This document shows, piece after piece, positions 1 through 35,260 of a stretch of 35,260 nucleotides of DNA. This stretch comes from Candidatus Methanoplasma glyptotermitis. Its GTDB lineage: Archaea > Thermoplasmatota > Thermoplasmata > Methanomassiliicoccales > Methanomethylophilaceae. The position numbers were made by a program, and so were the translations under genes. Numbering within the stretch: position 1 is the stretch's first letter; each line of letters begins with the position of its first letter. Under the pieces are notes generated by a model that saw only the letters and a program-made list of their open reading frames with translations, had not been told where the DNA came from and did not search any database. The stretch is from assembly GCA_031267895.1 (NCBI GenBank), contig JAIRYF010000020.1, forward strand, positions 1-35,260. The letters are read 5' to 3'.

Positions 1-102
1 ACGGTTTACGGAAAGTCAGAGGCATCGAGACACAAGGAAGTTCTGCTGAGGTGTATAGCTCACAATCTCAGGAGACTCTTCGAGTCGGGGGTGAAAATAT
101 GA
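1..102 (+). mobile_element. Transposase, C-terminal fragment (partial at left edge)
   Basis: Frame 1 is open from the window edge to a TGA at 100-102 (33 residues). It ends in a pattern of the type EVLLRCIAHNLRRL followed by a short tail, which resembles the C-terminal helix of DDE transposases of the IS4/IS5 group, where a conserved N-E/x-L...HN-(L/I) segment precedes the stop. The catalytic core lies outside the window, so family and intactness cannot be judged. The following 271 bases up to polB hold no convincing gene. A terminal inverted repeat could not be identified because the other end is missing. Confidence 0.55.
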
Positions 103-373
103 GGGTTTCACCAGAGCCCCAGTGTACCCGGATCATATCCGATACTGTGCCCTATGATGCATAACACGCTCACCGAACATCCGCCGCTGCGAATGAGAGA
201 ACAAAATTCATCAAACACAATTTTCACTGCCATCCGCAGAGACTGGTAACAGAGTATGGTTCAAATTTTATGGATCGGCCCTGTTCGGCTGCCGCCGGAT
301 GCAGCGTTAGGATGCCCATACCCGAAGGCGGCCCCGGCCGGAGTCGCGGCGGTATCCGAAACGGATTCTGCAG

Positions 374-2782
374 TCAAAAAAAATCATCCAGTCTGGATCC
401 TTTTTTTGCCGCTTTCGGCTGGACAGTCTCCTTTTTTTCCCTTTTAACAGCATCTTTCGTATCAAACTCTCCGTCAAACAGTGTCGACTGCTGACTGCCC
501 ATCAGAAGATCTTTTTCATTCCACCCGAATACTTCGGTGATCCTGGATGCGGTCTGTGCCAATCTTTCCGCGTAGTATCTGTAATCGGGTTCTCCCTCAA
601 ACTCCGCACCGCTTATGTACGGTTCGACCTCCTGCGGTGTGACGTTTCCGTTTGTCACTATCCATGAGACCTTCATCCCGGGTATGAAGTCGTATCCCCG
701 GTCTGCCATCTTCTCGGCTGCCTGAACATTGCTCATCCTCTCCGGGTTCTCGTATGCTTTCGATCCTTTGCACGTTCTTGATATTACAAGATCCCTGACA
801 TCCACCTTCTTGGCAAGCGTATCCTGTATCGTCTTCTTTACAAATGCCACGGCCTCGTCGTTCTTCTCGTCAAGTATCTTTTCGAACAGTTCTGTCAGCA
901 GGCGGCCCTGAAGGTCAAACGAGTCGGACCGCCTTGTTTCGTATCCTCTGATAAGAAGCTCTTCTGTCTTGACCGGCCATGCCGTTCTTCCGACATATCT
1001 CTTCTTCTTGCCGTGCGAGAACAGAGGTTCCAGTAATTTTTCGAACTCGAGCATTCCCCCTTCCCTCGAAAATCTTTTCGCCATCTCCTTCCCGAATTCC
1101 ACGGAACCGTCTTCGTTATGCACGGGAGACTGCATGAACACCGAATCCGTATCGGAATAGATCACGGATATTCCCTCCTTTTCAACCTCGTTTATTATCC
1201 CTTTGACATTGTCCCTGGCAAAGGCGGTTATCGCCGCCCCTATATTCTTGTCCGTGAACCTGTAGAAAGAAGATGCGAACACGCCGTAGAATGTATTCAT
1301 GAGCACCTTGACTGCCTCCTGAAGGCCGTTAAGGTATTTCCTCTCGGCATCGTCGGCAGCCAGGTTCATTCCGGCCTTTATGCCGTCTCTCTCTTTCATC
1401 AGGTCCTTCAGTATCTTGGGCAGAATTCCCTCTCTCTTATCCGGCGGCAGAAATTTTACCCCGTTGGGCGCAGCCACCGTACCCTCGGGCGACAGCGTTG
1501 TGAAGCAGATATTCTTGGCTATGATCAGAGAAGGATACATGGATTTGAAATCAAGCACACAGACCCAATGATACAGACCCGGATTCAGAGTATGCACGTA
1601 ACCCCCTTCTATACGGTCTCCCGATTCTCTTCTTCCCGTCATCGGGACACCGACCTTCTGTCTGTCGGCCTCTCTTATCAGCAGCGAATCGGCAAGCTGG
1701 GATGACCCGGCATTGATGGCATCGTCAAGCGGCAGTTTCGAGACAGTCGACAGATCCATTCCTTTCCTGACGGTACCCACGCTCAGCAGGATCCTGAGAG
1801 CGAGTTCCGCATCTTTTATGCAGTATTTTACAACCCTGCCGCTGTCGTTCTTCCATTCTTCATCCATCTTTTTGGGATCTACATCCAGTTTTGATTCTCC
1901 CAAAACCTGCAGGGAAACTGCATTCAGAGTCTCCTGTTTCGGCCGCAGTTCACGTTTTGCCGCCCACCATGCATCAACCACTATACGGCCCTTCATCCTC
2001 CAGAACCTGTCATTCACCACGCGCGGCTGTCCCAGATCCCTTCCCCACGGCAGGGCGTCTTTCATTCCCCTGGCCTGTGCCCTTTCCGCGATCTTTCTGA
2101 TATCATAATTGTCTATGTTGTATCCTGTTATTATGTCGGGGTCCTCTCTCCTGATGGTCTCCGCAAACTTAGCTATTATATCCTTTTCCTCGCCGATTAT
2201 CGGTTCGCAGTTCCGGTACACCCCGTCCTCTTCCACAACCGAACATATGGTGTAGATGAAATCGTGTTCAATACTGTTTTCTATATCAAAAGAAAGAAAT
2301 CTCAGACCCGGGTCGAACGATTCTATGTTCTCGAACGAGGACATCTCCAATATTACATCTGTGGTATACTGGCCGCCGACTTTCTCTCCGGTAACCCTTA
2401 TGCATGAACCCATATCTCTGTCGTAGACGAATCTGTGATGGAATGGGATATCGGCAGCGAGAACAGCAAATCCCTTTTTCTTCCATTCGTTACGGTAGTC
2501 CGGAACCTTCCATGGGTATTTTATTGTGACTCTCAGTACATCGCGGTCCGTGCCTCTGTAGAAAAGACGGTCCTGCTCCGTGTTAAGAACCTCGGGATCC
2601 CGTCTCAGAGTCTTTTCCGAGTTGTCGTCGGGATCCACTATGAAAAAATAAGGATCGAATCCGCGGCACAGAATCGTGACGGACTTCTTATCTCTGGTCT
2701 TTCCGAACAGTTCTACGAATACGCTGCCGTCCTCTCCGCTGCTGTAGGATGCCGTCAGGATCCTTACGTCTGCTGTCTCCAT
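374..2782 (-). CDS. polB: DNA polymerase, family B (PolB)
   Basis: Replicative or repair DNA polymerase with 3'-5' proofreading, 802 residues, a normal archaeal PolB length. Exonuclease motifs are visible: Exo I FDIE, Exo II TGYNIDNYD and Exo III YCIKDAEL. Polymerase motifs A (DFKSMYPSLI), B (KVLMNTFYG) and C (YSDTDS) follow in order, so both active sites look intact. The extreme C-terminus (SRLDDFF) matches the hydrophobic end of a PCNA-interacting PIP box with the usual Gln replaced; a second QSTLF segment lies about 35 residues earlier. It is the last gene of the minus-strand cluster and starts 6 bases after the stop of the YchF-like gene. No intein is present. Confidence 0.97.
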   Translation of the reverse strand: METADVRILTASYSSGEDGSVFVELFGKTRDKKSVTILCRGFDPYFFIVDPDDNSEKTLRRDPEVLNTEQDRLFYRGTDRDVLRVTIKYPWKVPDYRNEWKKKGFAVLAADIPFHHRFVYDRDMGSCIRVTGEKVGGQYTTDVILEMSSFENIESFDPGLRFLSFDIENSIEHDFIYTICSVVEEDGVYRNCEPIIGEEKDIIAKFAETIRREDPDIITGYNIDNYDIRKIAERAQARGMKDALPWGRDLGQPRVVNDRFWRMKGRIVVDAWWAAKRELRPKQETLNAVSLQVLGESKLDVDPKKMDEEWKNDSGRVVKYCIKDAELALRILLSVGTVRKGMDLSTVSKLPLDDAINAGSSQLADSLLIREADRQKVGVPMTGRRESGDRIEGGYVHTLNPGLYHWVCVLDFKSMYPSLIIAKNICFTTLSPEGTVAAPNGVKFLPPDKREGILPKILKDLMKERDGIKAGMNLAADDAERKYLNGLQEAVKVLMNTFYGVFASSFYRFTDKNIGAAITAFARDNVKGIINEVEKEGISVIYSDTDSVFMQSPVHNEDGSVEFGKEMAKRFSREGGMLEFEKLLEPLFSHGKKKRYVGRTAWPVKTEELLIRGYETRRSDSFDLQGRLLTELFEKILDEKNDEAVAFVKKTIQDTLAKKVDVRDLVISRTCKGSKAYENPERMSNVQAAEKMADRGYDFIPGMKVSWIVTNGNVTPQEVEPYISGAEFEGEPDYRYYAERLAQTASRITEVFGWNEKDLLMGSQQSTLFDGEFDTKDAVKREKKETVQPKAAKKGSRLDDFF

Positions 2783-2788
2783 GTTATA

Positions 2789-3976
2789 TCACTTATTCGC
2801 CACTATTTTGATTACGTCTCCGTCCTGAAGCACATAGTCCGCTCCGACGGTTCTTTTTGTTCTGGCATTCACGGCTCTTATGAACCTGTCCCCGAGTTCC
2901 GTGTGAACCCTGTACGCCAGGTCTTTGGCTGTGGAACCCCTCGGTACCAGAAAACAGTCAGGCAGCACCCTTCCGAAACGGTCGGTATATTTGGATTCGT
3001 CTTCTACCGGATAGACCGCTATCAGATCCAATATGCCGAACACACAGTTCTCCAGGCATGTCTGCACCCCCGTTCCGCCGTAATCCTTCATCTTATCCGC
3101 CATGTATTCCAGAGCCTTTCTCTGCCCGTCGTTCAGTTTCACTCCCGGCCTGACCGTGAACACCGCGCTTCCGGGAACATAATCTATCAGTCCTCCCGCT
3201 GCGGCTTTCTTAAGAGCAAGCTCGGTCTCCGCCAGCGTGGGTACCGCATCATCTCCCATTTTACTGAGCTTATCCAAATTTTCTTTGGGAGAGATGTCCG
3301 CCTTGTTCATCGCGATGACCATGGGCTTTGATGTTTCCCTTATGTTTGTACAAAGGGCCAGAAGAGAATCGTCATCCCATTGTGTGGGATCGGATGAAAG
3401 ATCAACATGCTTCATGGCATCTTTGATCTGTCCCTCGGTCACGTTCAGCCCGGCAAGTCTCTCCTGAATGATCGCTTCGGGCTTGCTCCCCTGCATCTTT
3501 GCCTGTCTGGCTATCTTGTTAAGACCGTTTTTTATTATTTCTCTCATCCAGAGTGCGATCTCGTTTCTCAGAAACGTTACATCCTCCGACGGATCGTATC
3601 CTCCGGCATCCGTTTTGTTGCCTTCGATATCCGTGGTACCGCTGGCATCCACGACATTGATGAATGCGTCAGCCTGTCTGAGATCGTCCAGAAACTTATT
3701 CCCAAGTCCCCTTCCATCCCATGCGCCGGGGACCAAACCGGCCACATCCAAAAGCTCTACCGGTACTATTCTGGTTCCGTTTACACATGCCGAGTTGTGA
3801 GGTGTGCACAGTATGCCCAGTTCCCTGCACGGACAGGGTGTCCTGACATGCGCTATGCCTTTGTTGGGTTCTATCGTCGTAAACGGATAATCGGCGATCT
3901 CCACCGGGGCCATCGTTGCGGCACCGAAGAACGTCGATTTCCCGACGTTCGGTTTTCCTACTATGCCAACCTGCAT
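2789..3976 (-). CDS. OBG/YchF-family GTPase with TGS domain
   Basis: Translation-associated P-loop NTPase of the OBG family, archaeal YchF-like branch, 395 residues. The P-loop GKPNVGKST lies near residues 7-15, a DVAGLVPGA G3 motif around residue 79, and an AMNKAD G4 motif about residue 222. The C-terminal ~75 residues form a TGS domain ending in a basic DVIKIVANK tail. Known members bind ribosomes and hydrolyse ATP or GTP; which nucleotide this one prefers cannot be read from sequence. It lies 37 bases downstream of ksgA and directly upstream of polB, probably co-transcribed. Confidence 0.93.
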   Translation of the reverse strand: MQVGIVGKPNVGKSTFFGAATMAPVEIADYPFTTIEPNKGIAHVRTPCPCRELGILCTPHNSACVNGTRIVPVELLDVAGLVPGAWDGRGLGNKFLDDLRQADAFINVVDASGTTDIEGNKTDAGGYDPSEDVTFLRNEIALWMREIIKNGLNKIARQAKMQGSKPEAIIQERLAGLNVTEGQIKDAMKHVDLSSDPTQWDDDSLLALCTNIRETSKPMVIAMNKADISPKENLDKLSKMGDDAVPTLAETELALKKAAAGGLIDYVPGSAVFTVRPGVKLNDGQRKALEYMADKMKDYGGTGVQTCLENCVFGILDLIAVYPVEDESKYTDRFGRVLPDCFLVPRGSTAKDLAYRVHTELGDRFIRAVNARTKRTVGADYVLQDGDVIKIVANK

Positions 3977-4013
3977 TTGATCGCACCTGTATTGTCTTTC
4001 GGACGTTATACAT

Positions 4014-4808
4014 TTACTGATGTTTTCGGCTGTCGTGTATGGAGTTGGCGATCTCGGCGATCTCGGCCGGACGGAGACCTTCGATTCTCAAGTCCCGGAA
4101 CGGGATATCCGCATCTCCGTCTGTCAGCCCGGCCGACCTTAGAGATGTGCCTATTTTCTTCCTGCGGTGATTGAATGTGGCCTCGGTGACCCTGAAGAAT
4201 AATTCTTCGTCGGACACCTCAAACGGTGCCGGCCTCGGAACTATCTCGACCACCGCCGAATCAACCTTGGGCTGCGGCTTGAATCTGGACCTCGGAACTT
4301 TTTCCAGGATCCGGCATTCTGCCCTGTAGAATAAATTGACGGTGAGTCTGGAATAATCGGGACTTCCGACATCCGCCACCATTCTGTCGGCGAACTCTCT
4401 CTGAACCATGACGACTGCCTTCCTGAAATCATGATCCAGCAGCTTGAATATTATCGGAGTGGATACACTGTAGGGAAGATTGCTGACGAAAACATCAAAC
4501 GGAGGGAACGGGACTCTGACAGCGTCCCCTCTGATAAGTGTGAGTCTGTCTCCGTATGTGCTGCCGATGTGTTCCGCCAGGATGTCGTCCAACTCTATGC
4601 ATGTGACACTGTCCGAATGTTCGATAAGTCTTGAGGTAAGTATGCCAAGACCCGGACCGACCTCCAGCACCCGGTCGCACCGGGATATTCCGGCGAAACT
4701 TACCTGCCTGTCTGCCACTCTCCCGTCAACAAGAAAATTCTGTCCCTTGCTCTTCTTGGGAACTACGCCGGTCTCGGCTATCAGTTTCCCGGTCTCGCCT
4801 CTGCTCAT
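4014..4808 (-). CDS. ksgA: 16S rRNA dimethyladenosine transferase (KsgA/Dim1)
   Basis: SAM-dependent methyltransferase that dimethylates two adjacent adenosines near the 3' end of 16S rRNA during small-subunit maturation. The 264-residue protein has the N-terminal GQNFLVD signature, the SAM-binding VLEVGPGLGIL motif and the catalytic NLPYSVSTP motif (family N-L/I-P-Y/F). Its start overlaps the DUF655 stop by four bases (ATGA), which indicates translational coupling. Placement among other small-subunit biogenesis genes (rio1, dim2, aif1A) fits this role. Confidence 0.96.
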   Translation of the reverse strand: MSRGETGKLIAETGVVPKKSKGQNFLVDGRVADRQVSFAGISRCDRVLEVGPGLGILTSRLIEHSDSVTCIELDDILAEHIGSTYGDRLTLIRGDAVRVPFPPFDVFVSNLPYSVSTPIIFKLLDHDFRKAVVMVQREFADRMVADVGSPDYSRLTVNLFYRAECRILEKVPRSRFKPQPKVDSAVVEIVPRPAPFEVSDEELFFRVTEATFNHRRKKIGTSLRSAGLTDGDADIPFRDLRIEGLRPAEIAEIANSIHDSRKHQ

Positions 4809-5353
4809 TTGGACACGAAAAGATAACGTTTCATGCTGTTATCGGTCAGCTCGTGAACTATGCGCGAGGCTATGAGTTTCTCCGGATTCTTTACAGCCGC
4901 ACGTTCGCTGAGGTCTTTGAAATCCTTGAACGGGCCTTTTTTCGAACGTTCGTCGAGTATTGCGGCCATCGTTTTCTTACCGAGTCCGGGGAGTTCCTCC
5001 AAAAGGTGTTTCCTCATGGATATGGCCTCGGCCTCGTTGAAGAACCTTATGAATCTGGGCTGATTGGCCAATACTATCTCGGCGACGCAATATTCGAGTT
5101 CGGCTATTGCACCGTGCGTGAGATCGGAAGCACCCACGCGTCTCCTGACATGATCTACTACATTTCTCTTTACGGGATCCTTTCCGATATAGACTCTCTC
5201 CCCTATGTTCACAACGGCATTCGCTTTCGGCACCAATTCGAAGAACTTGAACTCCTCATCGCCTAACGCATAACACAGCGGCTCTTTCTTCCCGAAATTG
5301 CCGCCGGGCACACCCTGCGAAAGGTAATCCAAAATATACGCGAACTCTTCCAC
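4805..5353 (-). CDS. DUF655 family protein (HhH-containing, putative nucleic-acid binding)
   Basis: The 182-residue protein is an archaeal DUF655 member, often found beside ksgA and rpoF. An OB-like beta-rich N-terminal half (about residues 25-65) is followed by a helix-hairpin-helix motif, LPGLGKKTM, around residue 120. The combination suggests RNA or DNA binding, but no biochemical function is established from sequence. It sits between rpoF (25 bases upstream) and ksgA (4-base overlap) in the cluster. Confidence 0.88.
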   Translation of the reverse strand: MEEFAYILDYLSQGVPGGNFGKKEPLCYALGDEEFKFFELVPKANAVVNIGERVYIGKDPVKRNVVDHVRRRVGASDLTHGAIAELEYCVAEIVLANQPRFIRFFNEAEAISMRKHLLEELPGLGKKTMAAILDERSKKGPFKDFKDLSERAAVKNPEKLIASRIVHELTDNSMKRYLFVSK

Positions 5354-5378
5354 CGCGATCCCTCATCGGCCCATAGTC

Positions 5379-5696
5379 TTACAGGTATTTACCTACTACC
5401 TCAATTATCCGGCTGATAGTCTCAGGTTCGACTGTCAGTCTTTCTTTGGAGAATATGGCACGCACATCCTCAGGGTACCTGGGCAGGAGATCCGCGATCT
5501 TCGCTGCGGTATAATCCGTCACGTTCTCGACGGCACGGACTTCCTCCGCAATTTTGCGGGAATCCTCCGACGATACGGCACACACTGCCCTGGCGTGCTC
5601 CATCGCGGCCTTCTGCGAAGTAAGGAGTTCCCTCTTCCCGTGTTCTTCGGTTAGAAAGTCTCTGACTTCTGCCAGTGTTACATACCGTTCAGACAT
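5379..5696 (-). CDS. rpoF: DNA-directed RNA polymerase subunit F (Rpb4-like)
   Basis: Archaeal counterpart of Rpb4, which pairs with RpoE (Rpb7) to form the stalk of RNA polymerase. The 105-residue length, a charged N-terminal helix (YVTLAEVRDFL) and the C-terminal HRDC-like helices (AAKIADLLPRYPEDVRAIFSKE) match the family. The next gene upstream is rpl21e, 25 bases away, and DUF655 follows; rpl21e-rpoF-DUF655-ksgA is a common euryarchaeal order, which supports the call. Confidence 0.92.
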   Translation of the reverse strand: MSERYVTLAEVRDFLTEEHGKRELLTSQKAAMEHARAVCAVSSEDSRKIAEEVRAVENVTDYTAAKIADLLPRYPEDVRAIFSKERLTVEPETISRIIEVVGKYL

Positions 5697-5720
5697 TTTG
5701 GATCACTCTTCGGAATAAGA

Positions 5721-6014
5721 TCAGTCGCTGTTCCGGACAAGGTGCTCGGGACGGGCCACGACCATTTTGGTCTTGTTGCCATCCTTCACGCTGACTTCAT
5801 ATGCAGACCCTCTCGGGCCGATGATCACACCGGTCAGTCCATGGAATCTGGAAAATGGCATGCCCTTATGTACGCTTGGGTCTATCACAACATTGACCTT
5901 CTCTCCGGCATCGAACTGCTGGAATGCTTTCGTTATGGGCGAAAGTCCGCGTGCTCTGGGCTTCTTTTTCAACAGCTGGCGGGTCTTCGTTCTTGTTCCT
6001 CTGGATGCCTGCAT
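5721..6014 (-). CDS. rpl21e: 50S ribosomal protein L21e
   Basis: Large-subunit protein of the archaeal/eukaryotic L21e family, 97 residues. The basic N-terminal tail (SRGTRTKTRQLLKKKPRARG) leads into a small beta-barrel with the family PSVHKGMPFSRFHGLTG segment and a closing RPEHLV. The start lies one base after the pus10 stop, so the two genes are tightly coupled. Confidence 0.96.
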   Translation of the reverse strand: MQASRGTRTKTRQLLKKKPRARGLSPITKAFQQFDAGEKVNVVIDPSVHKGMPFSRFHGLTGVIIGPRGSAYEVSVKDGNKTKMVVARPEHLVRNSD

Positions 6015-6015
6015 C

Positions 6016-7251
6016 TTAATCCCTCATTGGCTCTTGGTAGTTGATCGCTGTCACATCAAGGGTCTCCACCGCGCACTGCGCACCGAGAACCCCGGAGAAG
6101 CTCGGATTTGTCCTTCCGCCGTCGCCCGAAACGAACTCCTTGATATATGTCCCGGATTCCGCGTTCAGCGTGAGGTCAAACACATCGTCGCCTATGATCT
6201 CCGCCTCGACCCACCGGATCTCCCTCTTTCTGACAAGGTCGGCACGTCTGTGCTCCACCCTGTGCGGGGTCCTCTGGTCAATGCAGACATTCTTGAATGA
6301 CAAAGCTACCTCATTTAGTCTTGCTTTATTAACTTTACCATCGACTCTGACCCTGGCTTTGTAGGTCTTGTCGGGGTCTGCGCACTTGTATCTCTGGACG
6401 GTTTCGCGTGCTGCCGGCTGCAGACGGGCGTACCCTGCGAGATCGGAGATATTTGCCCGTCTCCCGAGTTCTTCCAAGTCTATGTTCCTTATCTTCGGCC
6501 TGCTTATCTCAAGCACAAACGGTCTTCCGTCTCCAAGCATACGGGCATCTATGTCTTCCCTTCCCATGCCGTGGAAGAAATGCTCTTCTCCCCCTGACAT
6601 CTCCAGTGCTATATCTCCGATTATCTCCTGTACGGATGTCCGGTACATCTTGCCTGTGCCTCCGCATCTCTCGCATCCCCTGCCTTTGCAGGATCTGCAC
6701 GGCCAAATGGTCTGAGGTATCTCGCGGCTGTTTTTGGTATATCTTCCGGAGATAAATATCGGAGCTATGTCCAGCACGACATCCGCAAATCTAGTATCGA
6801 TGCAGGCCACAATCTGCGGGTTCTTGAACTCCACCCTGCGGTTTACCAGGGGCAGGACAAGTTTCCCTATTTCTCTATTGAGTTCGGTTTTGATCGCCTC
6901 TGCATTATCCAGCCCGTATTCCTCCCAGAGGGACTTTTCCCTGTCCGATATCTCCGGTTCCACTCTGGAACCGACCAAGAAGTCGTCGGACTCCACACAT
7001 CTGATCTTTTCTGCAGCGGATGCCGCAAAGCGGTTCATCATATCAAACACATTCTCGCAGAGGCTGCATGTCTCCGATGCAGGTGCGGTCTTTCCGGCCT
7101 CCGACAGTGCTTCTCTTATCTTTTTGCCGCGCACATCGTTGGTCATCCCGGTTCCGAGTTTCCCGAACATTCTTCCGAGACAGCGGTCGCACAGACCGCG
7201 TTCTGCCGGCCCTCTTGCCTTGTCTAAAATTCCTTTGATCCATTCTTCCAT
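6016..7251 (-). CDS. pus10: tRNA pseudouridine synthase Pus10
   Basis: Archaeal Pus10 makes pseudouridine 54 (and often 55) in the T-loop of tRNA. The 411-residue protein has an N-terminal zinc-type CDRC...CSLC set, a central THUMP-like region, and a cysteine-rich CRSC-KGRG-CERC segment near residue 182. The catalytic-Asp motif is REDIDARMLGDGRPFVLE (about residues 231-248). The C-terminal region includes GTYIKEFVSGDGGRTNPS, typical of the synthase fold. It lies between the KH gene (9 bases upstream) and rpl21e. Confidence 0.95.
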   Translation of the reverse strand: MEEWIKGILDKARGPAERGLCDRCLGRMFGKLGTGMTNDVRGKKIREALSEAGKTAPASETCSLCENVFDMMNRFAASAAEKIRCVESDDFLVGSRVEPEISDREKSLWEEYGLDNAEAIKTELNREIGKLVLPLVNRRVEFKNPQIVACIDTRFADVVLDIAPIFISGRYTKNSREIPQTIWPCRSCKGRGCERCGGTGKMYRTSVQEIIGDIALEMSGGEEHFFHGMGREDIDARMLGDGRPFVLEISRPKIRNIDLEELGRRANISDLAGYARLQPAARETVQRYKCADPDKTYKARVRVDGKVNKARLNEVALSFKNVCIDQRTPHRVEHRRADLVRKREIRWVEAEIIGDDVFDLTLNAESGTYIKEFVSGDGGRTNPSFSGVLGAQCAVETLDVTAINYQEPMRD

Positions 7252-7260
7252 GAAAATAAC

Positions 7261-7806
7261 TCACAGATCAAAGCCCATTTCGGCTATCCTCAGTCTCGGC
7301 CGCTGACTCTCTAAGTAGTGATACACAGTCGCGTGCTCGCTCCCGTTCAGTATAAGTTCGATCGCATGTTTCGCAACCGGCAGACTCACTGAATTTCCGA
7401 TAAGCGATACGGTGTTGCCGTACACGGACATGTGGCATCCGGTCAGTTCCTCTATTATGCGTCTGGTCTTTCCGTCCGTTCCTATAAGTCTTCCTCTGAT
7501 CCTCCCGAGTTGGTTGGACCTGTCTCCGACGACGTCTTTGAGATCAATGACTTCCAGATATTCATCGTCCTCGAAGAGCCTGAGGGTCCTGTCCGGATTG
7601 AAACCTCTCCCAACGGCTTTCAGGACATCAATGATCTTGAGTGCCATGAGCGCATCAGTGCCTTCCGCTTCCTCATTGAAAAGAATCTCTCCTTCGGTAT
7701 CGATGCTGAGTTTTATCCCCGACATCTTCTCGATCATTCTTTTGGTCTCGCCTTTTTTCCCTATCAGCGTGCCCACGCGGTCACTCGGTATCCTTACGGA
7801 CCTCAT
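7261..7806 (-). CDS. KH-domain RNA-processing protein (Dim2/Pno1-like)
   Basis: Two KH domains occupy this 181-residue protein: one with the loop IGKKGETKR near residue 15 and a second with IRGRLIGTDGKTRRIIEELTG-like sequence near residues 103-123. The arrangement matches archaeal aDim2p/Pno1-Krr1 proteins, which act in small-subunit rRNA maturation at the 3' end of 16S rRNA. Its ATG overlaps the rio1 stop (ATGA, 7803-7806), and rio1-dim2 pairing with aif1A is a conserved archaeal order. Confidence 0.92.
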   Translation of the reverse strand: MRSVRIPSDRVGTLIGKKGETKRMIEKMSGIKLSIDTEGEILFNEEAEGTDALMALKIIDVLKAVGRGFNPDRTLRLFEDDEYLEVIDLKDVVGDRSNQLGRIRGRLIGTDGKTRRIIEELTGCHMSVYGNTVSLIGNSVSLPVAKHAIELILNGSEHATVYHYLESQRPRLRIAEMGFDL

Positions 7807-8606
7807 TCCTCATCCACCTCGCCGTCTGTTTTCCTCATTGTCTCTTCCACTATCTTGTCGGTGTCTATAACATCCGCCCCCCTGCTCCTGAAGAAACGGT
7901 TGATGTTGCCGATATCTCTTACCAGCAGGTCTTTGGCATTGAAAAAATCATTGGTCATCGCCTGACCGCAGTCGATCAGTATCGGCTCCCCTTCCCACAC
8001 TAACACATTGTATTCGCTCAGATCTCCGTGCACCAGATGTGCATCCCTCCAGCCGTCGATTATGAATGAAAGCACCTCGTCATACATCTCAGTCGGATCG
8101 TCGATAGCAACATCTTTAAGCTGCGGGGCCGGGCAGTTCTCATCGCCGATGTACTCCATTAAGAGGCAGTTCTTCTCGAATGTTATCGGTTCCGGAACCG
8201 GTATCCCCGCTTCCATGTATCTCTGAAGGTTCCTGTATTCTTTGTTGACCCATGCATATATCATCTTCCATCTGTTGCCCGCGACACCTTTGAACCTAGG
8301 ATCTCCCTCAATGTATCTGGTCACTCTCTTAAATGTCGATGTCGATGTCCTGAATATCTTCAGAGCCAGGGGATCTCCGTCTTCATCCGTTGCATAAAAA
8401 ACATTCCCCTCTTTGCCTGTTGATATAGGATACCCTATCGTGTCGATGAAACCGCCCTTCATGAGTTCGTATATCGTCATCAGAGTCTTCCTGTCGAAAA
8501 CCTCTCCGTCTGTCCGGCGCTCGTCGCCCGTTTTGTTGGTCTTCAGAGCGTCTACGCGCCGCTCAAGATAGGAATATTTTTCATCGTATGAAGGCAGTCG
8601 GAACAC
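7803..8606 (-). CDS. rio1: Rio1-type serine protein kinase
   Basis: Atypical protein kinase/ATPase involved in release of factors from pre-small ribosomal subunits. An N-terminal winged helix (residues about 25-50) precedes the kinase core: flexible nucleotide loop STGKEGNVFY, catalytic loop LVHGDLSEYNVLV and metal-binding LIDCGQAM. The start is uncertain. The frame is open to an ATG at 8702, but that would overlap aif1A by 88 bases. A GTG at 8606 and a TTG at 8618 that overlaps the aif1A stop both fit the family length (about 265-270 residues). Neither has a clear ribosome binding site; 8606 is chosen here. Confidence 0.9.
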   Translation of the reverse strand: MFRLPSYDEKYSYLERRVDALKTNKTGDERRTDGEVFDRKTLMTIYELMKGGFIDTIGYPISTGKEGNVFYATDEDGDPLALKIFRTSTSTFKRVTRYIEGDPRFKGVAGNRWKMIYAWVNKEYRNLQRYMEAGIPVPEPITFEKNCLLMEYIGDENCPAPQLKDVAIDDPTEMYDEVLSFIIDGWRDAHLVHGDLSEYNVLVWEGEPILIDCGQAMTNDFFNAKDLLVRDIGNINRFFRSRGADVIDTDKIVEETMRKTDGEVDEE

Positions 8607-8614
8607 CTCCGGTT

Positions 8615-8941
8615 TCAAAAGATGTCCAAGCTTTTCGGTACCTTTCCTTTCCTGCTGATGTTCATTGCCTGAGTCCTTGTGTACCTGAACCTCACATCGC
8701 ACTTATCCGGCTGGAAATCCCACAGGGAAACAATCAGAAGGTCCCCTTCTCTTATCCACATTCTCTTCTTTATCTTGCCGGGGATGCGGCCCACTCTGGA
8801 GACTCCGTCTTCGCACATGACCTTTATCTTCGATGCGCCGAGCAGCTGGTCTGCTATGCCGAACATCTCTCCCTCTTTTATGTTCGGCATGCGTACGCGT
8901 GATACATCCTCTTCTGCGCTCTCGAACGGTTCTTCTGCCAT
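8615..8941 (-). CDS. eif1A: Translation initiation factor aIF1A
   Basis: OB-fold initiation factor that binds the ribosomal A site together with aIF1, 108 residues from the chosen start. The core includes MPNIKEGEMFG, VMCEDGVSRVGRIPGK and RIWIREGDLLIVSLWDFQ-like segments typical of the family. The ATG at 8941 has a GGAGAT ribosome binding site 6 bases upstream. An in-frame ATG at 8971 lies too close to the TATA-like box (8977-8987) to be transcribed. The gene heads the long minus-strand cluster. Confidence 0.95.
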   Translation of the reverse strand: MAEEPFESAEEDVSRVRMPNIKEGEMFGIADQLLGASKIKVMCEDGVSRVGRIPGKIKKRMWIREGDLLIVSLWDFQPDKCDVRFRYTRTQAMNISRKGKVPKSLDIF

Positions 8942-8976
8942 GTGATGATCTCCGTGTGTCCCACGTAACATTAATC

Positions 8977-8987
8977 TCTTTTAAAGG
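8977..8987 (-). promoter_or_regulatory. TATA-like box for the aif1A cluster
   Basis: On the minus strand the sequence CTTTAAAAGAG lies about 36-46 bases before the aif1A ATG at 8941. A transcription start about 26 bases downstream would leave a short leader containing the GGAGAT ribosome binding site. Seen by eye only. Confidence 0.5.
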
Positions 8988-9122
8988 TTATCCTACGAAC
9001 AGCCGCATTCGGCATGCATCAGTTTTTCCTTATTCCGGACCGATGTGCGGAAACGGGGCAGGTTGTTCATCATATCCTGGGCGGTCTGCGGACCGCTGTT
9101 TTTTCTTGGACAGATGCCATCG

Positions 9123-9473
9123 TCAGTGCGGTTCTGAGACAGCTGACCGTGCCCACGACACTACGGTATCGTACTCATCGGCATCGAAATATATCTCGGG
9201 CGGTACCTCCGAGAAGAATCGAGATTCCATCTCCGGGATATTGTCCGATCTCTTCAGGACGAGTGCCGCACATACATGGCAGTGCTTCAGGTGTCTGGTG
9301 TCCACTATCCTTATCTCATACCCCGCCTCCTCTCTGAATTCCCTTGCGGCAGCCTCCTCCGGCGTCTCTCCGGGTTCGATCTTTCCGCCGGGCATCTCCC
9401 AGCCTCTCCGCTCACGGTTGAACACCATAAGAAACCTGCCTCCTCTGAAAGCCACGGTGTATACTGTGCCCAT
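9123..9473 (-). CDS. Nudix hydrolase
   Basis: Small Nudix-family pyrophosphohydrolase, 116 residues. A complete Nudix box is present at about residues 30-52: GGKIEPGETPEEAAAREFRE followed by EAGYE, giving the G-x5-E-x7-REUxEExGU pattern with metal-binding glutamates. Substrate cannot be predicted; the short form without extra domains resembles MutT/NUDT-like housecleaning enzymes. It starts one base after the flpA stop, so it is co-transcribed with flpA. No functional link to rRNA methylation is known. Confidence 0.9.
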   Translation of the reverse strand: MGTVYTVAFRGGRFLMVFNRERRGWEMPGGKIEPGETPEEAAAREFREEAGYEIRIVDTRHLKHCHVCAALVLKRSDNIPEMESRFFSEVPPEIYFDADEYDTVVSWARSAVSEPH

Positions 9474-9474
9474 T

Positions 9475-10134
9475 TCAGTTCCTTCTGAAAACTATCAGCC
9501 GGTGGGCATTTTCATACGGCTCCAGATCCCTGGAGTCGAGTATCTCGAAACCTCTGTCTCTCAGGCACTTCTCCGATGCTTTGTATATTTCGGACGGCCT
9601 TGATGCCACGTCTTCCGATCTGGCCTTTATCGAGACCATTCCGACATCCGCTCGGAAGAGGTCCATGTTGTCCGCTATTATGTCCGACTGTTTTTTCTGG
9701 GCGATGTCAGCGTACACTAAATCCAGAGGGCCGACTGCGAAATGATACTCCTGAGGATCCATTGCATCTCCCAATATCGGTATCATATTGGGTCTCGCCG
9801 CGCATGTGTTGATCAGATCCCTAAACATCCTCGGCGCGAATTCCACGCAGTATATCTTCCCGCCGGCAGCGATGTCCGATATGTGAGATGCCGTCGTACC
9901 GCTGGACGCTCCCAAGTAAAGTGTCCTGCTGTCTTTCTTTATCGGAAACACCCTGCCGCCTACTTTGATGTAAGCGGCAAGTTTGCTCTTCCTGGGATTC
10001 CATTCGCGGTATTCGTTGCCCGATACTTTCACGATCTTCTCCCCGTACACTCTGGTGCCGGGATTCAGTGACATGGTGTAGATCTTGTTATTCTCCGAAT
10101 ATACAGAACCGCCCACAGAATCCATAGGAATCAT
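9475..10134 (-). CDS. flpA: Fibrillarin-like rRNA/tRNA 2'-O-methyltransferase
   Basis: Catalytic subunit of archaeal C/D-box RNPs, which methylates ribose 2'-OH at sites chosen by guide RNAs. Family landmarks are YREWNPRKSKLAAYI, the SAM-binding LYLGASSGTTASHISDI, YADIAQ and a C-terminal SIKARS. The frame is open to an ATG at 10185, but the ATG at 10134 is preferred: a TATA-like box at 10156-10164 would place transcription start almost on it, giving a leaderless mRNA, and the shorter product (219 residues) fits the family. The usual partner gene nop5 is not adjacent. Confidence 0.94.
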   Translation of the reverse strand: MIPMDSVGGSVYSENNKIYTMSLNPGTRVYGEKIVKVSGNEYREWNPRKSKLAAYIKVGGRVFPIKKDSRTLYLGASSGTTASHISDIAAGGKIYCVEFAPRMFRDLINTCAARPNMIPILGDAMDPQEYHFAVGPLDLVYADIAQKKQSDIIADNMDLFRADVGMVSIKARSEDVASRPSEIYKASEKCLRDRGFEILDSRDLEPYENAHRLIVFRRN

Positions 10135-10155
10135 TACTCTGTAACCGGCATGCGG

Positions 10156-10164
10156 TTTAATAAA
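10156..10164 (-). promoter_or_regulatory. TATA-like box for flpA
   Basis: On the minus strand CCTTTATTAAA covers this position, with its centre about 26 bases before the ATG at 10134. This spacing supports a leaderless flpA-nudix transcript and argues against the upstream ATG at 10185, which lies on the far side of the box. Confidence 0.5.
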
Positions 10165-10629
10165 GGTCCCGTACGGGGAGAACATAAACCCATCTGCGCT
10201 GCATCGATTTCACAGGTTTTCCGTAAAATCAAACCAGAATTCGACAGACAATGTTTTGATATGATGTGCAGGGCGGGATACCGGCTTTTCGCATTACGCC
10301 TGACCTCGACAGATAATGGATTTATTATTTTGTGCAGAGAGTTGAAATGGTTTTACTATGCTGCATAGTGCGGAGGGGGGAGAACGGGTTTTACCTGTTA
10401 GGCCCCACTCCGTATGTTTTATCGCTTGTTCCATTAAAAAAAGCGGTCTGCGCACCGATATATCAATCTCTGTTCCCCTGCTGCCTCTGTCGGAACAGCT
10501 CCGCGATGGAAACGTACAGCTGATAAGGCAGCCCTTTATCTCCGATGCGACGGCCCCATCCGCCGTTTGAGAGAGCTGATTGCTGAAAATGAGTCTTATC
10601 CGACCCCGTTTTCAACCAAACCTGCAAAC

Positions 10630-10688
10630 GAGAGCGATCTCGGCTCTCCGTGTACGGATTCTGCGGTTTGCTTCTGAATTCCGGATAC
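10630..10688 (+). repeat. Dispersed repeat block, copy A
   Basis: This 59-base block aligns with 12731-12790 in direct orientation at about 75% identity by eye, with shared CTCTCCGT, GCTTCTGAA and GGATAC segments. Read on the minus strand both copies give a similar short peptide pattern (R-x-SEA-x-R-x-I...RRAE), so a decayed coding origin cannot be excluded. Copy A lies just left of palindromic element R1. Confidence 0.55.
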
Positions 10689-10693
10689 ATCCC

Positions 10694-10859
10694 GACCTCG
10701 GCAGTTGATTTTTGTTCTGAGAAAATTTGACAGGAAAGCTTACGCTGAGCACCGGAGACATCTCCGGAATGAGACCATAAATTCCTCCGGGAGCAGCGTA
10801 AGCTCTCCCGAACACCAACTGTCAAATTTTATCGGGAATGAAAATCAACTGCCGAGGTC
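10694..10859. repeat. Imperfect palindromic element R1
   Basis: The arms 10694-10733 and 10819-10859 are inverted copies, sharing GACCTCGGCAGTTGATTTT and AAATTTGACAG with a few mismatches between. A nested perfect 11-bp pair, AGCTTACGCTG (10737-10747) and CAGCGTAAGCT (10794-10804), lies inside. The outer end (GGCAGTTGATTTTCATTCCC) resembles the ends of elements at 21124-21300 and 12565-12804. Size and structure fit a non-autonomous mobile or hairpin repeat of MITE type. No coding capacity. Confidence 0.7.
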
Positions 10860-10965
10860 AGGTTTCGTTGAAAAAGAATCTTCGTTGCACTCCGATGCCG
10901 ACGGGCATCAGAAGACCCCCCCCCCCGGTTCCAGGCGGCCGTTTCGGATGTCCTCTGTCCGTTCT

Positions 10966-11289
10966 TTACTTTTGTTCCGACTTCGATTGCTTGACTCTCT
11001 TTGATTCGAACGCATCAAACAAAAGAAGCCAAGCATAGATACCAAGCCCCACAGCCAGCACAGATGCGGGCAGATCTATGACGGGATCAAAATATTTTTG
11101 ATAAACCCCGATCACAAAAATAACAGAGACAAGCAAAGGAACACAGTAAACAAACATTCTCATTCTTTTCATTCCCAAGAATGCTTCTTTTCTGTATTTT
11201 GCGTATTTTTCATGATTAATCCCAACAAGCACCACCGCTCCTATAAAAATGGCATAAAGAAAAAGGGTTGAAATTAATCTCATGTCCAT
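10966..11289 (-). CDS. Small membrane protein of unknown function (3 TM)
   Basis: The 107-residue protein has three hydrophobic segments, at about residues 4-23, 47-66 and 74-92, a basic loop after the first (HEKYAKYRKEAFLGMKRMR) and a lysine-rich C-terminus. I recognise no family. It starts 12 bases downstream of the stop of the bacteriocin-like gene at 11302 on the same strand, so the two are likely co-transcribed. By position it could be an immunity or accessory protein, which is inference. Base composition is more AT-rich than in the housekeeping genes. Confidence 0.65.
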   Translation of the reverse strand: MDMRLISTLFLYAIFIGAVVLVGINHEKYAKYRKEAFLGMKRMRMFVYCVPLLVSVIFVIGVYQKYFDPVIDLPASVLAVGLGIYAWLLLFDAFESKRVKQSKSEQK

Positions 11290-11301
11290 GATTGCGCCTC
11301 A

Positions 11302-11832
11302 TCAAAGTGCGTAGCAACCGTATCCATTATGCAGAGCACCGAACAAAGTGTAGTTGTTTGTAACCTTATAATTTTGTCCAGCTACTATAAAATTATGTGC
11401 CTCTCCCGCTCTCAGATTCGCGTCTCGTTGCATCACAAGGCCATAAATACCTATTGTGGCCGCGGCAACACCGAGCGCAGCACCCATCGGCCCCAATGCT
11501 GCATAGCCCGGAAGTGCCCCTATGAAGCCAAGAGCGACACCATCAACTGTGAGCATGGCACCGCCTACTATGTTTATGCCTGCTTCATTCATGAGATACC
11601 AGAAACCACTTTCATAACTTGAGGACCCGCTGTAGTATCTGCCAACTTCTACCTGGCTCGAGAATCCTTCTCCCGTGACGTATTCAATGTCGTCTGCGTT
11701 CAGATCTATATATGTACTTGGCAACTCGATTTTGGATCTGATGGCAATATCCGTACGGCGGGGCATTGGCTTTACTGCCACTTCGCCACATACTCTCATG
11801 AAGCCGCCTGCGGCTTCCGTAACTTCGCTCAT
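11302..11832 (-). CDS. Putative bacteriocin-like secreted protein with double-glycine-type leader
   Basis: 176 residues, no family recognised with confidence. Residues 44-56 read LNADDIEYVTGEG, which resembles the end of double-glycine leader peptides (L-x-x-(E/D)-(E/D)-(L/M/I)-x-x-V-(S/T)-G-G) cut by peptidase-containing ABC exporters, though the second position of the GG pair is Glu. A second GG lies at residues 9-10. Residues 88-135 form a Gly/Ala-rich hydrophobic hairpin (GFIGALPGYAALGPMGAALG and AAATIGIYGLVM) of the kind seen in pore-forming bacteriocins. A GGAGGAAC ribosome binding site lies just before the ATG. Downstream is a small membrane protein; upstream, divergently, an ABC exporter remnant. 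Function is inference. Confidence 0.6.
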   Translation of the reverse strand: MSEVTEAAGGFMRVCGEVAVKPMPRRTDIAIRSKIELPSTYIDLNADDIEYVTGEGFSSQVEVGRYYSGSSSYESGFWYLMNEAGINIVGGAMLTVDGVALGFIGALPGYAALGPMGAALGVAAATIGIYGLVMQRDANLRAGEAHNFIVAGQNYKVTNNYTLFGALHNGYGCYAL

Positions 11833-11890
11833 TCTTGTTCCTCCTTCTGCGCCTGTACAAGACGCTTGTGAGTTTTAATGCTGTCTTGAA

Positions 11891-11900
11891 TATATAAATT
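11891..11900 (-). promoter_or_regulatory. TATA-like box for the bacteriocin-like gene
   Basis: AATTTATATA on the minus strand lies about 60 bases before the ATG at 11832. Start about 26 bases downstream would leave a leader of roughly 35 bases that includes the GGAGGAAC ribosome binding site (11837-11844). Confidence 0.5.
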
Positions 11901-11971
11901 ATGTAGTTGTTTGAGTATATCAATAGGACAACAAGAGCGATAGAAGGGGGGAGGGGCCAATAATACAACAA

Positions 11972-12520
11972 ATGTACATGAGGACGAGCAGACAGTCTCT
12001 CCGTTCGACTCAGAGTTCAGACAGCTCTGCCGCCTATTGCGGCTTGCGCCATGCCGGACAGAGTCCGGAGCTGATTCCGGCAGGAGCGGCAGTTATTCTG
12101 ACGGGCCGTGCGGGAGAAGGAGGAGAAAGACAGCGCATCGGGCTGGCGAGGGCATTCGTGAAGAAACCTGAGATACTGATTCTGGACGAGGCCACAAGCA
12201 ACTTAGACTTCAAATCAGAAGCAAATGTTTATGATACGCTGTTCGGCGGCAAACTGAAGTGTACAACGATCATCGTTGCACACAGACTCTCCACGGTAAG
12301 AAGATGCAACAGAATATTCATGGTGGCTGACGGGAAGATCGCGGAAACCGGAACACATGATGAACTGATCGCAAAACACGGACTATATTGGAAAATGTGG
12401 AACAGTCAGGTCGGCAATGCTGAGGATGCGGTTGCCTGCGGTAAATCCGGCCGCAGAGACCCGCCCGATGCTGATAGATCGGACGAAAGTGATGACAGAT
12501 CCGTTATTTCATATGGGTAA
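11972..12520 (+). pseudogene. ABC exporter ATP-binding domain, truncated and frameshifted
   Basis: From about 12109 the frame encodes the second half of an exporter-type nucleotide-binding domain: a degenerate signature (GEGGERQRIGLARAF instead of LSGGERQR), Walker B with EILILDEATSNLD, the H-loop IIVAHRLST, and the usual VADGKIAETGTHDELI end. Walker A, Q-loop and the whole membrane domain are missing. Bases 11980-12080 read in another frame give FDSEFRQLCRLLRLAP, which fits the lost part before the signature, so a frameshift adds to the truncation. The last ~35 residues look unrelated. It is probably the remnant of a peptide exporter that served the adjacent bacteriocin-like gene. Confidence 0.75.
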
Positions 12521-12564
12521 CCGATTGTCTTATCAGGGAACTTCGTGAACGCTAAGGTCTTGTG

Positions 12565-12804
12565 ATGATTTTCATTCTTGACCCGAGTTTGACACTTACG
12601 CGAATCGATCCTGACAGCTTACGCTGAAAGCTGTGGCCTTCTCCGCAAGACTTATGTGTTCTCAGTTGACTGTTGTCAGATTCTGAAATGTTCGGTTGAG
12701 GTCTGTCCTGGTGCCTCCGGCACCGTAAGCGAGAACAAGCTCAGCTCTCCGTATACCGATTTGCCGTCCTGCTTCTGAAATTCTGGATACAGAATGAAAA
12801 TCAT
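12565..12804. repeat. Inverted-repeat-bounded element R2
   Basis: A perfect 14-bp inverted repeat, ATGATTTTCATTCT (12565-12578) and AGAATGAAAATCAT (12791-12804), bounds about 240 bases in the gap between the exporter remnant and the NAD kinase gene. The end resembles those of R1 and R3 (GATTTTC-A/G-TTC core), and CTTACGCTG occurs near the start as in R1. The block 12731-12790 inside it is the second copy of the repeat at 10630-10688. A short minus-strand frame at 12662-12895 covers this repeat and is not taken as a gene. Confidence 0.6.
12731..12790 (+). repeat. Dispersed repeat block, copy B
   Basis: Direct copy of the block at 10630-10688, about 75% identical by eye over 60 bases. It lies inside element R2, directly against its right inverted repeat. 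Confidence 0.55.
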
Positions 12805-12935
12805 TCGGTGAATCCGTATCCGTACCGGCCTCCGCATGTTCCGGCTGGAGCCGAAGGTCCGAATCCGGCCGGAGGGCAGCGTAAACAGAATTCAATCAAA
12901 AGAGCAATATATCGAGACCTTCCCTTAGAGACATC

Positions 12936-14540
12936 ATGATGGATGTTCTCAGCAGGATAGCCGATGCCGTCGAAGAAGCAATAAATACGATTCCCGATTC
13001 GAAATGCAGAGGTAAGTGTATAGGCATGGGTGCCGACGGCACATCCACTTCCCAGATTGACAAGATCGCAGAGAACACCGTATTGGCATTCATCCAGAAA
13101 AACGGCCTGCGTCTGAATGTTCTCAGCGAGGAGATCGGATTCGTGGACAACGGCGGCGAGGAGACCCTTGTTTTGGATCCCATAGACGGCACATCCAATG
13201 CAATCGCCGGAGTCCCGCTGTTCACTATATCAATGGCAATAGGGACGCAGTCGCTTTCCGATGTCCATACGGCATACCTCAGGAATCTGGCGACAGGGGA
13301 TGTCATAACCGCCGAGAAAGGCAGAGGAGCATACAAAAACGGGTCGAAGATCCATGTGAGAGAAGCCGATATCAGCAATCTTTTCCTTATGATATATCTC
13401 GGGAACGGAGCGCATCCCTCGTCATTCGATCTTGCAAAGAGGGTTAAGTCATCCCGCTCGTACGGCTGCGCATCGCTGGAGATGATAATCGTCGCGGAGG
13501 GAGAGGCGGATGGATTCATTATGAATTCCGAGAGATACTCCCGTGCTATCAGAGTCGTCGACATAGCAGCGAGCGCACTGGTGCTGAGAGAGGCTGGCGG
13601 TGAAATATATGATCCCGAGGGAAACGTGCTCGACATGAAATTCGATTTGGACTGCCGCTCCAATTTCATCGCATTCGGCGACAGAAAGGTCTACGATTTC
13701 ATCGTTAAGGCCGAGAACCGAATCCCTGAATCCCCAAAATACGGTATATGCGTCAATACCAAGGTCCGGGGGGCAAAAGAATACACCGAACAGGTTATCA
13801 AAGCACTTGAAGGATGCGAATACATCCTTGACAGCGGCATAGCCGGCGAGTTTGGTATGAAGGGCTGTCCGGTTGAGGACATGAAAGCCGATATATTGGT
13901 AACGATCGGGGGGGACGGTACGATCCTGCGCACGTTCATGACGAACAAAGCCCCGCTGATCGGGATAAACGCGGGAGGAGTAGGATTCCTTGCCGAGATC
14001 GATGTGAACAGTATCGACGAAGGTATGAGGAGACTCCGCAGCGGAGATTATACTATAGAAGAGCGGTTCAAACTCAGTCCCTGGTACGACGGAGAGTATC
14101 TTGCGGATGCCGTGAACGAAGCGGTAGTGCATACGGACTCCATAGCAAAAATCAGACACTTCAGAGTTTATGTCAATGACAGGCTTATGACCGAGGTCCG
14201 TGCCGACGGGATAATCGTATCCACTCCCACGGGTTCAACGTGTTACGCGATGAGCCTGGGGGCACCCGTAATCGATCCGCGTGTCAATGCCATCGTGATA
14301 GTTCCCATGGCAGCCTACAAATTCGCATCGAGGCCGTTCGTGGTTCCGGCCGATGCCAAGGTCACCGTGGAGACAGTCATGGACAGCGGCTGCCTGCTGG
14401 TTGTAGACGGTCAGAAAGAGTACGGGATAAAGGGCAAGACCCGCATAGATTTCACAAGGTCCCGCGAGACAGTCAGATTCATAAGATTCAGCACCGATTT
14501 CTATTCAAGAGTAAGGGAGAAACTGGTGAATGCCATATGA
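12936..14540 (+). CDS. Bifunctional NADP phosphatase / NAD kinase
   Basis: A 534-residue fusion. Residues 1-257 are an inositol-monophosphatase-fold phosphatase with EE (65-66), DPIDGTSNA (81-89) and the third metal motif VDIAAS (208-213). Residues 265-534 are an NAD kinase with GGDGT (325-329) and the STPTGSTCYA segment. The same architecture is known from Methanocaldococcus jannaschii MJ0917, which both makes NADP and dephosphorylates it, and so can set the NAD/NADP ratio. A TATA-like AATATAT about 28 bases before the ATG suggests a leaderless message. The JAMM gene follows with a 3-base overlap. Confidence 0.95.
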   Translation: MMDVLSRIADAVEEAINTIPDSKCRGKCIGMGADGTSTSQIDKIAENTVLAFIQKNGLRLNVLSEEIGFVDNGGEETLVLDPIDGTSNAIAGVPLFTISMAIGTQSLSDVHTAYLRNLATGDVITAEKGRGAYKNGSKIHVREADISNLFLMIYLGNGAHPSSFDLAKRVKSSRSYGCASLEMIIVAEGEADGFIMNSERYSRAIRVVDIAASALVLREAGGEIYDPEGNVLDMKFDLDCRSNFIAFGDRKVYDFIVKAENRIPESPKYGICVNTKVRGAKEYTEQVIKALEGCEYILDSGIAGEFGMKGCPVEDMKADILVTIGGDGTILRTFMTNKAPLIGINAGGVGFLAEIDVNSIDEGMRRLRSGDYTIEERFKLSPWYDGEYLADAVNEAVVHTDSIAKIRHFRVYVNDRLMTEVRADGIIVSTPTGSTCYAMSLGAPVIDPRVNAIVIVPMAAYKFASRPFVVPADAKVTVETVMDSGCLLVVDGQKEYGIKGKTRIDFTRSRETVRFIRFSTDFYSRVREKLVNAI

Positions 14541-14914
14541 GCGTGAAGATATACGGAGTAAGTGTGGATTTCATCGACGGCATCAATGAATCGGCCAGGT
14601 CAGCCTACCCCGACGAATTCATATGCTTTCACAGAGAATACGACGGCATCATATCAGAAATCATATTGGTGCCCGGGTCTGTCTACGGGGAAAGTCACAG
14701 TTTCATCAGCGACTGGATGTCACCTATAGATTTTCATAAATCGGGGTCGGCACACTCCCATCCCGGATACCGTAACGATCCGTCGGATGCCGATCTGGAT
14801 TTCTTCGGTCAGATGGGGGGTGTGCACTTCATCACCTGCCAGCCGTATGACAGAAAGAGCTGGAAAGCCTACGACTCCAGAGGGAACATCGCGGAACTGG
14901 AACTCGTATTCTGA
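14537..14914 (+). CDS. JAB/MPN (JAMM) metalloprotease-like protein
   Basis: 125 residues, starting at the ATG that overlaps the NAD kinase stop (ATGA). The JAMM zinc motif is complete: E27, then H73-x-H75-P and S83-x-x-D86 in HSHPGYRNDPSDAD. Stand-alone archaeal JAMM proteins include desampylases that cleave SAMP (ubiquitin-like) conjugates, and ones that process small sulfur carriers; either is possible here. Cotranscription with the NADP(H) enzyme is suggested by the overlap. The stop codon abuts the stop of the convergent gene at 14915. Confidence 0.88.
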   Translation: MSVKIYGVSVDFIDGINESARSAYPDEFICFHREYDGIISEIILVPGSVYGESHSFISDWMSPIDFHKSGSAHSHPGYRNDPSDADLDFFGQMGGVHFITCQPYDRKSWKAYDSRGNIAELELVF

Positions 14915-16258
14915 TTATATGCAATCGTCTACAATGCCTTTTGCCAGTTCCATCATGCTCACCGCATACGCCTTGTCCTTTGCCTCCGCGGTGATATCGA
15001 TATATGCAGGGGCATCGGCGTTCCTGGTTATGGAAAACCATCCTCCCGGCATGCCGACTCTCCCCCTTTCTGTCTCCCACACCCCATCTGTTTCGAGTTC
15101 TTTCAGACTTTCGGCGAGTTTTCTGCCAAAAAGTTCGGTGTTTCCGGGACTGTAGACAGAATCTCTTAGTACAGTATATCTGGGGAAAGATGCCAGCAGA
15201 TTGCTGATGCTGTTTTCACCGGACATCTTGGTAAGTATTACCGCCGCATTTATCGCATCCGGACACATCGTTATATCAGGAAAGATGAAAGTGCCGTCGG
15301 TCATGGCACCCATCTCCGCATTGTTCTCTATGATCGCCTCGGTCACAGACTCAAGATCATTGTCCGCTCGGATTATGCGTCTGTCGCTGTGGGCTTTGGC
15401 ATCTGTCCTCAGTCCTTCGCCGATGAGGTCCCTGAACGCATCGTCCACAACCGCCGATGCATCCGACGGCACTACCAGTGACGACGGCTTGAGGTAAATG
15501 AGAAGCAGTGCGAGTACATTCTCCGGTTCGACATACTTTCCCTCCTCATCAATCAGTGCAAGACGTGTCCCGTCCCCGTTCAGAGCTATTCCCACGCTGC
15601 CGAGTTCCATATTCACTATCTCCGCAAGGCTGGAAACATCATTGACGCCGACCCCGGGAGGCCTCGGACGATATCCCAGATCGTTCTGTGCGTTGATTGT
15701 TGTCAGGTCCGCACCTATCGATGCCAATATATGCGGGGCGGACAAGGATGTGCATCCGCATCCGCAGTCAAGTATCACGGGGGCATCGGTGCTCCTGCCG
15801 TATCTCTCCGATATTGCTCTGTTGTAATCATCGGCAACAGAGCCGCACAGCCTGATCGTTCCCACATCCCTGTACCCGGGCAGGGGACGGTCGCCGTTCG
15901 TCACCATCCGTCTCATCTGCTCTTTAGCAAAAACAGATCCGTCGGAGTTCATTATGTATATTCTGCTGATTGCGCCCTGTTCATTCGGTTCCTCCACCAT
16001 CAGGGCGCAGTCGGAGAATTTCGATGCCATGGCCACGGCGGGTGCGGGTGCGATATCTGCGTCGTTAACGTCCGCTCCTGCGGACAGCAGCCCGCTTATG
16101 AGCGAATTTTTAATCATCATGCTGCTCGGATTGGTATCCGACCCGACGCAGACCGTCTTGTACGAGCATCCGACCATCTGTCCTATCTTCACGGCCTTCT
16201 CTGCCGTCATGTCGTCGTCGGTTATGGAACGAAGCGTGAGATCTGAGGCGTTTGTCAT
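14915..16258 (-). CDS. Phosphohexomutase-family protein with degenerate active site
   Basis: 447 residues, the length and overall layout of alpha-D-phosphohexomutases (phosphomannomutase/phosphoglucosamine mutase). The family features are altered: the phosphoserine loop TASHNP is replaced by VEEPNEQ (residues 88-94), with no serine; the metal loop DGDGDR reads NGDGTR (227-232); and the phosphate-binding RPSGTEP near the C-terminus reads TRNADAPAY. The protein is therefore unlikely to be a mutase and may be regulatory or bind a sugar phosphate. The start is uncertain: ATG 16258 is used, a GTG lies one codon upstream, and the frame stays open to 16411 with FFGT, which recalls the family N-terminal FGTSGIRG. 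Confidence 0.8.
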   Translation of the reverse strand: MTNASDLTLRSITDDDMTAEKAVKIGQMVGCSYKTVCVGSDTNPSSMMIKNSLISGLLSAGADVNDADIAPAPAVAMASKFSDCALMVEEPNEQGAISRIYIMNSDGSVFAKEQMRRMVTNGDRPLPGYRDVGTIRLCGSVADDYNRAISERYGRSTDAPVILDCGCGCTSLSAPHILASIGADLTTINAQNDLGYRPRPPGVGVNDVSSLAEIVNMELGSVGIALNGDGTRLALIDEEGKYVEPENVLALLLIYLKPSSLVVPSDASAVVDDAFRDLIGEGLRTDAKAHSDRRIIRADNDLESVTEAIIENNAEMGAMTDGTFIFPDITMCPDAINAAVILTKMSGENSISNLLASFPRYTVLRDSVYSPGNTELFGRKLAESLKELETDGVWETERGRVGMPGGWFSITRNADAPAYIDITAEAKDKAYAVSMMELAKGIVDDCI

Positions 16259-16346
16259 CACGGTACCGAAAAATATCCGGGTTGATATTTCTTGCCGTCG
16301 ACGGACAACATAGCCAGCGTGAAAGTGCTCAAACCGGCGTTTTTCG

Positions 16347-16362
16347 ACGTAGATATCTACGT
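16347..16362. promoter_or_regulatory. Perfect 16-bp palindrome between divergent genes (candidate operator)
   Basis: ACGTAGATATCTACGT is a perfect palindrome in the region between the phosphohexomutase-like gene (minus) and the 72-residue gene (plus). A TATA-like TTTTAAATATT at about 16376-16386 lies on its right. The position fits a dimeric regulator serving one or both genes. No regulator is identified. Confidence 0.45.
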
Positions 16363-16441
16363 ATTTTTCAAAAACTTTTAAATATTGCACATCAAGATGT
16401 TCATATTGCACTATGCCAGCGGGCTATAGGGAGTGAAACAC

Positions 16442-16660
16442 ATGGTCATGGAGAAAATAGATATCGTGAAGGCGAAACAGATCGCGCAGAACAAGGGGCT
16501 TAAGCCCGGTAAGGTAAAGGGAACATCGGGAGTCCAGTTCACCAAGGGGAAAAACGCCAGACTGTCCGTTATAACATGGGACGAGTTCGAGGCCATTCTC
16601 AGACAGAGGAAACTTGCCATATACGAGAGCGGCGGCTGGATGAAAATAATGAAAATATAA
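16442..16660 (+). CDS. Small hypothetical protein (72 aa)
   Basis: No family recognised. The protein is basic with a lysine-rich first half (VKAKQIAQNKGLKPGKVKG) and a C-terminal helix (WDEFEAILRQRKLAIYE). It has no membrane segment, and the charge suggests nucleic-acid binding, which is inference. The ATG at 16442 has GGGAG 8 bases upstream; a GTG at 16433 and an ATG at 16448 are alternatives. It is transcribed divergently from the phosphohexomutase-like gene. Confidence 0.65.
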   Translation: MVMEKIDIVKAKQIAQNKGLKPGKVKGTSGVQFTKGKNARLSVITWDEFEAILRQRKLAIYESGGWMKIMKI

Positions 16661-16711
16661 GCAATTCTAAACCCAGTAATGTGTGCCCGTTCTTTCGGCA
16701 TGCACGCATCT

Positions 16712-16723
16712 CTTTTATACAAA
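16712..16723 (+). promoter_or_regulatory. TATA-like box for tRNA-Leu
   Basis: CTTTTATACAAA lies about 26 bases before the first base of the tRNA, the usual archaeal spacing. Confidence 0.55.
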
Positions 16724-16743
16724 AACATGAATCACGCCGGTAG

Positions 16744-16827
16744 GCAGGGGTAGTCAAGTCTGGCCAACGACGCTAGGTTCAGGGCCTAGTCCTTAGTGGT
16801 CCGAGGGTTCAAATCCCTTCCCCTGCA
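16744..16827 (+). tRNA. tRNA-Leu (anticodon CAG)
   Basis: Cloverleaf read by eye. The acceptor stem is GCAGGGG (16744-16750) with CCCCTGC (16820-16826), discriminator A at 16827. The anticodon stem is CTAGG/CCTAG with loop TTCAGGG, giving CAG. A long variable arm (type II tRNA, expected for Leu) is followed by the T arm with GGTTCAAATCC. CCA is not encoded and there is no intron. A minus-strand frame across it (16793-17014) is spurious. Confidence 0.95.
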
Positions 16828-17003
16828 CTATCCCATTCTGGGTCTGCGTGCCGTTTTTCGCCGGATCCGTCTGTTTTGCGGATTCGGACAGGCTGTCTTC
16901 AAATATATCGCGGATTCTTGACTCTGATTTCGTTCCTGTCTGACGGTGTCTGAGAAAGATCGGACAGGGCATCTTCGAATCGGGAACCTGTATACGCGCA
17001 GAC

Positions 17004-17043
17004 TTTAGGGACACCTAACTTTATATACTTTTAGGACTTCCTA
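17004..17043 (+). promoter_or_regulatory. feo promoter with two DtxR-type operator sites
   Basis: Two inverted repeats of the form TTAGG-N4-CCTAA lie at 17004-17017 and 17030-17043, with centres 26 bases apart. They flank a TATA box (TATATA, 17021-17026). The half-site matches the TTAGG/CCTAA of the DtxR/IdeR consensus. A transcription start about 25 bases after the TATA box falls on the feoA ATG at 17049, so the message is likely leaderless. Iron-dependent repression of the feo operon by an archaeal DtxR-family protein (not encoded here) is the natural reading. Confidence 0.7.
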
Positions 17044-17048
17044 AACAC

Positions 17049-17378
17049 ATGGTCAACGACTGCAATTGCGACAATGCAGATGGTCGGACATGCAGCGGCA
17101 ACTGCACAGACAGCATGTGCGTGCCCATAGAGGACAACTCATTCAGATCCGAGAGCGGAGTCCCCTTGGTTACTGCCAAGATGGGAGAGAGCGGCAGGAT
17201 CGTCAGGATCTCCGGCAAAACCGAGACCCGGAAGTTCCTCTGTGAACTGGGGTTCGTCATAGGCGAGCGCATATCAGTTGTGAACGAAAATTCCGGGAAC
17301 CTCATATTGGATGTGAAAGGTTCCAGGATAGCAATGGACCGGATGATGGCATCCAAAATATTCTTCGCCCCGGCGTGA
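17049..17378 (+). CDS. feoA: FeoA-domain protein with Cys-rich N-terminus
   Basis: 109 residues. The C-terminal ~75 residues form an SH3-like FeoA domain (MGESGRIVRISG...LCELGFVIGERISVV...VKGSRIAMDRMMASKI). The first 24 residues carry five cysteines (C5, C7, C15, C19, C24), which ordinary FeoA proteins lack and which could bind iron or an Fe-S cluster. First gene of the ferrous-iron uptake operon, directly behind the DtxR-type operators. FeoA is thought to modulate the FeoB G protein. Confidence 0.88.
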   Translation: MVNDCNCDNADGRTCSGNCTDSMCVPIEDNSFRSESGVPLVTAKMGESGRIVRISGKTETRKFLCELGFVIGERISVVNENSGNLILDVKGSRIAMDRMMASKIFFAPA

Positions 17379-17382
17379 TAAG

Positions 17383-17604
17383 ATGAAAACACTGAAAGAT
17401 ATAAAACCCTCAGAGACAGCCACAGTTGTGAAAATATACGGCGAAGGCCGGCTCAGAAGGAGAATCATGGAGATGGGTATCACCAAAGGCTGTGAGATAG
17501 AGGTTGTGAAGGTGGCACCCCTAGGGGACCCGATAGAGCTTACGCTCAGAGGATACGATCTCACAATCCGCAAGGCTGATGCCGAACAGATAGAAGTGGA
17601 ATGA
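17383..17604 (+). CDS. feoA: FeoA-domain protein
   Basis: A normal-length stand-alone FeoA (73 residues): a small SH3-like barrel with RLRRRIMEMGITKGCEIEVV and a closing GYDLTIRKADAEQIEVE. It starts 4 bases after the first feoA stop and precedes feoB by 57 bases. Two FeoA proteins with one FeoB is seen in several anaerobes; the two are only distantly alike, so this is not a recent duplication. Confidence 0.92.
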   Translation: MKTLKDIKPSETATVVKIYGEGRLRRRIMEMGITKGCEIEVVKVAPLGDPIELTLRGYDLTIRKADAEQIEVE

Positions 17605-17661
17605 AGCCCGGTCCCGCGCCCCCGCGCGGAAGGCTGGACATCAAGGAGATAGGTGAAACAA

Positions 17662-19785
17662 ATGGTTATAAGAATCGCTCTGGCCGGGAACCCAAATTCC
17701 GGAAAGACAACAATATTCAACAAACTGACCGGAAGTTCCCAGCGCGTCGGCAATTGGCCCGGAGTGACGGTTGAACGGAAAGAAGGTAAGCTGAGGGGCA
17801 AGGATAACGCAAAGATCGTGGACCTTCCGGGGATATATTCGCTGTCTCCGTATTCTCCCGAAGAGATAATATCAAGAGATTTTCTGCTGAACGACCAGCC
17901 GGATGCGGTCATCAATATAGTTGACGCAACCAATCTGGAAAGGAATCTCTATCTGACGACCCAGATACTGGAGATTGGAATCCCCACAGTCATTGCACTC
18001 AACATGATGGATGTTGTGAAAAAGGAAAACATCCAGATTGACACTGAAAAGCTGTCGGAAGCTCTGGGCTGCAAGGTGATCGAAATCACTGCCCTCAAGG
18101 GGGAAGGTGTGAGCGAACTCATCGATGCGGTCATGTCCGTCGTCGGTACCGATGCAGACAGCAAACTGAGATACTCCTCAAAACTTGAGGGATATGTATC
18201 CAAGATGGAAGAAGCCATGCGCGGAAGCGTATCCGCGGAGGCCGAAAGATGGTATGCCCTCAAGCTTCTCGAGAGAGACGAAAGAATAGGCAAGGCTCTG
18301 AGCGCGGACCTTCTGGCCAAGGCTGAGTCCATAGTAGCTTCAATGGAAGATGACTTGGATAACGATGCTGACGGGATCATTGCAGAAGAACGATATGCCG
18401 TCATAGGCAAGATCGTCGCTGATTCGGTCGACAAAGGGGACCGAAAGAAAATAGAAACAACATCCGACAGAATAGACCGGATCGTGACCAGCCGCTGGCT
18501 TGGTCTCCCTATCTTCGCGGCGGTCATGTTCGGCATATATTTCATCGCAATAGAGACAATCGGTGTCTGGGGAACAGACTGGCTCAATGATTATATCGGA
18601 GAAACGGTAATGCCGGCCGCAGCTGATTGGCTGGGCGAAGCAGGCGTAGCTGATTGGCTGAGCGGTCTGATAGTTGACGGTATCATCGGAGGAGTGGGGG
18701 CCGTCGTAGGGTTCCTGCCGCAGATGCTGGTGCTGTTCCTGTTACTCGTGATACTCGAGGAATGCGGATACATGGCAAGGGTCGCCTTTGTTATGGACCG
18801 TGTGTTCCGCAGATTCGGCCTGTCCGGGAAATCATTCATACCAGTGCTCGTCGGGATGGGATGCGGTGTCCCGGGTGTTATGTCATCAAGGTCGATCGAA
18901 GGAGAAACCGAGAGAAAGATAACCGCGATGACGGTTACGTTCATCCCCTGTTCGGCCAAACTGCCGATCATAGCACTGATAGCGGGCGCACTGTTCGGAC
19001 AGAGTGCTTTGGTGGCAGTATCAATGTACTTCATCGGGATAGCCTGCGTGCTGATGTCCGGAATAATACTGAAGAAATGGAAATCTTTTGTTGGTACCCC
19101 GTCTCCTTTCATCATGGAACTCCCAGCATATCATATGCCGGTCGTGTTCAACGTCGTAAAATCGACACTCGACAGAGGATGGGCATTCGTTAAGAAAGCC
19201 GGTACATTCATACTTCTGGCATGTGCTCTGGTTTGGTTCCTGTCGACATTCGATTGGGGATTCAACATGGTGGATGCCGGAGAATCCATGCTGGCCGATA
19301 TCGGTAATTCGATCAAATGGATATTCGTGCCGCTCGGATTCGGAGACGATTGGGAGTTCACTGTCGCAACCATTACCGGGCTGCTCGCCAAAGAGAACGT
19401 CGTCGGTACCTTCGGTGTGCTGTTCGGTGCAGAAGAAATCTCAGAGGCGGGAGAAGAGATATGGAATGTCATCGGAAGGATGCTCACTCCCATAGCGGGA
19501 TATGCATTCCTGATGTTCAACATGATGTGCGCTCCATGCTTTGCGGCGATAGGTGCCATAAAGAGAGAACTCGGATCCTGGAAGGACACCGGAAAGGCAG
19601 TCTTGTACCAGTGTTCGCTCTCATATGTACTTGCGCTGATATTCTATCAGTTCGCGCATGTGATAAAGGGATACGGCGTAGAACCCTGGATCGTATTGGC
19701 GATAGCTGCCGGAGCGGCACTTGTGTATCTGCTGACCGCAAAGGACCCGTTCAAAATATTCGGGAGGATAAGATCAAATGCCTAA
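17662..19785 (+). CDS. feoB: Ferrous iron transporter FeoB
   Basis: Membrane Fe(II) permease with a cytoplasmic G domain, 707 residues. G1 is [10 protein letters not shown]2 Thr lies in [12 protein letters not shown]3 is DLPGIYS and G4 NMMD. A helical GDI-like linker (about residues 165-265) leads into the transmembrane region with two Gate segments, including [14 protein letters not shown] and the later [18 protein letters not shown]. The ATG at 17662 is preferred to the GTG at 17653 because AGGTGA lies 5 bases before it and the family begins directly before the P-loop. It overlaps the next small gene by 8 bases. Confidence 0.97.
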
Positions 19786-19951
19786 CGTAGCAACGATAGC
19801 AGTTGGGATTGTTGTCATCGCAGTAATCGTCTTCGCTGCGTACTATGCGTACAGATCCCTGAAACAGGGTAAATGCGCGGGCTGCGGCTGCGAATGTTCG
19901 AAGTCCAGCGACGCCCAGGACTGCTGCGGATGCCAAAAGAAAGACAGATAA
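19778..19951 (+). CDS. FeoB-associated Cys-rich membrane protein
   Basis: 57 residues, one N-terminal transmembrane helix (about residues 5-25) followed by a short tail rich in cysteine: CAGCGCEC and CCGC. This layout matches the FeoB-associated Cys-rich (FeoC-position) proteins found after feoB in many anaerobes; their role in iron delivery or sensing is not settled. The start overlaps the end of feoB by 8 bases, which implies translational coupling. Confidence 0.88.
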
Positions 19952-19960
19952 AACTTTTTA

Positions 19961-19990
19961 CACGGCTCCGGCCGTGAGTACTCTTTTTTT
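19961..19990 (+). terminator. Hairpin plus T-run after the feo operon
   Basis: CACGGC-TCCG-GCCGTG (19961-19976) is a perfect 6-bp stem, followed by a run of seven T (19984-19990). It lies between the convergent feo and DUF1634 genes. The T-run faces the feo operon; the minus-strand reading has a shorter T stretch. Confidence 0.65.
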
Positions 19991-19993
19991 GTT

Positions 19994-20260
19994 TCATCTG
20001 TTCAAAATAGACAAGGCCAAACCTATCAGTATGACCGCAATAAGCAATATCGCAACCTTAGCCCACTTCAGATCCCTCTCTTTAATCAGATAGATACAGG
20101 TCACGGTTACGCCAGCAAACGGAGACAAAATCAAAACCAACAGACCGGCCCGCATGATTCTGTCTCCGCAATCGTATTCCGAGAGCATAAGACCGGCCGC
20201 GGTAAGAATCAGACCGAACAACAGACAATACCTTAGGGCGGCTGATGTCGCATTGTTCAT
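19994..20260 (-). CDS. DUF1634 membrane protein
   Basis: 88 residues with three predicted transmembrane helices (about 10-28, 38-58, 66-86). The layout and the position directly after a TauE/SafE permease match DUF1634, a small partner family of unknown role. The ATG at 20260 lies 3 bases beyond the tauE stop; a GTG at 20266 overlapping that stop is an alternative start. The frame is open much further upstream but that part lies inside tauE. Confidence 0.8.
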   Translation of the reverse strand: MNNATSAALRYCLLFGLILTAAGLMLSEYDCGDRIMRAGLLVLILSPFAGVTVTCIYLIKERDLKWAKVAILLIAVILIGLALSILNR

Positions 20261-20262
20261 GT

Positions 20263-21084
20263 TCACAGCACACCGCCCGCCTTCAGGAACGTTACGACAG
20301 ATATCCCAAGCAGCAAGATCGAGAAATATTTTCTCATCGGTTTTGAATTGAGGATTTTGGATACTCTTGTGCCTATCACCGAGCCGAGAAACGCACCTAT
20401 GGCTATGGCCGATGCGTAATCCAGAAGCATATCTCCATGGACAAAATAGATTGCCGCACCCGAAAACGCAGTTATGCCTATCATATAACTGCTGGTGGCA
20501 CTGGCCACTTTGATCGGCACATGCATGTAAACATTCATCAGCGGCACCTTTACAGTTCCTCCTCCGACACCGGTCATAGACGACATGAGTCCTGCCGCAG
20601 TACACGCCAAAAGTCCCCCTTTGACATTTTTTACTTCGTATCTCTCAGTTTTGAGGTCTTTGCCGCCTGCGTATGAAAAGTTCATGCCGGAACCGCCGCC
20701 GGAGTGATCGATTATTTTCTCTTTCTTCGTGATCATACTTACTGCACTGTGTACGAGTACAAGACCGAATATCAGCAGGAGAATCCAATTCTCGATATAC
20801 GTTGCGAGTACCGCCCCCATCATGGCACCGACGGATGTCGTGATCTCAAGCAGAAGTCCCAGCCTCACGTTAGAGAGACCATCCCTCACATAGTGGGAGG
20901 CTGCACCCGCGGATGCTGCTATTATACCAACGAGACTGACAGCAACCGCTTCGTTGGCTGGCAGTCCGAAGAGTACTGTCAGCACCGGAATGAATATTAT
21001 CCCGCCGCCCACTCCAAAAATGGCACCGAGAGTGCCTGCGCAAATTCCAACCGATATAAGCGCGAATACAGTCACGGGGTCCAT
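20263..21084 (-). CDS. TauE/SafE-family sulfite/anion exporter
   Basis: Multispanning permease of the TauE/SafE family, 273 residues. Two repeats show the family pattern: GAIFGVGGGIIFIPVLTVLFG near residue 20, with a GVGGGTVKVPLMNV copy near residue 170. Members export organosulfur anions or sulfite, or import small acids; substrate here is unknown. A long soluble loop (about residues 115-150) separates the halves. A TATA-like box at 21109-21119 suggests a leaderless start at 21084. It is followed by DUF1634. Confidence 0.88.
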   Translation of the reverse strand: MDPVTVFALISVGICAGTLGAIFGVGGGIIFIPVLTVLFGLPANEAVAVSLVGIIAASAGAASHYVRDGLSNVRLGLLLEITTSVGAMMGAVLATYIENWILLLIFGLVLVHSAVSMITKKEKIIDHSGGGSGMNFSYAGGKDLKTERYEVKNVKGGLLACTAAGLMSSMTGVGGGTVKVPLMNVYMHVPIKVASATSSYMIGITAFSGAAIYFVHGDMLLDYASAIAIGAFLGSVIGTRVSKILNSKPMRKYFSILLLGISVVTFLKAGGVL

Positions 21085-21106
21085 GACCGCGAAAAGAACC
21101 GTAACC

Positions 21107-21120
21107 GTATTAATTTATGT
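21107..21120 (-). promoter_or_regulatory. TATA-like box for tauE
   Basis: ACATAAATTAATAC on the minus strand, centred about 29 bases before the ATG at 21084. Confidence 0.45.
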
Positions 21121-21123
21121 TCC

Positions 21124-21300
21124 GACAGACGATTTTCGATTCCGTCAAAATCCAACGGCAGATCGGTGCTGCCACGGCGGTTTCACCGCGAATTGACATT
21201 ATTGCACAAGGGAAACCCTCACCGGAAATGAACATACACGCCCGTGATCCGTCCGAAAATATCACCGCAGGATTTTTGATGGGATCGAAAATCGGCTGCC
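21124..21300. repeat. Imperfect palindromic element R3
   Basis: The arms 21124-21153 and 21270-21300 are inverted copies that share CAG-x-CGATTTTCGAT and TCAAAA with a few mismatches. The outer end (GGCAGCCGATTTTCGATCCC) aligns with that of R1 at 10819-10859. Internal shorter hairpins such as CGGCGGTTTCACCGCG are present. It fills most of the 336-base gap between tauE and the gene at 21421; apart from the two promoters nothing else is seen there. Confidence 0.65.
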
Positions 21301-21420
21301 GGGATCTGGGATTACCCACACATTATCGGCCGACTTAGAAATGTAAAAGTTTAATAATAACAATCATGTATAACCGCCAGTTGTGTTCACGGGAACAAGT
21401 CGAAGCGGAGGTTTAGAAAA

Positions 21421-21729
21421 ATGGATCTTGATATCTGGAGTTTCCTGACGATCATCATCTTTGTGTTTGCATTGGTCATGATGATTGCGGGTGTTTTCTC
21501 AGCTTATTTCGGGGCTGGAAAAAACAGGGCCTATGGCGGGGTAATCTTCGCTGTCGGATTGATCGTATGCCTTGTATGGGCATATCTTGTGGGGTTCAGC
21601 GAGATAGAACCGTTCTACAGCGTTCACGCATGGGATGTGATGTATGATGCGATCATCAATCTGATTGCGGTCCTTGTCGGAGCCCTCATTGCCATCGGTA
21701 TCTTTCTGGTGGTAGTTCTTAAAAGCTAA
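21421..21729 (+). CDS. Small membrane protein of unknown function (3 TM)
   Basis: 102 residues with three hydrophobic helices, about residues 7-29, 39-58 and 75-99. No family recognised. A GGAGGT ribosome binding site lies 8 bases before the ATG and a TATA-like TTTAATAATAAC at about 21350, leaving a leader of some 45 bases with a small GTTC-ACGG-GAAC hairpin. It stands alone between repeat R3 and a non-coding gap. Confidence 0.7.
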   Translation: MDLDIWSFLTIIIFVFALVMMIAGVFSAYFGAGKNRAYGGVIFAVGLIVCLVWAYLVGFSEIEPFYSVHAWDVMYDAIINLIAVLVGALIAIGIFLVVVLKS

Positions 21730-21818
21730 AACAGAGGGGAATCTGCTTTTTAGGCTGCGAATGACCGATATTCACCGGTATTAAACGGGCAGCCGCGCAT
21801 TTGTTCCCAGCATACTTA

Positions 21819-21841
21819 CCGGGGAGGTGTTGCCTTCCCGG
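21819..21841. other. Intergenic hairpin
   Basis: CCGGGGAGG-TGTTG-CCTTCCCGG forms a 9-bp stem with one G-T pair and a 5-base loop in the 269-base gap before purE. There is no T-run beside it. It could be part of a small RNA or a repeat; nothing else is seen in this gap. Confidence 0.35.
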
Positions 21842-22010
21842 GTACGCCGTCCTTTGGTTCGGCCGGATGTCCGCGGAATCAGCATCGGCGGCACGGAGCA
21901 TATCCGAAATTCCGGAGAAAACCGCCGCATAGCCGGCCTTGGATACGGAAACTCACTGTCGCAGTATAATGTTCGGTGGGTTTTTATTCTTTGATTGAAT
22001 GGGTTTCTCA

Positions 22011-22490
22011 ATGCAAAAGGTCTTCGTCATGATGGGCAGCAGGAGCGACCTGCCCGTGGCCGAAAAGGCAATCACTCTTCTCAGGAAATTCAATGTAGAT
22101 TACGAGGTTGCGGTGGCATCCGCACACAGGACGCCTGACATGGTCCGCAGTCTTGTAGAATCTTCTGATGCCGATGTTTTCATTGCAATAGCCGGTCTCT
22201 CTGCAGCTCTGCCGGGGGCCGTAGCCGCGCACACATGTAGACCTGTCATCGGCGTGCCGGTCAGCGGAGACGTGAACATAGATGCTCTTCTTTCTGTGAT
22301 CCAGATGCCCCCGGGGATACCTGTGGCGGCCGTCGGTCTGGACAGAGGCGATAATGCGGCGATACTCGCGATAGAGATCATGAGTCTTACAGATCCTGTG
22401 CTCTCCGACAGGATGAGAGATTACAGGAAAGAGATGGCAGAAAAGGTTAAAACAGATTCGGAACAGGTGGTATCGGATGTTCGGAACTGA
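22011..22490 (+). CDS. purE: 5-(carboxyamino)imidazole ribonucleotide mutase / AIR carboxylase (PurE)
   Basis: Purine biosynthesis enzyme that yields CAIR, 159 residues. The N-terminal VFVMMGSRSDLPVAEKA and the ASAHRTPD and IAGLSAALPG segments are diagnostic. The ATG at 22011 is chosen because the family begins two residues before the MGS motif and a TATA-like TTTTTATT lies about 28 bases upstream; an in-frame ATG at 21999 is possible. No purK lies nearby, so whether it acts as class I mutase or uses CO2 directly is open. It overlaps the guaA(B) start by 14 bases. Confidence 0.94.
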   Translation: MQKVFVMMGSRSDLPVAEKAITLLRKFNVDYEVAVASAHRTPDMVRSLVESSDADVFIAIAGLSAALPGAVAAHTCRPVIGVPVSGDVNIDALLSVIQMPPGIPVAAVGLDRGDNAAILAIEIMSLTDPVLSDRMRDYRKEMAEKVKTDSEQVVSDVRN

Positions 22491-23424
22491 AAACTTCATA
22501 GACAAATCCATTGAGACTTTGAGTTCAAATATCCCTGGGAAGGCAATAATTGCATGTTCCGGAGGAGTAGACAGCATGGTTGCGGCCGCCCTGACAAGCA
22601 AGGCAATAGGCAGCAGACTGCTTGCCGTTTACGTCGACACAGGACTGATGAGAAAGGGAGAGACCGAAGAAGTCCGCGGTATGCTTGAGGAAATAGGAAT
22701 AAATTTCAGAATTGTGGATGCATCCGAAGAGTTCTTCGATTCTCTGAAAGGCATTACGGATCCGGAGCAGAAAAGGAAAACGATAGGCGGCCTGTTCATA
22801 AAAGTCTTTGAGAGAGAAGCAAAGGAATTCGGCTCGAAGTATCTTGTCCAGGGTACAATAGCACCCGACTGGATCGAATCCGGGGACGGAGTGAGAGACA
22901 CAATAAAATCGCACCATAACGTCGGCGGTCTTCCGAAAGAGATGGGGATGACAGTGGTCGAACCGCTCAGAGATCTGTACAAGGACGAGGTCAGGGACAT
23001 TGCGAGGACCCTTGGCATCAGATCATCGGAAAGACAGCCGTTTCCCGGTCCGGCACTTGCGGTCAGATGCCTGGCCGAAGTGACACCGGAGAACATTGAA
23101 GTCGTAAGGGAAGCGTGCTTCATCGTCGAGGATGAGCTTAAGAAGGCAGCGGAAGAAGGAAAGACAGAGATACCATGGCAGTATTTCGCGGTCCTCCTGC
23201 CAACGAGATCCGTCGGCGTTCAGGGAGACCGACGTGCCTACGGAAGGACCATTGCAATACGGGCAGTATCTTCGGCGGACGGTATGACGGCGACGTATTC
23301 CAGGATACCGATGGAGATCCTCGGGAAGATATCCGCCAGGATCACTAACACCATGAAAGATCAAGTCAACAGAGTCGTCTACGACATAACCGACAAACCC
23401 CCGGCGACGATAGAGTGGGAATAA
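22477..23424 (+). CDS. guaAB: GMP synthase subunit B (ATP-pyrophosphatase)
   Basis: Amination of XMP to GMP needs this PP-loop ATPase subunit plus a separate glutaminase in archaea. The 315-residue protein has the SGGVDS PP-loop at about residues 27-32, VQGTIAPDWIESG, the HHNVGGLP motif, and the C-terminal dimerization domain with QPFPGPALAVRC. The glutaminase partner is encoded 4.4 kb away on the other strand at 27821. It is translationally coupled to purE. Confidence 0.96.
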   Translation: MFGTENFIDKSIETLSSNIPGKAIIACSGGVDSMVAAALTSKAIGSRLLAVYVDTGLMRKGETEEVRGMLEEIGINFRIVDASEEFFDSLKGITDPEQKRKTIGGLFIKVFEREAKEFGSKYLVQGTIAPDWIESGDGVRDTIKSHHNVGGLPKEMGMTVVEPLRDLYKDEVRDIARTLGIRSSERQPFPGPALAVRCLAEVTPENIEVVREACFIVEDELKKAAEEGKTEIPWQYFAVLLPTRSVGVQGDRRAYGRTIAIRAVSSADGMTATYSRIPMEILGKISARITNTMKDQVNRVVYDITDKPPATIEWE

Positions 23425-23639
23425 ATCCAGATCAGACTCTCAGGCTTGAATCAGGCGGTATCCATACGTCCGTACACTCAGCCGAAGCAAGGATAACGCA
23501 GAAATTATGAACCTTGTGTATCGTCATATTATGCCGAAACCATTCGCAAAATCGCCGGAACTATCATTCCGATCCTTTTTTGTTCGGTGCGCCAAAAGAC
23601 ACAGGAAACCGTTTAAGGGAAATCGTTTGCTGAACCGAA

Positions 23640-24116
23640 TCAGAACTGTCCGTCGTAGATGCCTGCTCTGACATCCTTCTGGAATACCTTCGGATCCTTT
23701 CCGTCAATGGTCACTCCGACGGAGACGCAGTTACCGGCGACCTCGAGGACGCGAGCCTTGACCGTGGCACCGAGAAGGCTGTCCTTTTTCATGTCTGCGA
23801 TCTTCTTGGCCTGATCAAGCGTCATGTCTGCGACCTTGGTAGTCCTTGCATTGCTTGAACCGCTCGCGAGTCCCAGTTCCGACTTAACGAGGGCCGACAT
23901 CGGCGGCGTGCCGATCTTTATCTCGAAAGTCTTGTCATCATTTATCAGCACCTTTACAGGAACTTTCATTCCGCTGAATGCTTTGGTTTTCTCATTGATC
24001 TGGGCTATTACCTGACCGGTGTTCACGCCTGTCGGACCGAGTGCCGGACCGAGCGGCGGGCCTGCTGTGGCCTTGCCCCCATCGATTAATGCCTCGACAG
24101 TGTTTACCATTTTCAT
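23640..24116 (-). CDS. rpl11: 50S ribosomal protein L11
   Basis: Stalk-base protein that binds the GTPase centre of 23S rRNA, 158 residues. The proline-rich GPPLGPALGPTGVNTG-like segment and the C-terminal rRNA-binding domain (IADMKKDSLLGATVKARVLEVAG region) are present. The start overlaps the spt5 stop (ATGA); an ATG two codons later would also fit. The usual L1-L10-P1 genes do not follow here: the next 215 bases up to the convergent guaA(B) hold nothing recognisable. Confidence 0.96.
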   Translation of the reverse strand: MKMVNTVEALIDGGKATAGPPLGPALGPTGVNTGQVIAQINEKTKAFSGMKVPVKVLINDDKTFEIKIGTPPMSALVKSELGLASGSSNARTTKVADMTLDQAKKIADMKKDSLLGATVKARVLEVAGNCVSVGVTIDGKDPKVFQKDVRAGIYDGQF

Positions 24117-24946
24117 TTCTCCTTTTCAATAACTCTTACGCTGTCACCCTTAACGGTAACTGGTATGGGCACCATAGCCTCAATGAGTTCCACAGTTATC
24201 TCTTCTTTGTTATGATCTATCTGCTGAACTCTGGCTATTTCGCCCTTGAACGGACCGTTGATCAGTTCGACCAGGTCCCCTTCCACGATTCCGATCACCG
24301 CAGACACAGGAACAAGATAGTGGCTTATTTCATCTATGTCAGTCTCGCCTTCGACGAACGAGCGGGCCTTTTTTATGTCCCGGGTTTTCTCTCTCAGACG
24401 ATCCGTGTTCATGCCTTCCACAAACACGTATCCTCTGAGTCCCGGCGGGCTGAACACAGCGTATACGTCTTTCTCTCCCAGCTGGGCTTTCGACATCAGG
24501 CTGTCGGCCACGCTTTTCTCTTGGTCCATCTGTGTCTTGAGGACCATAATCGACTGCTTCGCGACGGCACCGAAACTCAGCGACGACTTTCCGCCGTGAG
24601 CGGCGGCGGCCATAACGTTTACGCTGACTTCGTCGCCGTATCTGGCACCTTTCGGGCATATGACTTCCAGTCTGAATTCCTTCAGTTTGCCGTTTGGAAT
24701 ATCTATCTCCGCCTCGCTCTTTGAGCGGTAATTGCTCCAGAGCTCCCCCCCGGAGGCATCGTAGAGCGTAACGTTCCATTCCGGGGCATTGTCTTGATCG
24801 GGTCCCGTCGACACATCGAATCTGAGGACTGCCGACGACGAGTCCGACGTAAGTCCGAATGCCCATGTCAAAGCGGCTCCCGCTCGGACCTCTTTGGTCC
24901 CGCCTTCTCCAGTCAGACGGATTCTTCCAGTTCCAAAGTCAGACAT
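24113..24946 (-). CDS. spt5: Transcription elongation factor Spt5 with extra N-terminal Ig-like domain
   Basis: 277 residues, nearly twice the usual archaeal Spt5 (about 150). Residues ~130-215 form the NGN domain (IMVLKTQMDQEKSVAD...GYVFVEGMN) that binds Spt4 and the polymerase clamp, and ~218-275 the KOW domain (GDLVELINGPFKGEIARVQQ). Residues 1-125 are an extra beta-rich domain resembling NEW3-type Ig folds (WNVTLYD; LEVICPKGARYGDEVSVNV). The ATG at 24946 has GAGGTG 6 bases upstream. It lies between secE (19 bases) and rpl11 (overlap), the standard archaeal order. Confidence 0.9.
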   Translation of the reverse strand: MSDFGTGRIRLTGEGGTKEVRAGAALTWAFGLTSDSSSAVLRFDVSTGPDQDNAPEWNVTLYDASGGELWSNYRSKSEAEIDIPNGKLKEFRLEVICPKGARYGDEVSVNVMAAAAHGGKSSLSFGAVAKQSIMVLKTQMDQEKSVADSLMSKAQLGEKDVYAVFSPPGLRGYVFVEGMNTDRLREKTRDIKKARSFVEGETDIDEISHYLVPVSAVIGIVEGDLVELINGPFKGEIARVQQIDHNKEEITVELIEAMVPIPVTVKGDSVRVIEKEK

Positions 24947-24965
24947 CAATTACACCTCGGGCTGA

Positions 24966-25187
24966 TCAGAAATGACCGGGAAGATAGGTCATCACCCACA
25001 TTATGACAAAACCGACGGCACCCAATATAACCATTCCGAGTGCCGCAATATAGCATGTCTTTTTGTATTCGTCTTTGGTCGGAGTATGGGCCATCTTGAG
25101 GATTCTGCCGTACTTGCCCCTTCCGAGATTCCTTGTCTTGGACTCGAAGCTGTCCTGGATCTCCTCTGCCTTTGCCTCTAGTTTCAT
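24966..25187 (-). CDS. secE: Preprotein translocase subunit SecE (Sec61 gamma)
   Basis: 73 residues: an amphipathic cytoplasmic helix with the family's RILKMAHTPTKDEY and one transmembrane helix (about residues 44-66). The ATG at 25187 has GGAGG 7 bases upstream; the frame continues to an ATG at 25295 but that lies against the TATA-like box and is rejected. First gene of the secE-spt5-rpl11 operon. Confidence 0.93.
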   Translation of the reverse strand: MKLEAKAEEIQDSFESKTRNLGRGKYGRILKMAHTPTKDEYKKTCYIAALGMVILGAVGFVIMWVMTYLPGHF

Positions 25188-25244
25188 TTTTATGCCTCCC
25201 CGACATACCCAGGCCCTTGCCCGGGCGAGGTCGTTCGCTCTTTC

Positions 25245-25262
25245 GTTACCACTGAAGGTAAC
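25245..25262 (-). promoter_or_regulatory. Hairpin in the secE leader
   Basis: GTTACC-N6-GGTAAC is a perfect 6-bp stem in a leader of roughly 85 bases between the inferred start (TATA-like GATTTAAAAT at 25295-25304) and the secE ATG. GC-rich complementary stretches (CCCAGGCCC, GCCCGGGC) follow. Most genes here have short or no leaders, so control of this operon through the leader is possible. Confidence 0.35.
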
Positions 25263-25393
25263 AGATGAATAACACCCCATAGACAAGATTTCCATTTTAA
25301 ATCTTTTGGTTACCCGGCGACTTTCGGAAAATTATGCTCCCGACGGCCGAATACGGGTCGGAACGGCTACCCCGCAGGACCTGATGAAGCCTC

Positions 25394-25405
25394 GGGGGGG
25401 GGGGG
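25394..25405 (+). repeat. Homopolymer run of 12 G
   Basis: Twelve consecutive G in the 268-base gap between the secE promoter and the frameshifted gene at 25456. An 11-C run occurs at 10916-10926. Both lie outside genes, and length may vary or be misread. Confidence 0.9.
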
Positions 25406-25455
25406 CGTGATCGGACGCAATATCTGATTATTTCCGAAGGTTGCAATGGACACGT

Positions 25456-25823
25456 TCAGAATCTGAATTCCACTTCCTCAAAATCATACCTTCCCAAAGA
25501 TACTGTTCGATATTCATTGTATATATTCCCGTCTACGGTGGCCTTCACAAGAACAGTGCATTCCTTTTTGCCGAATTCGAAGATATCCCAATCGCATATC
25601 AGCAACTGCAGTCCCTGTTCCCCGGAAATGACATCCGCATTTCCTTCCAGTTCACCGTTCAGATACACCTCTAGTGAATATCCTGGTCCGAGTCAGATGA
25701 TACCTTCGCGTATATCACCGATATATCATCATCGCGGCCGTTCACGATCATACCAAGATTAACTGCCAGAAGAATGAAAGCCACTGCCGCAAAAACATAA
25801 TTCCATCTCGCATCCATATCCAT
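25456..25823 (-). pseudogene. Small membrane-anchored protein, frameshifted
   Basis: A first frame (25671-25823) gives 50 residues with an N-terminal transmembrane helix (about residues 8-26) and stops at TAG 25671. A second frame, open from about 25690 down to 25456, continues as GYSLEVYLNGELEGN and then a beta-rich extracellular-looking domain. Joined by a single-base shift near 25685 they make a protein of about 120 residues with N-anchor and outer domain. Sequencing error, true loss or programmed shift cannot be told apart. No family recognised. A TATA-like box near 25846 supports the start at 25823. Confidence 0.6.
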
Positions 25824-25969
25824 TGGTACAGTTTGTATGAATATAATGTCTATGTATCACGCACACGATATTCCGGCGGAAGCCGCAAAGGCGGTACCGT
25901 CGAATCGGCGGGCTGTTTGCAGCTTCGGAAGAGCGCAGGACCCGGACACCCCTGCGACATCGTCCTGCA

Positions 25970-27238
25970 TCAGGCCCGGACGTGAATTTTTCTCTTGACC
26001 GTATTCCCATACAGCATCCTGATAATGTAAACAAATATAACGATCATGACTATGTTTCTGGCCATGATTATCATCATGCCCATACCCGTTACTGCCTCCC
26101 CTCCTCCGCTGATACCCACATTCACCGCAAAATTCAGCTGCGTCAGGATTACGGCCGACAGAGACAGTACAGCGATTATATTCTTTGATACGTAGTCAAC
26201 CGACATCGTGAGCATGAACACAACGAACGGTATCAGCCAGATTAGATATTGGGATGAAAAAACCTTCCCCGCAATTATAAACGCCATGAGCGAGAGCACT
26301 GCCGCACCGATCAGGAGCACTGTTCTGCTGTTTTCATTATCCCGTCCGTTTCTTCTCAGCCAAAACAAGGCGTACGCGTAAAGGGAATATATCGCAACGA
26401 TGACCGCAAACATGAAAGGCGTGAGGTACAGCGCAACCGTATCGGGCCATATCCCCACTAGGTTGTCCGAACCGTAACCGAACGCTGTGCTGACATCCGT
26501 GAATCCCAGCATCGACACCAAATATATGAAGGGTGCCATGGTGGACTCTATCTGCAGCGGGCGATCGATATGGTAGCTCAGGAAGTGAAACGCAGCATCC
26601 GAATTAAGAAAAACGAACGGCAGAATTATGACAAGCACGGTCACCGCGAATACTCCCGTGCCTTTCATAACATTTGACCAGTCTCTGTCCATAAATAAAG
26701 GAATGAGGTAGATCGGGAACAGGATTGCTGGGTACAGTTTCGTCGCTGCGGCCACCGAGAGCAGCGCGAATGCCCACACATAATTCTTTGTAATCAGACA
26801 ATAGAAGGAAAGCAAAGTCAGTATCGCCGGAAATATGTCGTATCTGTCGACAACGAACTCAAACATAAGCAACATGGACACGGTATAGACAAGCATCGCC
26901 CTGCGCTGACTCCGGTTATACCTCTTTGCCAGCCTGCCCATCGCCGCAAGACCTATCATGAAAAATACAAACACTTCGGCAACGAACGCAACATTATAAC
27001 CGAACGGCGTAGATGCGAACAGTCTCGGTATCACGATAAACACGAGGGCAAACGGAGGATACTCCATCTTTGGGATACTGCCGTGTATCAGCTCATCCGC
27101 ATACGGAAAATAGACAGTAGCGACTTCGGACTCTATCCCAAGTTTGGTGGATATCACGAGATACGCGACCGAAACAACGGCAAACACCGCTCCGAATGCC
27201 AGCCGGCATCTCCTTGCGCCGCTGCCCGCCGCCCACAT
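25970..27238 (-). CDS. GT87-like (DUF2029) membrane glycosyltransferase
   Basis: 422 residues with about ten to twelve transmembrane helices. The pattern VYFPYADELIHGSIPKMEYP (about residues 42-61), then RYDIFPAILTLLSFY and ATKLYPAILFPIYLI, matches polyprenyl-phosphate-dependent GT-C enzymes of the GT87/DUF2029 type that add mannose or similar sugars outside the membrane. Substrate cannot be read from sequence. A TATA-like CAATTTATTAATG (27260-27272) lies about 25-30 bases before the ATG, so the message is likely leaderless. It stands alone; no sugar-nucleotide genes surround it. Confidence 0.82.
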   Translation of the reverse strand: MWAAGSGARRCRLAFGAVFAVVSVAYLVISTKLGIESEVATVYFPYADELIHGSIPKMEYPPFALVFIVIPRLFASTPFGYNVAFVAEVFVFFMIGLAAMGRLAKRYNRSQRRAMLVYTVSMLLMFEFVVDRYDIFPAILTLLSFYCLITKNYVWAFALLSVAAATKLYPAILFPIYLIPLFMDRDWSNVMKGTGVFAVTVLVIILPFVFLNSDAAFHFLSYHIDRPLQIESTMAPFIYLVSMLGFTDVSTAFGYGSDNLVGIWPDTVALYLTPFMFAVIVAIYSLYAYALFWLRRNGRDNENSRTVLLIGAAVLSLMAFIIAGKVFSSQYLIWLIPFVVFMLTMSVDYVSKNIIAVLSLSAVILTQLNFAVNVGISGGGEAVTGMGMMIIMARNIVMIVIFVYIIRMLYGNTVKRKIHVRA

Positions 27239-27326
27239 ATCGGTGCCATGCTTCCGGCGGCATTAATAAATTGCGGTTCGCTCCGGGTCCTGCACAGGCA
27301 TACCGCCTGCCTAACAATTAAATACA

Positions 27327-27335
27327 CCTTATATG
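27327..27335 (+). promoter_or_regulatory. TATA-like box for the small gene at 27369
   Basis: CCTTATATG lies about 36 bases before the ATG, leaving room for a short leader with the AGGTGAT ribosome binding site. Confidence 0.45.
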
Positions 27336-27368
27336 TTGGTTCACCCAATTCTTGCACAGGTGATAAAA

Positions 27369-27533
27369 ATGGAAGAAATTTTGTGCAACGTAGAGTTGGT
27401 GAAAGACAATAACGATTTCGTAGCTAGAATACAGAGTGATCTCGGCGGAATGAGGGAGTACAAGTCCTCAAGTTTCGAAGAGGTATTGGAGCAGCTCATG
27501 ATTGATCTACAGGAAGAGTTCGAATTGATTTGA
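27369..27533 (+). CDS. Small hypothetical protein (54 aa)
   Basis: 54 residues, acidic, with a beta-rich first half (ILCNVELVKDNNDFVARIQS) and a C-terminal acidic helix (SFEEVLEQLMIDLQEEFEL). The layout resembles small HicB-like or DUF-type folds but no family is assigned. AGGTGAT lies before the ATG. The UPF0147 gene follows 15 bases downstream, so the two form an operon. Confidence 0.75.
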   Translation: MEEILCNVELVKDNNDFVARIQSDLGGMREYKSSSFEEVLEQLMIDLQEEFELI

Positions 27534-27548
27534 CCGAGAGGGGATACG

Positions 27549-27809
27549 ATGGCAGACCAAATCAGACAAGTAACCGATATCTTGGATAACCTATCAGGGG
27601 ATACCTCGGTACCGAGAAACATCAGGAAAGGCGCGACGGATGCGAAAGCCAGGCTTCTGGACACAAAGGATGCACTTGACGTGCGTGCGACGAGTGCCAT
27701 GATGATACTTGACGATCTTGCGAACGATCCGAACATGCCGCTTCACGGCAGGACGCTCATCTGGAACATAATAAGCCAGCTTGAGATTCTCAGTGCTCAG
27801 TCGGGCTGA
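27549..27809 (+). CDS. UPF0147 family protein
   Basis: 86 residues, all-helical, with the archaeal UPF0147 pattern: SVPRNIRKGATDAKARLLD and ATSAMMILDDLANDPNMPLH. Conserved across Euryarchaeota with no proven function. GAGGGGAT lies before the ATG. Its stop is 11 bases from the convergent guaA(A) stop. Confidence 0.9.
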   Translation: MADQIRQVTDILDNLSGDTSVPRNIRKGATDAKARLLDTKDALDVRATSAMMILDDLANDPNMPLHGRTLIWNIISQLEILSAQSG

Positions 27810-27820
27810 CAGTCTTTTTC

Positions 27821-28396
27821 TCAGGACCTGTATTCCGAGACTATATCCAAAAAGTTCTGGAATATCGCGGGTCCGTTTTCTGTGTTCTCTACCTCTGGGT
27901 GGAACTGAACGCCGTATATCGGTTTTGTCAGGGAGCGGACCGCCTCTGCCGTGCATGTGGCCGACGATGCGGTGACTTCAAATCCCGGAGGTACTTCTTT
28001 GACCTCATCGTTGTGGGATGCCCATACGTTGAACTCCTGCGGCAGACCTCTGAACAGATCGCCGTGCGATATTACATTTAATTCCACTTTGCCGAACTCC
28101 GGTGTCGTGCTCGGACCGAGTTTCCCGCCGAAATGCTCCGAAAGGAACTGCATGCCGGCACATATCCCCAATATCGGGAATTCTGCTTTGTCCAGATATT
28201 CTCCGTTGTTCCCCATGCGCCCTGCGTCGCTCGCAACGCTGGGTGCGCCGCCGGACAGCACCAGAGCATCAACATCGCCGATATCGCCGAACGGGGTGGT
28301 ATTGGGGATTATCTTCGTATCGACTCCTAGATATCTGAGAACCCTCCATTCCCGATGGGTCCACTGGCCGCCGTTGTCGACAACGTAGACTTTCAT
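27821..28396 (-). CDS. guaAA: GMP synthase subunit A (glutamine amidotransferase)
   Basis: Class I glutaminase that supplies ammonia to GMP synthase subunit B, 191 residues. The N-terminal MKVYVVDNGGQW, oxyanion LSGGAPS, nucleophile-containing GICAGMQ (Cys) and the catalytic His in GVQFHPEV are visible. The frame is open upstream to 28720, but that part overlaps the nikR promoter and gene on the other strand and has no family sequence. CTTAAATC about 28 bases before the ATG suggests a leaderless start. Confidence 0.95.
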   Translation of the reverse strand: MKVYVVDNGGQWTHREWRVLRYLGVDTKIIPNTTPFGDIGDVDALVLSGGAPSVASDAGRMGNNGEYLDKAEFPILGICAGMQFLSEHFGGKLGPSTTPEFGKVELNVISHGDLFRGLPQEFNVWASHNDEVKEVPPGFEVTASSATCTAEAVRSLTKPIYGVQFHPEVENTENGPAIFQNFLDIVSEYRS

Positions 28397-28438
28397 TGTG
28401 TGATAATGAGACATTTCCGATTTAAGGTGATTGGTAGT

Positions 28439-28459
28439 CGGTCTCCTTTCGAGAGACCG
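28439..28459. other. Hairpin upstream of guaA(A)
   Basis: CGGTCTC-N7-GAGACCG is a perfect 7-bp stem in the gap between guaA(A) and the divergent nikR-like gene. It could be an operator or structure; no regulator is suggested by the sequence. Confidence 0.35.
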
Positions 28460-28547
28460 GAAATCAGCCGAGCCGTCTCCGGATACCGCATGCGCAGTTT
28501 TTAATAACATTTCGCCATTTTCATAATATCTAACATAGGGTGACAAA

Positions 28548-28931
28548 ATGGGTATTGTAAGTGTTTCGCTCAACGACAAAAACCTGGAGGCATTAGATGA
28601 GATCCGCTCCGTATTCGGACTCAGCGGCAGGAGCGAAGCCATACGAACCGCCGTGAACATGGCCATGAGCGAGATACAGGGTCTCGAGAACATGACCGGG
28701 GCCGTGGAAGGTGTGCTCATAATCGTAAGGAGGGATCATGCCGATCCTTGGATGAGCCTCATTCAGGTGAAGTATGAGTCTTCCATAAAAACGCAGCTGC
28801 ACTCTCACCTCAAAGACCACAAATGTCTGGAAGTCATGATCATAGCAAGCGATGCGGGTGCCCTCTCCTCCCTGATCAAAGAAGTGCATGCCACCGGTAA
28901 GGCAGATTACGTAAGATTCGTCAGAAACTGA
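28548..28931 (+). CDS. NikR-like ribbon-helix-helix metal regulator
   Basis: 127 residues: an N-terminal ribbon-helix-helix DNA-binding domain (IVSVSLNDKNLEALDEIRS; GLSGRSEAIRTAV) and a C-terminal ACT-like metal-sensing domain. Of the four high-affinity nickel ligands of E. coli NikR (H76, H87, H89, C95) three align (H85, H87, C93 in LHSHLKDHKC). The position of H76 is V74, so the normal square-planar nickel site is incomplete. A TATA-like TTTTTAATAAC near 28498-28508 and a GGTGA ribosome binding site precede it. The zinc-type transporter starts 150 bases downstream on the same strand, so it may control that operon (inference). Confidence 0.88.
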   Translation: MGIVSVSLNDKNLEALDEIRSVFGLSGRSEAIRTAVNMAMSEIQGLENMTGAVEGVLIIVRRDHADPWMSLIQVKYESSIKTQLHSHLKDHKCLEVMIIASDAGALSSLIKEVHATGKADYVRFVRN

Positions 28932-29031
28932 AACGCGGCCGTCCTGTGCCGTCCGCCGGCTTTTCTTCTGGTCACATTTATTAAAAAAATGCTTGAAAAT
29001 AATTAAATGATAATATGTTATTGAATATATC

Positions 29032-29045
29032 TTAATAATTATTAA
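29032..29045. promoter_or_regulatory. Perfect 14-bp palindrome upstream of the zinc-type transporter
   Basis: TTAATAATTATTAA, centred about 43 bases before the ATG at 29082, lies in a very AT-rich stretch that must also hold the promoter. It is a plausible operator for the adjacent NikR-like or another metal regulator. AT-rich palindromes also arise by chance. Confidence 0.4.
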
Positions 29046-29081
29046 ATAGTAAAGTCATTTTAACTTAATACTGTGATTACA

Positions 29082-31157
29082 ATGTTGCCGAAACAGAAGA
29101 TTTTGGTCATATGTGCCGCTGCCATTCTGGCAGTAGCCGGCATAGGTGCGGCCGTAATGTACAGCGGATCCGACGACGGGGACGGCAAATTGAAGGTTGC
29201 TGCCAGTTTCTACGCTGTCGGATATTTCGCCGAACAGATAGGAGGGGACAGGGTGAGCGTGACCACGCTGATACCCGAGAACACTGAGCTTCATTCCTGG
29301 TCTCCGAAAACATCGGACATACTGGCCGCTGTTAACTCGGATGTGTTCCTGTACAACGGAGCGGGACTGGAACCATGGGTCGAGAGCGAACTTCTGTCTG
29401 CCATGAATTTGGATAAAACAACTGCAGTGGAAACCGCCTCCAAGGACAGCCTCATGGTCGGAGATGCAGAAAACACGCGTCTTTTCGTATTCGACAATGA
29501 CGGCGGGAAGACCTATTCCTACGATGTGTCCGAAGATATTGTGGTCCTGTCCGGCACGGTACCCGGATCCTTCAATGCTGCCGTGGAAGCCGTTAATTCG
29601 GAAGGGTATGTGTTCCTCTTCATGCCCACTTCCACCAGCATTACAGTTCTGAACACCGGCCTGCACGGAGACCACTTCCACAATCCGGAAACGGTTATGA
29701 AAGTGGAAGTCGGGAGTCCGGTACACTACAGTGTATCTCCTGACGGGCAGTATATTGCCTTTGCGCTCGACACTGACAACGCAGCCATAGTTATGAACGT
29801 GAACAAACCGGCGGAATACGATATTTATGAATTCCCGGGCGAGTCGCCGAACAGCCACGCTACTGTGGTGATAGACAGCGACAACATGCTCTATTTTGCA
29901 GACATGAGAGAGTCGGCGGATAAGAACCTCTGGATCGTGGATATCGAAAACAAAAGTGTAGTACGTTCGGCGATCGGCGGCGGGGACAGCCCCCATGGCG
30001 GATTCTACTCCTCCGCCATGGGCAGAGTTTATCTGAACTGCGCCGACGGAATAGCTGTAATCGGCGTGAACGGAGTGGAAAAGACAATACCATACAAGCA
30101 CGGAGACACCAGACTGGGTGTGTCGTGGGTCAGCGAAGACGGTACCAAACTTATATCTTACATAGGTGACGCTTCCTTGGGTCTTGCGTGTTCGAAGATA
30201 GTCGCATATGATCTCAGAACCGGTTCTCTCGTTGCCGACATATCCGTTTCGATACCGATAAAAGATGCGGACGGGTCTCCTTCCGCGGTGCTTACAGAAG
30301 ACATACTTGCGGTCTCGGACCCCAAGAACGGCACCGTCACTTTTGCGGACATCTCAACCGGAAAAACCAAAACTGTGACACTTAAAGCAGAGAAGCAGGC
30401 AATAGGGCTGGCAGAAGACGGAGCCACGCATATGATCTGGGCTGTGACGGAAGACGGAACCGTATACTATATCAGTCCGTTCAGCGGAGAGATCGTGAAT
30501 ACATACGAAGCGGAATCGGGTTTCGGAAATAACATCCTGATTTCCGCGGTTACCGCAGATGCCGACGAACACGACCATGAAGAACATGATCACGATGAAG
30601 AGGATCATGACGAACACGAACACGGGATTTACGATCCTCACACCTGGATATCCCCGTACTCGGCACTGAAGCAGGCCGAGGCTGTGTACAACGCATTTGT
30701 GGAGAAAGATAAGGACAATGCCTCTTATTACCTCGAGAGATGGACCGTTTTCAAAGAGAAGCTGGAAGCCCTTGACGAAGCTTACATGACCGGACTCTCC
30801 GGTGCCGACAAGGATGTCATCTTCGTGAATCACGAAGCATATGGGTACCTTGCCGACAGATACGGATTCGAACAGGAAGGTATCATCGGCATATCCGCAG
30901 ATGAGCAGCCCAGCCCCTCGGCCATATCTAATCTTGTGAACGAGATGATAGAGCACGATATCTACGTCGTCTATCTCGATCCTGTGTATTCCGATCAATA
31001 CACCATGACGCTTAAAAGCAGCGTGGAAGAAAAGACCGGAAAAACAGTCGAGATAAAAAAGATGTATTTGATGACCGGTACGGTCGACGGTCTGGACTAC
31101 CTCGGACAGATGGAATACAACCTTACGGTTCTGAAAGCCGGATTGGGTGCTGCCTGA
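29082..31157 (+). CDS. Zinc-type ABC substrate-binding protein with inserted AztD-like beta-propeller
   Basis: 691 residues, more than twice a normal ZnuA/AztC. A signal anchor (residues 5-27) is followed by the N-lobe of a cluster A-I metal-binding protein (LKVAASFYAVGYFAEQIGGD; first ligand H71 in TELHSW). Residues ~131-490 are repeated beta blades with propeller-like motifs and resemble AztD, the periplasmic zinc chaperone: LHGDHFH (194-200), PVHYS, SPHGGF and NCADGIAVI. A His/Asp/Glu-rich loop (497-514), then YDPHTW (H520), VNHEAYGYL (H584) and YLDPVYS (D633) complete the binding protein. All four expected ligands are present, so the insertion sits between the lobes without destroying the site. 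The frame starts at a GTG 29073; ATG 29082 is preferred. Operon with the next two genes. Confidence 0.88.
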   Translation: MLPKQKILVICAAAILAVAGIGAAVMYSGSDDGDGKLKVAASFYAVGYFAEQIGGDRVSVTTLIPENTELHSWSPKTSDILAAVNSDVFLYNGAGLEPWVESELLSAMNLDKTTAVETASKDSLMVGDAENTRLFVFDNDGGKTYSYDVSEDIVVLSGTVPGSFNAAVEAVNSEGYVFLFMPTSTSITVLNTGLHGDHFHNPETVMKVEVGSPVHYSVSPDGQYIAFALDTDNAAIVMNVNKPAEYDIYEFPGESPNSHATVVIDSDNMLYFADMRESADKNLWIVDIENKSVVRSAIGGGDSPHGGFYSSAMGRVYLNCADGIAVIGVNGVEKTIPYKHGDTRLGVSWVSEDGTKLISYIGDASLGLACSKIVAYDLRTGSLVADISVSIPIKDADGSPSAVLTEDILAVSDPKNGTVTFADISTGKTKTVTLKAEKQAIGLAEDGATHMIWAVTEDGTVYYISPFSGEIVNTYEAESGFGNNILISAVTADADEHDHEEHDHDEEDHDEHEHGIYDPHTWISPYSALKQAEAVYNAFVEKDKDNASYYLERWTVFKEKLEALDEAYMTGLSGADKDVIFVNHEAYGYLADRYGFEQEGIIGISADEQPSPSAISNLVNEMIEHDIYVVYLDPVYSDQYTMTLKSSVEEKTGKTVEIKKMYLMTGTVDGLDYLGQMEYNLTVLKAGLGAA

Positions 31158-31168
31158 GGAAACCGTAA

Positions 31169-31954
31169 ATGACATCTGCAGAATCGGAGACCGTACTGGA
31201 GGTCAGAGGCCTCAGGGCTGTCCGCGGAGGAGCCGTTGTGATCGAGAACGGATGTTTCAGGATCGCAAAGGGCGAATACGCAGGAATAGTCGGACCCAAC
31301 GGAGGAGGTAAAACAACCCTCCTCCAAACCATTTTAGGCTATCACCCCCGGACAGAAGGCGAGATATTTCTATTCGGTCAGCCGGCAGACCGGTTCAAAG
31401 ACTGGCAAAGAATTGCTTACACACCTCAGGATGCCATCCACTTTGACGAACAATTCCCTCTTACAGTCAGAGAACTTGTGTCCTTGGGCCGGGTAAGGAG
31501 ATCCAACCTACTCAGAAGGCTCAACGGAAAGGACTGGGAGAAGGTTGATGAGACCATGGAATTAATGGGAGTATCGGAAATATCCGAAAGACGGATAGGG
31601 CAGCTGTCGGGAGGACAGAAGCAGAGGGCCTTTGTGGCCAAGGCTCTGGCCCTTGATCCGGAACTGCTCATACTTGACGAACCCACGTCCGGTCTCGATG
31701 CCTCGGGGCAGGAATCGTTCTACAAGGTGCTCGGCAACATAAACAAAGAAAGAGGAACCACGATAGTCGTTGTATCCCATGATCTTGCCGCCGTATTCTG
31801 CAGGATGACCCAAGTGATATGTGTGAATAAATACATTCATCAGACAGGTGATCTTAATGTCGCGGAAAGACTGCTGAGAGGTGCCTACGGGAACCATTTC
31901 AGATTTGTTATGCACGGAGACTGCGAATGCTGCTGCGTTCCCGAGGATGTCTGA
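31169..31954 (+). CDS. Zinc/manganese-type ABC transporter ATP-binding protein
   Basis: 261 residues, ZnuC/AztA-like ATPase of a metal importer. Walker A GPNGGGKTT, signature LSGGQKQR, Walker B LLILDEP and the H-loop VVSHD are intact. The C-terminus is unusual: MHGDCECCCVPEDV carries four cysteines and a histidine where bacterial ZnuC proteins often have a His-rich tail, so it may bind metal. TGAGG lies 8 bases before the ATG, 11 bases after the binding-protein stop. Confidence 0.94.
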   Translation: MTSAESETVLEVRGLRAVRGGAVVIENGCFRIAKGEYAGIVGPNGGGKTTLLQTILGYHPRTEGEIFLFGQPADRFKDWQRIAYTPQDAIHFDEQFPLTVRELVSLGRVRRSNLLRRLNGKDWEKVDETMELMGVSEISERRIGQLSGGQKQRAFVAKALALDPELLILDEPTSGLDASGQESFYKVLGNINKERGTTIVVVSHDLAAVFCRMTQVICVNKYIHQTGDLNVAERLLRGAYGNHFRFVMHGDCECCCVPEDV

Positions 31955-31955
31955 G

Positions 31956-32822
31956 ATGTTCGGAGATCTGTTTACCCTGCTGGGGATGTCTTTTTTCCAG
32001 CGTGCGCTGATCGGAGGGTGCTTGGTATCCGTGATATGTGCGGCAATCGGACTTTTCGTAGTCCTGCGGAAGGAGTCCATGATCGGCGACAGCGCGGCCC
32101 ACATATCATTCGGAGGTATAGCCGTCGGCCTCCTTTTGGGCGTGCAGCCGATGATCATGGCAACCGTGTTCTCCGTGGCTGCGATTCTGGGAATGGATTT
32201 TATGAAAAAAAGGGGCATCGCTCAATCGGATTCCGCGATGGCCATATTTATGGCCATGGGATTCTCCGTGGGTCTGATAGCCATAGGTCTTTCCAACGGA
32301 TTCTCGATATCCATCATGGATTATCTGTTCGGCTCGATACTGACCATCTCCGGGAGCGATCTGGCGGTCATATCCGTGCTGGGCATCGCCGTACTGTCCG
32401 CCATATTCATTCTCCTCAAGGAGTTCATTGCGATGACATTCGACAGTATATCCTCAAAGATGAACGGAATACCTACAGAACTGCTTTCTGTACTGTTTAA
32501 CGTAATGATGGCCGTGACCGTCGTGCTTACGATAAAAGTGGTCGGCATCATATTGGTTCTGGCTCTGATGGTCGTACCGTCTCTTGCCGCGCTTCAGCTT
32601 AAGACCTCTTTCCGCAAGACTCTCCTTGCCGCTGTAATGTTCGGTGCTTTCAGCACTTTCACCGGAATTATCGTGTCCGGTATGGTAGACCTTCCCGCGG
32701 CAGGGGTCATCGTGTTCACGGACGTAGCAATACTCCTGCTGCTGGTGGCTTACAAGCACCTGGGCAAAGAACCCGGAAACGCAGTCCCGCCGATTAAAGA
32801 GACCAAGACGTTTCGGACGTGA
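31956..32822 (+). CDS. Zinc/manganese-type ABC transporter permease
   Basis: 288 residues, ABC-3 family permease (ZnuB/AztB-like) with about eight or nine transmembrane helices. The typical start (FFQRALIGGCLVSVICAAIG), RKESMIGDSAAHISFGGIAV and the EAA-like LLKEFIAMTFDS segment are visible. The ATG at 31956 has GAGG about 9 bases upstream and lies one base past the ATPase stop; an in-frame ATG at 31947 overlapping the stop is possible. Last gene of the three-gene metal import operon. Confidence 0.93.
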   Translation: MFGDLFTLLGMSFFQRALIGGCLVSVICAAIGLFVVLRKESMIGDSAAHISFGGIAVGLLLGVQPMIMATVFSVAAILGMDFMKKRGIAQSDSAMAIFMAMGFSVGLIAIGLSNGFSISIMDYLFGSILTISGSDLAVISVLGIAVLSAIFILLKEFIAMTFDSISSKMNGIPTELLSVLFNVMMAVTVVLTIKVVGIILVLALMVVPSLAALQLKTSFRKTLLAAVMFGAFSTFTGIIVSGMVDLPAAGVIVFTDVAILLLLVAYKHLGKEPGNAVPPIKETKTFRT

Positions 32823-33186
32823 CGGGAATCATCGAAACTTGTTAGGACTTCGGACAAGGTATCTGTCTCTGGTAAATTGTTTTCCAGGAGTTGCAATCGC
32901 ACGGCATTTGTTTTTCAGAATCTGTTCGGCCCGACGCCGGATACGGCGGGCGTACCATGACCCGTCCGTATCGGCGTGTCCGAATCCATGTATAACAATC
33001 GGGCAGCAGGGGCTTTGATCATATATGGATGGATGATTTATCCCATATTATCCCGTTCCATTGCCGAATGTAAGATACCAAATTATATGGGAACCGTTAT
33101 CATTATTAAATTAAACCCTAACGCTTAAATATAATGTTTGTTTACCTTCTTATATTAAGGCAAAACTCTCTTTGAGGAACATCGGT
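32823..33186. other. 364-base intergenic region
   Basis: No gene is seen. The right half is AT-rich and holds the gar1-tfb promoter (TATA-like CTTAAATATAATG at 33124-33136) and a 7-bp inverted pair TCCCATA (33041-33047) / TATGGGA (33086-33092) some 40 bases apart. The left half is GC-rich with no clear repeats. Confidence 0.5.
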
Positions 33187-33459
33187 ATGGAATTTTTAGG
33201 AGTCACAGACGGGATCTCGGATAACGGTACGATCGTTGTAATAGGGACGGAAGACATCCCGGACACGGGAGATCCCGTTTTTGACTCCAAGGAACGCAGG
33301 ATAGGAACCGTCAAACGCATATTCGGACCCGTTGAAGGGCCGTTCATAACCGTGGCCGTCTGCGATACGGCCGTGCTGAAAAATGTCAAAGGCATGGAGC
33401 TTTACACGAGAAGGAGAACTCAAAATGGCAAAGACAAGAGAAGGAACAGAAGAAATTGA
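33187..33459 (+). CDS. gar1: H/ACA RNP protein Gar1
   Basis: 90 residues, Gar1/Naf1-type reductase-acetylase-like barrel: [20 protein letters not shown] and GPFITV match the core that holds Cbf5 in H/ACA pseudouridylation RNPs. A basic tail ([16 protein letters not shown]) replaces the glycine-rich tail of eukaryotic Gar1. The ATG at 33187 is preferred to the TTG at 33172; TGAGG lies about 11 bases before it. Its end overlaps tfb by 35 bases in another frame. gar1-tfb pairing is conserved in Euryarchaeota. Confidence 0.9.
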
Positions 33460-34357
33460 GGTCTGCCCAGAATGCGGTAGCCACCACCTTGTGCGTGACT
33501 ATGAGAGAGGAGAACTCCTTTGCGAAGACTGCGGGTTGGTTCTGGACGATCAGTTCATAGATCAGGGACCGGAATGGAGAGCCTTCGACGTCGAGCAGGG
33601 AGAGAAAAGGGCGCGCACCGGTGCCCCTATGACGTACACGATCCACGATAAGGGTCTCTCCACAGAGATCTCCTGGAAAAACAAAGACAGCTACGGGAAA
33701 AGCATTCCCACGAGGAACAGAGCCCAGCTGTACAGACTTAGGAAATGGCAGAGAAGGATCCGCGTTTCCAATGCCACAGAGAGGAATCTGGCATTTGCAC
33801 TCTCCGAACTTGACAGAATGGCATCCGCAATGGGTCTCCCGAGAAATGTCAGGGAGACAGCTGCGATGATATACCGGAAGGCCGTTAACAAGAATCTCAT
33901 AAGAGGGAGGTCTATCGAGGGTGTCGTCGCAGCCTCGCTGTACGCCGCATGCAGACAGTGCGGTGTCCCGAGGACGCTGGACGAAGTCGCGGGTTCAAGC
34001 CGCGTGGGAAGAAAAGAAATAGGACGCACTTACAGATTCATGACCCGCGAGCTGAAACTGAAGCTCATGCCCACCAAGCCTCAGGACTACATACAGAGAT
34101 TCTGCTCCGAACTGAAGCTCAGCGGGGAGGTCCAAAGCAAGGCAGCGGAGATTCTGAAAGACGCGTCCGAAAAGGAACTCACGTCGGGAAGAGGACCCAC
34201 AGGTGTTGCTGCTGCAGCAATCTACATCTCATCGATACTCTGCAACGAACGCAGGACTCAGAGGGAGGTCGCCGATGTTGCGGGAGTCACAGAAGTAACC
34301 ATCCGCAACAGATACAAAGAACTCACGGAGAAACTCAGCATCGAGATAACCCTCTGA
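33425..34357 (+). CDS. tfb: Transcription initiation factor TFB
   Basis: Archaeal TFIIB, which bridges TBP-TATA and RNA polymerase, 310 residues. The zinc ribbon is CPECGS...CEDCG (residues about 13-35), followed by the B-reader region (GPEWRAFD) and two cyclin repeats ([32 protein letters not shown]). The ATG at 33425 has an AAGGAGA ribosome binding site. The frame is open to 33383 but that part lies within gar1. Confidence 0.97.
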
Positions 34358-34535
34358 TCGAACCGTTTCCGTTATCTTTTGGACAGCCTGCCACCGAGGT
34401 GGCGGATGGATCTGGTCCGCCGTAATAGCTGTCTCAGGACTGATAACAACAGGCTTAGGATACACTTTGGCGATGGAAGCGACTCTCGGCGCGGTTTCTA
34501 ATACCGTTGGAATAGTTTCTGCGATAAAGAAATGA
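34350..34535 (+). pseudogene. Small hydrophobic bacteriocin-like peptide frame without start codon
   Basis: An open frame between an upstream TAA (34347) and TGA (34533-34535) encodes, after a CHRGGG segment, WIWSAVIAVSGLITTGLG and then LAMEATLGAVSNTVGIVSAIKK. The GG followed by a Gly/Ala/Ser-rich amphipathic stretch and a lysine end resembles class II bacteriocin cores. No ATG, GTG or TTG precedes it in frame, so it is broken or a chance frame. A strong ribosome binding site for the next gene follows 17 bases after its stop. Confidence 0.3.
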
Positions 34536-34592
34536 GTTAAACATCAGTTAAAGGAGGTGTTAATTATTCATTACGACAAGGAAAAAACAGTC

Positions 34593-34889
34593 ATGTCTTT
34601 GAGTATAATCTTTGCCGTAATCACGGTCATATCCGCAATATTCAGCACCTCCACATTTTTTGCATTGCTGGGAATGATATCATCTTTTGCAATTTTAGCA
34701 ATAGGTGCCGGGCTGGAAACTTTGACTAAAATCGGAAAGTGTGAGTGGGCAACTGAAACAGAAAGGTTCGCAGACGGATCCTCGCTGAAGACTGTGAAAT
34801 TCAATATAATCGGTGTATGGGGCGTATGTCTCATTGTCTGTATACTCTGTGTTTTCGTAATCATATTACAGTATCAGTCGCCCAATTAA
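34593..34889 (+). CDS. Small membrane protein of unknown function
   Basis: 98 residues with two N-terminal hydrophobic helices (about residues 1-20 and 24-41), a soluble loop (GKCEWATETERFADGSSLKT) and a C-terminal helix (about 71-93). No family recognised. The start is uncertain: an excellent AAGGAGGTG lies at 34551-34559, too far from the ATG at 34593; an in-frame ATT at 34563 would have ideal spacing, and a GTG at 34557 overlaps the site itself. Small size and position after a bacteriocin-like frame suggest an immunity-type protein, which is inference. Confidence 0.6.
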   Translation: MSLSIIFAVITVISAIFSTSTFFALLGMISSFAILAIGAGLETLTKIGKCEWATETERFADGSSLKTVKFNIIGVWGVCLIVCILCVFVIILQYQSPN

Positions 34890-35127
34890 TTGTGCTTAAT
34901 GTTCACGTCATTTGCAACTCTAATTCGGTGATATTGGGTACAAGTTCATGTAAATGGTGTCGGAAACCCCCTGCTTCAAAACTTAAATCCTGAATTGTAG
35001 GTAACTCCGAAAACAAGGCCGGGAAGCGATTGATTTTATCGGTCTCTGTCACCTGAGTTCGACAGGTAATGTCTTGAAGCGAATCAATAGTCAAAATGAC
35101 CAAGAATTGAAAATTTTATACTAATCG

Positions 35128-35140
35128 GGAATACTATTCC
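35128..35140. promoter_or_regulatory. Inverted repeat upstream of the right-edge gene
   Basis: GGAATA-C-TATTCC lies about 40 bases before the ATG at 35177, next to a TATA-like stretch (AAATACTAATACTTATT). It may be an operator. The rest of the gap 34890-35127 shows only a weak minus-strand frame and no recognisable gene. Confidence 0.35.
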
Positions 35141-35176
35141 TGAAAATACTAATACTTATTGGGCCATTCGAAAATC

Positions 35177-35260
35177 ATGATCAAAAGAACAGTAGAAAAA
35201 TACGTGAGGGAGAGCGTGAAAAAATGGCCGGTCACACTGATAACAGGTGCGCGTCAGGTG
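35177..35260 (+). CDS. AAA_14/DUF4143-type ATPase, N-terminus (partial at right edge)
   Basis: The 28 residues visible read MIKRTVEKYV and then VTLITGARQV, the start of the Walker A loop (I-T-G-x-R-Q-V-G-K-S/T) of the AAA_14 plus DUF4143 proteins common in archaea and anaerobic bacteria. These are variable accessory genes of uncertain role. The rest lies outside the window. Confidence 0.8.
   Translation, partial: MIKRTVEKYVRESVKKWPVTLITGARQV

Follow-up and report, generated by a model that had tools for sequence, protein, structure and literature searches.

The direct passage of metal from one extracytoplasmic protein to another is poorly known. The transfer of zinc from AztD to AztC is one of the few measured cases, and the transient complex that these two proteins form is known from docking only. 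The locus described here raises the question of whether this hand-over, which takes place between two proteins in bacteria, may occur inside one chain in an archaeon. In the window (the whole stretch of DNA that was analysed, 35,260 nucleotides), the gene for a ZnuA-type binding protein of an ABC importer contains a large inserted domain. What is this domain, and what could it do for the importer?

An importer with an enlarged binding protein

The original prediction, made from the letters of the DNA, was of a metal importer with a 691-residue binding protein that keeps four metal ligands (H71, H520, H584 and D633) and holds about 360 extra residues between the first ligand and a His-rich loop. 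Our analysis bears out each of these points. The exported protein has an N-terminal signal anchor, MLPKQKILVICAAAILAVAGIGAAVMYSG. The Pfam ZnuA model (PF01297) matches it with an E value of 2.7e-62 in two stretches that correspond to both flanks, leaving the middle uncovered; the extra segment spans about 365 amino acids (Table 1). The two-lobed ZnuA fold of cluster A-I is present (YcdH, 2.6e-42, and AdcA, 9.8e-33, in the PDB), and the solved relatives of the binding-protein part are YcdH, AdcA, MntC and ZnuA. When the chain is aligned with solved ZnuA/YcdH-type proteins, all four ligands fall on ligand positions, and they are invariant in the four fusion proteins that we found. Further, the ATPase and ABC-3 permease genes lie directly 3' of the binding-protein gene, as in the operons of cluster A-I importers; the permease may in fact start further downstream than the listed GTG. 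The fusion is the sole ZnuA-family protein of the host genome, which is 97.85% complete. This genome also encodes McrA, and the host is thus a methanogen; judged with its relatives, it probably belongs to the Methanomassiliicoccales. A frame or assembly artefact was ruled out as the origin of the fusion, as the same architecture occurs in three genomes.

Table 1. Features of the fusion gene and its neighbours, in window coordinates
Feature	Positions	Strand	Basis or remarks
NikR-like ribbon-helix-helix metalloregulator, upstream of the fusion	28548..28931	+	PF08753 (4e-9), PF01402
Fusion gene: ZnuA-type binding protein with inserted AztD-like propeller	29082..31157	+	691 aa, N-terminal signal anchor
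Binding-protein fold, part 1, residues ~36-124, ligand H71 (29292-29294)	29187..29453	+	PF01297 first stretch, alignment
Inserted AztD-like beta-propeller, residues ~128-492	29463..30557	+	NF038015, hhalign, AF2, Foldseek
HGDHFH, residues 195-200, counterpart of AztD site 2 (donor)	29664..29681	+	Alignment; ligands from PMC6689063
H215, counterpart of AztD site 1 H124	29724..29726	+	Alignment
H259, counterpart of AztD site 1 H167	29856..29858	+	Alignment
H305, counterpart of AztD site 1 H218	29994..29996	+	Alignment; Glu in one G058 copy
His/acid-rich loop, residues 497-514	30570..30623	+	Sequence, comparison with AztD and ZnuA/AztC
Binding-protein fold, part 2, residues 516-691, ligands H520, H584, D633	30627..31154	+	PF01297 second stretch
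Cluster A-I ABC importer ATPase	31169..31954	+	Best NCBIfam match AztA, under cut-off
ABC-3 permease	31881..32822	+	Best NCBIfam match AztB, under cut-off

Comparison with the plain binding proteins of relatives locates the insertion. The propeller begins only after the section of the first lobe that comes behind H71, and it stops at the His-rich loop that precedes H520; it is therefore internal, as had been proposed, and not an end-to-end fusion. ZnuA/AztC proteins have their flexible loop at this insertion point, and in YcdH that loop is His-rich as well. The acidic and His-rich loop that was expected to adjoin the insert does so, following directly C-terminal of the propeller. It occupies the place of both the C-terminal His of AztD (a site-2 ligand) and the His-rich tail, which ends the chain in many AztDs. 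In the fusion, the AztD-type tail and the binding-protein loop are one continuous stretch. The loop of ZnuA-type binding proteins thus accepts whole accessory domains. Separately, three relatives have binding proteins of about 448 amino acids (L033:3653-4999 in genome G056, and those of G047 and G044) with an unrelated, beta-rich insert of about 120 residues in the same loop.

The inserted domain and its relationship to AztD

Residues 131-490 had been predicted to fold as a propeller. When residues 122-500 were modelled with AF2, a confident all-beta propeller was obtained (pLDDT 89.4, pTM 0.88), from a 24-row alignment that included three further fusion inserts and 20 AztDs, the latter rows biasing the model towards the AztD fold. 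Among 350,542 PDB chains, the AztD structures 6n01 and 6cmk were the best Foldseek matches to this model (E 3.7e-15, TM 0.68-0.72), and AztD 6ck1 was also within the top 13; NirF and YVTN propellers, one of the latter archaeal, came after AztD. A full-chain model made from three fusion sequences, with no AztD rows and hence none of that bias, was weak (pLDDT 50.5), yet 6n01 and 6cmk again ranked first of the 350,542 chains. The AztD propeller thus leads the Foldseek ranking for both models.

Sequence profiles point to the same family, and the expectation that the insert would resemble AztD is upheld by AztD being its best match in both NCBIfam and the PDB. The NCBIfam AztD model (NF038015) matches the window insert without its His-rich tail (E 9.3e-8, 31.2 bits), and the two inserts of genome G058, described below, at 2.8e-7 and 5e-7. 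All three scores are far under the curated cut-off of 400 bits. The match to the window insert is lost once the His tail is included and is absent also in a scan of the full-length protein; hmmscan gave no AztD match for the insert of a further genome, G370. In a profile-profile comparison (hhalign) of the insert with 62 bacterial AztD reading frames, an alignment of 345 columns had a probability of 97.6%, an E value of 3.6e-12 and a score of 97.6, against a highest score of 24 in 30 column shuffles and 38.5 for the reversed control. Single AztDs scored up to 74, whereas PQQ-type propellers of the host's order reached 41 as a set and at most 37 singly; the prediction thus withstood the test set for it, a match to unrelated propellers with no conserved metal-binding histidines. 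Identity between the insert and AztD is about 15-20%. Neither phmmer with the insert nor a three-row profile matched AztD in the PDB, and the relationship is therefore seen only by profile-profile and fold comparison. An AztD consensus served purely as a probe with which real AztD sequences were retrieved from the PDB.

The candidate zinc sites are consistent with this assignment. Crystal work on AztD places site 2 on the N- and C-terminal strands and gives the ligands of sites 1 and 2 (PMC6689063). In the hhalign register, H101, H104, H126, H169 and H216 of Citrobacter AztD (CkAztD) correspond to H195, H198, H215, H259 and H305 of the fusion. H195 and H198 are the counterparts of the site-2 residues H99 and H102 of Paracoccus AztD (PdAztD), and the entire His triad of site 1 has aligned counterparts (Table 1). 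Three motifs had been said to recall AztD: LHGDHFH (residues 194-200), PVHYS (213-217) and NCADGIAV (319-326). All three lie where they had been placed, and the first two hold H195, H198 and H215, which are in register. Site 2 departs from AztD in one ligand, as hhalign leaves Asp104 of PdAztD unaligned; H200 lies two residues past H198, just as Asp104 lies two past His102, and to judge from the sequence this ligand appears to have been replaced by, or shifted to, His200. At the place of H408, the C-terminal site-2 ligand of PdAztD, stands the His-rich loop 497-514. Across the four fusion proteins, HGDH[FY]H, P-x-H and the second His of site 1 are invariant.

Given the NF038015 match, the 345-column profile alignment and five ligand histidines in register, we conclude that the insert is a remote homologue of AztD, not a generic propeller, and that it lies outside AztD as the NCBIfam model delimits it. 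Of the architecture and this relationship, taken together, we are nearly certain. These results extend AztD-type domains to the archaea.

Distribution and precedents

The predicted occurrence of the same architecture in related archaea was borne out by a search of about 480 genomes in all, from the phylum and the order, with a profile of the insert. The fusion is rare, occurring in three of these genomes: the host, G058 and G370. G058 belongs to a different genus/family of the same order and has two tandem fusion genes in one operon (701 and 707 aa; identity with the window protein, 48% and 54%). This operon (L031:6956-13875) encodes, in order, fusion b, a leucine-rich-repeat surface protein of 823 aa, fusion a, the ATPase and the permease. 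Copy a is without the His-rich loop, and it is the one fusion of the four in which the third site-1 His is gone. The fusion of G370 (694 aa, 44% identical to the window protein) comes from a different class of the phylum, although its contig is 8.8 kb long and its assembly has 6% contamination, so the class assignment is less sure. Its gene is divergent from a Fur-family gene, and the contig stops just after it.

A tree built from the binding-protein part joins G370 to the insert-free G254 (100/100), and the fusions require at least two changes. The propeller module has thus been gained, lost or moved more than once. Genome G028 could be a fourth with the fusion: at L032:3-356, an N-terminus 58% identical to that of the window protein is cut off by the end of the contig near residue 118, just at the point at which an insert would be expected to start. 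Scans of genome contigs and viral sequences with a pattern of the insert gave zero confirmed relatives, and those of plasmids gave none. The insert profile returned nothing from 200 genomes of a single bacterial phylum, which is not proof of absence; likewise, a whole-genome search of the phylum with NF038015 missed even the window protein and is no evidence of absence. One AztD (L042), on a contig labelled uncultured Clostridia, is identical to that of Citrobacter koseri and is probably a contamination of that assembly.

The nearest described system is AztABCD of Paracoccus denitrificans and Citrobacter koseri (6ck1, 6cmk, 6n01), which likewise consists of a cluster A-I binding protein, an ATPase and an ABC-3 permease. 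The fusion shares with it the AztD-fold propeller, the three histidines of site 1 and the greater part of the site-2 motif, and, with Citrobacter-type AztD, a His-rich tail after the propeller. The differences are that AztC and AztD are separate bacterial proteins, whereas here one archaeal chain has the propeller inside the acceptor loop, and that the fusion has diverged to the low identity noted above, is without the Asp104 ligand and falls under the NCBIfam cut-offs. AdcA of streptococci likewise links a zinc-binding protein covalently to an accessory domain that binds zinc, but that domain is a lipocalin-like ZinT placed end to end at the C-terminus, and the fusion has an AztD propeller as an internal insertion. 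A fusion of the AdcA type was ruled out, with zero ZinT (PF09223) matches in the 691-aa protein. The anchored-repeat ABC binding protein of TIGR03772 (a 486-aa model) is also longer than a plain binding protein; it matches the window protein weakly, in two stretches, with 74 bits of the 350 set as its cut-off.

End-to-end fusions of AztD with ZinT, joined through a His-rich linker, were observed in Devosia and Paracoccus (L072:4722-6533, L073:4218-6506 and L101:4581-6509). The ZinT part of the first matches PF09223 with an E value of 1.2e-82; the other two were judged by sequence. As in the fusion, AztD is here covalently joined to a zinc-handling domain through a His-rich linker, but these chains unite two accessory proteins end to end and are without a binding-protein part. 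The literature, in a search with most subscription-journal papers outside its reach, yielded neither an AztD fusion in archaea nor an AztD-ZnuA chain, in keeping with the original prediction that no archaeal example had been described. The fusion thus appears to be an undescribed variant, to the extent that such a search can tell, for which AdcA and the AztD-ZinT chains are precedents in the joining of zinc accessory domains.

A proposed hand-over of zinc and alternative readings

We propose that the propeller would capture zinc outside the cell membrane and hold it at site 2 (H195/H198/H200), a site to which a His from the adjoining loop may contribute. The metal would then move along the same chain, by way of the His-rich loop, until it reached the H71/H520/H584/D633 site, and this site would deliver it to the permease. 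In the bacterial system, the flexible loop of AztC is required for zinc transfer (PMC6689063), and the termini of AztD are near the site of transfer (PMC7463823). With the AztD chain ends adjoining the donor site and the insertion lying in the acceptor loop, donor and acceptor would be neighbours. The AztD ends at site 2 are here continuous with the binding-protein loop, which argues for transfer within one molecule. The covalent link would replace the encounter of AztC and AztD by a tethered step and fix donor and acceptor at 1:1. We consider it probable that the locus encodes a cluster A-I importer with an AztD-family propeller in the flexible loop and that zinc is handed over intramolecularly. 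The fuller proposal, a single-chain archaeal importer with its chaperone set in the acceptor loop as an intramolecular relay, the module having been gained, lost or moved among similar binding proteins (G370 with it, G254 without), we hold to be slightly better than an even guess. A donor and acceptor that are naturally tied could be crystallised as a unit, with their partnership fixed, and transfer could be measured with single-site mutants.

The propeller could instead store or sense the metal that it binds, or serve in docking to a host or surface partner, without any hand-over to the binding-protein half. Unrelated domains do recur at this loop, as the inserts of the three relatives illustrate; one of the tandem G058 copies retains the propeller without the His-rich loop; and site 1 of AztD passes no zinc to AztC, its function being unknown (PMC6689063). 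Nonetheless, no other part of the four fusions is as well conserved as the donor motif HGDHxH, and the joint falls exactly at the position of the AztC acceptor loop. We regard these alternatives as unlikely.

Less likely still is that the same architecture transports nickel, or another metal, rather than zinc. As a methanogen, the host needs nickel for F430, and the adjacency of a NikR-like gene to that for the ZnuA-type binding protein is conserved across 17 genomes of the order (besides the window, at L032, L036, L033, L035, L004-L009, L015, L016, L020, L022, L024 and L027). Mostly plain binding-protein genes lie beside it in the 16 other genomes, and the regulator therefore goes with the importer as a whole rather than with its propeller. 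Against nickel stand the three His and one acid of the binding site, the usual zinc ligand set of the ZnuA family, together with the His-rich loop and the AztD homology. Further, G370 and G254 have a Fur-family gene in place of the NikR-like gene, and the Fur family includes Zur. The NikR-like protein of the window keeps HxH...C but, by our alignment, seems to lack one canonical nickel ligand, the fourth, which is H76 in NikR of E. coli. This protein may regulate zinc uptake in these archaea.

An ordinary propeller of the YVTN/PQQ type, its histidines in place by chance, is a very improbable identity for the insert: a Pfam PQQ_2 match (E 6e-6) and the high Foldseek ranks of NirF and an archaeal YVTN propeller favour it, but they are outweighed by the hhalign scores, the first place of AztD in NCBIfam and the PDB, and the register of the five ligand histidines.

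A perfect 14-bp palindrome, TTAATAATTATTAA, is found at 29032-29045, 36 bases ahead of the fusion start codon. It lies in an AT-rich stretch, where a chance origin is conceivable, and is a possible operator.
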